NCBI GenBank assembly: GCA_947455725.1
Contig: CANGPL010000005.1
Span: 1-64,000, forward strand
Source of the DNA: Hyphomicrobiales bacterium
Lineage (GTDB): Bacteria; Pseudomonadota; Alphaproteobacteria; Rhizobiales; Beijerinckiaceae
DNA length: 64,000 nt
Direction of reading: 5' to 3'
Shown: positions 1 through 64,000 of the stretch, piece after piece
Layout: each line of letters begins with the position of its first letter
How positions within the stretch are numbered: the first letter of the stretch is position 1
The notes under the pieces: generated by a model
What the model saw: the letters and a program-made list of their open reading frames with translations, nothing else
The model's database searches: none
What the model was told of the DNA's origin: nothing
Translations under genes and position numbers: made by a program

Positions 1-209
1 CACACCGCCACAAACATCGCGGTTAAAAACACCGGCAGCGCCTCGTAGCAATTGATATGCGCGGCATAGGCGCGGCGGCGATAGCCTTCGAGTGTCTGCA
101 TCCAGAGGCGCGGCTCGCGGTTATCATAGCCCGCACCCCATTTGGCGATGCCAACGGTTACGACCGGCATAAACGCCACGATCAACAAGCACCAAGCGGC
201 TATCGGCAT
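1..209 (-). CDS. MAPEG family membrane protein (partial, 3' end outside window)
   Basis: N-terminal 69 codons of a minus-strand gene running off the left edge. The start ATG (209-207) follows a good SD, GAGGAG, in the DNA just above 210. The protein begins with a hydrophobic segment, then a stretch containing NREPR and, around residues 49-60, AAHINCYEALPVF. The pattern of a His and Asn followed by E-A-L-P-x-F is characteristic of bacterial MAPEG proteins (membrane-associated proteins in eicosanoid and glutathione metabolism). These are small four-helix membrane proteins, and most bacterial members have no known substrate. The gene is divergent from zapE. The rest of the family domain is not visible, so the call rests on the N-terminal motif. 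Confidence 0.75.
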   Translation of the reverse strand, partial: MPIAAWCLLIVAFMPVVTVGIAKWGAGYDNREPRLWMQTLEGYRRRAYAAHINCYEALPVFLTAMFVAV

Positions 210-270
210 AGGCTAAACTCCTCTAACGGATATTCTACGCCTCAGCGGTGGGATTGGTTCATTCGGTGGT

Positions 271-308
271 CGGCAGTCGGCAACCGTAAAGCGCTCGCCC
301 GACTGCCG
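271..308. repeat. Inverted repeat, copy 1 (CGGCAGTCGG arms)
   Basis: Ten-base arms CGGCAGTCGG (271-280) and CCGACTGCCG (299-308) enclose 18 bases in the spacer between the divergent MAPEG and zapE genes. The same arms, one base longer, recur at 5014-5082, and both copies continue from the left arm into CAA. The matching arms suggest a small dispersed repeat family rather than chance. Confidence 0.6.
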
Positions 309-381
309 CCCACCTTGCAGCCAACCGCACTTCGTGCTTCATCGCCTCGCACCCCTACCGGAGAGCCCGCTCTTGGACGAT

Positions 382-1515
382 ATGCCGATCCCGCTGCCAA
401 GCCGTTCCTATTCGGCGCTTGTCGCCTCGGGCGCGATTGAGCCCGATCAGGCGCAGCGCCACGCGCTTGGGTCTATGGATGCGCTGTGCCAGCACCTCGC
501 CGCCTACGAGGCCAAAACCTCCCGCCTTTTGGGCTTTCTGCACGGCAAAGCAAAGCCACCCAAGGGGCTCTATCTCTATGGCTCGGTCGGGCGTGGCAAG
601 ACGATGCTGATGGATTTGATGGTCGAGGCAGCGCCTACGCCGCGCAAAAAGCGCGTGCATTTTCAAAACTTCATGGCCGATGTGCATGACCGCATCCACG
701 CCTATCGCGCCAAGGTCAAAAACGGCGAGGTGAAGGACACCGACCCCATCCCCCCCGTGGCCGCCGCCATCGCGCAAGAAACCCGGCTTTTGTGTCTCGA
801 TGAATGCGCCGTCACCGATATTGCCGATGCGATGATTTTAGCCCGTCTGTTCGAGGCGCTTTTCGCGCGCGGCCTTGTGCTCGTCACCACGTCGAATATC
901 CCGCCCGAGCGGCTTTATGAAGGTGGCCTTAACCGCGCTTTGTTTTTGCCCTTCCTCGCGCTGCTGCAAGCCCATGTCGAGACGGTGGAAGTGGACGCCA
1001 AAACCGATTACCGGCTCGAAAAATCAGCCGCCGCGATCACCTTTCATGTCCCCGCCAACCAAGCGGCCAAACACGCGCTGGATGAGCAATTCCGCGTGTC
1101 GCTCAAGGGCCACCCCCCCGCCCCGCAAACCCTCACGGTCAAAGGCCGCACGCTTAACGTGCCGCAAGCCGGCACAGGCATCGCGCGCTTTCCTTACGCG
1201 GATTTATGCAAAGCGGCGCTCGGCAATCTGGATTTCATCGCGATTGCGAAAGCCTACCCTACAGTGTTCATCGACGATATTGCCGTCATCGAAGCCGACA
1301 ACCGCAACGAGGCCAAACGCTTCATCGCGCTTATCGATGCGCTCTACGACCAAAGCGTCAAACTCTACGCCACCGCCGCAGCCATCCCCGAAGCGCTCTA
1401 CCAAGCCGACACCGGCCGCGAAGCCTTCGAATTCGCCCGCACCGCCTCAAGACTCTATGAGATGCAATCCGAAGACTACCGCACGCTGCCCCATGGCCGA
1501 AGGGTAGGGATGTAA
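382..1515 (+). CDS. zapE: Cell division protein ZapE (AFG1-like ATPase)
   Basis: P-loop ATPase of the AFG1/ZapE family (377 aa with this start). In E. coli ZapE associates with the Z-ring and is needed for division under some stresses; mitochondrial homologues act in protein quality control. Visible motifs: LYGSVGRGKTMLMD (Walker A, about residues 65-78), LLCLDECAVTDIADAM (Walker B and following helix) and TTSNIPPERLY (sensor region). The Walker B segment reads DEC where relatives usually have DEF. The ATG at 382 is preferred over an in-frame start at 334 because family members begin close to the LPSRSYSALVASGAIEPD segment; neither has a strong SD. In many Rhizobiales zapE directly precedes mdh; here 5.8 kb intervenes. 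Confidence 0.9.
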   Translation: MPIPLPSRSYSALVASGAIEPDQAQRHALGSMDALCQHLAAYEAKTSRLLGFLHGKAKPPKGLYLYGSVGRGKTMLMDLMVEAAPTPRKKRVHFQNFMADVHDRIHAYRAKVKNGEVKDTDPIPPVAAAIAQETRLLCLDECAVTDIADAMILARLFEALFARGLVLVTTSNIPPERLYEGGLNRALFLPFLALLQAHVETVEVDAKTDYRLEKSAAAITFHVPANQAAKHALDEQFRVSLKGHPPAPQTLTVKGRTLNVPQAGTGIARFPYADLCKAALGNLDFIAIAKAYPTVFIDDIAVIEADNRNEAKRFIALIDALYDQSVKLYATAAAIPEALYQADTGREAFEFARTASRLYEMQSEDYRTLPHGRRVGM

Positions 1516-1522
1516 AAAACCC

Positions 1523-1579
1523 GGACCGCGCGCCTCCCGGCGCGCTTGCATCTAATGCGAGGCAGGAGCCTCGCGGTCC
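1523..1579. repeat. 57-bp palindromic repeat folding as two hairpins inside an outer stem
   Basis: Outer inverted repeats GGACCGCG (1523-1530) and CGCGGTCC (1572-1579) enclose two perfect 7-bp hairpins: GCGCGCC/GGCGCGC with loop TCCC (1528-1545) and GCGAGGC/GCCTCGC with loop AGGA (1557-1574). The outer arms and inner hairpins share a few bases, so the single strand can form a three-way junction. Elements of this look are dispersed repeats in several Rhizobiales genomes. It starts 7 bases after the zapE stop codon and may also act as a transcript 3' end. Confidence 0.6.
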
Positions 1580-1595
1580 AAACAGTTTCAACCAA

Positions 1596-1640
1596 CTCGA
1601 CCTCATGGTGAGCCGACGCGAAGCGTCGTGTCAAACCAAA
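1596..1640. repeat. Short intergenic repeat with CGACGC/GCGTCG hairpin
   Basis: After the 57-bp element comes a CCTCATGGTGAG-like segment and a perfect 6-bp hairpin CGACGC-GAA-GCGTCG (1614-1628). This resembles one half of the rhizobial intergenic mosaic-type repeats that pair a CCTCA..GTGAG block with a GC-rich hairpin. The opposite half is not seen, so it may be a decayed copy. Confidence 0.4.
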
Positions 1641-1800
1641 CCCTGTCATCTTTAGACACAAAAACAAAACTCTACCGGTTAAATTTTCGAAAATTTCGTT
1701 ATTTCCTGACAAAACTTTCGATCTGCACAAGATTCTCATGGCGTCGGTGGACAAAATTCGGCTTCATGCCGTGTGGTTCGCGCCTGCGTGCGAGGGAACC

Positions 1801-1995
1801 CTATATCCACCGGGCTTTCAATTCCTCTTCGGTCGGTGGTCGACGTTTTCGGGTTAGGTATAGCCCGTATTGTTGATCGCCATGTTCCACGTCACGGAGA
1901 ATTGAAACCTTATCCCAAATAGCGTGAAGAAACCGGACCTCGCCGCGCTCGTAAGCGCGTTGAGTGGCCCATAAGCAATCATCAATCAATTGCAA
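1801..1995 (-). CDS. Small hypothetical protein (64 aa), downstream of the MmeI-like gene
   Basis: A 64-codon frame starting with TTG (1995-1993), 6 bases after the stop of the MmeI-like gene, with GGTGAG about 5 bases upstream of the start. The composition looks protein-like: charged, with a tryptophan-containing first half (DDCLWATQRAYERGE) and a basic/acidic end (KRRPPTEEELKARW). I do not recognise a family. The tight spacing suggests cotranscription and translational coupling with the restriction-modification gene. It could instead be a chance frame in spacer DNA; the TTG start and short length keep confidence moderate. Confidence 0.45.
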   Translation of the reverse strand: MQLIDDCLWATQRAYERGEVRFLHAIWDKVSILRDVEHGDQQYGLYLTRKRRPPTEEELKARWI

Positions 1996-2001
1996 ATTTT
2001 C

Positions 2002-4929
2002 TCACCGCTTCCGCCCCCTCTTCTTCGGTGCTTCCGTAAACAAAGTTGCGGTCAGCTTTTCATAAAGACCGAAGAGATGCTCGACGCGTTCGCGGTCGGA
2101 GGGGAAGGGGTCGCGGCGGTAGAGCCTATCTATGGCGCTATCTAAAGCCTGATGCGCTTTGCGCAAATCGGGCGGCATGGTGAGCGGGTCATATAAATCA
2201 GCGAGCGTTGCGCCCTCATGCGCCGCGCGGGCATCGAGAATCGCTTGTGCGAGCAAACGGATTTTATCTTTCGTCGCTTCATCGGCCTCCGGCCATGGGA
2301 AATTGTTGTAAACGACACCGACGGAATACATGTATCGACTTTCAAGTCGTCCCGTGATGGCGCGCATCCACGCCATATGCATGCGTGAGGTAAGGACGGC
2401 GAAATCGTAGAGGTCGGCGTTTGCTAACAAACGCAACTTTTCGCTTGGTATCGTGGGAGGCTTCATCCATGCAATCGGAATATATTCTCTAGTCTCCGAG
2501 CTAGTTTGTGGAATAACTAGAAATGACTCCGTAGGAATGACAGTCACTCCATAACGGGTTGGATAGTTGGCAAGAGCAAGAGTACTTTTTCGAACGCTTT
2601 TTGAACGAAATAATTTGACTGCATTTAAGCGTTCAAGCGTTTGCGGCAATTTTCGTAATTCAATTGGCGATAGATCACCGGTGTGTAAGATCCAACGATT
2701 AATACCATTTATAAATTCAGCCGCTCCAGGAAAGGGGCGAAATAAAAATTCTGCTCCTGGTTCTCGGCTTAAAAATTCTGTCTTTTCTGTATCGGAGAAT
2801 GTTAAATTATCATCTTCTAATGGTTGAGTGCCTGTAATCAGTTTTGGAGCTGTGTTGATCGGATATCTTTCCTCTGGAATGCAAAGGTATCGATTTGACA
2901 AATTTTCTGCTGGAAACAGATAAGCCGTCAACGCACCATGCCGCGTTTCTATCGGATCGGCCTTGATATCGTCATACGAGAAAAGCCGCTTTTCTTTCGG
3001 CTCGTCTTCCCGCGCAACCAGCCCAAGGATCACGCAATGCACATGCGCTTTGCCTTTCGCGTCCGACATCCATTCAAAGGTGCGATGCGCAAAGGCGATT
3101 TCGAGTTTGAAGCGCTCGAATAAAATAGGCCAAAGCTGCGCCACTTGCTCGCCTTGGGTGATGGAGTTTGTGGCGACAAAGCCGATGCGGGGGCGGGTGA
3201 ATGTGTTTGAACTTCCTTCTCCCGAGCGGGAGAAGGTGTCGCGGGACGCGACGGATGAGGGTTTGGAGTCCGACGCGTTGAGCGCTAGGCCCTCACCCGT
3301 CTGCTCCGCAGACACCCTCTCCCTCAGGGAGAGGGACGCGTTGCGCACATACTCACCCGCTTTCACAAACCACGCGCATACAAAATCAAGCGAGCCGCCG
3401 CTTTTGCCGAGCGATGCAATCTCGATCACCTGTTTACGTTGTGCCTCGCTTTGCATTTTGGCACCAATAAAAGGCGGATTACCCAGCACATACGAGCACC
3501 GCTCGGGCGGCAATATCTCGGCCCAATCCAATTGAAGCGCATCGCCGTGGCGGATATTCGGCGAAGCTTTTAACGGAATGCGCAAAAAGCTTTGGCCAAA
3601 ATCCGCCGAGAGCCGCGCATTCATGATATGATCCATCATCCACAGCGCGACTTCGGCAATGCGGGCGGGAAATTCTTCAATCTCTATGCCGTAGAATTGA
3701 TCGACATTGACCTTGGTATAGAGCCCGATATCGGTGACAAACTGATCACGTGGGTAAAGCTCTCGCATGACCTCATTTTCGATCAGGCGAATTTCGCGAT
3801 AGGCGATAACCAAAAAATTACCGCATCCGCAGGCTGGATCAAAAAACGTCAAACGGCTCAACCGATCATGAAACTCTTCAAGAGCCTTTTGTCGTCCATT
3901 GTCGCGCCGTGCGATGAGGCGTGCTAGGTCCGCGCGCAACTCATCGAGAAACAGAGGCTCGATGACTTTGAGAATATTTTTTTCCGTCGTGTAATGCGCA
4001 CCCTTTTTACGCCGCTCGCCTTTATCCATAACGGATTGAAACAGCGAGCCAAAAATCGCAGGCGAGATTTTCTGCCAACTAAAAGAGCAGACATAAAGCA
4101 ATTTATCCCGCATATCGCGGTTAAACGCCGGCAACGGCAAACGCTCTTTAAACAAATCGCCATTGATATATTCAAATTGATCGAGATCGGCATCGAGCGT
4201 TTTTTGGCGCTTATCACGCGGTGTGTTGAGCACCTCAAACAATTGGCCCAAACGCGGCCCGACATCCGAGCCATCCTCTTGGGTCCGGTCACGGATATAA
4301 TCCTCAAAGCTGCCGAGCGGATTAAAGATTCCAGTATCATCGGCGAATAAGCAAAACAGAAGGCGCACCAGAAATTGCTCAAGGTCGTGGCCCTGATAGC
4401 CCGACTCTTCAAGCGCATCGTGCAACGCACCCATCATCTCGCTGGCCGCGATATTAACGGGATCTTGGTCTTTAAACGCGCGCTTTTCTTCGCCAACAAT
4501 AAAGCCGAAATCGCGGACGCGATTCGGCAGTTCCGTTAGTGGGAAAGAAACGGGTTTATCAGGATCGGTATCAAGATCATAAAGTTCGAAATTCTGGAAA
4601 TCGGAGAGCAGAAGATAGCGCGGCAATTGGTCATCGCGCAGGCCGGGGAAATAGTTGAAGGCTTGTTCTTTCGCCTTTTTAAGATCGCGTCCGGCCGATT
4701 TCTGCTCGACCAATAATTTGCCCGGCCAGAACAGATCAATAAAGCCGCGTTCCCCGGCCCGTAAATTGATCGATTTTTCGAACGAGGCAACCCGACGGCG
4801 CGGAACGCCGAAGACTTCGAAAAATTCATTATAGAAAGATTGCGTTTCGCCCTTCTCATAATGATCTTTTTGATGCAAGGCGACAAAATGATGCGCGCGC
4901 GCGGTTATGTCGTTCCAATCTAATCGCAT
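2002..4929 (-). CDS. MmeI-like (type IIL/IIG) fused restriction endonuclease-methyltransferase
   Basis: Single-chain restriction-modification enzyme (975 aa). The N-terminal nuclease has D65 in FIDLFW and E75-Q-K77, the same D-x9-E-x-K spacing as the catalytic site of MmeI. An adenine-N6 methyltransferase follows: motif I DPACGCGNFL near residue 365 and motif IV NPPF near 483. FVATNSITQGEQVAQLW and a C-terminal target-recognition and tail region complete the family layout. ATG at 4929 is chosen over a TTG at 4950 because the resulting MRLDWNDITARA start matches the MmeI family N-terminus. A 121-bp hairpin-rich element (3215-3335) lies in frame between motif IV and FVATNS, adding about 40-50 residues absent from the family. 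Whether both activities survive cannot be read from sequence. No separate methylase gene is nearby, as expected for this class. Confidence 0.88.
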   Translation of the reverse strand: MRLDWNDITARAHHFVALHQKDHYEKGETQSFYNEFFEVFGVPRRRVASFEKSINLRAGERGFIDLFWPGKLLVEQKSAGRDLKKAKEQAFNYFPGLRDDQLPRYLLLSDFQNFELYDLDTDPDKPVSFPLTELPNRVRDFGFIVGEEKRAFKDQDPVNIAASEMMGALHDALEESGYQGHDLEQFLVRLLFCLFADDTGIFNPLGSFEDYIRDRTQEDGSDVGPRLGQLFEVLNTPRDKRQKTLDADLDQFEYINGDLFKERLPLPAFNRDMRDKLLYVCSFSWQKISPAIFGSLFQSVMDKGERRKKGAHYTTEKNILKVIEPLFLDELRADLARLIARRDNGRQKALEEFHDRLSRLTFFDPACGCGNFLVIAYREIRLIENEVMRELYPRDQFVTDIGLYTKVNVDQFYGIEIEEFPARIAEVALWMMDHIMNARLSADFGQSFLRIPLKASPNIRHGDALQLDWAEILPPERCSYVLGNPPFIGAKMQSEAQRKQVIEIASLGKSGGSLDFVCAWFVKAGEYVRNASLSLRERVSAEQTGEGLALNASDSKPSSVASRDTFSRSGEGSSNTFTRPRIGFVATNSITQGEQVAQLWPILFERFKLEIAFAHRTFEWMSDAKGKAHVHCVILGLVAREDEPKEKRLFSYDDIKADPIETRHGALTAYLFPAENLSNRYLCIPEERYPINTAPKLITGTQPLEDDNLTFSDTEKTEFLSREPGAEFLFRPFPGAAEFINGINRWILHTGDLSPIELRKLPQTLERLNAVKLFRSKSVRKSTLALANYPTRYGVTVIPTESFLVIPQTSSETREYIPIAWMKPPTIPSEKLRLLANADLYDFAVLTSRMHMAWMRAITGRLESRYMYSVGVVYNNFPWPEADEATKDKIRLLAQAILDARAAHEGATLADLYDPLTMPPDLRKAHQALDSAIDRLYRRDPFPSDRERVEHLFGLYEKLTATLFTEAPKKRGRKR
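3215..3335. repeat. 121-bp hairpin-rich palindromic element inserted in frame in the MmeI-like gene
   Basis: Four perfect hairpins in a row: CCTTCTCCC-GAGC-GGGAGAAGG (3215-3236), GTCGCG-GGA-CGCGAC (3238-3252), GTCTGC-TCC-GCAGAC (3299-3313) and CCCTCTCCCT-C-AGGGAGAGGG (3315-3335). A central GAGGG/CCCTC pairing joins the halves. Dispersed repeats translating to SLSLRERV and SRSGEG peptides are common between genes in proteobacteria; here one lies inside a gene without breaking the frame, like the Rickettsia palindromic elements. Confidence 0.75.
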
Positions 4930-5013
4930 CTGGCGTTCCGTTAAACACAATTCGCCGGATACGCAGGCGCTTCCTTTACATTACGTAACGTCAACTATTT
5001 GACAAGGGGGATA

Positions 5014-5082
5014 GCGGCAGTCGGCAATCGTCGGTCGGCAATCGCAATGCACGACTAACGACTACCGAATACCGACTGCCGC
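5014..5082. repeat. Inverted repeat, copy 2 (GCGGCAGTCGG arms)
   Basis: Eleven-base arms GCGGCAGTCGG (5014-5024) and CCGACTGCCGC (5072-5082) enclose 47 bases that also contain internal CGGTCGGCAATCG and CGACTACCGAATACCG variants of the same motif. It is the second copy of the repeat at 271-308. It lies just 3' of the Nramp-like gene and upstream of the MmeI-like gene. Confidence 0.6.
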
Positions 5083-5084
5083 CC

Positions 5085-6380
5085 TCAAACAAAAACCGAC
5101 CACAGCAAAAATCCCGCTGCAATGGCCATCAATGCGGTCGCCGCCCAGCCCGCAAGGGCCACGCCAAGGCCTAAGCGGTATTGGCCCATAAGCGCGATGC
5201 GGCTCGCCATGATCATCATCGCCACCATCACTGGCACGGCGACGAAGCCATTGATCACGGCGGCCCAGAACAGCATCTTGATCGGGTCGATGGCCGTGAA
5301 GCCCAAGGCCGCGCCAATCAAGGTTGCGGCCGCAATGACGGCGTAAAAGCCGCGCGCGCGGAGCGGCTTTAATTCGAGGCTCGAGCGCCAATGCATCGCC
5401 TCTGCCACCGCATAACCCGCCGAGCCCGCAAGCACCGGCACCGCCAACAGGCCCGTACCGATAATGCCGAGCGAGAACAGCGCGAAGGTGAGGGGGCCTG
5501 CGAGCGGGCGCAGCGCCTCGGCGGCTTGCGCTGCCGTCGCAATCGTCGTCAGCCCCGCTTGGTGCAGCGTCGCCGCCGTGGTGATCATGATGCAAAACGC
5601 GATGCCATTCGAGAACGCCATGCCGACGCCGGTATCCACCGCCATGCGTCGCAGATGGTGCCGCGTGTCGGTTGCTTGTGTGAAGAGGGGGTGCTCGCGC
5701 ATAAGTTGCATGTCTTCGACTTCTTGCGCCGTCTGCCAGAAAAAGACGTAAGGGCTGATGGTCGTGCCAAACACCGCAACGATTATCAAAAGATAGTCTG
5801 TGTCTATCTGAAAGGCCGGTTTGATTATCGCAGAGAGGGCCTTTATCCACTCGATCTGAATCGTAAAAACGGCGGCGACATACACAAACAGCACCAAAGT
5901 CAGCCATTTGAGCACATGCGCATAGCGCCGATAGGGGATAAAAACCTCCGTCACCGCGCAGAAAATGCCAAATAAAAGGGCGTAAAACGAGGTCGGTCCG
6001 CCAATAAGGAGAGTAATCGCGGCACCCATCGCGGCTAAATCAGCAGCAATATTGATCGTGTTGGCAATAACGACGAGGGCAACGAGCGAGATAACCACCC
6101 ATTCCGGGTAAATTAGTCTGGCATTGGCGATAACGCCCTTACCCGTTACTCGACCAATTCTTGCCGCCACCAGCTGAATAGCCACCATAAACGGAAAAGT
6201 CAGCACAACCGACCATAATTGCTGAAATCCGAACTGCGCACCGGCCTGAGAATAGGTCGCAATGCCGGAAGGATCATCATCCGCCGCCCCAGCAATGACT
6301 CCAGGCCCCAAAAGGCGCAAAAAAACGGAAATTGGGTGGTGAATCGAGCGTTTTTCGTCAGATTTCGAGGGAAAACTCAT
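5085..6380 (-). CDS. Nramp-related divalent metal transporter with non-canonical metal-site motifs
   Basis: Polytopic inner-membrane protein (431 aa) of the Nramp superfamily, about 11 hydrophobic segments. Helix 1 reads GPGVIAGAADDDPSGIATYS (residues 25-44). The usual D-P-G-N of Mn/Fe Nramps is here D-P-S-G. Helix 6 reads TTISPYVFFWQ (206-216), where canonical Nramps have an M-P-H motif whose methionine binds metal. These changes place it in the divergent bacterial Nramp-like branch, whose substrates are mostly unknown and may include Mg or other cations. ATG at 6380 has GGCGAG 6 bases upstream. It is divergent from a TetR regulator 84 bp away, suggesting local control. Confidence 0.82.
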   Translation of the reverse strand: MSFPSKSDEKRSIHHPISVFLRLLGPGVIAGAADDDPSGIATYSQAGAQFGFQQLWSVVLTFPFMVAIQLVAARIGRVTGKGVIANARLIYPEWVVISLVALVVIANTINIAADLAAMGAAITLLIGGPTSFYALLFGIFCAVTEVFIPYRRYAHVLKWLTLVLFVYVAAVFTIQIEWIKALSAIIKPAFQIDTDYLLIIVAVFGTTISPYVFFWQTAQEVEDMQLMREHPLFTQATDTRHHLRRMAVDTGVGMAFSNGIAFCIMITTAATLHQAGLTTIATAAQAAEALRPLAGPLTFALFSLGIIGTGLLAVPVLAGSAGYAVAEAMHWRSSLELKPLRARGFYAVIAAATLIGAALGFTAIDPIKMLFWAAVINGFVAVPVMVAMMIMASRIALMGQYRLGLGVALAGWAATALMAIAAGFLLWSVFV

Positions 6381-6464
6381 TACACACTCGCCTTTTTTGG
6401 TCGAATCATCGGAAAAAATGCATCACTCTTTTAACACAAAAGACCCCAAAACGATCCGGAAAGC

Positions 6465-7076
6465 ATGATAGAAGCGCCAAAATCGCCCGAATCGACCCTC
6501 CAACGCATCCTAAACGCCGCAATTGCCGAGATTTCGGCCTATGGCAGCGAACGCACCACCGTCGTCTCCATCGCCCAAGCCGCTGGCATGACTCATGCCA
6601 ATGTTTACCGGCATTTTGCCTCAAAAACCGCCCTTTTTGACGCTATTTCGCAGAATTGGCTGAAACCCATCGAAGCGCAGCTCACGGAAATCGCCGACTC
6701 GCCAGACCCCGCCCGCGATAAGCTGGAAAGGCTCATAACCGCCCTTTTCCGCGCCTACCGCGACCGTTTAGACACCGAACCGCGCCTTTTTGACCTATTT
6801 GTCGATGCTTTTAAGGAAAATCGAGCCCCCGCTCGCCAGCACCGCGCCCGAATTCGAGTTTTGCTAGACCGAATTTTCGAAGAAGGCCTCGCCACCGGCT
6901 CTCTGGCCATCAAAAACCGTGAAAAAGCAATGGTTTTGGTGTTTGATACGCTCTATCGCTTCCTCCAACCCGAAGCGATCCGGCTTGATCAAGAAATTCC
7001 CCGCCGCGCCATCGAAGCCCGTCTCTTGCTCATTTTATCCCTACTGGTGCGCGCCTTAACCGGTAGCATTGTTTAA
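6465..7076 (+). CDS. TetR/AcrR family transcriptional regulator
   Basis: DNA-binding repressor of 203 aa. The N-terminal helix-turn-helix is clear: residues 11-58 contain RILNAAIAEISAYGSERTTV, then SIAQAAGMTHANVYRHFASK. The hydrophobic helical C-terminal domain would bind an effector. It is transcribed away from the Nramp-like transporter with 84 bp between, a layout typical of a repressor controlling its neighbour, so metal or a transported ligand is a plausible signal (inference). I looked for a clear operator palindrome between the two genes and found none. Confidence 0.88.
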   Translation: MIEAPKSPESTLQRILNAAIAEISAYGSERTTVVSIAQAAGMTHANVYRHFASKTALFDAISQNWLKPIEAQLTEIADSPDPARDKLERLITALFRAYRDRLDTEPRLFDLFVDAFKENRAPARQHRARIRVLLDRIFEEGLATGSLAIKNREKAMVLVFDTLYRFLQPEAIRLDQEIPRRAIEARLLLILSLLVRALTGSIV

Positions 7077-8312
<1,236 letters not shown>

Positions 8313-8376
8313 TTCTCCATCATTCGGCGTCTGAAATATTTCAATGGCCGCCAGTCTACGCAGTTAAGGATCATCG

Positions 8377-9576
8377 ATGAACATCCATGAATATCAGGCG
8401 AAAGCGGTACTGAAGGAATTCGGTGTGCCCGTTTCAAATGGCCGCGCGATCATGCAGGCTTCACAAGCTGAAGAGGCCGCAAAAGCGCTCGGCGGTCCTC
8501 TATGGGTCGTTAAATCTCAGATCCATGCTGGCGGCCGCGGCAAAGGTAAATTTAAAGAAACAAGTGCCGGAGAAAAAGGTGGTGTGCGTCTTGCGAAGTC
8601 AATTGATGAAGTGAATCAGTTTGCTTCACAAATGCTTGGGAATACGCTAGTCACGATCCAGACCGGACCACATGGCAAGCAAGTCAATCGTCTTTATATT
8701 GAAGACGGGTCCGACATCGCTAAAGAATTTTATCTATCAATGCTAGTTGATCGTGCAACGTCACGGATTGCCTTTGTTGTATCAACAGAAGGCGGAATGG
8801 ATATTGAAGAAGTAGCCCACAAGACACCTGAGAAAATTGTTACTTTTTCTGTCGACCCAGCAACCGGTATCATGCCACATCATGGACGCGCTGTTGCTAA
8901 GGCTCTTATGCTCTCCGGAGATCTGGCTAAAGAAGCGGGAGTTTTGGTCGAGCAGCTCTTTAATGCCTTTGTTGCCAAAGACATGGCAATGCTTGAGATC
9001 AATCCTTTGATTGTCACCGCTGATAATCATCTGCGCTGCCTAGATGCAAAGATCTCCTTCGATTCGAATGCTTTGTATCGTCATCCAGAAATAATGGCCT
9101 TGCGTGATGAGACCGAAGAAGATGCTAAGGAAATTGAAGCATCGAAATATGATCTCTCTTATATCGCGCTTGATGGGACAATCGGATGCATGGTGAACGG
9201 TGCTGGCCTTGCTATGGCAACGATGGATATCATCAAGCTTTATGGCGAATTCCCTGCCAACTTTCTTGATGTTGGTGGTGGTGCGACAAAAGAAAAAGTA
9301 ACCGCTGCATTCAAGATCATCACGGCCGACCCGAATGTTCAAGGTATCCTTGTGAATATCTTTGGCGGAATCATGAAATGCGATGTCATTGCTGAAGGCG
9401 TTATCGCGGCTGTAAAAGAAGTCGGCCTCACAGTTCCTCTCGTTGTTCGGTTGGAGGGTACGAATGTTCAGCTTGGTAAAGATATCATTTCTAAATCTGG
9501 CCTCAATGTGATCGCCGCAGATGATCTCGACGATGCCGCACAGAAAATTGTTAAGGCTGTGAGGGAGATCCGCTAA
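8377..9576 (+). CDS. sucC: Succinyl-CoA synthetase, beta subunit
   Basis: ATP-grasp subunit of succinyl-CoA synthetase (399 aa), which makes ATP or GTP from succinyl-CoA. It opens with [19 protein letters not shown], continues with [15 protein letters not shown] in the ATP-grasp region, and ends with the CoA-ligase-like domain: [12 protein letters not shown]-type and [15 protein letters not shown] segments. Start ATG follows AAGGATC. It lies 64 bp after mdh; a short palindrome TGAAATATTTCA (8332-8343) sits in the gap. Its stop overlaps the sucD start by one base, so the two subunits are translationally coupled. Confidence 0.96.
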
Positions 9577-10460
9577 TGGCTATTCTTATCGATGCCAATA
9601 CGAAGGTATTGACGCAGGGTTTCACCGGCAAAACAGGTACGTTTCACTCCGAGCAGGCCATCGCTTATGGAACGAAGATGGTTGGCGGTACGTCGCCCGG
9701 CAAAGGTGGAACGACGCATTTAGGTCTACCTGTTTTCGATACCGTTGCCGAAGCTCGCGATGCAACGGGTGCCGATGCTTCCGTTGTTTATGTTCCACCA
9801 CCAGGTGCGGCTGACGCGATATGCGAAGCCATTCAAGCTGAGATACCGCTCATCGTTTGCATCACCGAAGGCATACCGGTGCTCGACATGGTGCGCGTGA
9901 AGCGCGCTCTATCCGGTTCGAAGTCGCGTCTCATCGGGCCGAACTGCCCAGGCGTGATGACAGCGGGCGAATGCAAGATCGGCATTATGCCGGGCAACAT
10001 CTTCAAACCGGGCAATGTGGGCATTGTCTCGCGCTCCGGCACGCTTACCTACGAAGCCGTGTTCCAGACAACGATGGAAGGCCTCGGACAGACGTCTGCT
10101 GTTGGCATTGGCGGCGACCCAGTAAAGGGCACGGAATTTATCGACATGCTCGAAATGTTTCTTGCCGATCCGAAAACCGAATCAATTGTTATGATCGGCG
10201 AAATCGGTGGTTCGGCAGAAGAAGAAGCCGCGCAATTTCTAATCGATGAGGCCAAGCGCGGCCGCAAGAAGCCCGTTGTTGGCTTTATTGCCGGTCGCAC
10301 GGCCCCTCCCGGTCGTCGAATGGGTCATGCGGGCGCGATTATTTCAGGTGGTAAAGGTGGCGCCGAGGATAAAATTGCTGCGATGGAAGCAGCCGGTATC
10401 CGGGTTTCACCGTCGCCCGCTCGACTTGGTAAAACATTGGTAGAACTGTTGAAGGGCTAA
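9576..10460 (+). CDS. sucD: Succinyl-CoA synthetase, alpha subunit
   Basis: CoA-binding and phosphohistidine subunit (294 aa). The Rossmann-type N-terminus contains [15 protein letters not shown]. The phosphorylated histidine is H251 in [18 protein letters not shown], and GPNCPG marks the CoA ligase fold. The start overlaps the sucC stop (TAATG). The pairing with sucC and the downstream 2-oxoglutarate dehydrogenase genes fits successive TCA-cycle steps. Confidence 0.96.
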
Positions 10461-10478
10461 GGCTCTAAGGAGTGGATC

Positions 10479-13439
10479 ATGGGACGCCAGGATCAGAACG
10501 AAGCATTTCTAGAAACCTCTTTTCTCTATGGTGGTAATGCGGCCTATATTGAGGAGCTGCAAGGCCGTTATGAAAAAGATCCGGCATCGGTTGATGTCGA
10601 ATGGAGAGCTTTTTTTGATGCACTAAAAGATGATCCCGAATCCGTCCAAAAGTCCGTTAAAGGCGCGTCTTGGAAAAAGCCGAACTGGCCGGTTACGAAG
10701 CGCGATGATCTTATCTCCGCAATGGACGGAAACTGGGCTGATATCGAAAAGGCTGTTGGTGATAAGTTAAAGGGTAAGGCTGACAGCTCTAAAGCTTCGG
10801 TCTCGCAGAGCGATCTACAGCAGGCTACTCGGGATTCGGTTCGTGCATTGATGATGATCCGTGCGTACCGCATGCGTGGTCACCTTCATGCAAATTTGGA
10901 CCCTCTCAATCTTGAGCCCCGCAAGGATCACGAGGAATTACATCCGTCGTCCTATGGTTTTACGGAAGCTGATTGGGACCGTAAAATCTTTATCGATTTC
11001 GTTTTGGGTCTCGAATACGCAACCATTCGCGAAATGCTTGCTCTGCTTCGGCGGACCTATTGCTCGACGATTGGTTGGGAGTTTCTACATATTTCAAATC
11101 CGGCTGAAAAAAGCTGGATTCAGGCACGCATTGAAGGGCCCGATAAAGAAATCGCGTTTACCCGAGAAGGTAAGCGCGCCATCTTGAATAAGCTTGTCGA
11201 AGCAGAGGGCTTCGAAAAATTTATTGATGTAAAATACACTGGCACCAAACGCTTTGGTCTCGATGGTGGCGAATCCATGGTTCCCGCTCTTGAGCAGATC
11301 ATCAAACGGGGCGGTGCACTTGGTGTTCAAGAAATCGTATTTGGTATGGCGCATCGCGGTCGCTTGAATGTGCTTGCCCAGGTTATGGGTAAACCGCATC
11401 GCGCGATTTTCCATGAATTCAAAGGCGGATCATATGCACCCGCTGATGTCGAAGGTTCGGGCGACGTCAAATATCATTTGGGCGCGTCGTCTGATCGCAT
11501 TTTTGACGGCAATAACGTTCATCTCTCACTCACCGCGAACCCGTCGCATCTCGAAATCGTCGATCCTGTCGTACTTGGTAAAGTTCGCGCGAAACAGGAT
11601 CAACTGAATGATACTGCCGAGCGCGTAAAAGTATTGCCCTTGCTCATTCACGGCGATGCTGCCTTTGCTGGACAAGGTGTCGTTGCTGAATGTTTAGGGC
11701 TCTCAGGCCTTAAGGGACATAAGACTGGCGGTTCGATTCACTTCATCATCAATAACCAAATCGGCTTTACGACTTATCCTCGGTTTTCACGTTCCTCGCC
11801 CTATCCTTCCGATGTCGCGAAAATGATCGAGGCACCAATTTTCCATGTTAACGGTGATGACCCTGAAGCGGTCGTTTTCGCCGTGAAAGTGGCCGTCGAA
11901 TTTAGACAGATGTTCCACAAGCCTGTTGTCATCGATATGTTCTGCTATCGGCGCTTTGGTCATAATGAAGGTGATGAACCAAGCTTCACCCAGCCATTGA
12001 TGTATAAAAAAATACGTCAACAACCCACGACGCTTGAAATCTACTCCAAGAAGTTAATTGCCGAAGGTGTCGTTACTGAAGGTGAAGTTGATAAAATGAA
12101 GGCCGACTGGCGTTCGCGCCTTGAGGCTGAGCACGAAGCGGGCCAAGCCTATAAACCAAATAAAGCCGACTGGCTGGACGGTCGCTGGGCAGGGCTTAAG
12201 GCTGTTGCATCGACACAAGACGATGCACGACGCGGTGAAACCGGTGCGCCGCTGCCATTGCTTAAGGAAATTGGGGCGAAGATTACCCAAATTCCTGATG
12301 GCTTTAATGCGCATAAAACGATTCAGCGGTTTTTGGAAAATCGTCGCAAGGCCATCGATACTGGTGAAGGTATTGATTGGGCGACTGGTGAGGCCTTAGC
12401 GTTTGCACTAACGGTGAATGAAGGAACCCGCGTTCGCCTTTCTGGGCAAGATGTTGAGCGTGGAACATTTTCACAACGTCACTCGGTTCTGATCGATCAA
12501 GAGACCGAGCGTCGTTACAAGCCTTTAAGCAATATTCGCGAAGGCCAAGGAAAATATGAAGTTATTAATTCGATGCTCTCCGAGGAAGCCGTACTTGGCT
12601 TCGAGTATGGGTATTCTTTGTCGGAGCCAAACGCGCTGACGCTTTGGGAAGCCCAGTTCGGTGACTTTGCCAATGGTGCGCAAGTCGTTTTTGACCAGTT
12701 TATCTCGTCTGGTGAGCGTAAATGGTTGCGTATGTCGGGTCTCGTTTGCCTTCTACCACATGGCTATGAAGGACAGGGACCTGAGCATTCATCTGCACGC
12801 TTGGAGCGCTTCCTCCAAATGTGCGCCGAAGACAATATGCAGGTTGCAAATTGCACAACGCCTGCAAACTATTTCCATATCTTACGGCGTCAGCTGAATC
12901 GCGATTTCCGTAAGCCACTTATTCTGATGACACCGAAGTCATTGCTTCGTCATAAGCGTGCCGTATCGCGACTTCACGAGATGGCCGAAGGAACCAGCTT
13001 CCATCGCGTCCTTTGGGATGACGCCCAATATCTCAAGGGTGAAAAAATCAAGCTCGTGAAGGATAATAAAATCCGTCGCGTCGTTTTGTGCACGGGTAAG
13101 GTCTATTATGACCTATACGAAGAGCGTGAAAAACGTGGCATTGATGATGTTTATTTGCTTCGCGTAGAACAGCTTTATCCCTTCCCGCTTAAAGCACTTG
13201 TTACCGAACTTTCTCGGTTCAAGAATGCGGATATTGTCTGGTGTCAGGAAGAGCCAAAAAATATGGGCTCTTGGACTTTCGTTGAACCCTATCTTGCTTG
13301 GGTTCTTGAGCAGGCATCGTCAAAGGTAAAGCGTCCACGCTATGCTGGTCGTCCCGCCTCTGCCGCTACTGCTACCGGGCTGATGTCGACGCATCTCGCC
13401 CAGTTAAGCGCTTTCCTCGAAGAGGCTTTTGCCGCGTAA
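10479..13439 (+). CDS. sucA: 2-oxoglutarate dehydrogenase E1 component
   Basis: Thiamine-diphosphate-dependent decarboxylase (986 aa) of the 2-oxoglutarate dehydrogenase complex. The N-terminal FLYGGNAAYIEELQGRY segment is the E2-binding region. HGDAAFAGQGVVAE, followed by INNQIGFTT, is the TPP- and metal-binding motif. The C-terminal transketolase-like domain contains LPHGYEGQGPEHSSARLERF, characteristic of this E1. Start ATG follows a strong SD (AAGGAG). It lies 18 bp after sucD and 32 bp before sucB, so all three subunits of the complex come from one transcript. Confidence 0.97.
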   Translation: MGRQDQNEAFLETSFLYGGNAAYIEELQGRYEKDPASVDVEWRAFFDALKDDPESVQKSVKGASWKKPNWPVTKRDDLISAMDGNWADIEKAVGDKLKGKADSSKASVSQSDLQQATRDSVRALMMIRAYRMRGHLHANLDPLNLEPRKDHEELHPSSYGFTEADWDRKIFIDFVLGLEYATIREMLALLRRTYCSTIGWEFLHISNPAEKSWIQARIEGPDKEIAFTREGKRAILNKLVEAEGFEKFIDVKYTGTKRFGLDGGESMVPALEQIIKRGGALGVQEIVFGMAHRGRLNVLAQVMGKPHRAIFHEFKGGSYAPADVEGSGDVKYHLGASSDRIFDGNNVHLSLTANPSHLEIVDPVVLGKVRAKQDQLNDTAERVKVLPLLIHGDAAFAGQGVVAECLGLSGLKGHKTGGSIHFIINNQIGFTTYPRFSRSSPYPSDVAKMIEAPIFHVNGDDPEAVVFAVKVAVEFRQMFHKPVVIDMFCYRRFGHNEGDEPSFTQPLMYKKIRQQPTTLEIYSKKLIAEGVVTEGEVDKMKADWRSRLEAEHEAGQAYKPNKADWLDGRWAGLKAVASTQDDARRGETGAPLPLLKEIGAKITQIPDGFNAHKTIQRFLENRRKAIDTGEGIDWATGEALAFALTVNEGTRVRLSGQDVERGTFSQRHSVLIDQETERRYKPLSNIREGQGKYEVINSMLSEEAVLGFEYGYSLSEPNALTLWEAQFGDFANGAQVVFDQFISSGERKWLRMSGLVCLLPHGYEGQGPEHSSARLERFLQMCAEDNMQVANCTTPANYFHILRRQLNRDFRKPLILMTPKSLLRHKRAVSRLHEMAEGTSFHRVLWDDAQYLKGEKIKLVKDNKIRRVVLCTGKVYYDLYEEREKRGIDDVYLLRVEQLYPFPLKALVTELSRFKNADIVWCQEEPKNMGSWTFVEPYLAWVLEQASSKVKRPRYAGRPASAATATGLMSTHLAQLSAFLEEAFAA

Positions 13440-13441
13440 AC

Positions 13442-13458
13442 TAATCGTCAGACGATTA
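13442..13458. repeat. 17-bp inverted repeat in the sucA-sucB spacer
   Basis: TAATCGTC-A-GACGATTA is a perfect palindrome with an odd central base and 8-base arms. It occupies half of the 32-bp gap between sucA and sucB, just before the sucB SD. It has no T-tract, so it is not a terminator. It could tune sucB expression relative to sucA or be a protein site; neither can be decided from sequence. Confidence 0.5.
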
Positions 13459-13471
13459 AAGGATCAAACAG

Positions 13472-14674
13472 ATGTCTACAGAAATCCGCGTCCCGACCCT
13501 TGGTGAATCGGTTACCGAAGCTACCATTGGGAAATGGTTCAAAAAGCCGGGAGACGCCGTTAAGGCGGATGAGCCCGTGCTTGAACTTGAAACCGATAAG
13601 GTAACGCTTGAAGTCAATGCACCTGTTGCCGGCGTGTTGGCTGAAATCGTCGCAAAGGATGGTGAAACGGTTGGCGTGGGCGCGCTGCTCGGATCGATTT
13701 CTGCGGGTTCTGGAGCGGTATCGGCCCCTGCTACTCCAGCGGTGCCAACGCCGCCAAAAGTAGCAGCCCCTGCGGTAATTCCTGCGTCTTCAGAGAACGG
13801 ACCAGCCGTTACGCGGCTCGCATCTGAAAGTGGCATTAACCCAGCGGGTGTACAAGCGACGGGTAAAGATGGACGTGTCACTAAGGGCGATATGTTAGCC
13901 GCTATTGCAACAGGAGCAGCGCCTGCTCCCGCGCAGCCCGTGCAAGTTCGTGCGCCTTCTGTTGCGGACGATGCCTCTCGGGAAGAGCGTGTTCGTATGA
14001 CGAAGCTTCGTCAAACGATAGCACGTCGTTTGAAGGATGCACAAAATACAGCGGCCATGCTAACGACCTTCAACGAAGTCGACATGACTGAAGTTATGGC
14101 ACTGCGTAATCGGTACAAAGATGTGTTCGAGAAGAAGCACGGCGCAAAGCTCGGTTTCATGAGCTTCTTTGTGAAAGCTTGTACGCAAGCCCTTAAGGAA
14201 ATTCCTGCTGTTAACGCTGAAATTGATGGCATCGATCTCGTTTATAAAAATTATTATCATGTTGGTATTGCCGTAGGCACCGATAAGGGCCTTGTCGTAC
14301 CGGTTGTGCGTGACGCGGATACGCTGTCGCTCGCATCGATCGAAAAAACGATCGCTGATTTCGGCAAACGCGCTCGTGATGGCCAGTTAAAAATCGACGA
14401 AATGCAAGGTGGTACATTCACCATCACCAATGGCGGTATTTATGGCTCCTTGATGTCAACGCCGATTTTGAACGCGCCGCAATCAGGCATTCTCGGCATG
14501 CACAAAATCCAAGAGCGTCCGCTGGTCATCGGTGGAAAAATTGAAATACGCCCGATGATGTATTTGGCATTGTCTTATGATCATCGGATTGTTGATGGCA
14601 AAGAAGCCGTTACATTTTTAGTACGCGTCAAGGAAGCACTTGAAGATCCCGCACGTCTCGTTCTTGATCTTTGA
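13472..14674 (+). CDS. sucB: Dihydrolipoyllysine succinyltransferase (2-OGDH E2)
   Basis: Core acyltransferase of the 2-oxoglutarate dehydrogenase complex (400 aa). A single lipoyl domain carries K43 in [14 protein letters not shown], the lipoylated lysine. An Ala/Pro-rich linker follows, then the peripheral subunit-binding domain ([20 protein letters not shown], about residues 115-135) and the catalytic domain ending in [17 protein letters not shown], with the active-site His and Asp. SD AAAGGA precedes the ATG. It sits between the E1 and E3 genes. Confidence 0.97.
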
Positions 14675-14711
14675 TTGATAATGGATTGCTGACACCGGTT
14701 GGAGAAAAATA

Positions 14712-16109
14712 ATGTCCTATGATCTCGTGGTTATCGGTTCTGGACCCGGTGGTTATGTGTGTGCAATCCGTGCGGCTCAATTGGGGCTAAAAACGGCGAT
14801 TGTTGAAAAGCGTTCTACCTTTGGCGGTACATGCCTCAATATTGGCTGCATTCCGTCAAAGGCGTTGCTGCATGCCTCGGAAATGTTTGAAGAGGCTGGT
14901 CATGGGCTGGAAGCGCTAGGGATTAAGGTCGGCGCGCCCAAGCTTGATCTTCCAACCATGATGAAACACAAACAGGATACGGTCGACGCCAATGTTCAAG
15001 GCGTCGCCTTTTTGTTGAAGAAAAACAAAGTCGACAGTTTCATCGGCACAGGTTCGATTGCTGCAGCTGGTAAAGTGCTTGTCACGAAAGCCGACGGATC
15101 AACGGAAACGATTGATACAAAAAACATAGTTGTCGCAACGGGTTCAGATTCTGCGCCACTGCCTGGTGTGACGATTGATGAAAAAACAGTTGTCACGTCG
15201 ACGGGTGCGCTTGAACTCAACAAGGTCCCCGGAAAACTTCTCGTCATTGGCGCTGGAGTCATCGGATTAGAATTAGGATCGGTTTGGGGACGTCTTGGTG
15301 CTGAAGTAACCGTTGTCGAATATCTTGATCGTATACTTCCGGGAATGGATGACGAAGTCGCTAAACAGTTCCAGAGGATCCTTTCAAAGCAAGGCTTTAA
15401 GTTCCATCTTGGCTCGAAAGTGACCAAGGTTGAGCTTGATAAAGCGGGTGCGAAAGTAACTGTCGAACCATCAGCTGGGGGCGGGGCACAAACGCTCGAA
15501 GCGGATATCGTCCTCGTCGCTATTGGACGTCGTCCTTATACGGAAGGGCTTGGTCTTGAAACGGTCGGCGTCACGTTAGAGCGTGGCCGCATCGTCATCG
15601 ATGATCATTTTAAATCAACGGTTCCCGGCATTTATGCTATCGGAGATGTTGTTCGCGGGCCAATGCTGGCGCATAAGGCCGAAGACGAAGGCGTCGCCGT
15701 TGCGGAGATCATCGCAGGCCATGCCGGCCATGTGAATTACGGCGTAATTCCCGGCGTGGTCTATACGCAGCCAGAAATCGCAACGGTCGGCAAAACGGAA
15801 GAAGAATTGAAGGCTGCCAACGTTGCTTACACGGTTGGTAAATTCCCATTCACCGCAAATGGTCGCGCAAGGGCCATGCGGTCGACGGATGGATTTGTGA
15901 AGGTCTTAGCGGATGCCGCGACCGATCGCGTCCTTGGGTGCCACATCATCGGCAAGGGAGCTGGCGATCTTATTCATGAAGTGGCAGTGTTAATGGAATT
16001 TGGCGGATCGTCAGAAGATCTGGCTCGGACCTGCCATGCGCATCCGACGATGTCGGAAGCAGTTAAGGAAGCAGCACTTGGCGTTGAAAAGCGTTCGATT
16101 CATATCTGA
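14712..16109 (+). CDS. lpd: Dihydrolipoyl dehydrogenase (E3)
   Basis: FAD-dependent E3 that reoxidises dihydrolipoamide (465 aa). [17 protein letters not shown] (residues 9-25) binds FAD. The redox disulfide is C41/C46 in [14 protein letters not shown] second GxGxxG ([13 protein letters not shown]) binds [11 protein letters not shown] near the C-terminus supplies the catalytic H444 and E449 from the partner subunit. Last gene of the TCA operon; its position after sucAB indicates the form dedicated to the 2-oxoglutarate dehydrogenase complex, though it may also serve other complexes. Confidence 0.97.
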
Positions 16110-16207
16110 CGCTTCTTTTTAATCCGATAAGAACGGCATCGGAATCGGGTTTTCGAACATCGCTGGTTTGGCTATGGTTTAATCCCGCCGCGTGTCAGAG
16201 CTTTCCA

Positions 16208-16858
16208 ATGCTTAATTTTGATTTCGTTCCGCCGTTACAGACCATCGCTCTTTTTTCTCTAGCGTCATTGATCTTGGCTCTCACGCCAGGGCCCGACATG
16301 GCTCTATTCTTGGCTAGAACCGTCACAGGGGGACGAAGCGCTGGATTTGCCGCCATGTTTGGCGCATCGACCGGATTGGTCGTCCACGCTCTCTTAGCAG
16401 GGCTTGGGCTATCTGCTTTGTTGGCTGCTTCCGCGACGGCCTTTTTTATTTTGAAAATTGTGGGCGGACTTTATCTGTTATGGCTTGCTTACGGTGCGAT
16501 CCGGCATGGTTCAGCTTTTAGCGTCGATAGCAACGCTATCCCGAGACAAAGCTGGGCAGCAACATTTTTAACCGGTCTTGGGATCAATTTAACGAACCCA
16601 AAAGTCATCGTATTTTTTGTAACTTTTCTTCCGCAATTTATCGATGCAAACGATCCAGCGGCATCGGGTCAGCTCTTATTTTTAGGATTGTTCTTTCTGC
16701 TGATCGGCATCCCGACAAATGCCGTTGTTATCTTAATTGCCGAGCGATTTACCCATTTTATGCAATCGTCTCCGAAAGCGATGCGTATTTTTGATTACGG
16801 ATTTGCAGGCATCGTGACGGCGTTCGCGTTGAAGCTTGTGCTAACACAAGGGCGCTAA
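16208..16858 (+). CDS. LysE/RhtB family amino-acid exporter
   Basis: Six-helix inner-membrane exporter (216 aa) of the LysE/RhtB family. The family signature LALTPGPDMALFLARTVTGG lies near residues 22-41, followed by GASTGLVVHALLAGLG; LGINLTNPKVIVFFVTFLPQF is the second conserved block. Substrates of this family are usually amino acids such as threonine, homoserine, lysine or leucine; the specific one cannot be told. It follows lpd by 98 bp in the same direction but probably has its own expression. Confidence 0.88.
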   Translation: MLNFDFVPPLQTIALFSLASLILALTPGPDMALFLARTVTGGRSAGFAAMFGASTGLVVHALLAGLGLSALLAASATAFFILKIVGGLYLLWLAYGAIRHGSAFSVDSNAIPRQSWAATFLTGLGINLTNPKVIVFFVTFLPQFIDANDPAASGQLLFLGLFFLLIGIPTNAVVILIAERFTHFMQSSPKAMRIFDYGFAGIVTAFALKLVLTQGR

Positions 16859-16872
16859 CGCCGTCGTTAAGA

Positions 16873-17577
16873 TTATTCGACGAGCAGTGAAATGGCGCCA
16901 AGTCCCTCGACATAGGCGCGCATTGTTTGGCCTCGCTCTACTTTTCCAACGCCTTCCGGTGTTCCGGTGAAAATTATGTCTCCGGCTTTGAGTTCGAAAT
17001 AGCGCGAAAGAATCGATATCTGTTCGGACACGGACCAAACCATGTCAGAGAGGTCAGAGGATTGGCGCGGCTCGCTATCAACCGAAACACTAATTTTACC
17101 GCGTGCCGGGTGTCCAACGGAAGAAACCGGATGAATGGGCCCGATTGGTGCAGAAAAATCCGCGCTCTTGCCAACTTCCCATGGGCGCCGGCTGGCTTTG
17201 GCTTCATCTTGCAAATCTCGACGTGTCATATCGAGGCCGACGGCATAACCAAACACATGCGATAATGCGTCTTTTTCTGCGATGTCACGTGCACCTGATT
17301 TGAGGGCGACAACCATTTCAACTTCGTGGTGGTAGTTAGACGTCATGGATGGGTATGGATGTTTAACCGTCTCATTTTCAGGACAGAATTGCAGCGTATC
17401 GGCAGCCTTTTGAAAAAAGAAGGGCGCTTCTCTCGTTGGGTCTCCGCCCATTTCTCGTGCATGCGCCGCATAGTTCCGGCCGATGCAATAGACACGACGT
17501 ACTGGAAAAACACTACTTCCACCTGCAACTGGAATCGCCGCGCGTGGTTCAATACCAATGGCAAATGGGGTGGTCAT
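16873..17577 (-). CDS. Fumarylacetoacetate hydrolase family protein
   Basis: Metal-dependent hydrolase or isomerase of the FAH superfamily (234 aa). Visible features: YCIGRNYAAHAREMG (around residues 30-44), FFFQKAADTL, NYHHEVEMVV containing the metal-binding acidic residues, and the C-terminal FTGTPEGVGKVERGQ. The size and the FxTGTPxGVG ending fit the fumarylpyruvate hydrolase / acylpyruvase subgroup rather than eukaryotic-type FAH. No aromatic-degradation genes are nearby, so the substrate is open. The start has SD AGAGGT about 6 bases upstream. Convergent with the LysE gene and divergent from yciB. Confidence 0.88.
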   Translation of the reverse strand: MTTPFAIGIEPRAAIPVAGGSSVFPVRRVYCIGRNYAAHAREMGGDPTREAPFFFQKAADTLQFCPENETVKHPYPSMTSNYHHEVEMVVALKSGARDIAEKDALSHVFGYAVGLDMTRRDLQDEAKASRRPWEVGKSADFSAPIGPIHPVSSVGHPARGKISVSVDSEPRQSSDLSDMVWSVSEQISILSRYFELKAGDIIFTGTPEGVGKVERGQTMRAYVEGLGAISLLVE

Positions 17578-17692
17578 GGCGTTACCTCTTCAATTATCTT
17601 CTCAATTGGTCCAACATTGGGCTATGTAGCGAACAAGACTGGCCGAGTGGTCGTATGATAGCAAGCCTAGTGATGAACTAATCGGAGAAAAT

Positions 17693-18274
17693 ATGACTGA
17701 GTCAGGCGCTCAAGAACGAAAGAAGCTCACTCCTCTTGTGCGCTTAGCGTTTGATCTTGGGCCATTGGCTGTGTTTTTTGTGGGTTACAGCTTTGGCGAT
17801 TTTTTTGTCGCGACCGCGGCTTTCATGGCAGCGCTTTTTGCTTCAATGGCCGTTTCCTATTTTTTGACGCGGCATTTGCCCATCATGTCAATCGTATCGG
17901 GAATCATTGTTGCCGTGTTCGGCGGATTAACCTTGTTTCTTCATGACGAAACATTTTTTCGCTTAAAACCGACCATCATCTATGTGCTTTTCGGATCTCT
18001 GTTAATCGGTGGCTTGATCCTGGGTAAGCCATTGCTTGCCACCGTGTTAGGCGATGCTGTGAACCTCACTGATGACGGATGGAAAATATTAAGCCTTCGC
18101 TGGGGAATTTTCTTTTTTGTTTTAGCGGCGATGAATGAAATCGTTCGCTTATATTTCCCCGATTATTGGGTTCAATTCAAAGTGTTTGGCGCAACCGCAT
18201 TAACGATTGGCTTTGCCATGCTTCAAACGCCCTTGATGTTGAAATATGAGCAAAAGAACGAAGAGTCCGAATAG
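17693..18274 (+). CDS. yciB: Inner-membrane-spanning protein YciB (septation protein A)
   Basis: Polytopic membrane protein (193 aa) of the YciB/IspZ family, involved in cell-envelope synthesis and intracellular septation in other bacteria. Recognised from KPTIIYVLFGSLLIGGLILG, LRWGIFFFVLAAMNEIVRL and WVQFKVFGATALTIGFAMLQ, all conserved family blocks. SD GGAGA precedes the ATG. It converges with ccmG, whose end lies 8 bp away. Confidence 0.92.
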   Translation: MTESGAQERKKLTPLVRLAFDLGPLAVFFVGYSFGDFFVATAAFMAALFASMAVSYFLTRHLPIMSIVSGIIVAVFGGLTLFLHDETFFRLKPTIIYVLFGSLLIGGLILGKPLLATVLGDAVNLTDDGWKILSLRWGIFFFVLAAMNEIVRLYFPDYWVQFKVFGATALTIGFAMLQTPLMLKYEQKNEESE

Positions 18275-18282
18275 TAATCGAG

Positions 18283-18858
18283 CTAGCTGCTCTTTAGCGC
18301 TTTTTCGATTGCAGCATTGATGGGCCCTTTGATCGCTTCTTCGGTCAGCGGGCCCACATGTTTGTAGATGATCTCGCCATTCCGGTTCACGACAAAACTC
18401 TCCGGTACACCGTAAACGCCCCAATCAATTGCCGCTCGCCCCTCTGTATCCATTCCAATGCCTTCATAGGGGTTGCCAAGCGTTCCAAGAAAACGGCGGG
18501 CATTATCGGGCTGATCTTTATAATTGATGCCCATCAAACGGATCCGTGCATCTTTTGAGAGCTTTAAGAGCAAGGGATGCTCGTCTCGGCAAGGGACACA
18601 CCAAGACGCAAAAATATTGACGATTGTTACGCCGCCCTTGAGATCATCATTAGAAAATCCGGGGATGGCACTACCGCCCAACGTAGCACCGGGTAGGGCG
18701 GGAAGTGAAAATTGCGGTACCGGATGCCCGATCAAGGTCGAGGGCAAAACAGAAACCGGGCCTCGCCAAAGACTATAGAGAAACAGCAACGCCAAAATTC
18801 CAAAAATGCCTGCCGGTAAAAGAAACAGGCTCTTTCCGCTTGGTTTTGATACGCTCAT
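18283..18858 (-). CDS. ccmG: Cytochrome c maturation thiol:disulfide oxidoreductase CcmG/DsbE
   Basis: Membrane-anchored periplasmic thioredoxin-like protein (191 aa) that keeps apocytochrome c or CcmH cysteines reduced for heme ligation. One N-terminal membrane segment (about residues 10-30) precedes the thioredoxin fold with redox pair C87-VP-C90 in FASWCVPCRDEHP. GVYGVPESFVVNRNGEI carries the cis-proline of the fold. The ATG overlaps the ccmD stop by four bases (ATGA), so the ccmC-ccmD-ccmG genes are translationally coupled. Confidence 0.94.
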   Translation of the reverse strand: MSVSKPSGKSLFLLPAGIFGILALLFLYSLWRGPVSVLPSTLIGHPVPQFSLPALPGATLGGSAIPGFSNDDLKGGVTIVNIFASWCVPCRDEHPLLLKLSKDARIRLMGINYKDQPDNARRFLGTLGNPYEGIGMDTEGRAAIDWGVYGVPESFVVNRNGEIIYKHVGPLTEEAIKGPINAAIEKALKSS

Positions 18859-19025
18859 TTCTGCTCGCTCTCTGATCGACGCCGCGTGCCCGATGCTTCA
18901 AGCGCATTCAAAAGGCGAGATTGCTTGTTGTAGTCCATGATGACCCAAAGCAATAAACCTAAAAAGACAAAAGCACCCGCTAGATAGGCTGCAAGGATAA
19001 AACCGATATGCGGATCGTCAAACAT
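18855..19025 (-). CDS. ccmD: Heme exporter protein CcmD
   Basis: A 56-aa single-span membrane protein, easily missed because of its size. It reads MFDDPHIGFILAAYLAGAF at the start, a hydrophobic helix through WVIMDYNK, then a basic and acidic tail. The D-P-H-x-G-F-I-x-A-A-Y pattern is diagnostic of CcmD, which stabilises the CcmC-CcmE heme-handling complex. Its start overlaps the ccmC stop by one base (TAATG) and its stop overlaps the ccmG start, so position and coupling confirm it. Confidence 0.92.
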   Translation of the reverse strand: MFDDPHIGFILAAYLAGAFVFLGLLLWVIMDYNKQSRLLNALEASGTRRRSESEQK

Positions 19026-19765
19026 TAGACGTTCCTCTTCAGATCAATATTAGCCGCTAAGATGCTGAGCGTCCTTACCCGACGACGAAGTATCTCATTC
19101 CGCATGGCTGCAAAGTGGAGCGCCATCATGAGGAGCGTCATGCCCACAGCAACGATTAGCAGCGACCATAGCATCGATTTATCAATCGTAGGGCCACCCA
19201 TGCGAAAGACGCTTGCGGGTTGATGTAACGTATTCCACCAATCGACTGAGAATTTGACGATAGGAAGATTGATTGCGCCCACCAAAGTCATAACGGCCGC
19301 AGCACGGCCGGCCCGCGCTGGGTCCTCATACGCGTTCCATAAGGCAAGGATACCGCAATAAATTAAAAATAGCACCAAAACTGACGTCAATCGCGCATCC
19401 CACACCCACCAGGTTCCCCACATGGGCTTACCCCATAAAGAACCTGTGAGGAGGCACAAGAATGTAAAGGCTGCACCGATTGGGGCGATTGATTTCGCCG
19501 ATGCGTCCGCAAGCGGATGTCGCCACACCAATGTGCCGATCGATGAAAGCGCCATAATCCCGTAGCAGGCCGTCGAAAGCCATGCAGATGGAACGTGTAT
19601 ATACATGATGCGAACCGTTTCACCTTGCTGATAATCGGCGGGTGCGAAAGCGAAAGCCGCATAAAAGCCGATGAGCGCAAGGATTGCTCCGCACGCAGTC
19701 AGCCACGGAATTGCGATCCGTATAAAGGCGAGAAATCGTCCGGGATTAGCAAACGCCAAATTCAT
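19025..19765 (-). CDS. ccmC: Heme transporter CcmC
   Basis: Six-span membrane protein (246 aa) of the heme-handling family that loads heme onto CcmE during cytochrome c maturation. The tryptophan-rich periplasmic WWD motif is WGTWWVWDARLTS, and MYIHVPSAWLS near residue 55 supplies one of the conserved heme-ligand histidines. The C-terminal LHQPASVFRMGG carries the second. ccmA and ccmB, often immediately upstream, are absent; purH ends only 6 bp upstream, so ccmCDG may be read from the purH transcript. Confidence 0.94.
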   Translation of the reverse strand: MNLAFANPGRFLAFIRIAIPWLTACGAILALIGFYAAFAFAPADYQQGETVRIMYIHVPSAWLSTACYGIMALSSIGTLVWRHPLADASAKSIAPIGAAFTFLCLLTGSLWGKPMWGTWWVWDARLTSVLVLFLIYCGILALWNAYEDPARAGRAAAVMTLVGAINLPIVKFSVDWWNTLHQPASVFRMGGPTIDKSMLWSLLIVAVGMTLLMMALHFAAMRNEILRRRVRTLSILAANIDLKRNV

Positions 19766-19771
19766 ATTGCT

Positions 19772-21370
19772 TTAATGCCTGAAGTGACGGGTATCCGTAA
19801 AGACCATTGCGAGCCCATGGGCATCAGCTGCGGCAATAACTTCATCGTCACGCATGGAGCCGCCGGGTTGAATGATGGCGGTCGCACCTGCTTCGGCCGC
19901 TGCTAATAATCCATCGGCGAATGGAAAAAAGGCATCTGAGGCAACGACAGATCCCTTAGCGAGGCTTTGTGGCTCATGCGCAAGCTTGGCCGCATCTGCT
20001 GCCTTCCAAGCGGCGATACGTGATGAATCGATCCGGCTCATCTGCCCGGCGCCAATCCCAACGGTAGCGCAGTCTTTTGCATATACAATCGCGTTTGATT
20101 TAACGTGCTTAGCAATACGGAAAGCAAATCTCATGTCAGCAAACTCCGCCTCCGTAGGCGAACGCTTTGTAACGACCCTGAGCGCCATATCATCGACAAC
20201 CGCATTATCGCGCGATTGAGCAAGGAACCCGCCTGCGACTGAGCGCAGCATAAGGCCCGGGCTACGCGGATCTGGCAATCCGCCAGTTAGCAACAGCCGA
20301 AGATTTTTCTTTGCTGCAATGATCGCAATTGCAGCATCGTCGGCTTCGGGTGCGACGATGACTTCCGTGAAAATTTCAACAATGGCGCGGGCTGCTTCAA
20401 CGTCCAGTCGACGGTTGAGCGCCACAATACCGCCAAAGGCCGATACAGGATCACATCGAAGCGCATTGCGATAGGCGTCGGCGAGGGTAGCGCCAATTGC
20501 GGCACCCGCTGGATTGGCATGTTTAACAATAACGACTGCAGCGTGCGCCTTCGGATCAAATTCAGCCACACATTCAAACGCGGCATCGGTATCATTTATA
20601 TTGTTATAAGAGAGCTGTTTGCCCTGCACCTGACGTGCTGTTGCGACGCCAATTCTTTGTTCAGGTAACCGATAAAACGCTGCCGATTGATGAGGGTTCT
20701 CCCCATACCGCATGACTTCGATCCGATGTCCGCCAAGCGTTCTCCAATCGGGTGTCGGTTCGTTTTCCTGAACGGCAAACCAATTGGCAATCGCAGAATC
20801 ATAGGCTGCGGTGCGGGAAAAGGCCTTCGCCGCAAGCAGGCGACGGGTTTTTAAGGTCGTTGACCCATTAGTTGATTTTAGCTCATCGAGAATAAGACGG
20901 TAATCGCCGGTATCGACGACGACAGCCACGTCCGCATGGTTCTTGGCCGCGCCGCGGATCATTGCAGGACCACCAACGTCGATATTTTCAATGCAGGTTG
21001 CGAAATCATTGGTTTTGGCGATGGTCTCTTCAAAAGGATAAAGATTGACCACAAGGAGATCGATTGGTCCAATGCCATGCGCCAACATGGCCGCCTCGTG
21101 TTCAGGATTGCCCCGAATAGCCAAAAGTCCTCCATGAACCTTGGGATGCAATGTCTTAACCCGACCATCCATCATTTCGGGGAATCCCGTCAGATCGGAG
21201 ACGTCACGTACCGGCAGGCCAGCATCTGCGATGGCTTTCGCAGTACCGCCTGTTGAAACCAATTCAATATTATGCGCGTGCAATGCTTTTGCGAAATCCA
21301 GCAATCCGGTTTTATCTGAAACAGAGAGGAGTGCGCGCGTAACATGGCGCAAATTACTGGGCATTGGCAT
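19772..21370 (-). CDS. purH: Bifunctional AICAR formyltransferase / IMP cyclohydrolase
   Basis: Last two steps of purine synthesis to IMP (532 aa). The N-terminal cyclohydrolase has [27 protein letters not shown], and [16 protein letters not shown]. The transformylase domain follows with [12 protein letters not shown], containing the catalytic Lys-His pair, and ends with [20 protein letters not shown]. Length matches the family. The start sits next to a second in-frame ATG (MPMPSN); either is possible. It is preceded by a heparinase-like gene in the same direction. Confidence 0.96.
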
Positions 21371-21461
21371 ACGACCTTATTCTAACGGAAAAACATAGCC
21401 CTGATTATCATGACTCGTTTAGCGCGGTAAGATTGGCAATTAGGCGGATGCACATCCGATT

Positions 21462-23189
21462 TTATCGAGGAAGCCGCGTAACGTCGCCGCGGATCAAGGA
21501 CCATTTCACCGTTGGCCGGTCAAGTGATTTAGCCTCAATGACAATTTGGGTCGTACGCCGCATTCCATCCATCGTTGCGAACAAAATACTTTCTTCGACT
21601 TTAAGCGGTACATCCGCCGTAAAGGTCCAAAATTGCCCAGATGGCATCGTTAAGCTGACTACATCGGTCTCTCTAGCCAAAGCTTCAACACTGGGGTGCA
21701 AATGAAAACGGATGGCGTAGGGCCAATCATTTTCCTGCTTTTTTGACGTAGCTATTTGAAGTTCGTCTTCGCCAATAAGCCATTGCCCGCCCCGGTTGAG
21801 CGATATGCTCCGTTTATGGACAAGACCAAACCGTTCTTTATATCCGTCATGGGTGGCTATAATCCGCTCGCTGTCATCGTCGTTTTCGCGAAGGACCTCA
21901 ATCTGAGGCGGCCCGCTTAGCATGGGTTCGCCAGAGGGATAGCGCCTTTCATCATAGGGTACGAAGCGACAAGATGACCGATCATTCACGATCAAGGTAG
22001 AATGCGCGGCTGTAGCCCGCGCCATGGGCCGGCGAACTTCTTGCCCAGCTACGGGTGCGCCGCAATTGATGATGAGCTTTTCACCATTATCGGAGAGCTC
22101 AAACGAAAGGCAGCCCGCATGCGCAGACACTGAAAAAGCTCCAGGCGGTGATTTTCCTACATCCATGATCAATATGGTTGTATCGGCCTGTATCCGCCGA
22201 TAACCCGATGGTCCTGCCGTCTCCATCGGTCCGGACCGAGTATCTTGATAGGCTAAAATTGTGGCGATCAGATCAGGTGCGGTTGCACTCATACCGTTAA
22301 AGAGCGCCAACGTCCCGTCACCATGTCGGAACAGTCGGATCATCGGCATCATGCGGTCGATCGCATTTAATAATTCAGCTGGTGGATTTGCCGATTGCGA
22401 AAGAAAGCAATGCCGAAGGGGGAGCAGTTCCGCCAAGATATCGACGATCACCTGAGGATTGCGGCTGATATGCCCACCATCGCTTAAAATTTCTCGATCC
22501 AGCTGCCGAACAAAGTGATCAATCACGTGTTTCGTTCGTCTAGGACCGATATCGGTACATAATGCCACGTAGGTCAGCGCGATTGCCGCTTGAAGCCTAT
22601 GTGTAGGATTATCAATACGTCGTGAGCGCCGCCATAGATAGGCTGATTGACGACCAATGGAATTCATAAATCGCCGATAAAAAGCACGATCAGATCCATC
22701 CAAAATCAGCGGGGAATGACTAAGCCAAGCAATAAGTCGCCGTGAAACGACCAAAATATCCCATATCGGTGATCGGTTAGGTGAACCGCAATTCGATATC
22801 CAGTCGCCAACCATTGTCCGAGCATTAGCGCGAGCCAATGCCGTATCAGCCGCGCGAATATCACGTAGCCAGCCGAAGCTCATAAGAGCCTCCGTCCAAG
22901 CTCGCGATGGAGATGGTGCAGAAAACGGTGAATGCCCGCCCGTTGAGACGATTTTTCCGGCAAATGCGAAATAGCCTGAGTAGATATCGCTAGCAGCGGT
23001 CGGATCGCTCGTCCGTAAATCCTGAGGAGCGATCAGAATCCGTTCAATGCGTCCGTTGAACGGCGTTGGCCGCAACCATCGTAAGGGCGCTATGAAGCTC
23101 GCACTTAATCGCAACGCCGAGCGTTTAGCCGCAAAGCGCAGAAATTGGCTGAATTCTAATATGCCTTTAAGCGCCAAACTTGGCTCCAC
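21462..23189 (-). CDS. Heparinase II/III family protein
   Basis: Protein of 575 aa with the heparinase II/III layout: an N-terminal alpha-helical toroid (with WDILVVSRRLIAWLSHSP near residue 140) and a C-terminal beta-sandwich (HAGCLSFELSDNGEKLIINCG, then the ARATAAHSTLIVND segment). Family members are polysaccharide lyases. Alphaproteobacteria often carry this paralogue between rsmB and purH, and its substrate there is unknown; a role in envelope polysaccharide turnover is an inference. GTG start (23189) with AAGG just upstream. No signal peptide is evident. Confidence 0.85.
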   Translation of the reverse strand: MEPSLALKGILEFSQFLRFAAKRSALRLSASFIAPLRWLRPTPFNGRIERILIAPQDLRTSDPTAASDIYSGYFAFAGKIVSTGGHSPFSAPSPSRAWTEALMSFGWLRDIRAADTALARANARTMVGDWISNCGSPNRSPIWDILVVSRRLIAWLSHSPLILDGSDRAFYRRFMNSIGRQSAYLWRRSRRIDNPTHRLQAAIALTYVALCTDIGPRRTKHVIDHFVRQLDREILSDGGHISRNPQVIVDILAELLPLRHCFLSQSANPPAELLNAIDRMMPMIRLFRHGDGTLALFNGMSATAPDLIATILAYQDTRSGPMETAGPSGYRRIQADTTILIMDVGKSPPGAFSVSAHAGCLSFELSDNGEKLIINCGAPVAGQEVRRPMARATAAHSTLIVNDRSSCRFVPYDERRYPSGEPMLSGPPQIEVLRENDDDSERIIATHDGYKERFGLVHKRSISLNRGGQWLIGEDELQIATSKKQENDWPYAIRFHLHPSVEALARETDVVSLTMPSGQFWTFTADVPLKVEESILFATMDGMRRTTQIVIEAKSLDRPTVKWSLIRGDVTRLPR

Positions 23190-23269
23190 CGTACCTTAAT
23201 TGTAACTTCTTAGTCATACTCTGATTGACTGCCGACTTCCAAATGATTGCGGCGATAAATGTGGGTAAC

Positions 23270-24631
23270 TTAAGACCGAATAAGCCGAGCGGCAAAAAAT
23301 CCATCGATACCCTGCAGGCGTGCATCTTCATTCGGCAGCATATAGGGTAGGGTCCGTAATTCGCCTCGGCCATTGATCGCGCGGGATAATTCAGGGCCTA
23401 AAAGCGCCATATCATTACGGTTAAAAGGAGCTCGCTTTATTCGGTCGTCTGTTTCCAACAATGCGGTAATTTGTAGTTCGCCTTCTTCAGGCTCAAGCGA
23501 ACAGGTACAATAAATAAGCCGCCCGCCGGACTTTAACATGTCGACGGCCTTTTTAAGGAGCCGTGCTTGGAGAGACGTTAGTTTTTGCAGATCAACGAGT
23601 TCTTTGGTCCAAGCGACATCGGGATGTCGACGGATCGTGCCTGTGGCGGTGCAGGGTGCATCGAGCAGAATGGCATCGAAAGGCCCGCCCTGATACGCGA
23701 GGGCATCAATCGCTACGGTTTCCACCGATAATTCAAGCCGCCGCATGTTTTCCGAGAGCCGCTCAAGGCGCTTGGCTGAACGGTCAATCGCCACAATTTC
23801 TGCACGGGTATGAGCCAGTTGCGCTGTTTTACCGCCAGGCGCGGCGCAAAGATCGGCAATTTTTTCGCCGGGCTTCACATTGAGCAGCATCGCGGGAAGC
23901 GCTGCCGCTGCGTCCTGTACCCACCAAGCGCCATCCGTATAGCCCGGAAGTGCCGTAATATTCGTGCGTCCTTTTAACCGCAGTGAACCCGTTGGCAAAA
24001 CGACACCGTCGAGCCGCTCAGCCCATAGGGCCGCGTCTTGTTTCACAGTGATGTCGACACTCGCTTCTTGCATATTCGCGGAGGCAATCTTTTTCGCCGT
24101 ATCTTCGCCATAGGCCTTAACCCATTTTTGGGCGAGCCATTCTGGCGTGTCGCGGTGCAACGGATCATCATTGGCCAGGATCGTCTCCCGCTCGCGCGCG
24201 ATTGTTCGCAACAGGCCGTTTGCTAATTTGATAAAGCGCCGCGCTTCCGGATCCGCTTGGACAAGACGAACGGATAGGTCTACCGCCGCATGATCAGGGA
24301 CATCAAGATAGAGGAGTTGCGCCACGCCTGCGACGAGGATCGATTCGAGCCGACCGGAGTGATTGGGCAGACCTTTTTCCAATCGTGACATCAGGGCATC
24401 GCCAATCGTGCCTAATCGTCGCGTTGCCGCCATGGCAATGGCGCGCGCTAACCCACGATCACGTTCTGATAAGGTCTTCCCCTCGGGCGTTGAAAGGATC
24501 CGATCAAGCGATTCGTCGAGCGGAAGGCTTCTTACGAGCAGGTCATCGATCGCGAGCATCGCGCACTGGCGAGCCATTAAACCCGGAATTTCTTCTAATG
24601 GGGAGGTGTCTTCAGCGCTATAATCGCTCAT
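23270..24631 (-). CDS. rsmB: 16S rRNA (cytosine-C5) methyltransferase, RsmB/NOP family
   Basis: SAM-dependent RNA m5C methyltransferase (453 aa with this start). An N-terminal NusB-like helical domain (LLVRSLPLDESLDRILST, then LYLDVPDHAAVDLSVRL) precedes the catalytic domain. That has ADLCAAPGGKTAQLAH for SAM, DAPCTATGTIRRHPD for the first cysteine and YCTCSLEPEEGE for the nucleophile. An open frame extends further upstream to 24865, but ATG 24631 (MSDYSAEDTSP) fits the family length and has GGAAAG upstream. Confidence 0.9.
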   Translation of the reverse strand: MSDYSAEDTSPLEEIPGLMARQCAMLAIDDLLVRSLPLDESLDRILSTPEGKTLSERDRGLARAIAMAATRRLGTIGDALMSRLEKGLPNHSGRLESILVAGVAQLLYLDVPDHAAVDLSVRLVQADPEARRFIKLANGLLRTIARERETILANDDPLHRDTPEWLAQKWVKAYGEDTAKKIASANMQEASVDITVKQDAALWAERLDGVVLPTGSLRLKGRTNITALPGYTDGAWWVQDAAAALPAMLLNVKPGEKIADLCAAPGGKTAQLAHTRAEIVAIDRSAKRLERLSENMRRLELSVETVAIDALAYQGGPFDAILLDAPCTATGTIRRHPDVAWTKELVDLQKLTSLQARLLKKAVDMLKSGGRLIYCTCSLEPEEGELQITALLETDDRIKRAPFNRNDMALLGPELSRAINGRGELRTLPYMLPNEDARLQGIDGFFAARLIRS

Positions 24632-24753
24632 TAAGATGCTTTCCAATAGGCTCGTTCGGTTTGGTCTAACGGATATCCTTCTTGACCAATGTCCCTCTAT
24701 GCCGCCAGAAGGTATCAGGCTGCAAGTTTTTACTGTTAAGAGGTTTTCTTGCC

Positions 24754-24969
24754 ATGGATCACGAAAAGCCACACGATGAGACCGTTTCAGAGCAAAAAAT
24801 GAGTAAGATCTTAACCCCCGTAGCCCAGCGCGCTCTGGCTGAAGCCGAGGCTCGACGCCTTGCAAATAAGCAGCCTATTAGTGTGCCGCGCGAGATCAAT
24901 GGACGGGATGGTCCCGAACCTGTCCGGTATGGCGATTGGGAAGTTAAGGGCCTCGCGAGTGATTTCTAA
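24754..24969 (+). CDS. DUF1674 protein (succinate dehydrogenase assembly factor 4-like)
   Basis: A 71-aa protein whose C-terminus, EINGRDGPEPVRYGDWEVKG followed by LASDF, is the DUF1674 signature. The mitochondrial member SdhAF4 binds flavinylated SdhA during complex II assembly; bacterial members are presumed to do the same. The N-terminal half is charged and probably disordered. ATG 24754 is chosen over an in-frame upstream start at 24682: AGAGG lies 11 bases before it and family proteins are about this long. It is divergent from rsmB. Confidence 0.85.
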   Translation: MDHEKPHDETVSEQKMSKILTPVAQRALAEAEARRLANKQPISVPREINGRDGPEPVRYGDWEVKGLASDF

Positions 24970-25038
24970 GCCTATTGGCATAGTTCTAGCTAAGGCTAAG
25001 CCCTTGAAGGTCGTTTGAGTTGTAGAGTGGAGTAGAGC

Positions 25039-25791
25039 GTGGCGTTTGATCGGCGGGTATTTGTATCAGGATTATTGGTAGCACCTCTGGTGTCGACAAT
25101 GGCGATGACGCAGGAAGGCAAGCAATGGAGCTATGAGGGCGCCGATGGTCCAGAGAAATGGGCCGAGATTGACCCTGCCAATCAGGCATGTGCGAACGGA
25201 CTCGAGCAATCACCTATTGATTTGAGTAAATATTACGTAGCCGCGGTTGAGCCTATAAAATTTGACTGGCAACCGCAGCCTTTTGCGATGGTGAACAGCG
25301 GACGTTCCGTTTATGCCAATGTTGCAAAAGGAAGCTCGACGAAGCTTGGTAGCGATGATTATTCGCTCAAACAAATCGTCTTCCATCTTCCCAGCGAACA
25401 TAGTGTTGATGGTCGCCGCCATGCCATGGAGATCCAGTTTGTTCACACGCAAGGGTCGAAAAAGCTTTTAATGGTATCGATCTTGGTTCGTCCGGGTGAT
25501 CGGAATGATGCGTTCTTCGCAATGATTTCAAAGGCACCGGGGAAGCTGGGAACCCAGACATTACAGACCCCGGTCGATCCAAATGCGTTAATTCCCAAAA
25601 CCCGCAGCATGTTCCGGTATCGTGGCTCGCTTACTATGCCCCCCTGCACAGAAAACGTCGATTGGGTCATATTTGCGGAGCCTCTTGAGGTCGCGCAGGC
25701 GGATATTGATGCGTTTAGGCAGATTTTTGCCATGAATGCGCGGCCGGCGCAGCCAATTAACCGTCGATTTCTACTAAAGGGCGTTTTCTAG
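25039..25791 (+). CDS. Alpha-carbonic-anhydrase-fold protein lacking two of three zinc ligands
   Basis: Exported protein (250 aa) with an alpha-carbonic anhydrase fold: WSYEGADGPEKW, LEQSPIDLS, FHLPSEHSVDG, SLTMPPCTENVDWVIF and PAQPINRRF are conserved blocks. The N-terminus (DRRVFVSGLLVAPLVS) resembles a Tat signal. Against human CA II, ligands H94/H96/H119 correspond to V114, H116 and Q133 here (QIVFHLP and MEIQFVH). Two of three zinc ligands are therefore missing, so normal CO2 hydration is unlikely. T200 is also replaced by Met. It resembles animal CA-related proteins in being probably acatalytic, with a binding role (inference). GTG start with GGAG 6-7 bases upstream. Confidence 0.85.
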   Translation: MAFDRRVFVSGLLVAPLVSTMAMTQEGKQWSYEGADGPEKWAEIDPANQACANGLEQSPIDLSKYYVAAVEPIKFDWQPQPFAMVNSGRSVYANVAKGSSTKLGSDDYSLKQIVFHLPSEHSVDGRRHAMEIQFVHTQGSKKLLMVSILVRPGDRNDAFFAMISKAPGKLGTQTLQTPVDPNALIPKTRSMFRYRGSLTMPPCTENVDWVIFAEPLEVAQADIDAFRQIFAMNARPAQPINRRFLLKGVF

Positions 25792-25925
25792 CCCGAAGAT
25801 TTTCTAAACTCGTCGGCATTTTTCATTAAGTTTATACAATCCAAGGTCTTTTTATTGCCGAATACGTTCTAGAGGCTTATTGACGTCGGTGCCGCCCGCA
25901 GCTGCTTCGTGCTGGATTTAATTGA

Positions 25926-26735
25926 ATGACGTCTCCCCATACCTCCGAGATGATCGCCTTGAAGGATGTCCGCTTTTCTTATGCGGATCGCTCCATTTTG
26001 AAAGGCGTCAATCTCACCATTAAAAAGGGCGAGATTGTTGCGATTATGGGTGGCTCTGGTGGCGGGAAGACGACTCTTCTCGGATTAATTTCAGGAAGAC
26101 TAAAACCTCAATCAGGCTCTGTTATTGTCGACGGGCTCGACGTGCCAAAGCTTAATAAGTCAAATCTTTATGGGCTACGCCGCAAGATTGGCATGCTATT
26201 TCAATTCGGTGCCTTGTTCACGGATTTGAGCGTTTTTGATAACATTGCTTTCCCCTATCGCGAACAAACCAATTTGCCGGAAGACATTATTCGCAGCTTG
26301 GTTTTACTAAAACTTGAAGCGGTTGGTTTGCGGGGAGCAAAAGATTTAAAGCCCGCCGAATTATCCGGCGGCATGGCCCGAAGGGTTGCTCTTGCACGTG
26401 CCGTAGCTCTTGATCCTGCCGTTATGCTCTATGATGAGCCGTTTACGGGTCTTGATCCGATCTCAGTGGGTATCATTGGCAGGCTCATTAAAAGGCTCAA
26501 TCGGGCGCTTGGGATGACCTCAGTGATTGTAACCCACGATTTAAATGAGACGCTTCGTTTGGTTGATCGGGTTGTCGTTCTCTCCGACGGCAAGATCCAC
26601 CGCGATATGGCGCCTGAGCAAATTAGAACAACCGACGACCCCTTTATTCGCCAATTTGCGGATGGGTTGCCGGATGGTCCGGTTCCGTTCCATTATCCCG
26701 GTCCGGACTATCTATCGGAGATTTTAGGGCGATGA
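25926..26735 (+). CDS. mlaF: Phospholipid ABC transporter ATP-binding protein MlaF
   Basis: Cytoplasmic ATPase (269 aa) of the Mla system, which moves phospholipids between inner and outer membranes. Walker A is [13 protein letters not shown] (about residues 40-52). The signature [14 protein letters not shown] has the Met-Ala form typical of MlaF, and Walker [13 protein letters not shown] follows. The gene starts the six-gene mlaFEDACB operon; its stop overlaps the mlaE start by four bases. Confidence 0.94.
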
Positions 26736-27529
26736 TCTCCCAGCTAGCTGAATTTTTTCAAGATTTGGGTCATTTTGTAACGAGCCGCATCGATCGGTTA
26801 GGGCTTGCGGCGCGATTTGCTGGATTACTGCTCCTCGCCCTTGGTGTTTCGATCCGTCGGGCGTCGTTGATCGTCCGAGAAGTTTATTTTTCCGGCGTCC
26901 GTTCCTTATCAATCGTTGCCGTTTCGGGTCTTTTTGTCGGAATGGTCTTAGCCGTTCAGGGCTATGAGGTCTTGCAACGTTACGGCTCTGCTGAATCTTT
27001 GGGCGTGATCGTTGCGCTATCACTTGTCCGTGAGCTTGGTCCTGTCGTGACTGCGCTCCTTTTTGCCGGGCGCGCAAGTTCTGCGGTCACGGCAGAAATA
27101 GGTCTTATGCGTGCAACCGAACAATTGGCTGCAATGGATATGATGGCGGTCGATCCGCTCTCCCGTGTTGTGGCTCCCCGGTTTTTGGCAGCGATTGTTT
27201 CGATGCCGCTCTTAGCTGCTATTTTCTCAACCGCTGGTGTCATAGGCGCTTGGATTATCGGCGTTCAACTCATTGGCATTGACGACGGAGCTTTCTGGTC
27301 GCAAATGCAAGCCAATGTTGATGTTCGGATTGACGTCTTGAATGGCCTACTAAAAAGCATCGTGTTTGGGACAGCTGTTGGGCTGATTTCCGTTTTTGAA
27401 GGTTACTTCGCAGCACCCACGGCTGAAGGCATAGCAAGTGCTACAACGCGTACTGTGGTAATCTCCTCACTATCGGTGCTTTTGCTCGATCTTGTTTTGA
27501 CGGTGATGATGTTTCGGGGACTTAGCTGA
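26732..27529 (+). CDS. mlaE: Phospholipid ABC transporter permease MlaE
   Basis: Inner-membrane permease (265 aa) of the Mla complex. Recognised from the MlaE blocks [40 protein letters not shown] and [20 protein letters not shown]. The VRELGPV..GR..S..AEIG.M..TEQ..A pattern is diagnostic. Its hydrophobic segments fit the family topology. Start and stop overlap mlaF and mlaD, indicating tight translational coupling. Confidence 0.95.
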
Positions 27530-28002
27530 TGAATCGTTCCAAATTTGATTTTGCCGTCGGTCTTTTCGTCGCGATTGGCCTTTTAGCTATGGTATTCATG
27601 GCGCTTAAGGTTGGTAATCTGGCGGGCTTTGACAGCGGATCAGGCTATGCTCTTGAAGCTCGTTTTGACAATATTGGCGGGCTTAAAGTTCGCGCTCCAG
27701 TTAAAAGCGCGGGCGTTGTTGTGGGCCGCGTGGATTCAATTGGATTGGATAGCGAAACCTATGAAGCGGTCGTGCGCCTGCGCATCTCGTCAAATTACCG
27801 TTTTTCAAAAGATACAATCGCCTCAATTCTGACGTCTGGCTTACTCGGTGAACAATATGTAGGCTTGGAGTCTGGCGGCGATCCTGTATATCTCGCGGGT
27901 GGCGATCGGTTGGGCAAGACCCAATCGGCCATGATATTAGAAAAGTTGATTAGTCAGTTTTTGTTTAGCAAGGCGGCGGAAACGCCGGCAAAGTCCCAAT
28001 GA
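27529..28002 (+). CDS. mlaD: MlaD, MCE-domain substrate-binding component
   Basis: Inner-membrane-anchored periplasmic protein (157 aa) with one MCE domain, which forms a hexameric lipid-binding ring over MlaE. One N-terminal transmembrane helix (residues 8-28) is followed by RFDNIGGLKVRAPVKSAGVV, the MCE core, and TSGLLGEQYVGLESGG. Length matches the short alphaproteobacterial MlaD. It overlaps mlaE by one base and mlaA by four. Confidence 0.94.
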   Translation: MNRSKFDFAVGLFVAIGLLAMVFMALKVGNLAGFDSGSGYALEARFDNIGGLKVRAPVKSAGVVVGRVDSIGLDSETYEAVVRLRISSNYRFSKDTIASILTSGLLGEQYVGLESGGDPVYLAGGDRLGKTQSAMILEKLISQFLFSKAAETPAKSQ

Positions 28003-28760
28003 AGCGCACATTCGCCTCCCTCTTCATCTTAGCGGTTATCGCACCGAGCTTGGCCTTTGCTACGCCGGTAAAAAAGATGAAGCCGAATGTTGCTCCATTG
28101 CCTATCGAGGAAGCTGCGGAGCCCGCACCGCCAAATGATTTATTTGAACCTGTTAATCGGGCCACGTTCGCTCTTAACGACGGGATTGATGCTCTCATTG
28201 TAAATCCGCTGGTTGCGGTCTGGAATGGTATTGTGCCTTCCTTCGTGCGCACGGGTGTCGGTAATTTTTTTAATAATCTTGATGACATCTATGTCGGCGC
28301 CAATCACCTTTTACAGGGCAATGGCTCACGAGCCGCCGTTGATTTTCAACGCGTTGCGGTCAACACGACAATTGGCATTGTTGGATTGGTCGATGTTGGC
28401 GCCAAGATGGGTTTAAACAAGGTTGATGGCGATTTTGGCCAGACACTCGGTGTTTGGGGCGTTCCTACCGGACCCTACCTCATCCTACCCTTGATTGGGC
28501 CGTCTACGGTCCGTGAAACTGCAGGACGTACGGTGCGTATCGCGACCGATCCGCGTACCTATATGGACGCGGTGCCTTCCTATTCTCTGATGGGTCTCGA
28601 ATATTTACAAACCCGTGCCGATGCAAAAGCCAATGAAGGTCTTATTGCAGCCTCAAGCCTCGATCGTTATGTCTTTGTAAGAAATCTGTATCTGCAGAAG
28701 CGATCATTGATGGTTAAGGCCGGTCTTGAAGCGTCAAAATCGCGCCAAGCGGCTAAGTGA
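27999..28760 (+). CDS. mlaA: MlaA (VacJ) family outer-membrane phospholipid-removal protein, no lipobox
   Basis: VacJ/MlaA protein (253 aa), which removes phospholipids from the outer leaflet of the outer membrane. Family blocks: DLFEPVNRATFALND, NFFNNLDDIYVGANHLLQG and FGQTLGVWGVPTGPYLILPL. In E. coli it is a lipoprotein. Here the signal sequence (VIAPSLAFA) looks like a signal peptidase I substrate, and there is no cysteine near the cleavage site. The protein would therefore not be lipidated and must attach otherwise. Its place inside the mla operon differs from the separate locus in E. coli. Confidence 0.93.
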   Translation: MKRTFASLFILAVIAPSLAFATPVKKMKPNVAPLPIEEAAEPAPPNDLFEPVNRATFALNDGIDALIVNPLVAVWNGIVPSFVRTGVGNFFNNLDDIYVGANHLLQGNGSRAAVDFQRVAVNTTIGIVGLVDVGAKMGLNKVDGDFGQTLGVWGVPTGPYLILPLIGPSTVRETAGRTVRIATDPRTYMDAVPSYSLMGLEYLQTRADAKANEGLIAASSLDRYVFVRNLYLQKRSLMVKAGLEASKSRQAAK

Positions 28761-28779
28761 AAAGATCGGGTGATTTAGG

Positions 28780-29403
28780 ATGTTGATCATGTGTTTTCGA
28801 CAATGGATCCGCCCATTTGCCGGAATTGTAGCTTTCCTGGCTGCACTGGTACTTTCGCATGCCTATGCTGATGCACCATCGCCTGACGAACTCGTAAGAA
28901 AGCTTGCCGCGGAAATGACATCGGCGGTCAGGTCGGATCCTGATCTCCAAAATCCCGGCTCAGTGAAAATCTCGGATTTTGTCCAGAAAAATATTGTTCC
29001 GAGATTCGATTTTGAGCGGATCACGCAAATTGCGATGGGTCGGAACTGGGCGAAAGCAAACCCGGCTGAACAAAAGCAGATTGTTGCGGAATTCAGTAAA
29101 TTACTCACGCGCACCTATTCGAATGCCATTGCCACGTTGAAAGACCTTGATGTCGAGGTAAAATCGACGCGTGTCGTGGCGCCAAACGCAGACGTTACCG
29201 TCAAGACGCAAATGATCGGAAGACCGCAACCTGTCGCGATTGATTATAGCCTTATCAATGGCCCCGGTGGTTGGCGCGTATACGACGTCTCTGTTGAGGG
29301 TATTAGTCTTGCCGCCGCCTATCGTGATGAATTTGCCGGACTGGTGGCCCAATCCGGCGTGTCGGGGCTGATTGACGCCTTAAAAAAGAAAAATGGCGGC
29401 TAG
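28780..29403 (+). CDS. mlaC: MlaC periplasmic phospholipid-binding protein
   Basis: Periplasmic lipid shuttle (207 aa) between MlaA and MlaD. A signal peptide (GIVAFLAALVLSHAYADA) precedes the mature domain with VPRFDFERITQIAMGRNW, then PAEQKQIVAEFSKLLTRTYS, conserved MlaC blocks. The start could be ATG 28780 or, with a better-placed AGGA 8 bases upstream, ATG 28789; the mature protein is the same. It lies 19 bp after mlaA. Confidence 0.93.
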   Translation: MLIMCFRQWIRPFAGIVAFLAALVLSHAYADAPSPDELVRKLAAEMTSAVRSDPDLQNPGSVKISDFVQKNIVPRFDFERITQIAMGRNWAKANPAEQKQIVAEFSKLLTRTYSNAIATLKDLDVEVKSTRVVAPNADVTVKTQMIGRPQPVAIDYSLINGPGGWRVYDVSVEGISLAAAYRDEFAGLVAQSGVSGLIDALKKKNGG

Positions 29404-29405
29404 GA

Positions 29406-29675
29406 ATGACCGAACAAATGATCGCTATAAAGGGTCCCTTGACCATGGCGACAGTTGGTCAAATCTATCGTGAATTCGAAAAAAAATTAGCTCAATCCGA
29501 TCTAGTTCTCGATTTTTCAGGCGTTGAACAGATTGACTCAAGCGCCGTAGCTCTGCTCGTGACGATCTTTAGGAGGGCTCGTACGGCGCCAAACGGTGTT
29601 CGATTTGTATCTCTTCCATCCTCAATCATGCAATTTGCTGAGATCTATGGAATGGATGACCCGTTGCGTTCATGA
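29406..29675 (+). CDS. mlaB: STAS-domain protein MlaB
   Basis: Cytoplasmic STAS-domain protein (89 aa) that binds MlaF and supports Mla complex stability. The core reads LVLDFSGVEQIDSSAVALLV, where the D-S-S motif is conserved in MlaB and anti-sigma antagonist relatives. It starts 2 bases after the mlaC stop, closing the mlaFEDACB operon, and converges on frcR with only 16 bp between. Confidence 0.88.
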   Translation: MTEQMIAIKGPLTMATVGQIYREFEKKLAQSDLVLDFSGVEQIDSSAVALLVTIFRRARTAPNGVRFVSLPSSIMQFAEIYGMDDPLRS

Positions 29676-29691
29676 GCCTCGTGAGACCGCG

Positions 29692-30924
29692 TCAATAGCT
29701 TCCGTCGTTGAGCATTGGCATTGATGTCAGGATAAACTTATCGAAGAAGGGCAGGCAGGCCCCGCCAATCGCGCGCGCCTGATTGCCGACAGTGCCTTCA
29801 ATCAGCTCCGGCGGATTAAGGCCCTGTAAGTCTCGCTTGGCCAGCGCATTGCGGGTTGCCTCAACAAGCCGCAATCGAACATCGGCAGGAAATCCACCGT
29901 CAATAAAGACGGCTGAGAAATCAATGACCGAACACGACCCGACAATGGCATTGGCAAGATATGGGGCAATATCTTGGATCCAACCATCAATATATTCGCC
30001 AAAGCCTGACCAACCATCTGGCTGTTTCCACATCGGGGAAGGATCTACGCCAGCCGCTCGAATTCTCGCCTCGAGATTTGCGGCGGATGCTACCTCAATG
30101 AGCTGTACCGCTTTTCCATCCTGCCCGATAACAGGAAATGACCCGATGGCGCCGGCATTTCCTGACGGGCCCGTAAATACGCCCCCGTTTAAAACGATGC
30201 CGCCACCGATAAAAAATCCGATAAAGAGGTAGAGATAGTTCGTAAATTCATGGCCGCGGCCAAAGACAAATTCGGCTCCGCAAGCCGCCGTAGCATCGTT
30301 TTGAAGATAAACGGGAAAGGGGAAATCGCTGTCGAGGCTATGCACTAAATCGGCTGAGCGCCAGACATCCATCGCGCCTGATGGCGAACCGATCCCAGCT
30401 TCCCACTGCCAAAGGTCAAAGGGTGACGCAATTCCAAGTCCGGCAATTCGTTCGCGCTGCAAGGGTGTCATTTCTGACATGATTTTTGTCACCCCGCGCC
30501 GAGCGAAATCGATGATCGCATCAGGCATGGGCCAAGCGTAGGCTTCACGCATCGAATTACGGACATTGCCTACGAAATCAATGAGAACCAATTCCGCACT
30601 ACGCCGGCCAATTTTAACGCCGAGCGAAAAGGCACCATCATCGGCGAGCGCCATTGGGGTCGAAGGCTGTCCGATTTTTCCCCGTAAAACATTTCCGCGG
30701 TGGAGCAGTCCATCCTCTTCCAAGCGCCGCATAATCACCGAAATGGCTTGCGCTGAGAGGCCTGTAATTCTTGATATTTCAGCCTTTGTTAAGCTGCCAT
30801 GCCGCCGAATAAGAGACAAAAGAAGTCGCTCATTATGAGCACGCACGTCTCCCTGCTTCGACCCGCGCCCTGACGCGCTTAGTCGAACCATCTGGCCGCC
30901 TGACCACTCCGTATAAGTCGACAC
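29692..30924 (-). CDS. frcR: ROK family repressor of the fructose/sugar uptake operon (FrcR-like)
   Basis: NagC/XylR-type regulator (410 aa). The N-terminal winged helix has SLTKAEISRITGLSAQAISV, then IMRRLEEDGLLHRG (about residues 43-77). The ROK sugar-binding domain follows: FFIGGGIVLNGGVFTGPSGN and an upstream FGRGHEF. The cysteine-rich zinc motif of many ROK proteins is not evident. GTG start with GGAGAGG 7 bases upstream. It is divergent from frcB, and a perfect 33-bp palindrome lies between them; the natural reading is a sugar-responsive repressor of frcBCAK. Symbol given by homology of arrangement to the Sinorhizobium frc locus. Confidence 0.85.
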   Translation of the reverse strand: MSTYTEWSGGQMVRLSASGRGSKQGDVRAHNERLLLSLIRRHGSLTKAEISRITGLSAQAISVIMRRLEEDGLLHRGNVLRGKIGQPSTPMALADDGAFSLGVKIGRRSAELVLIDFVGNVRNSMREAYAWPMPDAIIDFARRGVTKIMSEMTPLQRERIAGLGIASPFDLWQWEAGIGSPSGAMDVWRSADLVHSLDSDFPFPVYLQNDATAACGAEFVFGRGHEFTNYLYLFIGFFIGGGIVLNGGVFTGPSGNAGAIGSFPVIGQDGKAVQLIEVASAANLEARIRAAGVDPSPMWKQPDGWSGFGEYIDGWIQDIAPYLANAIVGSCSVIDFSAVFIDGGFPADVRLRLVEATRNALAKRDLQGLNPPELIEGTVGNQARAIGGACLPFFDKFILTSMPMLNDGSY

Positions 30925-30983
30925 TCTGTTTCCTCTCCTGCGCCCCTATTTGGGTTGCAAAATTTACAACACCGAAACAAATC

Positions 30984-31016
30984 TCAATAAATAAATCAAG
31001 TTGATTTATTTATTGA
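30984..31016. promoter_or_regulatory. Perfect 33-bp palindrome, probable FrcR operator
   Basis: Arms TCAATAAATAAATCAA and its exact complement flank a single central G at 31000; all 16 pairs match. AT-rich palindromes of this type are typical operators of ROK repressors such as NagC. The right arm runs into TTGACA (31013-31018), a consensus -35 for frcB, and the left arm overlaps TTGAGA on the opposite strand toward frcR. One bound dimer could repress both genes. No good -10 could be assigned. Confidence 0.85.
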
Positions 31017-31140
31017 CAAGGATTGATTTTCGATGTTCGTTAAGCCTCGAGAACGGGCAAAGGAGAGGTCCTGCGCCCGGAATTCTCGTTCCGTCGAGAC
31101 CGGTGACTAACCGGCTCATATGGCTTTTTGGGAGGTTCTC

Positions 31141-32160
31141 TTGAACAAGACTCTTGTTACTTCTTTGCTCGGCGCCATTGCTATGGGCGCTGTATTCGCT
31201 GCTCCAGCCTATGCTGAAACCGGCGCTTGCTTGATCACCAAGAACAACACAAATCCTTTCTTCGTGAAGATGAAGGAAGGCGCCACGAAGGCTGCTGAAG
31301 CCGCTGGCATCAAGCTCACGGCTGCTGCAGGCGTGAAGGACGGCGATGCTGCACCACAGATCACCGCGATTGAAAACTGCGTTGCTTCGGGCGCTAAGGG
31401 TATCCTTATCACCGCATCGAACGACTCGGTTATTCCTGCGCTCAAGAAGGCCCGCGCTGCTGGCGTTCTCGTTATCGCACTCGACACGCCAATTGGCGAT
31501 AAGGATGCGGCCGATATGACGTTCGCAACCGACAATTTCGAAGCTGGTATCCTCATCGGTAAGTGGGCGAAGGCTACGCTCGGCGATAAGGCGAAGGATG
31601 CCAAGATCGGGATGCTCGACATCAACAAAGACAATATCTCGGTTGACGTTGCACGCGACACGGGCTTCCTCGTCGGCTTCGGCATCGATGTTCCAAACAA
31701 GAAGGTCATGGGTTCTGAAAAGGATCCACGCGTTATCGGCCATCAGTCGTCGGACGCAAATCCTGAAGGCGGCGTGAAGAGCGTTGAAAATCTTCTCGCA
31801 AAAGAGCCTAACATGAACGTCGTTTACACCATCAACGAGCCAGCAGCAGAAGGTGCTTATCAGGCACTTAAGAAGGCTGGTAAGGAAAAGGGTGTCTTGA
31901 TCGTCTCCGTTGACGGTGGCTGCCCAGGTGTGAAGAGCGTTGCTTCGGGCGTTATCGGCGCAACGTCGCAGCAGTATCCGCTGTTGATGGCCTCGAAAGG
32001 CATCGAAGCAATTGCTGCTTTCGCTAAGGACGGCACGAAGCCAAAGGCTTCTGACGGTCTCGACTTCTTCAACACGGGCGTGAACCTCATCACCGATAAG
32101 CCAGCAGCTGGCGTTCCTTCGATCGACTCGAAGGAAGGCACCGCGAAGTGCTGGGGCTAA
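31141..32160 (+). CDS. frcB: Sugar (fructose-type) ABC transporter periplasmic binding protein FrcB
   Basis: Periplasmic binding protein (339 aa) of the ribose/fructose class. A signal peptide ([17 protein letters not shown]) precedes [20 protein letters not shown], then [29 protein letters not shown] and [34 protein letters not shown] and the C-terminal TAKCWG resemble the Sinorhizobium fructose-binding FrcB. TTG at 31141 is the likely start: GGGAGG lies 5 bases before it, whereas the in-frame ATG at 31120 has no SD. Lysine is almost always AAG, suggesting high expression. The actual sugar needs testing. Confidence 0.92.
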
Positions 32161-32191
32161 TCGCTTAAGGCCTGAATTATTAACTTAAATC

Positions 32192-32223
32192 TGTGGGGGG
32201 CGATCATTAGATCGCCCCCCACA
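32192..32223 (+). promoter_or_regulatory. Perfect 14-bp-arm hairpin between frcB and frcC
   Basis: TGTGGGGGGCGATC, loop ATTA, then the exact complementary arm. It is very stable and has no T-tract, so it is more likely an mRNA-stabilising or attenuating hairpin than a terminator. Such structures after binding-protein genes raise their expression above that of the membrane components. Confidence 0.75.
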
Positions 32224-32317
32224 TCGTAAGAAATGCATGACGAACTGCGTTGAATATGTGTAAATTGTCGAAAATTTGCTACGTTATTAGCGCAGTAGAG
32301 ATAACGGGGGAGCGCCT

Positions 32318-33400
32318 ATGAGTGCGAATGCTGGGCCGGAGAAGACGATCTCCGATTTTGAAGCGGTGCTCGAAAAAGCTGACACGTCAGTCGTTGCGTT
32401 TGAGCAGGATCGCAATGGTCCTTTAGACCTCATACGCGATTTTCTGAGAACAAACCCAACGGCCATTCCAGCGGCCGTTCTCCTCATCAGCGTTATCGGT
32501 TTTGGCTTTGTTGCCAATAATTTTCTTAAACTCAGCACGCTATCGCTCGTTCTGCAGCAAGTTACCGTTACGGGCATTGTAGCGATTGCGCAGACGATGA
32601 TTATTCTAACAGCCGGTATTGATTTGGCCGTAGGCCAACTCATGGTGCTGTGCTCGCTCATTATGGGTAAATTAGCCGTTGAGCTTGGCGTTCCCGTTTG
32701 GATAGCGATCGTCATCGGTTTTATCGCTGGCGGAGCGATGGGATGCTTGAATGGTATCTTCGTCGCCTATTGGCGCTTGCCACCCTTTATCGTGACACTC
32801 GGTACGCTCGGTATCTTTAAGACGCTCAAGCTCTGGTATTCAGGGTCAGAGTCCGTTCGCGCCGCCGATATCGAAGAAAAAGCGCCCTTCCTGGACTTTT
32901 TCGGACAGACCATTAAGCTCGGTGCCGGTGCCGAAGTGACCTATGGTGGGATTGCACTTGTACTCACTGCTATTGCTGCGTGGTATGTTCTAAATCGCAC
33001 GCCATGGGGTCGGCACGTTCATGCGGTTGGCGACGATCCTGACTCCGCGCTTCTTGCTGGTATTCAGACCAAGCGAATCTTGTTGTCGGTATATGTTGTC
33101 GCCGGGTTTGTTTGTGCGTTTGGTGCGTGGATCTCAATCGGTCGCGTTGGCACAATTAACCCAGAAAGTTTCGACCAGATCAATCTTGATTCTATTACCG
33201 CGACTGTGATCGGCGGAACGTCATTGTTTGGTGGCCGTGGGTCGCTGTTTGGATCCGTTCTTGGTGCTTTGATCGTCGGTGTTTTCTCGACTGGTCTCGC
33301 ATTGGCTGGTGTTGATTCTTATTGGCAGTATCTAACCATTGGCGTGTTGATCATTCTCGCCGTTGCAGTTGATCAATGGTTGCGGAGGGCTTCGCAATGA
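32318..33400 (+). CDS. frcC: Sugar ABC transporter permease FrcC
   Basis: Inner-membrane permease (360 aa) of the ribose/xylose/fructose ABC class. After a 40-residue cytoplasmic N-terminus there are about nine to ten hydrophobic helices. Family marks are ILTAGIDLAVGQLMVLCSLI, PPFIVTLGTLGIFKTL and TVIGGTSLFGGRGSLFGSVL. SD GGGGGAG is close to the ATG. It is separated from frcB by a 157-bp gap holding the hairpin; its end overlaps frcA by four bases. Confidence 0.93.
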   Translation: MSANAGPEKTISDFEAVLEKADTSVVAFEQDRNGPLDLIRDFLRTNPTAIPAAVLLISVIGFGFVANNFLKLSTLSLVLQQVTVTGIVAIAQTMIILTAGIDLAVGQLMVLCSLIMGKLAVELGVPVWIAIVIGFIAGGAMGCLNGIFVAYWRLPPFIVTLGTLGIFKTLKLWYSGSESVRAADIEEKAPFLDFFGQTIKLGAGAEVTYGGIALVLTAIAAWYVLNRTPWGRHVHAVGDDPDSALLAGIQTKRILLSVYVVAGFVCAFGAWISIGRVGTINPESFDQINLDSITATVIGGTSLFGGRGSLFGSVLGALIVGVFSTGLALAGVDSYWQYLTIGVLIILAVAVDQWLRRASQ

Positions 33401-34185
33401 CAAAACAACAACCTGTTCTTGAGGCCCGTGGTCTCTCCAAGCGCTATGGCCATGTTGTTGCGCTTAACAATGCGGATTTTGATTTATATCCTGGCGAAAT
33501 TCTTGCCGTTATTGGCGATAATGGCGCTGGCAAGACAACACTGATCAAAGCTCTGACGGGCGCTATTACACCTGATCACGGTGAAATCCGTTTGAACGGC
33601 GAGGCTGTACATTTCCGTTCGCCGCAGGATGCACGCGCGGCCGGTATCGAAACGGTGTATCAAAATCTTGCGCTTTCTCCTGCACTTTCCATCGCTGAAA
33701 ATATGTTCCTCGGTCGTGAGCGTTTGAAACCCGGACTATTGGGTAAATTATTTTATACGCTTGATCGTTCTGGAATGAACAGTTTCGCTCGCCAGAAACT
33801 GAGCGAACTCGGCTTGTTGACGATCCAAAATATCGAGCAACCTGTTGAATCTTTATCAGGTGGCCAGCGCCAAGGTGTTGCTGTTGCTCGTGCTGCTGCT
33901 TTCGGATCGCGGGTTATCATTATGGATGAGCCGACGGCGGCGTTGGGTGTTAAGGAATCGCGCCGCGTTCTAGAACTCATTCTCGACGTTAAAAAGCGTG
34001 GATTACCGATTGTCTTGATCTCGCACAACATGCCTCATGTGTTTGAGGTGGCTGACCGCATCCATATTAATCGGCTGGGTCGTCGCCTCTGCGTGATCAA
34101 TCCGAAGGATTACACGATGGCTGATGCGGTTGCGTTTATGACGGGCGCTAAAGAGCCTCCTCCTGAAGTCGTTGCAGCCGCTTGA
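33397..34185 (+). CDS. frcA: Sugar ABC transporter ATP-binding protein FrcA
   Basis: Single-domain ABC ATPase (262 aa), unlike the double-domain RbsA/XylG type. Walker A is IGDNGAGKTTLIKALTG, the signature LSGGQRQGVAVARAAAFG, and Walker B VIIMDEPTAALG. LISHNMPHVFEVADRIHI is the switch region. Start ATG 33397 overlaps the frcC stop (ATGA), with GGAGGG 8 bases upstream; an in-frame GTG at 33376 is less likely. It powers the FrcB-FrcC importer. Confidence 0.93.
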   Translation: MTKQQPVLEARGLSKRYGHVVALNNADFDLYPGEILAVIGDNGAGKTTLIKALTGAITPDHGEIRLNGEAVHFRSPQDARAAGIETVYQNLALSPALSIAENMFLGRERLKPGLLGKLFYTLDRSGMNSFARQKLSELGLLTIQNIEQPVESLSGGQRQGVAVARAAAFGSRVIIMDEPTAALGVKESRRVLELILDVKKRGLPIVLISHNMPHVFEVADRIHINRLGRRLCVINPKDYTMADAVAFMTGAKEPPPEVVAAA

Positions 34186-34191
34186 TCTCTC

Positions 34192-34830
34192 GTGTCTGAT
34201 CTACAGGCCGTCGTCGATCATCTAACCGGAATCATCCGTGATCGTGATGATGGCCATGCGCGCCAATTAATCGCGATTGCGGGTCCGCCGGGGGCGGGAA
34301 AAAGCACGGTAGCTGAAGCGCTCGTTGAGCAACTTAACATATTTATTCCCGATAGACCTGCAGAGGTCGTTCCGATGGACGGCTTCCATTTCGATAATGC
34401 CATTCTTGATGAGCGAGGTTGGCGCGCCCGCAAAGGTGCGCCCGAGACCTTCGACATTGGTGGCTTTTCATCTTTGTTGCGGCGCTTAAAAAGTGAGCCA
34501 GGTGATATTGCGATACCAGTCTTTGACCGGGGTTCTGATTTAGCGCGGGCTTCCGCGCGAATTGTGCGAAGCGATCAAAGACTTTTGATCGTTGAAGGAA
34601 ATTATCTTCTTCTTGATAGACCCCATTGGAGCGATCTTTTCCCGCTTTTTGATCTGACCATCTTTTTAAAGCCATCTATCGAAACAATTGAACAGCGCCT
34701 CATTCAACGTTGGCTCGATTATGGGCTCGATCATCCATCAGCAATCGCGCGTGCAAGGGGAAATGATCTTGCCAATGCGCGGATTATCTTATCCGAAAGC
34801 CGCTCTGCGAATATCGTCGTGCAGGATTGA
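34192..34830 (+). CDS. frcK: FrcK-like P-loop kinase
   Basis: P-loop kinase (212 aa) of the uridine kinase / pantothenate kinase-like group. Walker A is IAGPPGAGKSTVAEALVEQL (residues 28-47). VVPMDGFHFDNAILDERGWR and LLIVEGNYLLLDRPHWSDLF are the family substrate and lid regions. In Sinorhizobium the fourth gene of the frc operon encodes such a kinase, presumed to phosphorylate the imported sugar; this has not been firmly shown. GTG start 6 bp after the frcA stop. Confidence 0.85.
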   Translation: MSDLQAVVDHLTGIIRDRDDGHARQLIAIAGPPGAGKSTVAEALVEQLNIFIPDRPAEVVPMDGFHFDNAILDERGWRARKGAPETFDIGGFSSLLRRLKSEPGDIAIPVFDRGSDLARASARIVRSDQRLLIVEGNYLLLDRPHWSDLFPLFDLTIFLKPSIETIEQRLIQRWLDYGLDHPSAIARARGNDLANARIILSESRSANIVVQD

Positions 34831-34914
34831 CGATACTCGGGCTATGTCCTGATCACCAGATCGGATAGGTTGCGTTAATATTCGGCTTAAGCATCATTAC
34901 AAAAGGGGGCCGCC

Positions 34915-35901
<987 letters not shown>

Positions 35902-35930
35902 TCGAGATCAATAGGCTGGAGTCTTAATCA

Positions 35931-36569
35931 ATGAAGCGAATTTTGTGTTACGGCGATTCAAACACGCATGGAACCAAGCCCATGCATCATGAGAATGACG
36001 TTGCACGGTTTGCATTTCTCGAACGCTGGCCGGGCGTTGTGGCATCCGAACTTGGTGCTGATTATCAGATCATTGAAGAAGGTCTTCCGGGGCGTACAAC
36101 GGTTCACGATGACCCGATCGAAGGCCATCACAAGAATGGTAAGTCCTATTTGCTGCCATGCTTGGAGAGCCATTGGCCGCTTGATGCGGTTGTTATTGCG
36201 CTTGGTGTCAACGACTTGAAAACACGTTTTAATGTCGGTCCAGCTGAAATAGCGGCGAGTATCGGCGGTTTGATCGATGTTGTCCGTCAGGCGCCCTCGT
36301 TTGGCCATGCTGCCCCGAAGATTCTTGTTCTAGCCGCCCCTTCCATTCTTGAAGCGGGATGGCTTGGCGAAATGTTTGCGGGTGGCGCTGAAAAATCCAA
36401 AGGCTTAGCGCCCCATTTGTCTTCCGTCGTACAATCCCATGGCGTTGCTTTTTTTGACTTAGGAAGCGTGGCCCATGTCTCCCCCATTGATGGCATCCAT
36501 TTTGATGCTACCAATCATCGTGTTATGGGCCATGCCATTGCACTTCAGTTGAAAGCATTATTGGCGTGA
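35931..36569 (+). CDS. SGNH/GDSL-family hydrolase (esterase)
   Basis: Hydrolase (212 aa) with the SGNH blocks: ILCYGDSNTHGTKP (nucleophile Ser), EEGLPGRTT with the Gly, LGVNDLKTRF with the Asn, and DGIHFDATNHRVMG with the Asp-His pair. Resembles the arylesterase / acetylxylan-esterase-like group. No signal peptide, so it acts in the cytoplasm, perhaps deacylating an imported sugar (inference). Its stop overlaps the next gene's GTG start by four bases. Confidence 0.88.
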   Translation: MKRILCYGDSNTHGTKPMHHENDVARFAFLERWPGVVASELGADYQIIEEGLPGRTTVHDDPIEGHHKNGKSYLLPCLESHWPLDAVVIALGVNDLKTRFNVGPAEIAASIGGLIDVVRQAPSFGHAAPKILVLAAPSILEAGWLGEMFAGGAEKSKGLAPHLSSVVQSHGVAFFDLGSVAHVSPIDGIHFDATNHRVMGHAIALQLKALLA

Positions 36570-37774
36570 TTAATCGAAACAGTACGTTCGAATTTATTCT
36601 TCTCATTGCTCTGTTAAACGCGCTGACGGCAATGTCGATTGATACGATGTTGCCTGCGATTGGAGTCATTGCCAGCGAGCTTGGTGCTGCCGATCCAAAT
36701 AACCGGCAATTTATTATTACAGCCCTATTCGGCGGTATGACTCTGGGTACATTAATTTATGGCCCAGCCTCAGACTCGATTGGTCGAAAGCCCGCAATAT
36801 TCATTGGGCTCGTTATTTTCGCCGCTGGCGCCCTCATGTGCATGTTTGCCACCAATTTTTCGGCCATGCTGATTGGGCGGTTTATCCAAGGATTGGGTGC
36901 TGCCTCACCGCGTTTTGTCTCCACAGCGATGGTGCGCGATGGCCTTGCAGGCTCGGCGATGGCACGCGTCATGTCGTTCGTGATGACTGTCTTTATGTTG
37001 GTCCCCATTCTTGCGCCATCCATTGGTCAGCTTGTGCTCTTGGCGTTTCACTGGCGCTTTATATTTGGTGGCTTTTTCGTGATGGCGATTGTGGCCGGTC
37101 TTTGGCTTGGTTTGCGCCAAGAAGAAACCTTGCCTGTTGAGCGTAGACTACCTTTTTCACCTCGAACATTGCTCGCTTCCGGTATCGAGGCTTTTCGTCA
37201 TCCGGTGACGCTCGGCTACACGCTCGCCATGGGCTGTGTATTTAGCGGGCTGATCTCGTATCTCGGAACGTCGCAGCAAATTTTCGCCGAGCTTTATGGC
37301 CAAGGTGCATGGTTTGCGATTTGGTTTGCAGGCTTTGCTATTGCGCTTGCGCTTTCAACGATTGCAAATGGCCGCTTTGTTGTGCGTCTTGGTATGCGCA
37401 CCATTACCAAATGGGCCTTACGAGCAAGCATCGGTTTCTCGGCTCTGTTCTTGATAGTTGCAATCGCCTATGGCGGAACACCACCGCTTCCGACTCTGGG
37501 CATCTATCTGTTTTTGAATTTCTTTTGCCTCGGCCTTCTCTTTGGAAATTATAATGCTCTTGCCCTAGAGCCTGTCGGCCATATCGCTGGAATGGCATCG
37601 GCGGTATCGGGGTTTATCTTCTCGGTCATTTCAATTGTTGGCGGGACGCTGGTTGGTCAAACCTATAACAACACCGTTATCCCCCTCGTGGCAGGATTTG
37701 GTGGCTTTGGCTTAATGGCCTTTCTTCTCACCGAATGGGCTGAGAAAAAACGAAAATCCTTGGCAAAACAGTGA
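36566..37774 (+). CDS. Bcr/CflA-type MFS exporter
   Basis: Twelve-helix major facilitator (402 aa). MSIDTMLPAIGVIASELGAA at helix 1 and YGPASDSIGRKPAIFIGLVI (MFS motif A) fit the Bcr/CflA drug-resistance group, as does GRFIQGLGAASPRFVSTAMV. Such proteins export drugs, dipeptides or sugars. Coupling to the SGNH gene (GTGA overlap) and placement in the frc gene run suggests a link to sugar or sugar-derivative handling, but the substrate is unknown. Confidence 0.87.
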   Translation: MINRNSTFEFILLIALLNALTAMSIDTMLPAIGVIASELGAADPNNRQFIITALFGGMTLGTLIYGPASDSIGRKPAIFIGLVIFAAGALMCMFATNFSAMLIGRFIQGLGAASPRFVSTAMVRDGLAGSAMARVMSFVMTVFMLVPILAPSIGQLVLLAFHWRFIFGGFFVMAIVAGLWLGLRQEETLPVERRLPFSPRTLLASGIEAFRHPVTLGYTLAMGCVFSGLISYLGTSQQIFAELYGQGAWFAIWFAGFAIALALSTIANGRFVVRLGMRTITKWALRASIGFSALFLIVAIAYGGTPPLPTLGIYLFLNFFCLGLLFGNYNALALEPVGHIAGMASAVSGFIFSVISIVGGTLVGQTYNNTVIPLVAGFGGFGLMAFLLTEWAEKKRKSLAKQ

Positions 37775-37850
37775 CTCGACTAATTTACCGATTATGCCAA
37801 TATTTACCTCAATCGATGAATAGCGCGCTTCGCGGAAAGGCGGAAACACC

Positions 37851-38834
37851 ATGTTGAGATTAGATGAAAAACTCGCGCGCATTCGTGCCGGCGACTACAC
37901 ACGAAATGATTTCATCATTGCTGATGCCAAGGATCCCGATATGGGGCCGGGTTTACATGCCATTGGTCCGATGCGGCAAGCGGATGGTACGAGTTCCCGC
38001 TTGCGGACGCGCGAAGAGTTTTTGGTCTCGATTGAAGAGATCCTCAAACAAGACATCATCGATATTATGTTGACGTCGCTTTCAAACCTTGAGCAGCTTC
38101 ATAAACGCGGCACGGCTCAAGGCTCGGATATTAAATTTGCAATTCGTGCGAATGACACAACCGATATTTGGCGTCACCGCGGGGCTACCTACCATAATTC
38201 ACCATCGCGACCCTTCCGTACAGCCGCTCTATCGCGTGCCGTTTCTTTCACCGATTTAGGGCTCTATTCGATCACCTTTAATAATGATCTCGATGCCGAC
38301 CATTATTCAATGGAGGCGTTCACCGATTTCCGTGAAGATGCAATCGCGCATGGAATGAAATATTTTCTAGAAGTCTTTAATCCAAACGCCGCACAAATTT
38401 CGGCCGAAGATATGCCGCGTTACGTGAACGATGCAATTATTCGTTGCTTAGCAGGCTTAACCGAAGCCGAGCGTCCGCAATTTTTGAAGATTGCCTATAA
38501 TGGACCACGCGCGCTCGATGAGCTTGCCTCTTTCGATCCAAGCTTGGTTGTTGGCGTTTTGGGTGGCGGCGCAGGCACGACGCGCGATTGTTTTGAGCTT
38601 ATTTTCCAAGCTGAAAAATATGGCGCGCGCGTAGCACTGTTTGGCCGCAAGATAAATTTGGCTGAATCGCCGCTCGAAATGATCCGTCATATGCGCGCTG
38701 TTGCATCGGGTGCTCTAACGCCAACCGAAGCTGTTTCGTCTTATCACGATGCTTTAAAGTCCAGTGACATAACACCCGCTCGATCCTTTGCCGATGACAA
38801 TGTGATCACGGAAGCTGTTCTCAAATCGGCGTAA
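37851..38834 (+). CDS. Class I aldolase-like TIM-barrel protein
   Basis: Protein of 327 aa resembling DeoC/LsrF/FbaB-type class I aldolases. K213 in FLKIAYNGPRAL is the candidate Schiff-base lysine. VVGVLGGGAGTTRDCFELI (about 233-251) and VALFGRKINLAE (261-272) look like the GG and GR phosphate-binding loops at barrel strands 7 and 8. I cannot assign a named family. Ten bp downstream is a PfkB kinase, so phosphorylation followed by aldol cleavage of a sugar is the simplest model (inference). SD region GGCGGAAA precedes the ATG. Confidence 0.75.
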   Translation: MLRLDEKLARIRAGDYTRNDFIIADAKDPDMGPGLHAIGPMRQADGTSSRLRTREEFLVSIEEILKQDIIDIMLTSLSNLEQLHKRGTAQGSDIKFAIRANDTTDIWRHRGATYHNSPSRPFRTAALSRAVSFTDLGLYSITFNNDLDADHYSMEAFTDFREDAIAHGMKYFLEVFNPNAAQISAEDMPRYVNDAIIRCLAGLTEAERPQFLKIAYNGPRALDELASFDPSLVVGVLGGGAGTTRDCFELIFQAEKYGARVALFGRKINLAESPLEMIRHMRAVASGALTPTEAVSSYHDALKSSDITPARSFADDNVITEAVLKSA

Positions 38835-38844
38835 GAGAAGCCTT

Positions 38845-39876
38845 ATGTCTCAGCGAAGCGGAATTCTTACAGCCGGTTCTTGGTGCGTCGACAACAACAA
38901 GTCGCTGCCGGTTTGGCCTTCCGAAGATACGATGAGTACGATCACGGCATTGGATCGCCAGGGCGGTGGATCAGGGTCCAATATGGCGTTTGATTTAAAG
39001 CGCCTCGATCCCGATTTTTTTGTCGAAACCATGGGCATCGTGGGTGACGATTCCGACGGCCGTTTTTTGATCGAGAAGTGCGACGAGGCAGGCGTCAAGC
39101 GCGATAGGCTTGCCATGATCAAAGGTGGCATGACGGCATTTACCGATTGCTTCAATTCGCTCGAAAGCGGCAAGCGAACCCATCTTTATTTCCCCGGTGT
39201 CGCGGATGCGCTTTCACCTGACGATTTTGATTTTTCTACCACGACTGCTCGGCTTTTACATTTAGGCTTGCCCGGTGCCCATAAGACGATGGATGGTCAA
39301 TGGGGCAGTGATACAACGGGCTGGGCGACCGTCCTGCGCGCGGCTCAAAAAGCAGGGCTTAAGACCAATCTGGAAATGGTAACGACGACGCGCGAAAAAG
39401 TCCGGCATTTTGGCCTTTCCGCCTTGCCCTATCTTGATCTCCTCATCGTCAATGATTTTGAGATTGGTGCAGTAGCCGATGTCGAAACGCGCGATGGCAC
39501 AAAGACCCTCCCAGACCGTATTGTCGAAGCCCTACAAAAAATCCTTGAGCTCGGCTCAGTTTCCATCGCGGCTGCGCATTTTCCCGAAGGCGCGATCGCG
39601 ATTAGCCGCGAGGGTGGATTGTTTTCGGTTGGATCGGTCGCGATTCCATCGAACCAAATTGCAGGTGTTAATGGGGCTGGCGACGCGTTTGCGGCGGGCT
39701 TCTTATATTATTGGCATCAATCTCACCCGATTGACGACGCCTTGCGATTTGGCCACGCGGTAGCGGCTGCCTCCATGCGGGAAGTGTCAACAACGGCTGG
39801 TGTGACGAATGTCTCGGAAACCCTAAAATTAGCGAAACAATGGGGCTACCGCCCCGCGCCAGTGGTAAAAATCTAA
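38845..39876 (+). CDS. PfkB family carbohydrate kinase
   Basis: Ribokinase-superfamily kinase (343 aa). The N-terminal glycine motif QGGGSGSNMAFDLKRLDPDF and C-terminal GVNGAGDAFAAGFLYYWH are present; the latter holds the GAGD anion hole and catalytic Asp. The residues just before GAGD are V-N rather than the usual D-T. The unusual N-terminus GSWCVDNNKSLPVWPSEDT differs from fructokinases and ribokinases. It lies 10 bp after the aldolase-like gene and is the last gene in this direction before the tRNA. Sugar substrate unknown. Confidence 0.85.
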   Translation: MSQRSGILTAGSWCVDNNKSLPVWPSEDTMSTITALDRQGGGSGSNMAFDLKRLDPDFFVETMGIVGDDSDGRFLIEKCDEAGVKRDRLAMIKGGMTAFTDCFNSLESGKRTHLYFPGVADALSPDDFDFSTTTARLLHLGLPGAHKTMDGQWGSDTTGWATVLRAAQKAGLKTNLEMVTTTREKVRHFGLSALPYLDLLIVNDFEIGAVADVETRDGTKTLPDRIVEALQKILELGSVSIAAAHFPEGAIAISREGGLFSVGSVAIPSNQIAGVNGAGDAFAAGFLYYWHQSHPIDDALRFGHAVAAASMREVSTTAGVTNVSETLKLAKQWGYRPAPVVKI

Positions 39877-39890
39877 TTATTGGGTTTAAA

Positions 39891-39966
39891 TGGTGCCGCT
39901 TAGGTGACTCGAACACCTGACCCCAGCTTTACGAAAGCTGTGCTCTACCAACTGAGCTAAAGCGGC
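39891..39966 (-). tRNA. tRNA-Thr (anticodon CGU), CCA encoded
   Basis: On the minus strand: 7-bp acceptor GCCGCTT/AAGCGGC, D arm GCTC..GAGC, anticodon stem CAGCT/AGCTG with loop TTCGTAA, and T arm AGGTG-TTCGAGT-CACCT. The anticodon CGT (39933-39931) reads ACG threonine codons. Discriminator A is followed by an encoded CCA (39893-39891). It lies between the convergent pfkB-type and hemY genes. No integrase or att duplication is next to it. Confidence 0.97.
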
Positions 39967-40041
39967 AACGCGCGGCTACATACATGAGTTCTAGCCGTTT
40001 TCCTACCCCCTTTTAGCACATCACCCGCAAAGGAGCGCATT

Positions 40042-41568
40042 TTATTCGTGCCCCGGTCCCGGATCATCGGGCGAATGGGCAAGCGGAAAGATGACATCGG
40101 CCTTGGATCGGCTTTTAGGCTTCGACATTTCGGCCTCACTTGCTTGAGAAGCCAAAAAGGCCGAGGCGGACAATGTCTTTTTTGATCCTGGAGCCTGAAA
40201 ATCGGGCTCTTGAACGGTTCGTGGCGTCGCGGGGATCGAATCAAGTGAGCGAAGGGCCCCATTTAAAACATTGGAAAATTGCCGATCAACCATCGTTTCG
40301 GCCGGTTTGGCCCAAGTGAACACGTCTAGCTTGCCCGATATTGGCGATATTGCCGCCCAAACATCACTGATCAAACCATCCCCAATCCAACTTGGGTCGC
40401 GCGGCGCGTGCGAGGCTCGGCCTAACCATTCCCGAACATGCCCGCCATCGCCATGCTCCACTTGCTCGAGCTCGGCCAAGAGCAAACAGATGCGCACGGT
40501 TGGTGCTGTTTCAATAAGGGGCGCTATCGCCTCTCTCGCTTTCGCGAATTCGCGGGTTTCAACAAAAGTGCGGGCCAAAGCATAGCGACTTTCGGCGTGG
40601 GCTGGTTTGAGAGAGGAGAGTTTTTTTGCGCGCGCGAGCCGTTCTCGAGCAGCGTCGCCCGGACGCACGGCGAGATAGGCCTCGGCAATTTCGGGATGCG
40701 GGTTTAATTTCCACGCCGCTTCAAGAATGCGCGAGGCCTTTCGATAATCGCCTTGGCGTGAAAGGAGCCTCGCAAACGCGGTTTGTGCGGGCACAAGGTC
40801 GGGGGCCAATTTAGCGGCTTCCCGTGCGGCTTCGATTGCAAGTTCGGGTGCGCCGTCGCCATGCGATAGCGCATCGGCTGTCAGCAATACGGCCCGCTTC
40901 CGCTTGCGCTCCGGTCGCTCAAAAGCAGCGCTTCCACGATCCAACGCCATAAGCGCCTTTTGCCAATCGCCCGCTTTGGCGTGGTGCTCGATCAAAGCGT
41001 CGACCGCCCATGCCGTCTTCGGTGCGAGGTTTACCGTTTCCTCGGCAAATTTAAACGCCTCATGCTCATGGCCTGCGCGTTGGGCTTCAATGTAAAGTCC
41101 GCGTAAACCAAGCAGCTTTGTATCCGGGCTTATCAGCATATCGCGAAAGGCCCGCGAGGCACCGGCTGCATCACCTTCCATCTGCGCCGCTTGCGCGGAT
41201 AGGAGCAGGGCTAAAGGCTCTCGACCTAACAGACGCGTTGCTTCACGCGCGCTTCGTTGCGCTATTTTTGTATCGCCAGCCCCCACCGCAATCATGCCGC
41301 GCGAGACAGCAAGATGTCCTTTATGTCTTTGCCGAGCATGCCAACCGATTGAAATCATGCTTGGCAAGCGGAACACAAATCGAAGAATCGACCAGATCAC
41401 CGCAAGCGCAATAGCGAGCGCGACGACGACAATCAGGGCAACGGCCAATGACGCCTCAACTTTGAAACCCATCATGGTGACGGAGACACCGCCCGGCATG
41501 TCGGATAACCAGGCAAGCCCAAGCGCGATGGATGTCAGAACAATGAAGGTAAGGCTGAGCCTAATCAT
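40042..41568 (-). CDS. hemY: HemY-family TPR membrane protein
   Basis: Membrane-anchored TPR protein (508 aa) encoded with heme-synthesis genes in proteobacteria; its exact function is unsettled. Two N-terminal hydrophobic helices (residues 1-22 and 37-63) precede FRLPSMISIGWHARQRHKGH, conserved in the HemY N-terminal domain. Helical repeats follow (REPLALLLSAQAAQMEGDAA, then LLSRQGDYRKASRILEAAWK). The C-terminal 100 residues are low-complexity. Its ATG overlaps the stop of the mic60 gene. Confidence 0.9.
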   Translation of the reverse strand: MIRLSLTFIVLTSIALGLAWLSDMPGGVSVTMMGFKVEASLAVALIVVVALAIALAVIWSILRFVFRLPSMISIGWHARQRHKGHLAVSRGMIAVGAGDTKIAQRSAREATRLLGREPLALLLSAQAAQMEGDAAGASRAFRDMLISPDTKLLGLRGLYIEAQRAGHEHEAFKFAEETVNLAPKTAWAVDALIEHHAKAGDWQKALMALDRGSAAFERPERKRKRAVLLTADALSHGDGAPELAIEAAREAAKLAPDLVPAQTAFARLLSRQGDYRKASRILEAAWKLNPHPEIAEAYLAVRPGDAARERLARAKKLSSLKPAHAESRYALARTFVETREFAKAREAIAPLIETAPTVRICLLLAELEQVEHGDGGHVREWLGRASHAPRDPSWIGDGLISDVWAAISPISGKLDVFTWAKPAETMVDRQFSNVLNGALRSLDSIPATPRTVQEPDFQAPGSKKTLSASAFLASQASEAEMSKPKSRSKADVIFPLAHSPDDPGPGHE

Positions 41569-42587
41569 TGCGCCGCTCCCTTCACACTTAGCGAGTTAAG
41601 AGCGTCGCTGATCAAAGTGTCAACGGCGGCTTCTGTGTCCAATTTAGCTCGAAGTTTTGCCGCCCAGTTGGCGAGAATTTGTCGATCCGCTTCGGGCATT
41701 GATTGCCATATTTCAAAGGCTTTAGCGCCTGCATGATTCGTCAGAGCTAATTCGATTTCTGAGGAATTAGACGGAGCGCTCGGCATTGCTTCGTCCGTGC
41801 GCGTGATCGTAACAAAATGAGAGAGCACATCTAACATTCGATCTTCAATTGCTGCCGATGAAGATGATGTGGTGGTTTCAATGCGTGTTGGCATCGCCAT
41901 GATTTGCTTCAATTCATGCTGCAATGCCTCATAGGATATTGTCCCCGATTGCGCATGATCGTGTAGAACTTTATTTTCAGCCGAAGGTCCCATTAACTCA
42001 ATGAGGGCGTCGTATTCCGTTTTATAAGGCGTACTCTTTGCGATATGATCTTTGATCAGACCTGCAAGCGTTAAGCGTATAGCGCCTTTGCTCCATGTGC
42101 CATCTGATGAAGAGAATTGACCTTCCATATGACCGAGTGCCTCTTCAATCGTATTTAGGCGCGTCGTAAGGGGCGTAAGATCGACAGACGCTTTCGAGCT
42201 TTGTGTCAGAGACTTACGCAAATCACCGGCATCAGTTTCGATCTTTGCAAGACGCGTCTCGAGCGTTTTCACCGACGATTGTGAGGCAAGCTGGCTGATG
42301 GACGATTGGAGAGCGATTGTTGCATCAGGGGCGGTATTTTTCATCGGCCAGAAAGTGAGGCTACCCGCAACCAAGGCCCCTCCGATGATACCACCACCTA
42401 TCGCCGCAATGATCAACGAAGGGTCGAATTTTTTCCCGCCCTCTACCGTCTCACTCTTCTCCTCGCCAGACGCTGACTCATCCGGTTTTACCTCGGCTGC
42501 GGCAAGATCAATGATTGGCGGCTCAGATCGCGCGCGCCGTGAGGGGTTTGGCGTTTGCGCTTCGACATTTGGGTCATTCTCTATCAT
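41565..42587 (-). CDS. Alphaproteobacterial Mic60 (mitofilin) homologue
   Basis: Membrane protein (340 aa) with an acidic and proline-rich cytoplasmic N-terminus and one transmembrane helix (about residues 58-80, IIAAIGGGIIGGALVAGSL). A coiled-coil stretch (SQLASQSSVKTLETRLAKIE, onward) and a C-terminal mitofilin-like domain (AFEIWQSMPEADRQILANWA) follow. The alphaproteobacterial counterpart of mitochondrial Mic60 is encoded in this spot, between hemY and hemD, and can shape membranes. Direct homology here is judged by architecture and synteny. Confidence 0.82.
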   Translation of the reverse strand: MIENDPNVEAQTPNPSRRARSEPPIIDLAAAEVKPDESASGEEKSETVEGGKKFDPSLIIAAIGGGIIGGALVAGSLTFWPMKNTAPDATIALQSSISQLASQSSVKTLETRLAKIETDAGDLRKSLTQSSKASVDLTPLTTRLNTIEEALGHMEGQFSSSDGTWSKGAIRLTLAGLIKDHIAKSTPYKTEYDALIELMGPSAENKVLHDHAQSGTISYEALQHELKQIMAMPTRIETTTSSSSAAIEDRMLDVLSHFVTITRTDEAMPSAPSNSSEIELALTNHAGAKAFEIWQSMPEADRQILANWAAKLRAKLDTEAAVDTLISDALNSLSVKGAAQ

Positions 42588-42669
42588 GCTCTAGCGCGCT
42601 CCCGCTTCAATCGCCGATCAAGCCTAACCATGGCCGTTTAAGGTTTATACTTCCTTGATCTAGGACAGA

Positions 42670-43377
42670 TTAAGGCAAAGCCCTTGCGATCAAATCAAAC
42701 AGGCTTTTTTCGTTTGCTTCCATGGCGCGCGTGACTGACGGACAGTGGATTGCCCTAAGCGGTGAGGCTACGTCTTCCGAAAGGCAAAGATGGCGTAGTT
42801 TCGTGAGGGTTGAGAGTGTGCCTGAACGCTCCGCCAAATCAATTAAGGTTTCTACCGAAGCCCGCGAGAAGTGAAGCGCTGTATCAACAGTAGCGAGGTC
42901 GTCGATTTTTTCACCGGGCCAGATGCTAACGGCCTGAGCTTTATAAAGCTCGACACTCGTTACCCGATAACCAGCCTGTCGGAGTTCGTCTTCGACGATG
43001 GGTTTGCGCGGTGTACCGGTCAGATAGAGGAAATGCGCCTCATTCGAATATGCAGCCATTAAATCCGACACGAGCTTGGCGCCTGAGCCACCCGCCACAT
43101 GGGCCGACGAGAAACCCAAGTCATGCGCAATCCCGGCGGTTTTTGCGCCGACACAATGGAGCGCGGCTGATTTTAATCTCGCAATATCCGGCTTCACCAT
43201 CATCCGGAAAGCATTGGCGCTGGTTGCCAAAACCGCCGTAAACGCACCTTCAGGCAGCGAATTGCCCGTGGCAACAATTTCGGTTGCCGGTAGCGATAGA
43301 CACTCATAGCCCAATTCAACCAGCCTTCCGGCGGTTGCCGTCGCGTCCGGTTCCGGGCGCGTGATCAGAATTTTCAT
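42670..43377 (-). CDS. hemD: Uroporphyrinogen-III synthase
   Basis: Cyclises hydroxymethylbilane to uroporphyrinogen III (235 aa). Sequence is weakly conserved in this family. Recognisable parts are ILITRPEPDATATAGRLVEL at the N-terminus, FTAVLATSANAFRMM, HCVGAKTAGIAHDLG, and LHFSRASVETLIDLAE. Its start overlaps the hemC stop by four bases, so the two consecutive pathway enzymes are coupled. Confidence 0.92.
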   Translation of the reverse strand: MKILITRPEPDATATAGRLVELGYECLSLPATEIVATGNSLPEGAFTAVLATSANAFRMMVKPDIARLKSAALHCVGAKTAGIAHDLGFSSAHVAGGSGAKLVSDLMAAYSNEAHFLYLTGTPRKPIVEDELRQAGYRVTSVELYKAQAVSIWPGEKIDDLATVDTALHFSRASVETLIDLAERSGTLSTLTKLRHLCLSEDVASPLRAIHCPSVTRAMEANEKSLFDLIARALP

Positions 43378-44303
43378 TCGCCTTGCATACGTATTTCTGG
43401 CGGTAGCACCGCAAGAATATCCCGTGCGGCCTTTTCACCAATCAGAGCGGCGTCGTTAACCGATCCCGATCCATTTGCGGTGAAAGATTGGCGGCCATCA
43501 TTGCTGAGATAAAGGCCATGAAATGTAAGCTGGTCACCATTGATAACCGCGTGGCCTGCAATTGGAGTCCGGCACGATCCATCCAATAATTTAAGGAAGG
43601 TTCGCTCGGCGGCAAGCGCAATACCCGTATGAGCATCGGCAATAAGGCTGAAGGCTTCAAGCGCCCGTGCATCGCCGCTCCGCGCTGTCACGCCGACAGC
43701 GCCTTGTCCGATCGCGGGTGGAAATGTATCGAGCGGTAAAATGGCAGCCGCTTTTTCGGCAATACCGAGTCTTTTGAGCCCCGCAAGCGCCAAAAGTGTC
43801 GCGTCCACTTCGCCCTCCGCCGATTTCCGGATCCGTGTATCGACATTGCCGCGCAGTACTTGCGTCTTAATGTCAGGGCGGATGCGCTTGACGAGCGCGG
43901 CGCGGCGCAAACTAGCCGTGCCAACAATACCGCCAAGCGGGAGTTCCTCGATCGATTTATATTTCGCCGATATCAAACAATCGCGCACGTCTTCGCGCGG
44001 CAAATAGCCAATAATATCAATGCCATCAGGAAAAGCGGTTGGCATGTCTTTGGCGGAGTGAACGGCTAAATCAATATCGCCAGCCAACATGGCTTCGTCA
44101 ATTTCTTTGGTAAAGGCGCCTTTGCCGCCAACCAAGGCTTGGCCGCCGGCTTGGCTCATATCACCAGAAGTTCGAATAATGACGAGCTCGATCGCATCTT
44201 CTGGCACGTTCAGCGCTTTACGAAGGCGAGAGGCCACTTCATTGGCCTGCCATAGGGCGAGGGGGCTACCCCGCGTCCCGATCTTAAACCCTTTTCCCGC
44301 CAT
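43374..44303 (-). CDS. hemC: Porphobilinogen deaminase (hydroxymethylbilane synthase)
   Basis: Polymerises four porphobilinogens (309 aa). C244 in LLDGSCRTPIAGH carries the dipyrromethane cofactor. KIGTRGSPLALWQANEVAS opens the protein, and DLAVHSAKDMPTAFPDGIDI, VGTASLRRAALVKRIRPDI and AIGQGAVGV are conserved blocks holding substrate-binding Arg and Asp residues. First gene of hemC-hemD-mic60-hemY, divergent from tsaD with 154 bp between. Confidence 0.96.
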   Translation of the reverse strand: MAGKGFKIGTRGSPLALWQANEVASRLRKALNVPEDAIELVIIRTSGDMSQAGGQALVGGKGAFTKEIDEAMLAGDIDLAVHSAKDMPTAFPDGIDIIGYLPREDVRDCLISAKYKSIEELPLGGIVGTASLRRAALVKRIRPDIKTQVLRGNVDTRIRKSAEGEVDATLLALAGLKRLGIAEKAAAILPLDTFPPAIGQGAVGVTARSGDARALEAFSLIADAHTGIALAAERTFLKLLDGSCRTPIAGHAVINGDQLTFHGLYLSNDGRQSFTANGSGSVNDAALIGEKAARDILAVLPPEIRMQGE

Positions 44304-44457
44304 TCGCCTTAAACCTTGCTCTTTTTCCTGCTCTTATGCGATGTCCATCCAGAATCATCGCATTGGCCTACTTGCTCATTTATAGGGGGTTGCTAAGCCA
44401 TGCGAAAGAGGCCCTGTAATTTTGGGCCGCCGTCAGTCATTGAAGAGAAAAAGCGCC

Positions 44458-45504
44458 ATGCGCGTTCTAGGTATTGAAACAACCTGTGATGAAACCGCTG
44501 TCTCTGTCGTCGAAAGCGATCGGGATGGTGAGGGTCGCATTTTATCGAATGAAATCTTAAGCCAAATCAAGGCACATCAAGCCTATGGCGGCGTTGTTCC
44601 AGAAATCGCGGCCCGCGCCCATATCGAGGTTATCGATATTCTCGTGAAACAGGCTTTGCAAACGGCCGGCATGAAATTGTCGGATATGGATGCCATAGCT
44701 GCCGCCGCCGGTCCGGGTCTTATCGGTGGTGTGATGGTCGGTTTAACAACCGGCAAAGCGCTTTCGCTTGTGGCCCAAAAGCCATTTTTGGCCGTTAATC
44801 ACCTTGAAGCCCACGCGCTCTCTCCACGTTTGACCGATGGTGTCGCCTTTCCATTCTTATTATTGCTCGCGTCAGGTGGACATTCGCAATTGCTTTTCGT
44901 GCGCGGCGTTGGGGATTATGTCCGGCTCGGCACCACGATCGACGACGCGATCGGCGAAGCCTTCGACAAAGTCGCAAAAATGCTCGGGCTCCCCTATCCG
45001 GGTGGGCCGGAAGTCGAAAAACTGGCGCTTGAAGGCAATCCTGAGCAATTCGCCTTTCCTCGCCCCATGCTCGGTCGGAAGGAACCCGATTTTTCCCTGT
45101 CTGGATTAAAGACCGCGGTCCGCATCGAGGCAGAAAAAATCGCGCCTCTTACCGCTACAGATGTCAAAAACATTTGCGCCTCGTTTCAAGCAGCGATTGT
45201 GGATGTCGTAGCGGATCGAACCAGAATGGCGCTGCGCGTTGCGCGTGCCGATTTTGCTGAACCAACAGCCATTGTCGTTGCCGGTGGTGTTGCCGCCAAT
45301 CTCGCGATGCGGCGGGCCCTGCAGCGTGTCGCAAGCGATAATAGCCTGCCTCTTGTGGCGCCTCCTGTTGCACTCTGCACCGACAATGGCGCCATGATTG
45401 CATGGGCCGGGATTGAGCGCTTAAGGCTCGGGCTGGTCGATGGGCTGGATTTCGCGCCGCGCTCCCGTTGGGCGCTTGAAGCGAAAGTCGCGCCTCATGT
45501 TTGA
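44458..45504 (+). CDS. tsaD: tRNA N6-threonylcarbamoyltransferase TsaD
   Basis: Transfers threonylcarbamoyl to A37 of ANN-decoding tRNAs (348 aa), with TsaB, TsaC and TsaE. ASKHA-fold protein: [20 protein letters not shown] begins it, the metal-binding histidine region is [12 protein letters not shown], and [15 protein letters not shown] and [15 protein letters not shown] follow. ATG 44458 is used rather than an in-frame TTG at 44422, since family members start at this motif. It overlaps gpsA by 8 bp. Confidence 0.96.
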
Positions 45505-46483
45505 ACATATCTCGGTTATTGGTTCAGGTGCTTGGGGAACCGCTTTGGCGCTTGCGGCCGCACGAGCGGGTCGAAAGGTCACGCTATGGAGCCGTGACGC
45601 GGATCAGGCGCAAGCCATGCAATCGACCCGCGAGAATAGCCGTCGATTACCAGGCATTCTCTTACCCGATGCGATCACCGTAACGGCCTCGCTTAAAGAG
45701 GCGGCCGATAAGGGCCGTGCCATTCTATTGGTCGTTCCCGCACAAGCCTTGCGGGACATGACAATCGCCCTTTCGATGGTTGTGAAACGCGGTATTCCGT
45801 TGATTGTCTGCGCCAAAGGGATTGACCGTCAAAGCGGCGAATTCATGAGTGAGATTGTAACTGACGCGATACCCGGTGTTATGCCTGGTATCTTGTCCGG
45901 GCCAAGTTTCGCAGATGATGTCGCACGCGGCCTACCCACAGCTGTCGTTTTAGCCGCACCAATTGGTGAAATTGCTGAAGCATTGGCGAAATCGCTGAGT
46001 TCCTCCAGTTTTCGTGTCTATCATTCGTCGGATCTTCGTGGCGTTGAGATCGGCGGCGCGGCTAAAAATGTTTTAGCCATTGCAGCGGGAATTGTTGAAG
46101 GGCGCGGCTTGGGGGAAAGCGCGCGTGCCGCGTTGGTCGCGCGCGGATTTGCCGAGTTGCGGCGTTTTGCAGAGAGCTATCAAGCCAAGCCTGAGACCCT
46201 AATGGGCCTTTCGGGACTTGGTGATTTGGTGCTCACGGCAGGCTCGCTCAAGTCACGAAATTTTGCCTTCGGGCATGATCTTGGACGCGGTAAATCCGTA
46301 CACCAAGCGGGAGGCGGAAAATTGGCTGAGGGCGTTTATACCGCCCATGTGCTCGTTGAAATGGCGCGCGCGCGGGGTATCGAAATGCCTATCGCCGAGG
46401 CTATTTCCGCCATTTTAGAGAATAGGCTGACGGTGGACGGAGCGATTGATCGCTTGATGAACCGCCCGGTAAAGGGGGAATAA
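45497..46483 (+). CDS. gpsA: Glycerol-3-phosphate dehydrogenase [NAD(P)+]
   Basis: Reduces dihydroxyacetone phosphate to sn-glycerol 3-phosphate for phospholipid synthesis (328 aa). [19 protein letters not shown] (residues 6-24) binds NAD(P). [41 protein letters not shown] with the catalytic Lys, and [20 protein letters not shown] are signature blocks. ATG 45497 places the Rossmann motif at the N-terminus and overlaps the end of tsaD by 8 bp; an upstream in-frame start is rejected. Confidence 0.95.
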
Positions 46484-46487
46484 AGCG

Positions 46488-46904
46488 ATGGCGCACTGGC
46501 TCTATAAATCCGAACCCTTCAAATGGTCATGGGATCAACAGGTTGAAGCGGGAGCGAAGGGCACATTTTGGAACGGCGTTCGCAATCACTCCGCCAAGCT
46601 CAACATGCTCGCGATGAAAAAAGGTGATACAGGCTTTTTCTATCACTCGAACGAGGGCAAAGAAATTGTCGGTATCGTTGAAGTCATCCGCGAAGCCTAT
46701 CCCGATCCAACGGCAGAACCGGGCGAGCCTTGGGTGGTGGTTGATCTTAAAGCGGTGAAGGCGTTGCCAAAGCCCGTTACGCTCGCTGCCGTTAAAGCAG
46801 AGGAAAGACTAGCAAAAATGTCGCTCGTTACCTCCATGCGGCTCTCGGTGCAGCCCGTAACGGAAGCGGAATGGAAGATCGTTTGCGGGATGGGCGGGAT
46901 TTAA
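46488..46904 (+). CDS. EVE domain-containing protein
   Basis: Small cytoplasmic protein (138 aa) consisting of one EVE domain, a PUA-like fold. Blocks: HWLYKSEPFKWSWDQQVEAG, WNGVRNHSAKLNMLAMKKGD and GFFYHSNEGKEIVGIVEV. EVE domains bind modified bases in DNA or RNA in several systems; the stand-alone form's role is not settled. It begins 4 bp after gpsA, matching the rhizobial tsaD-gpsA-EVE order, so it is probably cotranscribed. Confidence 0.9.
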   Translation: MAHWLYKSEPFKWSWDQQVEAGAKGTFWNGVRNHSAKLNMLAMKKGDTGFFYHSNEGKEIVGIVEVIREAYPDPTAEPGEPWVVVDLKAVKALPKPVTLAAVKAEERLAKMSLVTSMRLSVQPVTEAEWKIVCGMGGI

Positions 46905-46991
46905 AGAGAGAGACGATTCTTACGCAGCGTCATTTAATTGCCATATCGTTAAGCCAGTGCTTTACTCATGCGGTGGAGGGAAGCGCTTATC

Positions 46992-47873
46992 ATGGCAAGG
47001 ATCTCTTTCAAGCTTTTCGGATCTTTCATCGGTCCGACACGCTTTATCGCACTCCTGTTTTTTGCGATCCTTTCGAGTGTTTCCGCAAAAGCCAATCCCG
47101 AAACGATTTCGATTTCTTTGCCCGGATATGATCAGCCGATTATCGCCGATTTATACAAGCCGGATGGAGCAGGGCCTTTTCCACTCGTGATTTTCTCTCA
47201 TGGAAGGGCGGGCAAAGCATCTGATCGCGCCCAAACGGACCATACAATAGCCCACTCCCATCCTGATTATTGGCTATCAAAGGGGTTCGCCATTCTTGCA
47301 CCGGTGCGGCCGGGTTATGGCCCCACAGGAGGCACTGACGTCGAAGACTCGCAGTCCTGTTCCGGTCCTGCCCATTTTGACCGCACGGCAAAGAATGCCG
47401 CCGATGTGACCGAAGCCGTTATCTCATGGTCAAAAACACAAAGTTTCGTTCGAAAAAATCAGATTTTATTGGTCGGCCAGTCCGTTGGCGGCATGACTGT
47501 TGTGGCGCTTGGTGCGCGTAAGATTTCCGGCGTGGTCGGCTATATTAATTTTGCAGGCGGAGCGGGCGGTGATCCTGACCGACATCCAATGTCCAGTTGC
47601 TCTCCTGATGCGCTCAGTGCTTTATACGAGGAACTTGGAAAGACGACACATGTCCCAAATCTCTGGCTCTATTCAATCAATGATTTGTTTTGGGGTCCTG
47701 ATGCACCGGTGATGTGGCATCACGCCTTTGAACGAGGCGGCGGGAGAGGACAATTTGTGCAAACCGGTCCTGTATCGGATGGTAACGGTCATCACCTCAT
47801 CGGAAAAGGCAAGTCGATGTGGGAAGGACCGGTCGATGCATTTTTGAAGCGATTGGGATTTTTAAAGAATTAA
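46992..47873 (+). CDS. Exported alpha/beta hydrolase (dienelactone hydrolase-like)
   Basis: Hydrolase (293 aa) with a signal peptide (FIALLFFAILSSVSAKA). PFPLVIFSHGRAGKASDRAQ is the oxyanion-hole region, GQSVGGMT holds the nucleophile Ser, and GNGHHLIGKG near the C-terminus supplies the His. DLFWGPDAP is a likely acid region. Four cysteines in the mature part (e.g. SQSCSGP and MSSCSPD) could form periplasmic disulfides. ATG 46992 is preferred over 46968 because GGAGGG lies upstream. Substrate unknown. Confidence 0.8.
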   Translation: MARISFKLFGSFIGPTRFIALLFFAILSSVSAKANPETISISLPGYDQPIIADLYKPDGAGPFPLVIFSHGRAGKASDRAQTDHTIAHSHPDYWLSKGFAILAPVRPGYGPTGGTDVEDSQSCSGPAHFDRTAKNAADVTEAVISWSKTQSFVRKNQILLVGQSVGGMTVVALGARKISGVVGYINFAGGAGGDPDRHPMSSCSPDALSALYEELGKTTHVPNLWLYSINDLFWGPDAPVMWHHAFERGGGRGQFVQTGPVSDGNGHHLIGKGKSMWEGPVDAFLKRLGFLKN

Positions 47874-48111
47874 CCTCCGTCATTGGATTTTTTTCCAGTT
47901 TCGTTCCATTGCCCATCAATAGGCCGGATGTAGTCCCCTCCTAAAGTCGAACCAACCAAAGTGTGACACACGCTCCCCTTGTCGCGAGAGGCGCATCGAG
48001 CGTAAAATCGACCCATGAAATGAATACGGCTTTATGCTGTCCGCGGGGATATGGATCATAACGGGTTAATCCGAAGGTCCGTTTGTCCGGCAGTCAGGGG
48101 AGGAACTATCC

Positions 48112-50058
48112 ATGTCCGAGAAGCTTTATCCGGTATCTGCCGAGTGGGCGAAACGCGCCTTTGTCGATCAAGCCAAATATGAAGCCATGTACGACGCTTC
48201 GGTGCGCTACCCTGAAGCGTTTTGGGGTGAACATGGCAAGCGGATTGATTGGATCAAGCCATATTCAAAGGTCAAAAATACCTCTTATGAGCCGGGCAAA
48301 GTTCATATTGAGTGGTTTGGTGATGGCACCACCAATGTTTCAATGAATTGCATTGATCGCCATCTCCCCCACCGCGCCAAGCAAACGGCAATCATCTGGG
48401 AAGGGGATGATCCCTCAGAAAGCAAGCACATCACCTATCAAGAACTGCACGACGAAGTGTGCCGTTTCGCCAATGTGTTGAAAAACCATGGCGTGAAAAA
48501 GGGTGACGCCGTTACGCTTTATATGCCGATGATCCCTGAAGCAGCCTATGCCATGCTCGCTTGTGCGCGTATCGGCGCGGTGCATTCGATTGTGTTTGGT
48601 GGTTTCTCACCGGACTCACTCGCGGGCCGCATCGATGGCTGCCAATCGAAGGTTGTGATCACGGCCGATGAAGGCTTACGCGGCGGCAAAAAAGTACCGC
48701 TCAAAGCCAATATGGATGAAGCGTTGAAGCGTGTTCCCGGCCTTGTTACGTCGCAGATCGTTATTCGCCGCACCGGTGGCGATGTGCATATGCAAGACGG
48801 ACGCGACTATTATTACGACATTGAAGCGAAAAATGCCGATGCACAATGCAAGCCTGAGGAGATGGAGGCTGAAGCACCGCTCTTCATCCTCTACACATCA
48901 GGCTCAACCGGCGCACCAAAGGGCGTGGTGCACACGACCGGCGGTTATCTCGTTTACGCCTCAATGACGCATCAATATGTGTTCGATTATCACGATGGTG
49001 ATGTCTACTGGTGCACGGCTGATGTGGGCTGGGTGACGGGCCATTCCTATATTGTTTATGGCCCACTCGCCAATGGCGCGACGACATTGATGTTTGAAGG
49101 TATTCCGACCTATCCCACGATCTCCCGTTTCTGGGAAGTCGTTGATAAACACAAGGTCAATATTTTTTATACGGCACCGACTGCCATTCGCTCGCTGATG
49201 GGTGCCGGCGAAGAGCCGGTTAAGAAAACATCGCGCGCCTCGCTGCGACTGCTTGGCTCGGTCGGTGAGCCGATCAATCCGGAAGCATGGGAATGGTATC
49301 ATCGTGTCGTGGGTGATCACCGCTGCCCGATTGTCGATACCTGGTGGCAGACCGAGACGGGCGGCATTCTTATCACGCCATTGCCGGGTGCGATTGCGCA
49401 AAAGCCGGGTTCCGCCACGCGGCCTTTCTTTGGCGTAAGGCCTGAAATTGTTGATGCCAATGGCACCGTTTTAGAAGGAGCATGTGAGGGTAATCTTGTC
49501 ATCGCGGACAGTTGGCCCGGCCAGATGCGCACCGTTTATGGCGACCATAAACGCTTCATGGAAACCTATTTTGCGACCTATGCGAATAAATATTTCACGG
49601 GGGATGGCTGCCGCCGTGATGCGGACGGATATTATTGGATCACCGGTCGCGTCGATGACGTGATCAATGTCTCCGGTCACCGCATGGGAACGGCGGAAGT
49701 CGAAAGCGCTTTGGTGGCCCATGAAAAAGTGTCCGAAGCCGCCGTCGTTGGCTACCCGCACGATATTAAAGGGCAGGGTATTTATGCCTATGTCACCTTG
49801 ATGAGTGGCACGGAGCCAACCGATACGCTTCGCAAAGAGCTGGTTGGCTGGGTACGCAAGGAAATCGGACCGATTGCTTCGCCCGACCTTATCCAATTTG
49901 CGCCGGGCCTACCTAAAACCCGTTCGGGTAAAATTATGCGCCGTATTCTGCGTAAAATCGCCGAAGATGAGTTTGGTAGCTTAGGGGACACATCGACCTT
50001 ATCCGATCCCACCGTCGTCGATGATTTGATCGCTAATCGGCAGAATAAACGCGGCTAA
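48112..50058 (+). CDS. acs: Acetyl-CoA synthetase
   Basis: AMP-forming ligase making acetyl-CoA from acetate (648 aa). The adenylation P-loop is [20 protein letters not shown], with [16 protein letters not shown] and [40 protein letters not shown] near the C-terminus carries the lysine whose acetylation inactivates the enzyme in other bacteria. SD GGGGAGG precedes the ATG. A strong terminator follows. The 238-bp upstream gap holds no gene; no sigma54 or CRP-type site was recognised in it. Confidence 0.97.
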
Positions 50059-50081
50059 ATCTCGGCTTTATTGGATGATTG

Positions 50082-50118
50082 AACACCCCGCGCCTCATCG
50101 GCGCGGGGTGTTTTGTTT
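50082..50118 (+). terminator. Rho-independent terminator after acs
   Basis: Perfect 13-bp stem AACACCCCGCGCC (50082-50094) and GGCGCGGGGTGTT (50100-50112) with loop TCATC, followed by TTGTTTT. It starts 23 bases after the acs stop codon. Confidence 0.93.
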
Positions 50119-50242
50119 TGAGGCCGTAATGATCCGTATGGGATTTTATTAATATTATAGCGTTAGCTATGCAGTATCTTGGCGATCGCATTTCCCTAAT
50201 CGACGGCTGAGGGATTCTGTCTTCTAAGGAGCCATTGACACC

Positions 50243-51649
50243 ATGACCATCGTTCCCATCATTCTTTGTGGCGGCTCCGGCACTCGGTTATGGCCGGTGT
50301 CACGCGATAGTTTTCCAAAGCAGTTTGTGCCGTTGCTGGGTGAACTTTCGACCTTTCAGGCGACCTTGAAGCGGGTGGCGGATGGGGGTCTGTTTGGCAA
50401 GCCCGTGGTGGTGACCAATGAAAAATTCCGCTTTTTGGCTGAAGAACAGGCGGCAGCTGCCGGTATTGCGGTTGATATCATCATGGAGCCCATGCCGCGG
50501 GATTCTGCGGCGGCGATTGCTGCATCGGCGCATTATTTAAAGCACCACCGCGCAGGTACCATTGGCCTAGTCTTGGCCGCCGACCATGTTGTGGCAGATA
50601 TTGCAGGATTTGCGGCAAGCGTCAGGGCTGCTGTGCCCGCCGCCGAAGCGGGCCGGATTGTTACGTTCGGTATTGCGCCTACCCATCCCTCCACGGCCTA
50701 TGGTTATATTCGTCTAGGTGAAGCGGTCGAAGGGGATGCCAAGGCCGTTGCGATGTTTCTGGAAAAGCCGGATGCGGTTAAAGCAGGCCAGCTGATTGCC
50801 GAGGGATGCTTATGGAACTCGGGTAATTTCATGTTCCAGCCCGATGCGATGCTGGCTGAAATTCAAGCCTTCGCACCTGAGATTGCTGATGCCGCTGGTG
50901 AAGCGCTCGCCCATCACACGATGGATTTAGGCGCGCTGCGTTTAGGTGAAGCCGAATTTGCCAAGGCTCCGAAAATCTCAATTGATTACGCCGTGATGCA
51001 AAAAACCAAGCTTGCAGCGGTTGTTAAAGCCTCGTTTGACTGGTCCGATATAGGTACATGGGGCGCGCTGTGGGAGGCCTCAGATCGGGACGATAAAGGC
51101 AACCGTGTCAGCGGCAATGTCACGCTCTTGGGCACGAGCGGCAGTTTGGTTCATTCCGATGATGTCTTAACAACGGTCGCAGGGCTTGATGATGTTGTGG
51201 TTGTTACAACCCGCGATGCCGTCTTTGTTGCAAGCCGTGAGGCGTCGGGAGACGTCAAAAAGCTTGTTGAAGACATGAAAGCCAAAGGGGTTCGCGAGGC
51301 GAGCGAGCATCTAAAAATGTATCGCCCTTGGGGTGCCTATCAGCGCATTGATATTGGCAACCGGTTTCAGGTGAAACGCATCACGGTGAAGCCCGGTGGC
51401 CGCCTGTCACTGCAAAAGCACCACCACCGCTCCGAACACTGGGTTGTTGTCTCGGGCACGGCAGAGGTTACCGTTGGCGACAGAGTGATGGAGCTCCATG
51501 AGAATGAGAGCACTTATATTCCCATTGGGGAGATCCACCGTCTCGCCAATCCCGGCAAAGTGCCGCTCGAAATCATCGAGGTTCAAGTGGGTAGCTACAC
51601 GGGCGAAGACGATATTGTGAGGATCGAGGATGTCTACGGGCGGGGGTAA
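50243..51649 (+). CDS. manC: Mannose-1-phosphate guanylyltransferase / mannose-6-phosphate isomerase
   Basis: Bifunctional type II enzyme (468 aa) making GDP-mannose for polysaccharides. The pyrophosphorylase domain starts with PIILCGGSGTRLWPVSRDSF plus PKQF, the nucleotide-binding signature, and includes LAADHVV and FLEKPD. The C-terminal cupin isomerase domain has PGGRLSLQKHHHRSEHWVVV, with metal-binding His residues, and IPIGEIHRLANPG. SD AAGGAG is 12 bases before the ATG. It stands alone; no other polysaccharide genes are adjacent. Confidence 0.94.
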   Translation: MTIVPIILCGGSGTRLWPVSRDSFPKQFVPLLGELSTFQATLKRVADGGLFGKPVVVTNEKFRFLAEEQAAAAGIAVDIIMEPMPRDSAAAIAASAHYLKHHRAGTIGLVLAADHVVADIAGFAASVRAAVPAAEAGRIVTFGIAPTHPSTAYGYIRLGEAVEGDAKAVAMFLEKPDAVKAGQLIAEGCLWNSGNFMFQPDAMLAEIQAFAPEIADAAGEALAHHTMDLGALRLGEAEFAKAPKISIDYAVMQKTKLAAVVKASFDWSDIGTWGALWEASDRDDKGNRVSGNVTLLGTSGSLVHSDDVLTTVAGLDDVVVVTTRDAVFVASREASGDVKKLVEDMKAKGVREASEHLKMYRPWGAYQRIDIGNRFQVKRITVKPGGRLSLQKHHHRSEHWVVVSGTAEVTVGDRVMELHENESTYIPIGEIHRLANPGKVPLEIIEVQVGSYTGEDDIVRIEDVYGRG

Positions 51650-51735
51650 GCCATTTTCCTTCTAAAAAGGCTCGACGAACGGTTTTTCTCATGACACCTT
51701 TCAACGGGATTTCTTAATCAGCCGCTGCGTGTATC

Positions 51736-52440
51736 GTGAAAAAGCCCATCCTTATTGTCTTGCACCAGGAACAATCCTCGCCCGGTCGGGTAGGCTTTGA
51801 GCTTCGTAAGCGCGGCTATTCGCTTGATATTCGCCGTCCACCGCTTGGCGATCCGCTTCCGGATTCAGCAGCGCATCATTCTGGCATGGTTGTATTCGGT
51901 GGCCCGATGAGCGCCAATGACCCTGATGCGTGGATTACCGACGAGCTACGCTGCATTGAGCGGTTCAATCAAGCAGACGTGCCTTATCTTGGGCTCTGCT
52001 TGGGCGCGCAAATGCTTTGTCGCGTTGTTGGCGCGCGCGTCTATAAGCATCCGGAGGAAGAGACCGAGATCGGCTATTATGATCTCTCGCCAACAAAAGC
52101 GGGATTGGCTTTGTCGCAGCAATGGGGTGGGGATTGGCCAACCCAAGTCTATCATTGGCACCGTGAAGGGTTTGACCTGCCAAAAGGCGCCGAATTATTG
52201 GCCGAAGGTCGCTCGTTCCCCCATCAGGCTTTCAGGCTGGGGCAGCACGGATATGGGCTGCAATTCCACCCCGAAGTGACGTATGCGATGATCTGTCGGT
52301 GGACCACGCGTGCCTTTGAGCGCATGAACCACAAAGGGGCGCAGGAACCTCACGAGCATCGGTCAGGCTGGTTTCAGCATGACCACGCCGTCAAACTATG
52401 GCTTGATGGCTTTCTCGATCATTGGCTGCCAGCGACTTAA
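51736..52440 (+). CDS. Class I glutamine amidotransferase-like protein
   Basis: Stand-alone GATase-1 domain (234 aa). The nucleophile Cys lies in YLGLCLGAQMLCRVVGA (about residues 93-109), and the His-Glu pair in LQFHPEVTYAM. GMVVFGGPMSANDPDAW is another conserved block. It has no fused synthetase, so it could be a GuaA-like or gamma-glutamyl hydrolase-type enzyme; the partner is not apparent. GTG start at 51736. Convergent with hpt, 5 bp apart. Confidence 0.85.
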   Translation: MKKPILIVLHQEQSSPGRVGFELRKRGYSLDIRRPPLGDPLPDSAAHHSGMVVFGGPMSANDPDAWITDELRCIERFNQADVPYLGLCLGAQMLCRVVGARVYKHPEEETEIGYYDLSPTKAGLALSQQWGGDWPTQVYHWHREGFDLPKGAELLAEGRSFPHQAFRLGQHGYGLQFHPEVTYAMICRWTTRAFERMNHKGAQEPHEHRSGWFQHDHAVKLWLDGFLDHWLPAT

Positions 52441-52445
52441 ATCCG

Positions 52446-52988
52446 CTATTCGCCCGCTTCGGTTTCGACGACGCCGATATAAGGGAGCTGCCGATACGAA
52501 TGCGCGACATCCATACCATAGCCAACGACGAACAGGTCGGGGCAGGAAAATCCGACAAAGTCCGCTTCAATCGAAACAGCGCGCTTACCGGGCTTTTCAA
52601 GCAGGCAGCAGGTTAACACGCGAGCGCCACGGGCTGATAAAAGGTCTTTCGCAAATGCAATCGTACGGCCCGATTCAAGAATATCGTCGATCAGGATCAC
52701 ATCGCGGTCACGAACATCGCTTTCGACATCTTTCAGAATGACAACTTGGCCAGACGAGACGGTTGCATCGCGATAGCTCGATAAATGCATGAATTCGACT
52801 TGCGGCATTAAACCCTCATGATGCAAGGCGCGCATTAAATCGGCGGCAAACATGAAGCTGCCTTTTAAAATGGCAACGATCAGAAGATCTTTCGGGTTGC
52901 GCTTTGCAATTTCCGCCGCAATTTCTTGATTGCGGCGTGCGATCTTGTTCTCATCGATCAGAACGCGAACTCGTCTTTCCTGTACCAT
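52446..52988 (-). CDS. hpt: Hypoxanthine phosphoribosyltransferase
   Basis: Purine salvage enzyme (180 aa) converting hypoxanthine, and usually guanine, to nucleotides. The PRPP loop is RDVILIDDILESGRTIAFAK (about residues 93-112). LLIVAILKGSFMFAADLMRA near the N-terminus and FVGFSCPDLFVVGYGMD are characteristic of type I HPRTs. It follows the zinc-ribbon gene in the same direction, with 42 bp between. Confidence 0.95.
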   Translation of the reverse strand: MVQERRVRVLIDENKIARRNQEIAAEIAKRNPKDLLIVAILKGSFMFAADLMRALHHEGLMPQVEFMHLSSYRDATVSSGQVVILKDVESDVRDRDVILIDDILESGRTIAFAKDLLSARGARVLTCCLLEKPGKRAVSIEADFVGFSCPDLFVVGYGMDVAHSYRQLPYIGVVETEAGE

Positions 52989-53030
52989 CGTCTATTCCGA
53001 TCCGAACAAGGGCGCTTCCTCCGCCCTTTA

Positions 53031-53672
53031 TCAGGCGCCGGAAAATTTGATGCTAATGTTCTTAGCGTCCCTTGGCGGTGAGGCAAGTCTTGCTTTGAAG
53101 CTTACCGGCTCACCTTTCGATATTGTTGGGGCCGGTGAGGGAATCATCCACTGAAAAATTGTATTTTCGGCCTCATCCCGCATGGTGAACTGGATTTCAG
53201 GTAATTTCTTTGACATTTCCGAATCGGACCGGATTTCACCTTCGATAAGGAGAGAGGTTTCTCCTCTATCTGACCCGATCGACGTTTTCACATTGGCGAA
53301 CGAAATACCTTGAAGGCCATTACCGGGTATCACGGCATCAATCCATCCAAAAGCGCGGGAAACAATCGATTCAGCGCCATTATTGAGGACAATAGCGGCC
53401 AATCCTGCCATTGCTGCGGCTGTCGCACCTAAGGTGACAAGCTTCAAATAAGGCCGCTTTTTATAGCCAGGTTGGTTCTTATGTGCTGAAACGACGTCAG
53501 AATTATCTGCCGTGTTGTGCAATTCGTCCGACTGGATCGTCGTTGGATCTTGAATTTCTTCCGGCCGCCAAGATGTCTGACACGCCCCGCAGCGTACCAA
53601 TTTTTGGTTTTGGCCAAGATCGGCAGCGCGGACGAGATAGGATCGGGAGCAATTTGGACAGACGATCAACAT
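53031..53672 (-). CDS. MJ0042-type zinc-ribbon membrane protein
   Basis: Protein of 213 aa. The N-terminus MLIVCPNCSRSYLVRAADLG with VRCGACQTSWR forms a CxxC...CxxC zinc ribbon of the MJ0042 family. One transmembrane helix (about residues 80-97, LVTLGATAAAMAGLAAIVL) is followed by an extracytoplasmic beta-rich domain ending FKARLASPPRDAKNISIKFS. Similar proteins are encoded divergently from ftsE in many alphaproteobacteria; function unknown, possibly envelope-related. Confidence 0.88.
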   Translation of the reverse strand: MLIVCPNCSRSYLVRAADLGQNQKLVRCGACQTSWRPEEIQDPTTIQSDELHNTADNSDVVSAHKNQPGYKKRPYLKLVTLGATAAAMAGLAAIVLNNGAESIVSRAFGWIDAVIPGNGLQGISFANVKTSIGSDRGETSLLIEGEIRSDSEMSKKLPEIQFTMRDEAENTIFQWMIPSPAPTISKGEPVSFKARLASPPRDAKNISIKFSGA

Positions 53673-53760
53673 GACGAATCAGCTATGATGTTCAAATGGG
53701 ACGAAAATTCGCTTCGGCCCGCATCATGCACCCACGACCTTAAAGAAGGTTGAAAGTTCT

Positions 53761-54465
53761 TTGCAGGCTTTTCCTTATCGCTCCGCCGGGGAGCTTGTCC
53801 GCTTTGAGAATGTCGGTTTGCGTTACGGCGTCGGGGCGGAAACCCTGACGGATGTCAGCTTTTCAATCGAGCCACAGTCGTTTCAGTTTCTAACCGGTGC
53901 TTCGGGTACTGGAAAGACGACTTTGTTGCGTTTGATCATGCAGGCTTTAAAGCCAACGCGTGGAACCGTTGTTCTCTTCGGACAGGATACCAGCCTGCTC
54001 GAAAAAGATGGATTAACCGCTCTTCGTCGGCGAATGGGTATCGTTTTTCAAGATTTTCGACTGCTTGATCACCTTACGACCTATGAAAACGTGGCTCTTC
54101 CCTTGAAAGTCCAAGGCCGTGATGAGGTCACCTATCGCGCCGAGGTAACCGAATTATTGAGTTGGGTTGGCTTGGGCGATCTCATCCATGCCAAGCCACC
54201 GGTGCTTTCTGGCGGGGAGAAGCAACGCGCCTCAATCGCGCGCGCCCTCGTCGCCCAGCCCGAATTGCTGCTTGCCGATGAGCCAACCGGTAATGTTGAC
54301 CCGTCTTTGGCGCGTCGTTTGTTGCGGCTTTTTGTTGAAATGAACCGTTCCGGCACCGCCATTCTTATCGCAACCCATGATCTCGGTCTCATGGACCAGA
54401 TTGAAGGCGCCCGTCGCCTCGTTTTAGCGGATCGTCGTCTCTATGCTGAGGCCAGCGATGTCTGA
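53761..54465 (+). CDS. ftsE: Cell division ATP-binding protein FtsE
   Basis: ABC ATPase (234 aa) that with FtsX controls septal peptidoglycan hydrolysis through EnvC-like activators. Walker A is LTGASGTGKTTLLRLIM, the signature LSGGEKQRASIARALVAQP, and Walker B LLLADEPTGNVDPSLA. FGQDTSLLEKDGLTALRRRM and IVFQDFRLLDHLTTYENVAL are typical FtsE. The TTG at 53761 is the first usable start in frame, 11 bases after AAAGAAGG. An EnvC homologue is encoded 5 kb downstream. Confidence 0.94.
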   Translation: MQAFPYRSAGELVRFENVGLRYGVGAETLTDVSFSIEPQSFQFLTGASGTGKTTLLRLIMQALKPTRGTVVLFGQDTSLLEKDGLTALRRRMGIVFQDFRLLDHLTTYENVALPLKVQGRDEVTYRAEVTELLSWVGLGDLIHAKPPVLSGGEKQRASIARALVAQPELLLADEPTGNVDPSLARRLLRLFVEMNRSGTAILIATHDLGLMDQIEGARRLVLADRRLYAEASDV

Positions 54466-55405
54466 AAATCGCTTCGTGCAGCCGGTATTTTATGGACGAT
54501 TGAGACGATTATTACCGCTTTTCCGGCGGGATCCGTTGGTCGCGGCCGATCAGGTGACCGATCGTGCGCTCATTACCGTCGTCGCCATTTTGACCTTTTT
54601 AGCCGCAATCACCGCAGGTGCAGCGCAATTTGCCGTCGGAACCGCCATGCATTGGCGGGTTATGATGGCGTCCGAATTGACCGTACAGCTCAAACCACAA
54701 GGCGCACGGTCTATTGATGCCGATATTGTGCGGGTTAGCGATATTCTTCGAGGCACTCCCGGTATTACCACCGTGAAAACACTCTCTCGCGACGAATCCG
54801 CCAAGCTCTTGGAGCCATGGATTGGTTCCGCTTCCTCTCTCGAGAGCCTGCCCATACCGCGTCTCATTACGGTCAGAATTGATACGGATCAGCCGCCCGA
54901 TCTCGTGGCTCTACGAAAGGCAATATCGGACGCTGTTCCCGCCGCAAGCCTTGATGACCATCGAACATGGACCAAAAAATTGGGTCGCTTGTCCGATATC
55001 TTTCTGACCTCAGCCGCGATTGCGCTGGTGCTCGTTATCGTAGCGACAGGTCTAACGATTGTCTTTGCAACGCGCGGCGCGATGGCTGGCAATCGCGAGA
55101 TCATCGAGGTTTTGCATTTTATTGGGGCGGATGACCGCTATATCGCCGCCCAATTTCAGAGCCATTTCGCCGTTTTGGGGGTTCGGGGCGGGTTAATCGG
55201 CGGCGGAGCAGCGCTTTTATTAATCCTCGCCCTTAAAATTGGCTCGGCAGCCTCCCTCACGGTCGATTTTTCCGGAAGCGTTAGCCCCGGTCTTCTTGAC
55301 TGGGCAACTGTCCTCGTCACGTTTGCCGTGATTGTCTTGGTGGGGCTTGTTGCAGGTGTCGCGTCGCGGATTACTGTCTATCGGACCATTGGGCGCCTAT
55401 CCTGA
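54458..55405 (+). CDS. ftsX: Cell division protein FtsX
   Basis: Four-span inner-membrane partner of FtsE (315 aa). A basic cytoplasmic N-terminus precedes helix 1 (ALITVVAILTFLAAITAGAA). A periplasmic domain of about 100 residues follows (ASELTVQLKPQGARSIDADI onward), then three C-terminal helices with EVLHFIGADDRYIAAQFQSH, conserved in FtsX. ATG 54458 is chosen because GAGG lies 6 bases upstream and it overlaps ftsE by 8 bp; an ATG at 54443 is in frame but poorly placed. Confidence 0.93.
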   Translation: MSENRFVQPVFYGRLRRLLPLFRRDPLVAADQVTDRALITVVAILTFLAAITAGAAQFAVGTAMHWRVMMASELTVQLKPQGARSIDADIVRVSDILRGTPGITTVKTLSRDESAKLLEPWIGSASSLESLPIPRLITVRIDTDQPPDLVALRKAISDAVPAASLDDHRTWTKKLGRLSDIFLTSAAIALVLVIVATGLTIVFATRGAMAGNREIIEVLHFIGADDRYIAAQFQSHFAVLGVRGGLIGGGAALLLILALKIGSAASLTVDFSGSVSPGLLDWATVLVTFAVIVLVGLVAGVASRITVYRTIGRLS

Positions 55406-55552
55406 TCATACGATGCGTGATTTAGCTCCAAAACAATGAAAACAGGCTCGCGAAAAGTGGATCTTTGGTTTACGGATCAACGAAAGATGATCCAATTTGC
55501 GGTGTGAAATGGCTTTTAATGGCCTTGGTCGACTGAAAGAAGAAGGTTCTCA

Positions 55553-56272
55553 ATGCCGATAAGGGCGTTTTTCTTTATGGTAGCTCTCTATCTCAGTCTG
55601 ATCGCGTTTATGCTGGTTGGCCTGATCGTGCTCATCCTGCCTCGCCGCGCTATGACCGTCTTGGCAAGGGCCTGGGGGCATTATTTTCTTTGGTTATGTC
55701 GCGTATTAGGCGGCATCAAGGTTGAATTTCGCGGGCTTCAAAATATCCCCAAAGGCCCGTTGCTGGTGGCAGCTAAACACCAATCGGTCTGGGAAACCTT
55801 TATGTTGTTGGGATTGTTTGACGATCCCTGCTTCATTCTGAAACGTGAACTCACCTTCATCCCGTTTTTCGGTTGGTTCATTTATAAAATGCGTAATGTG
55901 CCGATTAATCGAAAAGACGGTTCACGCGCTTTGATTAAATTGACGCGCGCCGCAGATCGCGAAATTCATGCCGATAAGGGGCGTCAAATACTGGTTTTCC
56001 CCGAAGGCACACGTCGGCCGCCGGGGGCTCCTCCGGCCTATCGCTTTGGTGTTGCAAAGCTTTACGAAGTGCTCAATGTGCCATGCCTTCCCATTGGTTT
56101 GAATTCAGGCGTCTATTGGCCTCGCCGCTCGATGAAACTCAAACGCGGAACGATCATTGTCGATATCATGCCACCCATTCAGCCTGGCCTAGAACGCAAT
56201 GAATTTTTTGCGTTGGTTCAAGAACAAATCGAACGCAGTTCTAACCAATTGATCGCCGAGGCTTCTCGGTGA
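55553..56272 (+). CDS. plsC: 1-acyl-sn-glycerol-3-phosphate acyltransferase
   Basis: Membrane acyltransferase (239 aa) converting lysophosphatidate to phosphatidate. One N-terminal hydrophobic helix precedes AAKHQSVWETFMLLGLFDDP. The catalytic H-x4-D box appears as H-x4-E here, as in related alphaproteobacterial enzymes. RELTFIPFFGWFIYK and FPEGTRRPPG are the glycerol-phosphate-binding blocks. The 147 bp before it contains repeated GGATC-type segments and no gene; some Rhizobiales have a ydcF-like gene in that place. Confidence 0.92.
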   Translation: MPIRAFFFMVALYLSLIAFMLVGLIVLILPRRAMTVLARAWGHYFLWLCRVLGGIKVEFRGLQNIPKGPLLVAAKHQSVWETFMLLGLFDDPCFILKRELTFIPFFGWFIYKMRNVPINRKDGSRALIKLTRAADREIHADKGRQILVFPEGTRRPPGAPPAYRFGVAKLYEVLNVPCLPIGLNSGVYWPRRSMKLKRGTIIVDIMPPIQPGLERNEFFALVQEQIERSSNQLIAEASR

Positions 56273-56344
56273 TGTCGGCGTTTTCATATGTGCGCCAGCG
56301 GTATGTTCAGCCTGCCTTTTGCCGGCAATTAATCGGATTGCGGC

Positions 56345-58114
56345 ATGTCGGATAAGCCAAATTTAAAAACGCTTGTCAGTGATTTTGGCGTCCTAAAAAG
56401 GCTCGTCGCCGAAAATCTCCGCGTGTTTCTTCCGCGTTACGCCATCGCTATTTTTTGCATGGCGATTGTCGCTACGGCCACGGGCTTCAGCGCATGGATC
56501 ATGCGTGATTTGATCAATAAGGTTTTCATTGATCGTGACGCCAGCGTGATGTTTTTTATCTGCGGAAGCGTTGCAATTATTTATATTCTCAAAGGCCTTG
56601 CTTCGTATGGGCAGGAAGTGATCTTAGCGCGCATTGGCAATGCTATCGTCGCCGCAACCCAGCGCAAAATCTTTAACGCCATTCTTGCGCAAGACGTGCC
56701 CTTTTTTCAAAAGAATGCCTCATCGGATCTCGTCACGCGGATTACGTATAACGCTCAAGCCGCAAGCTCGGCGCTTAATCTCATTGCGACATCGTTAGGT
56801 CGAGATCTTCTAACGGTCGCAGGTCTTTTATTCGTGATGATCTCGCAAGATATCGTGTTAACCGGCATCGCTTTGATTGGACTGCCTGTTTTATTTGGTG
56901 TGGTCACTCAGCTTTTGCGCCGTGTTCGAATTCTTTTTGGCAGCGAAGTACGCTCGGTCGCAGCCACCGTTGCCACCATTCAAGAAGCCATTCACGGTAT
57001 CCGCGTTATTAAAGCCTTTCGGCTTGAAGACGCGATGCGCCAGCGCATGGCAGGCTCTGTGGGATCGGTTGAACGCCTGTCTAATCGCATGGTTGGCGTG
57101 CAGGCCGTCACCGTTCCCTTGATTGACACGCTGGGCGGTATTGCCGTTTCAAGCGTGATTTTTTACGGCGGGTGGCGCGTGATTTATGAGGGCGCGACGC
57201 CGGGTGAGTTTTTTTCATTCATCACCGCTCTTTTGATGATGACGGAACCCGCTCGTCGTCTTGCGCGGTTGCATTTGTCACTAGCGGCATCGGCTGTTGG
57301 TGTTCGAATGCTTTATGAATTGGTTGATTTGCCGCCATCCACCATGGACAAGGTCGATGCACAACCTTTGAATCTCATAAAGGGTGATATCGTCTTATCG
57401 TCTGTTTCATTCGGCTATGATGCTGAATCACCCATTCTTCATGATGTTAATTTGCAAGCTAAGGGCGGTGAAATCACGGCGCTTGTTGGCCTCTCTGGAA
57501 GCGGTAAATCAAGCATCTTTAATTTGATCATGCGCTTCTGGTCGCCGCAAAGCGGCAAGGTCATGATTGACGGTCAATCGTTGTCTGACATTGCTTCAGC
57601 CTCGCTCTATGATCATATTTCGCTGGTCGGTCAGGATGTCTTTTTGTTCGAAGGCACAATTGCTGAGAATATAATGCGCGGCATGCCCGATGCCAGCGAG
57701 CAGGACATGATCGAAGCAGCGCGCAAAGCTGCCGCACATGACTTCATCATGTCGTTGCCGGATGGCTACGCAACCATCGTCGGCGAGTTCGGCAGCAAAT
57801 TATCGGGCGGTCAACGCCAGCGTATTGCAATTGCGCGTGCGTTTCTAAAAGATGCGCCCATCTTGCTGCTTGATGAACCGACTTCTGCTTTGGATGCTGA
57901 ATCGGATGCCGCGATCCAAGAGGCTCTGTCCCGTTTGATGCATGGCCGCACAACCCTCATCATCGCTCATCGGCTCGCAACGGTTGCGCATGCGAATACG
58001 ATTTATGTTCTTGATCAGGGACGTATTGTTGAACAGGGCCCGCACAAAGAGGTTCTTGCAAAAGGCGGCGTCTATTCTCGCCTCTATGACTTACAATTTG
58101 CAGGCACAGATTGA
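56345..58114 (+). CDS. MsbA-like ABC exporter (fused permease-ATPase)
   Basis: Half-transporter (589 aa) with six membrane helices followed by an ATPase domain. Permease marks include QRKIFNAILAQDVPFFQKNA and IQEAIHGIRVIKAFRLED. ATPase marks are LVGLSGSGKSSIFNLIMRFW (Walker A), LSGGQRQRIAIARAFLKDAP, LLLDEPTSALDAESD and IIAHRLATVAHANTIYVLDQ. It works as a homodimer and probably flips a lipid or lipid-linked sugar. The neighbouring plsC fits an envelope role, but drug export cannot be excluded. Confidence 0.9.
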   Translation: MSDKPNLKTLVSDFGVLKRLVAENLRVFLPRYAIAIFCMAIVATATGFSAWIMRDLINKVFIDRDASVMFFICGSVAIIYILKGLASYGQEVILARIGNAIVAATQRKIFNAILAQDVPFFQKNASSDLVTRITYNAQAASSALNLIATSLGRDLLTVAGLLFVMISQDIVLTGIALIGLPVLFGVVTQLLRRVRILFGSEVRSVAATVATIQEAIHGIRVIKAFRLEDAMRQRMAGSVGSVERLSNRMVGVQAVTVPLIDTLGGIAVSSVIFYGGWRVIYEGATPGEFFSFITALLMMTEPARRLARLHLSLAASAVGVRMLYELVDLPPSTMDKVDAQPLNLIKGDIVLSSVSFGYDAESPILHDVNLQAKGGEITALVGLSGSGKSSIFNLIMRFWSPQSGKVMIDGQSLSDIASASLYDHISLVGQDVFLFEGTIAENIMRGMPDASEQDMIEAARKAAAHDFIMSLPDGYATIVGEFGSKLSGGQRQRIAIARAFLKDAPILLLDEPTSALDAESDAAIQEALSRLMHGRTTLIIAHRLATVAHANTIYVLDQGRIVEQGPHKEVLAKGGVYSRLYDLQFAGTD

Positions 58115-58145
58115 ATAGCATTCGAAATTCGGCAAAGATCATTGG

Positions 58146-58784
58146 ATGAAGCGGACCAAGAACCCTCGTCCTTCGCCACCCTTACCGCCGCATGCGCGCG
58201 CTATGCGGATAGGCCTGTTGGGCGGTTCGTTTAACCCGCCTCACGCCGCCCATCGGATGATCAGCCTTATGGCCTTGAAGCGATTGGGGCTTGATCAGGT
58301 CTGGTGGCTTGTTACCCCCGGCAATCCGCTGAAAGACAATTCGGCCTTACCCGATCCGTCCGCGCGGCAAGCACAGGCCGTCGAAATGGCCAATCACCCG
58401 CGAATCAAGGTGAGTCTCCTCGAGGATGCAATTGGCACGCGATACACCTATGACACGCTCGCTTGGTTGAAAGCGCGTTATCCCTCGGTGCATTTTGTCT
58501 GGCTGATGGGGGCGGATAATTTGGCTGGCTTTCATCGCTGGGCGCGTTGGCGCGATATTATGACCATGCTGCCAATTGCCATTTTTGATCGTCCGGGCTC
58601 GACTTTTTCCGCTTCCCGAGCGCATGCGGCCTTGGCTTTTACCCGATTTCGTCACCCGGAGCATACAGCCAAACACCTTGTGCTTGGCAAAGGGCCAGCT
58701 TGGATTTTCTTTCATGGTCGCCGCTCGGGTCTCTCCTCAACCCAATTACGCGACCGTCATAAAAACATCCGTAATCAGGATTAG
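58146..58784 (+). CDS. nadD: Nicotinate-nucleotide adenylyltransferase
   Basis: Makes nicotinate adenine dinucleotide in NAD synthesis (212 aa). GLLGGSFNPPHAAHRMIS starts the nucleotidyltransferase fold; the HxGH motif is HAAH here, with Ala in place of Gly. WWLVTPGNPLKDN, LMGADNLAGFHRWARWRDI and SSTQLRDR are conserved NadD blocks. An ATG at 58203 would remove a 19-residue proline-rich leader; such leaders occur in rhizobial NadD, so the longer form is kept. Upstream of rsfS, a common arrangement. Confidence 0.93.
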   Translation: MKRTKNPRPSPPLPPHARAMRIGLLGGSFNPPHAAHRMISLMALKRLGLDQVWWLVTPGNPLKDNSALPDPSARQAQAVEMANHPRIKVSLLEDAIGTRYTYDTLAWLKARYPSVHFVWLMGADNLAGFHRWARWRDIMTMLPIAIFDRPGSTFSASRAHAALAFTRFRHPEHTAKHLVLGKGPAWIFFHGRRSGLSSTQLRDRHKNIRNQD

Positions 58785-58938
58785 GTTGAAAATCGGAGCC
58801 GGATCAGGCATCATCCTTTTGTCCTGATAATGGGATTAAACCTCGAAGGTGACGACACTGACACAACAGATTTCGCGTGCCGCGACAACGACGTCCCGGC
58901 CCTCCGCCATCGCCGCCAAGCCGGCTGAACGGAGCGAC

Positions 58939-59271
58939 ATGCTGTCAAGCATTCTTGAAACACTTGACGATGCGAAGGCCGAACAAACGGTCGTTATTGA
59001 TCTGACAGGCAAGACCACACTCGCAGACGCCATGGTGATCACCACGGGTCGCGTGAATCGTCATGTCAGCGCAATTTCTGACCAGGTCATCGAAATGCTG
59101 AAGCAAAAGGGCCATACCGGCCTTCGCGTGGAAGGGCAGCCGCATTGTGACTGGGTTCTCATTGATGCCGGTGATGTAATCTTGCACGTGTTCCGCCCTG
59201 AAGTTCGTAGCTTCTATAATCTCGAAAAGATGTGGGGCTCCGATCGTCCCGCTGAGCGCGGCGTTTCTTGA
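58939..59271 (+). CDS. rsfS: Ribosomal silencing factor RsfS
   Basis: Binds ribosomal protein L14 and blocks subunit joining in starvation (110 aa with this start). Core blocks: AEQTVVIDLTGKTTLADAMV, VITTGRVNRHVSAISDQVIE, EGQPHCDWVLIDAGDVILHV and FRPEVRSFYNLEKMW. ATG 58939 has GGAG directly upstream and gives the usual family length. An in-frame GTG at 58849 would add 30 low-complexity residues and has no spaced SD. Followed by rlmH 10 bp later. Confidence 0.92.
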   Translation: MLSSILETLDDAKAEQTVVIDLTGKTTLADAMVITTGRVNRHVSAISDQVIEMLKQKGHTGLRVEGQPHCDWVLIDAGDVILHVFRPEVRSFYNLEKMWGSDRPAERGVS

Positions 59272-59281
59272 TCGTTTCACT

Positions 59282-59761
59282 GTGAAGATTACGCTCCTTG
59301 CCGTTGGTCGATTAAAAGAAGGGCCGGAGCGCGCTTTAGTGGTCCGGTATCTCGAGCGCTCTCGCGATCTTGGAAAAGCGCTTGGCTTTACGGGATTTGA
59401 CGTTGTCGAACTTCCCGAAAGCCGTGCCACACGGGCTGATGATCGGAAGATCGAAGAGGGCCGCTCGCTCGTAACGCGTCTTGAGGGGATGGCGCATATT
59501 GCGCTCGACGAGACGGGCCAATCTCCGACAAGCGAAGAATTTGCGCGGTGGAACGCGAAATTACGCGATAGTGGCACAAGAAATGTTGCCTTTGTAATCG
59601 GCGGGGCCGACGGGCTCGATCCGATGGTCGCCAATACCGCGCAATACAAGCTCGCATTTGGAGCGATGACTTTGCCACACCAACTTGCTCGAATCGTCCT
59701 ATCGGAACAATTGTATCGCGCCATGACGCTTTTGGCTGGCCATCCCTATCATCGCCCTTGA
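59282..59761 (+). CDS. rlmH: 23S rRNA pseudouridine-1915 N3-methyltransferase RlmH
   Basis: SPOUT methyltransferase (159 aa) acting on helix 69 of assembled ribosomes. KITLLAVGRLKEGPERALVV opens it. VAFVIGGADGLDPMVAN carries the SAM-binding glycine loop, and the C-terminus ends EQLYRAMTLLAGHPYHRP; the Y-H-x-P ending is typical. GTG start. It forms a run with rsfS and envC, as in other alphaproteobacteria. Confidence 0.95.
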   Translation: MKITLLAVGRLKEGPERALVVRYLERSRDLGKALGFTGFDVVELPESRATRADDRKIEEGRSLVTRLEGMAHIALDETGQSPTSEEFARWNAKLRDSGTRNVAFVIGGADGLDPMVANTAQYKLAFGAMTLPHQLARIVLSEQLYRAMTLLAGHPYHRP

Positions 59762-59778
59762 GTGGAACGAACGCAGGC

Positions 59779-61146
59779 ATGATCTCTTTTCGAACCATGC
59801 TTATTGTGGGGTCAGTCCTTTCAGCCGCGCTTTTCTCGATGGATTCTTGGGCGCAGACGCAAACGCCTGCTAACCCATCGGCTGCAACGATTTCAGCCGC
59901 CGATACAGCCTCACGTAAGCTTGAACTCGACGAGACGGAACGTCTTTTGGCAAACGGTGCCGAAGACCGAGCCAAGCTTGCCGCCGAAATCGAAACCTTA
60001 CGTTCTGATCGTGCGCGCTTGAGCCAAAGAATGATTGAAACGGCCGATCGCATCAGAGCAACCGAATTACGCATTGGTGCGGTTGAAGATCGACTCGCGA
60101 CGCTCAAGGACTCGGAGGCTAAAGCGCGGGCTTCGCTCGAAAGTCGGCGTGCCGTTGTCATCGATGTGTTGGCCGCCCTGCAGCGGGTTGGCGCTACGCC
60201 GCCGCCTTTGCTGTTTGCTGATCCCGATTCCATCCTTGATACGGTGAGGAGCAGCATTCTCCTTGGTTCCGTTGTACCGGAACTAAAAGGCGAGACGGAC
60301 GCTTTATTGGCTGATCTTTCAGCCATTGAACGCATCAGACAGACGGCTGCGGCAGAACGTGACGCCTTGGCAAAGGATATATCGAGCCTGGTTCGGGATC
60401 GCCAAGATATCGAGCTTCTGGTCTCTGCGCGACAAAAAGACATTGCCGGCGCGGAGAGCAAAGCCAATGAACAAGCCGCTCAAGCGGCGGCTTTAGCAGC
60501 GAAAAGTCAAACCTTGAAGGACTTGATCGGCCGGGTCGAAGGCGAAGTCGATAGCGTGTCGAAGGCCGCGCGGGATGCCAATTCGGCTTCAGCCAAAAAT
60601 GAAGAAGACGCTAAATCGGCCAATGACCCGGCGGCGAAAGATGCGCGCAATCGGTTCGCGGCCTTGGCCTTTCGCGACCCCTCGCGTCTCGCGCCTAAAG
60701 TCTCGTTTGGTGAATTAAAGGGCCTTTTGCCGCAGCCCGTGAATGGCAGCTTGGTGAATGGATTTAATAAGCGCGACACCTTGGGTGGGATGACCAAAGG
60801 CATTTCGCTTGCAACCCGCCCGAATGCGATTGTTTCCGCCCCTTCCGACGGTTGGGTTTCTTATGCCGGCCCATTTCGTACCTATGGTCAACTCTTGATC
60901 CTAAATGTGGGCGGGGGGTATTATATCTTGCTTGCAGGCATGGACCGGATCAGCGTAAGTCTCGGTCAGTTCGTTCTCGCCGGTGAGCCGGTCGCGACGA
61001 TGGGTGATCCTCAAAAAGATAGTTCAGGGCAACCATCTTCCGATAAGCGAGTTCCGACCTTATATATAGAGTTCCGAAAAGACGGGACACCAATTGATCC
61101 GACGCCTTGGTGGGCTTCGGGCTCGAATGAGAAAGTTCGTGGATGA
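59779..61146 (+). CDS. envC: Murein hydrolase activator EnvC-like protein (degenerate LytM)
   Basis: Periplasmic coiled-coil protein (455 aa) expected to activate cell-wall amidases under FtsEX control. A signal peptide (IVGSVLSAALFSMDSWAQ) is followed by long coiled coils (residues about 40-270, e.g. AEIETLRSDRARLSQRMIET). The C-terminal LytM/M23 domain (GSLVNGFNKRDTLGGMTKGI to LYIEFRKDGTPIDPTPWW) lacks the H-x-H and other zinc ligands of active peptidases: the segment reads YYILLAGMDRIS. ATG 59779 is preferred over TTG 59758. The stop overlaps ctpA. Confidence 0.9.
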   Translation: MISFRTMLIVGSVLSAALFSMDSWAQTQTPANPSAATISAADTASRKLELDETERLLANGAEDRAKLAAEIETLRSDRARLSQRMIETADRIRATELRIGAVEDRLATLKDSEAKARASLESRRAVVIDVLAALQRVGATPPPLLFADPDSILDTVRSSILLGSVVPELKGETDALLADLSAIERIRQTAAAERDALAKDISSLVRDRQDIELLVSARQKDIAGAESKANEQAAQAAALAAKSQTLKDLIGRVEGEVDSVSKAARDANSASAKNEEDAKSANDPAAKDARNRFAALAFRDPSRLAPKVSFGELKGLLPQPVNGSLVNGFNKRDTLGGMTKGISLATRPNAIVSAPSDGWVSYAGPFRTYGQLLILNVGGGYYILLAGMDRISVSLGQFVLAGEPVATMGDPQKDSSGQPSSDKRVPTLYIEFRKDGTPIDPTPWWASGSNEKVRG

Positions 61147-62468
61147 TGCGTAAGCTGACCTATCTTCTGACTGGCGCCGTCTTTGGCGGGGGCCTCGTTG
61201 CGTTTGCCTTCCAAGGCTTACCTCTTGGCTCGGTGAGCGCGGTAGCCGCTGGTTCAGAAACCTATCGCCAGCTTAATCTTTTCGGCGATGTCTTCGAAAA
61301 AATCCGCACCGATTACGTCGAAAAGCCGGATGATGCGAAATTGGTCGAATCCGCCATTAGCGGCATGTTGGCAGGCCTTGATCCGCATTCGAGCTATATG
61401 GATCCAAAGAGTTTCAAGGATATGCAGGTCCAGACCAAAGGTGAATTTGGTGGGCTTGGCATCGAAGTGACCCAAGAAGATGGCTATGTGAAGGTTGTCA
61501 CACCAATCGACGATACGCCCGCATCGCGCGCTGGCCTTTTGGCAGGTGATTTGATCGTCGCCATTGATGGTGACGCCGTACAGGGTCTCACGCTCAATCA
61601 AGCCGTCGATAAGATGCGCGGTCCGGTTAAAAGCCCTGTCGTGTTGAAAATCAGCCGCAAGGGTAAAGCCGATTCCTTTGACGTGACCTTGGTTCGCGAA
61701 GTCATCAAGATTTCCTCGGTCAAGCCACGCAATGAAGGCGATGTCGGCTATATCCGGATTACGCAATTCACCGAGAAGACCTTCGATGGTCTAAAGGCCG
61801 CACTCGACCAGTTCTCCCGTGACATTCCGGCTGACAAGCTGAAGGGCTATGTTGTCGATCTTCGTAACGATCCGGGTGGCTTGCTCGATCAGGCAATTGC
61901 CGTGTCGGATGCGTTCCTTGAGCGCGGCGAGATTGTCTCGACCCGCGGCCGTAATGCAGACGATGCGCAGCGTTATATGGCGCGTTCTGGTGATCTTACC
62001 AATGGCAAGCCTTTGGTCGTGCTCATCAATGGTGGCTCGGCCTCCGCGTCTGAGATTGTTGCAGGCGCCTTGCAAGACCATAAACGAGCAACGATCATTG
62101 GAACCCGCTCTTTCGGTAAAGGCTCCGTTCAGACGATTATTCCGTTGGGAGCGAATGGTGCGTTGCGGCTAACAACCGCGCGCTATTACACGCCATCGGG
62201 CCGTTCGATCCAAGCCAAGGGCATTGACCCCGACATCCAGGTCCTGCCGGATGTTCCGGATGAGTTTAAGGGCAAGGATGAAACGAAGGGCGAAGCCGCG
62301 CTTAAGGGCCATTTAAAGAATGGCGATAATGAGCAAGGTGGCTCCTCGGCCTATGTTCCGCTCGATCCAAAGCAAGACAAGCAGCTAAATTACGCGCTTG
62401 ATTTGCTCCGCGGCCTGAAAAACGCCGATGCGGCTGTCAAAGATAATTCAAATTCGACAGCCAATTAA
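61143..62468 (+). CDS. ctpA: Carboxy-terminal processing protease CtpA (S41)
   Basis: Periplasmic serine protease (441 aa) with an N-terminal membrane or signal segment. LAGLDPHSSYMDPKSFKDMQ starts the cap. The PDZ domain spans about residues 100-170 (GGLGIEVTQEDGYVKVVTPI). The catalytic Ser301 lies in GGSASASE and Lys326 in SFGKGSVQTIIPLG. It often processes penicillin-binding or cell-wall enzymes, which fits its coupling to envC (four-base overlap). The last 50 residues are hydrophilic and rich in Lys and Asp. Confidence 0.95.
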   Translation: MMRKLTYLLTGAVFGGGLVAFAFQGLPLGSVSAVAAGSETYRQLNLFGDVFEKIRTDYVEKPDDAKLVESAISGMLAGLDPHSSYMDPKSFKDMQVQTKGEFGGLGIEVTQEDGYVKVVTPIDDTPASRAGLLAGDLIVAIDGDAVQGLTLNQAVDKMRGPVKSPVVLKISRKGKADSFDVTLVREVIKISSVKPRNEGDVGYIRITQFTEKTFDGLKAALDQFSRDIPADKLKGYVVDLRNDPGGLLDQAIAVSDAFLERGEIVSTRGRNADDAQRYMARSGDLTNGKPLVVLINGGSASASEIVAGALQDHKRATIIGTRSFGKGSVQTIIPLGANGALRLTTARYYTPSGRSIQAKGIDPDIQVLPDVPDEFKGKDETKGEAALKGHLKNGDNEQGGSSAYVPLDPKQDKQLNYALDLLRGLKNADAAVKDNSNSTAN

Positions 62469-62484
62469 GGGAATTAAATGAGGC

Positions 62485-62510
62485 AAGCAGCGCTTTAATC
62501 AGCGCTGCTT
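62485..62510 (+). terminator. Hairpin after ctpA, possible terminator
   Basis: Perfect 10-bp stem AAGCAGCGCT/AGCGCTGCTT with loop TTAATC, 16 bases after the ctpA stop. The following bases (TAACC) lack a proper T-tract, so termination may be weak. A second hairpin with a T-tract follows at 62539. Confidence 0.55.
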
Positions 62511-62538
62511 TAACCATAAATTCGCAGTTATTGCTTAG

Positions 62539-62572
62539 CCTCACCATCCGGTAACGATGGTGAGGATTTTTT
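62539..62572 (+). promoter_or_regulatory. Hairpin with T-tract covering the SD of the deacetylase gene
   Basis: CCTCACCATC (62539-62548) pairs perfectly with GATGGTGAGG (62556-62565), loop CGGTAAC, followed by A and six T up to the ATG at 62573. The GAGG in the right arm is also the SD, 7 bases from the start codon. The structure looks like an intrinsic terminator and would hide the SD when folded. Confidence 0.65.
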
Positions 62573-63568
62573 ATGACCGTGATCGCCGCACAGGATGAGC
62601 CGCTGCCACAAATGGCTCGCAGGCTTCCAAAATCGATCCTCTTCATCGCGGCTTTAACAATTGGCTTGATCGCTATCCTATTGGGCGGTGCATATTTCTG
62701 GCGGTGGCACTCTTCGTCGCCCGAAGCCGTTGTTGAAATCGTCTGGCCTAATTCGGCCTCAACACCAGCCGTTGAAGCAAAGCCTGCGTATCAGCCTAAA
62801 AATGGGCGCGGCCTGCAACCGGCCCCCGACCCGCGTCTTGTCGATCCTCATTCGGCCGGTCTATTGCCCAAAATAGCCGAAGACGGCACCCGTCCGTTGG
62901 ATCTTTATGCGCGGCCCTTGGCGCCTGCATCCGGTGCGTTAGCAGATGCTCCCCGCATTGCCATCCTTTTGACCGGTGCCGGTATAGGGCAACTGACAAC
63001 GGTTGAAGCGATGGTCAAATTGCCAACCAATATCTCCTTCGCGCTCTCGCCCTATAGTTCCGATCTTGTCCGCCAAGCCGCCGATATTCGCAGCGAGGGG
63101 CATGAGGTGATGCTGGATCTTCCCATTCGCGATCCGGATGGCCCGCCGGGAGGTGCCGGACCAAGGGCGTTATCGGATACGGCCGATATCGACGAGAACC
63201 AGCAGCGACTTTTCTGGTCCATGGCTCGATTTCCGGGATATTTTGGTGTCTCGGCTCCGCTAACCGGACGCATTTCGATGAGCGGTCCCGCTCGCACCGC
63301 TCTGGCTGAAATTCAAAACCGTGGACTAGGCCTCATGGATTATGCCGCAGAGGAGCAATCGATCATCTTGGATAAAGAGATGAAAGCGTCAGCCATTGAT
63401 GAAGCGCTGCAACGCCTTGAACAAAAGGCCAATAAGAGAGGCATGGCTATTGGGGTTGCAGGAACAACACCACTCGCGATAGACCGATTAAAGAATTGGA
63501 GCGCGGGGCTTGCTTCACGCGGCATTCGTTTGGTGCCGGTGAGTGCGCTGTTGCATGCGGATGGTTAA
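62573..63568 (+). CDS. Divergent polysaccharide deacetylase family protein
   Basis: Membrane-anchored periplasmic protein (331 aa). One N-terminal helix (about residues 22-42, [20 protein letters not shown]) and a proline-rich linker precede the YibQ/DUF610 domain. That contains [51 protein letters not shown], and [15 protein letters not shown]. Family members sit beside envC and ctpA in proteobacteria. They resemble polysaccharide deacetylases, but activity is mostly unproven; a role in cell-wall remodelling is inferred. Confidence 0.87.
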
Positions 63569-63573
63569 TCGAA

Positions 63574-64000
63574 ATGCGTCATGAGGATCTGCCCTATCGC
63601 CAGAATGTCGGCATTATGCTGCTCAACCGTGACAATCTTGTCTTTGTAGGCAGCCGCAGAGCAGAAGCAGGCCCCGAACATGTCGATGCGTCGCACAGCT
63701 GGCAGATGCCGCAAGGTGGCATTGACCCGGGCGAAGATCCTTATCCCGCCGCTTTGCGCGAATTAGCGGAAGAGACGGGTGTCACAAGCGTGTCGCTTCT
63801 AGCGGAAGCACCGCATTGGCTTACTTACGATTTGCCGCCTGCTGTCGCAAAAGAAGCCTGGAAGGGAAAATATCGCGGTCAGACACAAAAATGGTTTGCC
63901 TTTCGGTTTGAAGGCGATGATCGCGAAATTAATATTTTGGAACCACCCGGCGGGCATAAGCCCGAATTCGCACATTGGCGGTGGGTCCCCATGCGCGATC
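63574..64000 (+). CDS. rppH: RNA pyrophosphohydrolase RppH (partial, 3' end outside window)
   Basis: First 142 codons of a Nudix hydrolase that removes pyrophosphate from mRNA 5' ends. [19 protein letters not shown] is the N-terminus, then [20 protein letters not shown] and RELAEETG form the Nudix box (GGx5Ex7REUxEE). [20 protein letters not shown] is also characteristic of RppH. It begins 5 bases after the deacetylase stop, continuing the alphaproteobacterial ctpA-deacetylase-rppH order. The missing part is expected to be short. Confidence 0.93.

Follow-up and report, generated by a model that had tools for sequence, protein, structure and literature searches.

A Conserved Palindrome Between a ROK-Family Regulator Gene and the frcBCA-K Operon Is Probably a Single Operator for Both

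The frc Locus

The stretch of 64,000 nucleotides analyzed here (the window) harbors a sugar operon with the gene order frcB-frcC-frcA-frcK and, divergent from it, a ROK-family gene encoding a winged helix-turn-helix protein, frcR (Table 1). The two are separated by a gap of 216 bp, which contains an inverted repeat that overlaps promoter elements, the -35 boxes being sequence matches. Translation of frcB most likely starts at the TTG codon at 31141, which follows GGGAGG and is replaced by an ATG at the equivalent position in one relative (L030), while an in-frame ATG at 31120 is an alternative start. The frcB leader adjoining the start codon (31078-31140) shows good conservation within the genus and contains a small predicted hairpin (GAGACCGG...CCGGCTC). 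A strong hairpin with perfect 14-bp arms, a loop of 4 and no T-run is located between frcB and frcC (32192-32223; -32.6 kcal/mol and z = -7.1 for the region 32180-32245), which perhaps serves as an mRNA end protector that favors frcB over frcC.

Table 1. Genes, putative operator and promoter elements of the frc locus (positions in the window).
Feature	Coordinates	Strand	Remarks
frcR	29692..30924	-	ROK-family regulator, winged helix-turn-helix, 410 aa
Candidate -10 AATTTT, frcR	30959..30964	-	spacing 17; weak; not kept within genus
-35-like TTGAGA, toward frcR	30982..30987	-	sequence match, weaker than frcB-side TTGACA
Perfect palindrome	30984..31016	.	16-bp arms centered on G31000
Operator core AATAAATAAATC-AAGTT-GATTTATTTATT	30986..31014	.	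conserved; putative ROK-dimer binding site
-35 hexamer TTGACA, toward frcB	31013..31018	+	sequence match, strong
Candidate -10 TTCGTT, frcB	31036..31041	+	spacing 17; weak; aligns with TTTGAT-like hexamers of relatives
frcB	31141..32160	+	sugar-binding protein; TTG start likely
frcC	32318..33400	+	permease
frcA	33376..34185	+	ABC ATPase
frcK-like	34192..34830	+	P-loop kinase

The Palindrome and Its Uniqueness

The inverted repeat reads TCAATAAATAAATCAA-G-TTGATTTATTTATTGA and is exact, all 16 pairs around G31000 being matched as originally described. When spacers of 0-6 were scanned, it proved to be the longest perfect inverted repeat of the window. The claim that such symmetry is far beyond chance was borne out by order-1 Markov simulation of the gap (30925-31143), where an arm of at least 12 occurred in 0/4000 simulations; with the AT-rich block 30955-31030 as the sole source, arms of at least 12 occurred in 2/4000 and of at least 16 in 1/4000, so that the palindrome remains well beyond chance. 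The three closest distinct relatives (L007, L026, and L027), whose ROK proteins are 87-89% identical, carry one mismatch, a T at base 2 of the left arm; the perfect 33 bp are therefore specific to the source genome and the perfection of the palindrome is, as judged from these sequences, incidental. Elsewhere in the window, a second perfect inverted repeat, which is GC-rich and has 13-bp arms with a spacer of 5, is found at 50082-50112.

A search with a profile of the site detected no further copy in the window at E<=5, which agrees with the original remark that none was seen in the downstream gaps before the reductase or aldolase genes. In the source genome, the assembly of which is 90.5% complete, the spacer site was matched with E = 1.8e-10 and the runner-up, which lies within an open frame, with E = 0.125. 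The genome scan for half-sites that had been proposed as a means of finding other regulon members was run, but did not deliver them: allowing up to two mismatches in the 16-base half-site, it returned three further, imperfect places (1, 2, and 2 mismatches), no more than chance given the two obtained with a reversed control. These half-sites and the profile matches with E 0.125-2.7 were considered as a wider regulon in the source genome and rejected, as both were read as chance. The spacer palindrome is hence the sole convincing site in the source genome, and with the surrounding genes inspected for the best of the weaker matches (L122), the regulon seems to be local, consisting of frcR and frcBCA-K.

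Conservation of the Site in Loci With a Related ROK Gene

Upstream DNA of the ROK gene, to a distance of at most 700 bp, was scanned in 59 loci that carry a ROK relative (57 distinct, as L028 and L029 duplicate L007 and L008), using a symmetric matrix that was refined from four seed sites and a threshold score of 24. The original prediction was to be abandoned if relatives with the same ROK gene lacked the palindrome, which proved not to be the case: a site scoring at least 24 was found upstream of the ROK gene in 50/59 loci (48/57 distinct), although these positives are partly circular, because the spacers searched were also those used to fit the matrix. At the same score, 0/106 chunks from inside or beyond genes and 0/295 shuffled spacers were positive. 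The loci below the threshold are L016, L019, L020, L046, L052, L053, L062, L063, and L064, among which L020 has a contig end inside the apparent site, and L063 and L064, whose ROK proteins are only distantly related (34% and 40%), have rhamnose-type operons next to the ROK gene. Alignment of the spacers across relatives, also suggested at the outset, placed the longest invariant run of six related genomes (17 columns) in the palindrome, and among the fetched loci the core is kept down to about 42% ROK identity.

The ROK proteins of these loci share features of their own. In the window's protein, the wHTH is followed by the linker RGKIGQP, and RGxxGQP is present in 55/59 loci. ROK proteins usually carry the cysteine motif CxCGxxGC, which was counted in the aligned protein frame in 0/59 FrcR-type loci, the window's included. 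A further stretch, GxAGExGH, is typical of sugar-binding ROK proteins; at its position the FrcR-type proteins mostly have GNAGAxGS, and none of the 48 loci with a recognizable stretch has either the E or the H. Ligand binding may differ in this clade. Against NCBIfam, the window's ROK protein reaches 53 bits with the NagC model (cut-off 650) and 42 bits with the Mlc model (cut-off 530), and with scores below the cut-offs and no cysteine motif it would not be classified as a NagC or Mlc equivalog.

The Probable Operator Core and the Two -35 Boxes

The conserved unit, AATAAnTAAATC-N5-GATTTAnTTATT (30986-31014), is about 29 bp long and thus shorter than the palindrome. In a 37-column frame of 36 distinct ungapped sites, the core columns 5-7, 9, 11-13, 15, and 16 and their mirrors are identical in 30-36/36 sites; left out of this frame were sites scoring <24, one with an N, identical sites and nine loci shifted by one base (L012, L016, L033, L037, L038, L039, L045, L053, and L061). 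The outer bases G, A, and C on the frcB side are present in 36/36 sites each and their mirror bases on the frcR side in 22, 26, and 19 of 36, and in several loci the outer hexamer is displaced by one base relative to the core. As the outer hexamers are conserved unequally and are shifted in this way, the site is read as a core that measures about 29 bp and passes at either end into a -35 box, with the outermost bases of the palindrome probably belonging to the promoters. Covariation between mirror positions in the same frame is slight (2/18 pairs at p<0.01), which counts against the operator reading.

Both overlaps that had been described, with TTGACA toward frcB and with TTGAGA toward frcR, were found. 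Since one site touches both -35 boxes, the idea of a single operator for frcR and frcB gains support and is refined to the 29-bp core. Promoter hexamers were counted in 47/59 loci, leaving aside L026, L028, L029, and the nine loci scoring <24: TTGAC is present on the frcB side in 47/47 sites, and in the arrangement TTGACA-N17-TnnnnT the hexamer at spacing 17 has the first T in 28/47 and the last T in 37/47. On the frcR side, the pattern is weaker (second base A in 26/47, last base T in 24/47). A consensus scan of 30850-31200 for promoters and terminators returned nothing, the candidate -10 TTCGTT included, and this counts against the operator reading, as do the weak -10 hexamers of the window. 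An RNA element was considered and rejected, as the leader 31017-31141 folds hardly better than shuffled sequences (z = -1.09) and the palindrome would be untranscribed if the proposed promoters hold.

Co-occurrence of Site and ROK Gene

For comparison across bacteria, whole genomes were searched with a sequence-only profile of 28 sites, which was built from sites of the family and order sets, and a ROK gene was counted at E<=1e-60; the family, order, and class sets share a few genomes. At E<=1e-3, the site was detected in 16/19 genomes with and 0/80 genomes without the ROK gene in the family set (99 genomes), in 44/56 with and 3/143 without in the order set (199 genomes; Fisher p = 2e-29), and, by hand count, in 11/13 with and 2/276 without in the class set (289 genomes). 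In the class set, the site of G341 is on a different contig from the ROK gene and that of G510 about 1 kb away, leaving 9/13 within 700 bp. The motif thus tracks the ROK gene: most genomes that have the gene also have the site, which is rare in genomes that lack the gene.

There are exceptions on both sides. Weaker matches (E 0.04-0.08) occur in 3/80 family genomes without the ROK gene (G018, G039, and G059), and six order-set genomes without it match at E<=0.02, four of them being 1.3-1.4 Mb genomes of one family. Conversely, three family genomes have the ROK gene and no site match (G003, G023, where the contig ends, and G095). Among order-level ROK genes that had not been fetched before the model was built, 24/39 have a site at most 700 bp upstream at E<=0.02, namely 19/24 of those with at least 40% identity and 5/15 of those below, compared to 27/30 of the fetched genes; the genes without a site at this cut-off (15/39 unfetched, 3/30 fetched) include second copies and distant paralogs.

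The Same Core Upstream of Other Operons

The site is also found next to operons of other types. In G037 and G045, it separates the ROK gene from a ribose-type ABC operon, and the operon of G037 has an frcK-like gene downstream. ROK genes with 40-43% identity in G115, G126, and G122 have sites before a gene for a substrate-binding protein; downstream of this gene, G115 and G126 have ABC genes and genes for a short-chain and a mannitol dehydrogenase, and G122 has, within the stretch taken, ABC genes only. The operons of G115 and G126, here labeled smo-like, resemble smoEFGK-smoS-mtlK of Sinorhizobium meliloti, where SmoS and MtlK are described as oxidizing sorbitol and mannitol to fructose (PMC10433430). 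G115 has another site, the first, which precedes a PfkB-type kinase gene (best NCBIfam match fructokinase, below the cut-off), and in G153 the site has an ABC operon on one side and, on the other, a gene for a GDSL hydrolase with a ROK gene after it. The regulators of the frc and the other operons might share fructose, or one of its products, as their ligand. A GH32 fructan hydrolase was considered as a second target in G045 (site at L121 5001-5031) and dropped, as the gene starts about 810 bp away; moreover, the DNA after this site resembles, by eye, the beginning of the transporter gene found at G045's main site, so it may be a decayed duplicate of that promoter region.

A different ROK gene, encoding a protein of 26% identity, has a similar, weaker site upstream in two genomes (L119 and L120, 5001-5029 each; 18.6 bits), and the motif is therefore not exclusive. 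In L119, this protein contains CxCGxxGC and its gene adjoins a divergent gene for a sugar-binding protein. It is tempting to speculate, as a suggestion that falls somewhat short of even chances, that the FrcR-type ROK proteins are an alphaproteobacterial clade without the usual cysteine motif, which reads the operator code TAAATC-N5-GATTTA over frc, smo/mtlK-like polyol and rbs-type ABC operons (one with frcK) that meet at fructose. If true, a small fructose regulon would be predictable from sequence, and the ends of its operator would incorporate two -35 boxes.

Proposed Mechanism and Alternatives

The palindrome very probably serves the divergent, FrcR-type ROK repressor as its sole, autoregulatory operator, covering the promoters of both frcB and frcR. 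This reading is carried by direct observations: the palindrome exists, overlaps both -35 boxes, is conserved, occurs together with the ROK gene and is nearly unique in the genome. A ROK dimer would bind the symmetric core of about 29 bp and, because the core runs into both -35 hexamers, would exclude RNA polymerase from frcB and frcR alike, so that one bound dimer would repress the two genes together until a ligand, in all likelihood fructose or something closely derived from it, releases the dimer. By analogy with the known frc locus, fructose would be both the transported sugar and the inducer. The linker RGKIGQP would fit minor-groove reading of the AT-rich arms, a role that is attributed in ROK proteins to linkers rich in Arg and Gly (PMC9104551).

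An unlikely, though not negligible, alternative is that the ROK protein binds here mainly for its own control and affects frcB only mildly, with fructose induction acting at another promoter before frcC. This would agree with S. meliloti, where frcB is reported to be constitutive and an inducible promoter to precede frcCAK (PMC10433430, citing Mauchline 2006), and with the strong hairpin that parts frcB from frcC in the window, yet no part of the site is better conserved than the TTGACA on the frcB side, and neither in the window nor in S. meliloti does the frcB-frcC gap contain a second site at E<=5. The ROK gene could also be a mere neighbor of a site that is targeted by another regulator, as binding by its product is predicted from sequence, a few genomes have sites without it and the ROK protein of 26% identity has a similar one; this is very improbable, since site and gene co-occur in family, order and class, also where the neighboring operon is not frc.

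At least as improbable, and if anything slightly more so, is an origin of the symmetry mostly in two face-to-face -35 regions and AT-rich upstream DNA, with no protein operator involved. The ends of the palindrome are indeed TTGACA and TTGAGA, and several loci have the outer hexamer one base out of register with the core, but the inner TAAATC-N5-GATTTA is not part of the hexamers, shows conservation in both arms (30-36/36 per core column) and is kept where the frcR-side hexamer is lost, for example in S. meliloti. Control of frcB and frcR from one operator remains the preferred reading.

Comparison With Known Systems

NagC and Mlc of Escherichia coli are likewise ROK repressors, their sites are AT-rich palindromes and they act at many sites. 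Both models match the window's protein far below their cut-offs, and in contrast to NagC and Mlc, this regulator seems to be local and, as in 59/59 FrcR-type loci, is without their CxCGxxGC. A further known system is XylR with the xyl operator of Bacillus/Paenibacillus, where a ROK repressor with an Arg/Gly-rich linker acts on a bidirectional promoter and, in P. polymyxa, a 29-nt palindrome is reported (PMC9104551). The XylR half-site is GTTT-N7-AAAC, in contrast to TAAATC-N5-GATTTA here, and both the sugar and the cargo genes are different.

Among the closest known systems is also the frcRS / frcB-frcCAK locus of S. meliloti, which has the same gene order, a divergent ROK gene whose product is 52% identical, and the same operator core with TTGACA in its spacer; FrcB, FrcC, FrcA, and FrcK of the window are 61, 48, 79, and 49% identical to their counterparts. 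The names frcA, frcC, and frcB are also given to the neighbors in a Neorhizobium record, and FrcR to the ROK gene in a Marinovum record. The S. meliloti locus differs in a left arm of the site that degenerates outside the core, in the loss of the hexamer toward frcR, in a longer gap and in an RbsD/FucU gene after the ROK gene, the latter fitting the description of frcRS in PMC10433430. The S. meliloti record is labeled pSymB and FrcR bears the tag SMc02172 (PMC3484140), therefore the label is suspected to be wrong. FrcR of S. meliloti is described as a putative negative regulator, while the constitutive expression reported for frcB in the same source cuts against strict repression there (PMC10433430), and the motif makes this report directly testable. 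A literature search of listings and passages recognized no paper with an FrcR operator motif, and four motif strings gave none, although RegPrecise may hold one.

The analysis thus provides an operator motif that can be put to use for a regulator with an established name but few studies. In about one fifth of the order genomes sampled (44/199 with gene and site), this motif marks the promoter of the regulator itself. Rather than a new kind of system, the locus represents a type of switch that is well known in bacteria, with an operator motif that is common to many related bacteria.
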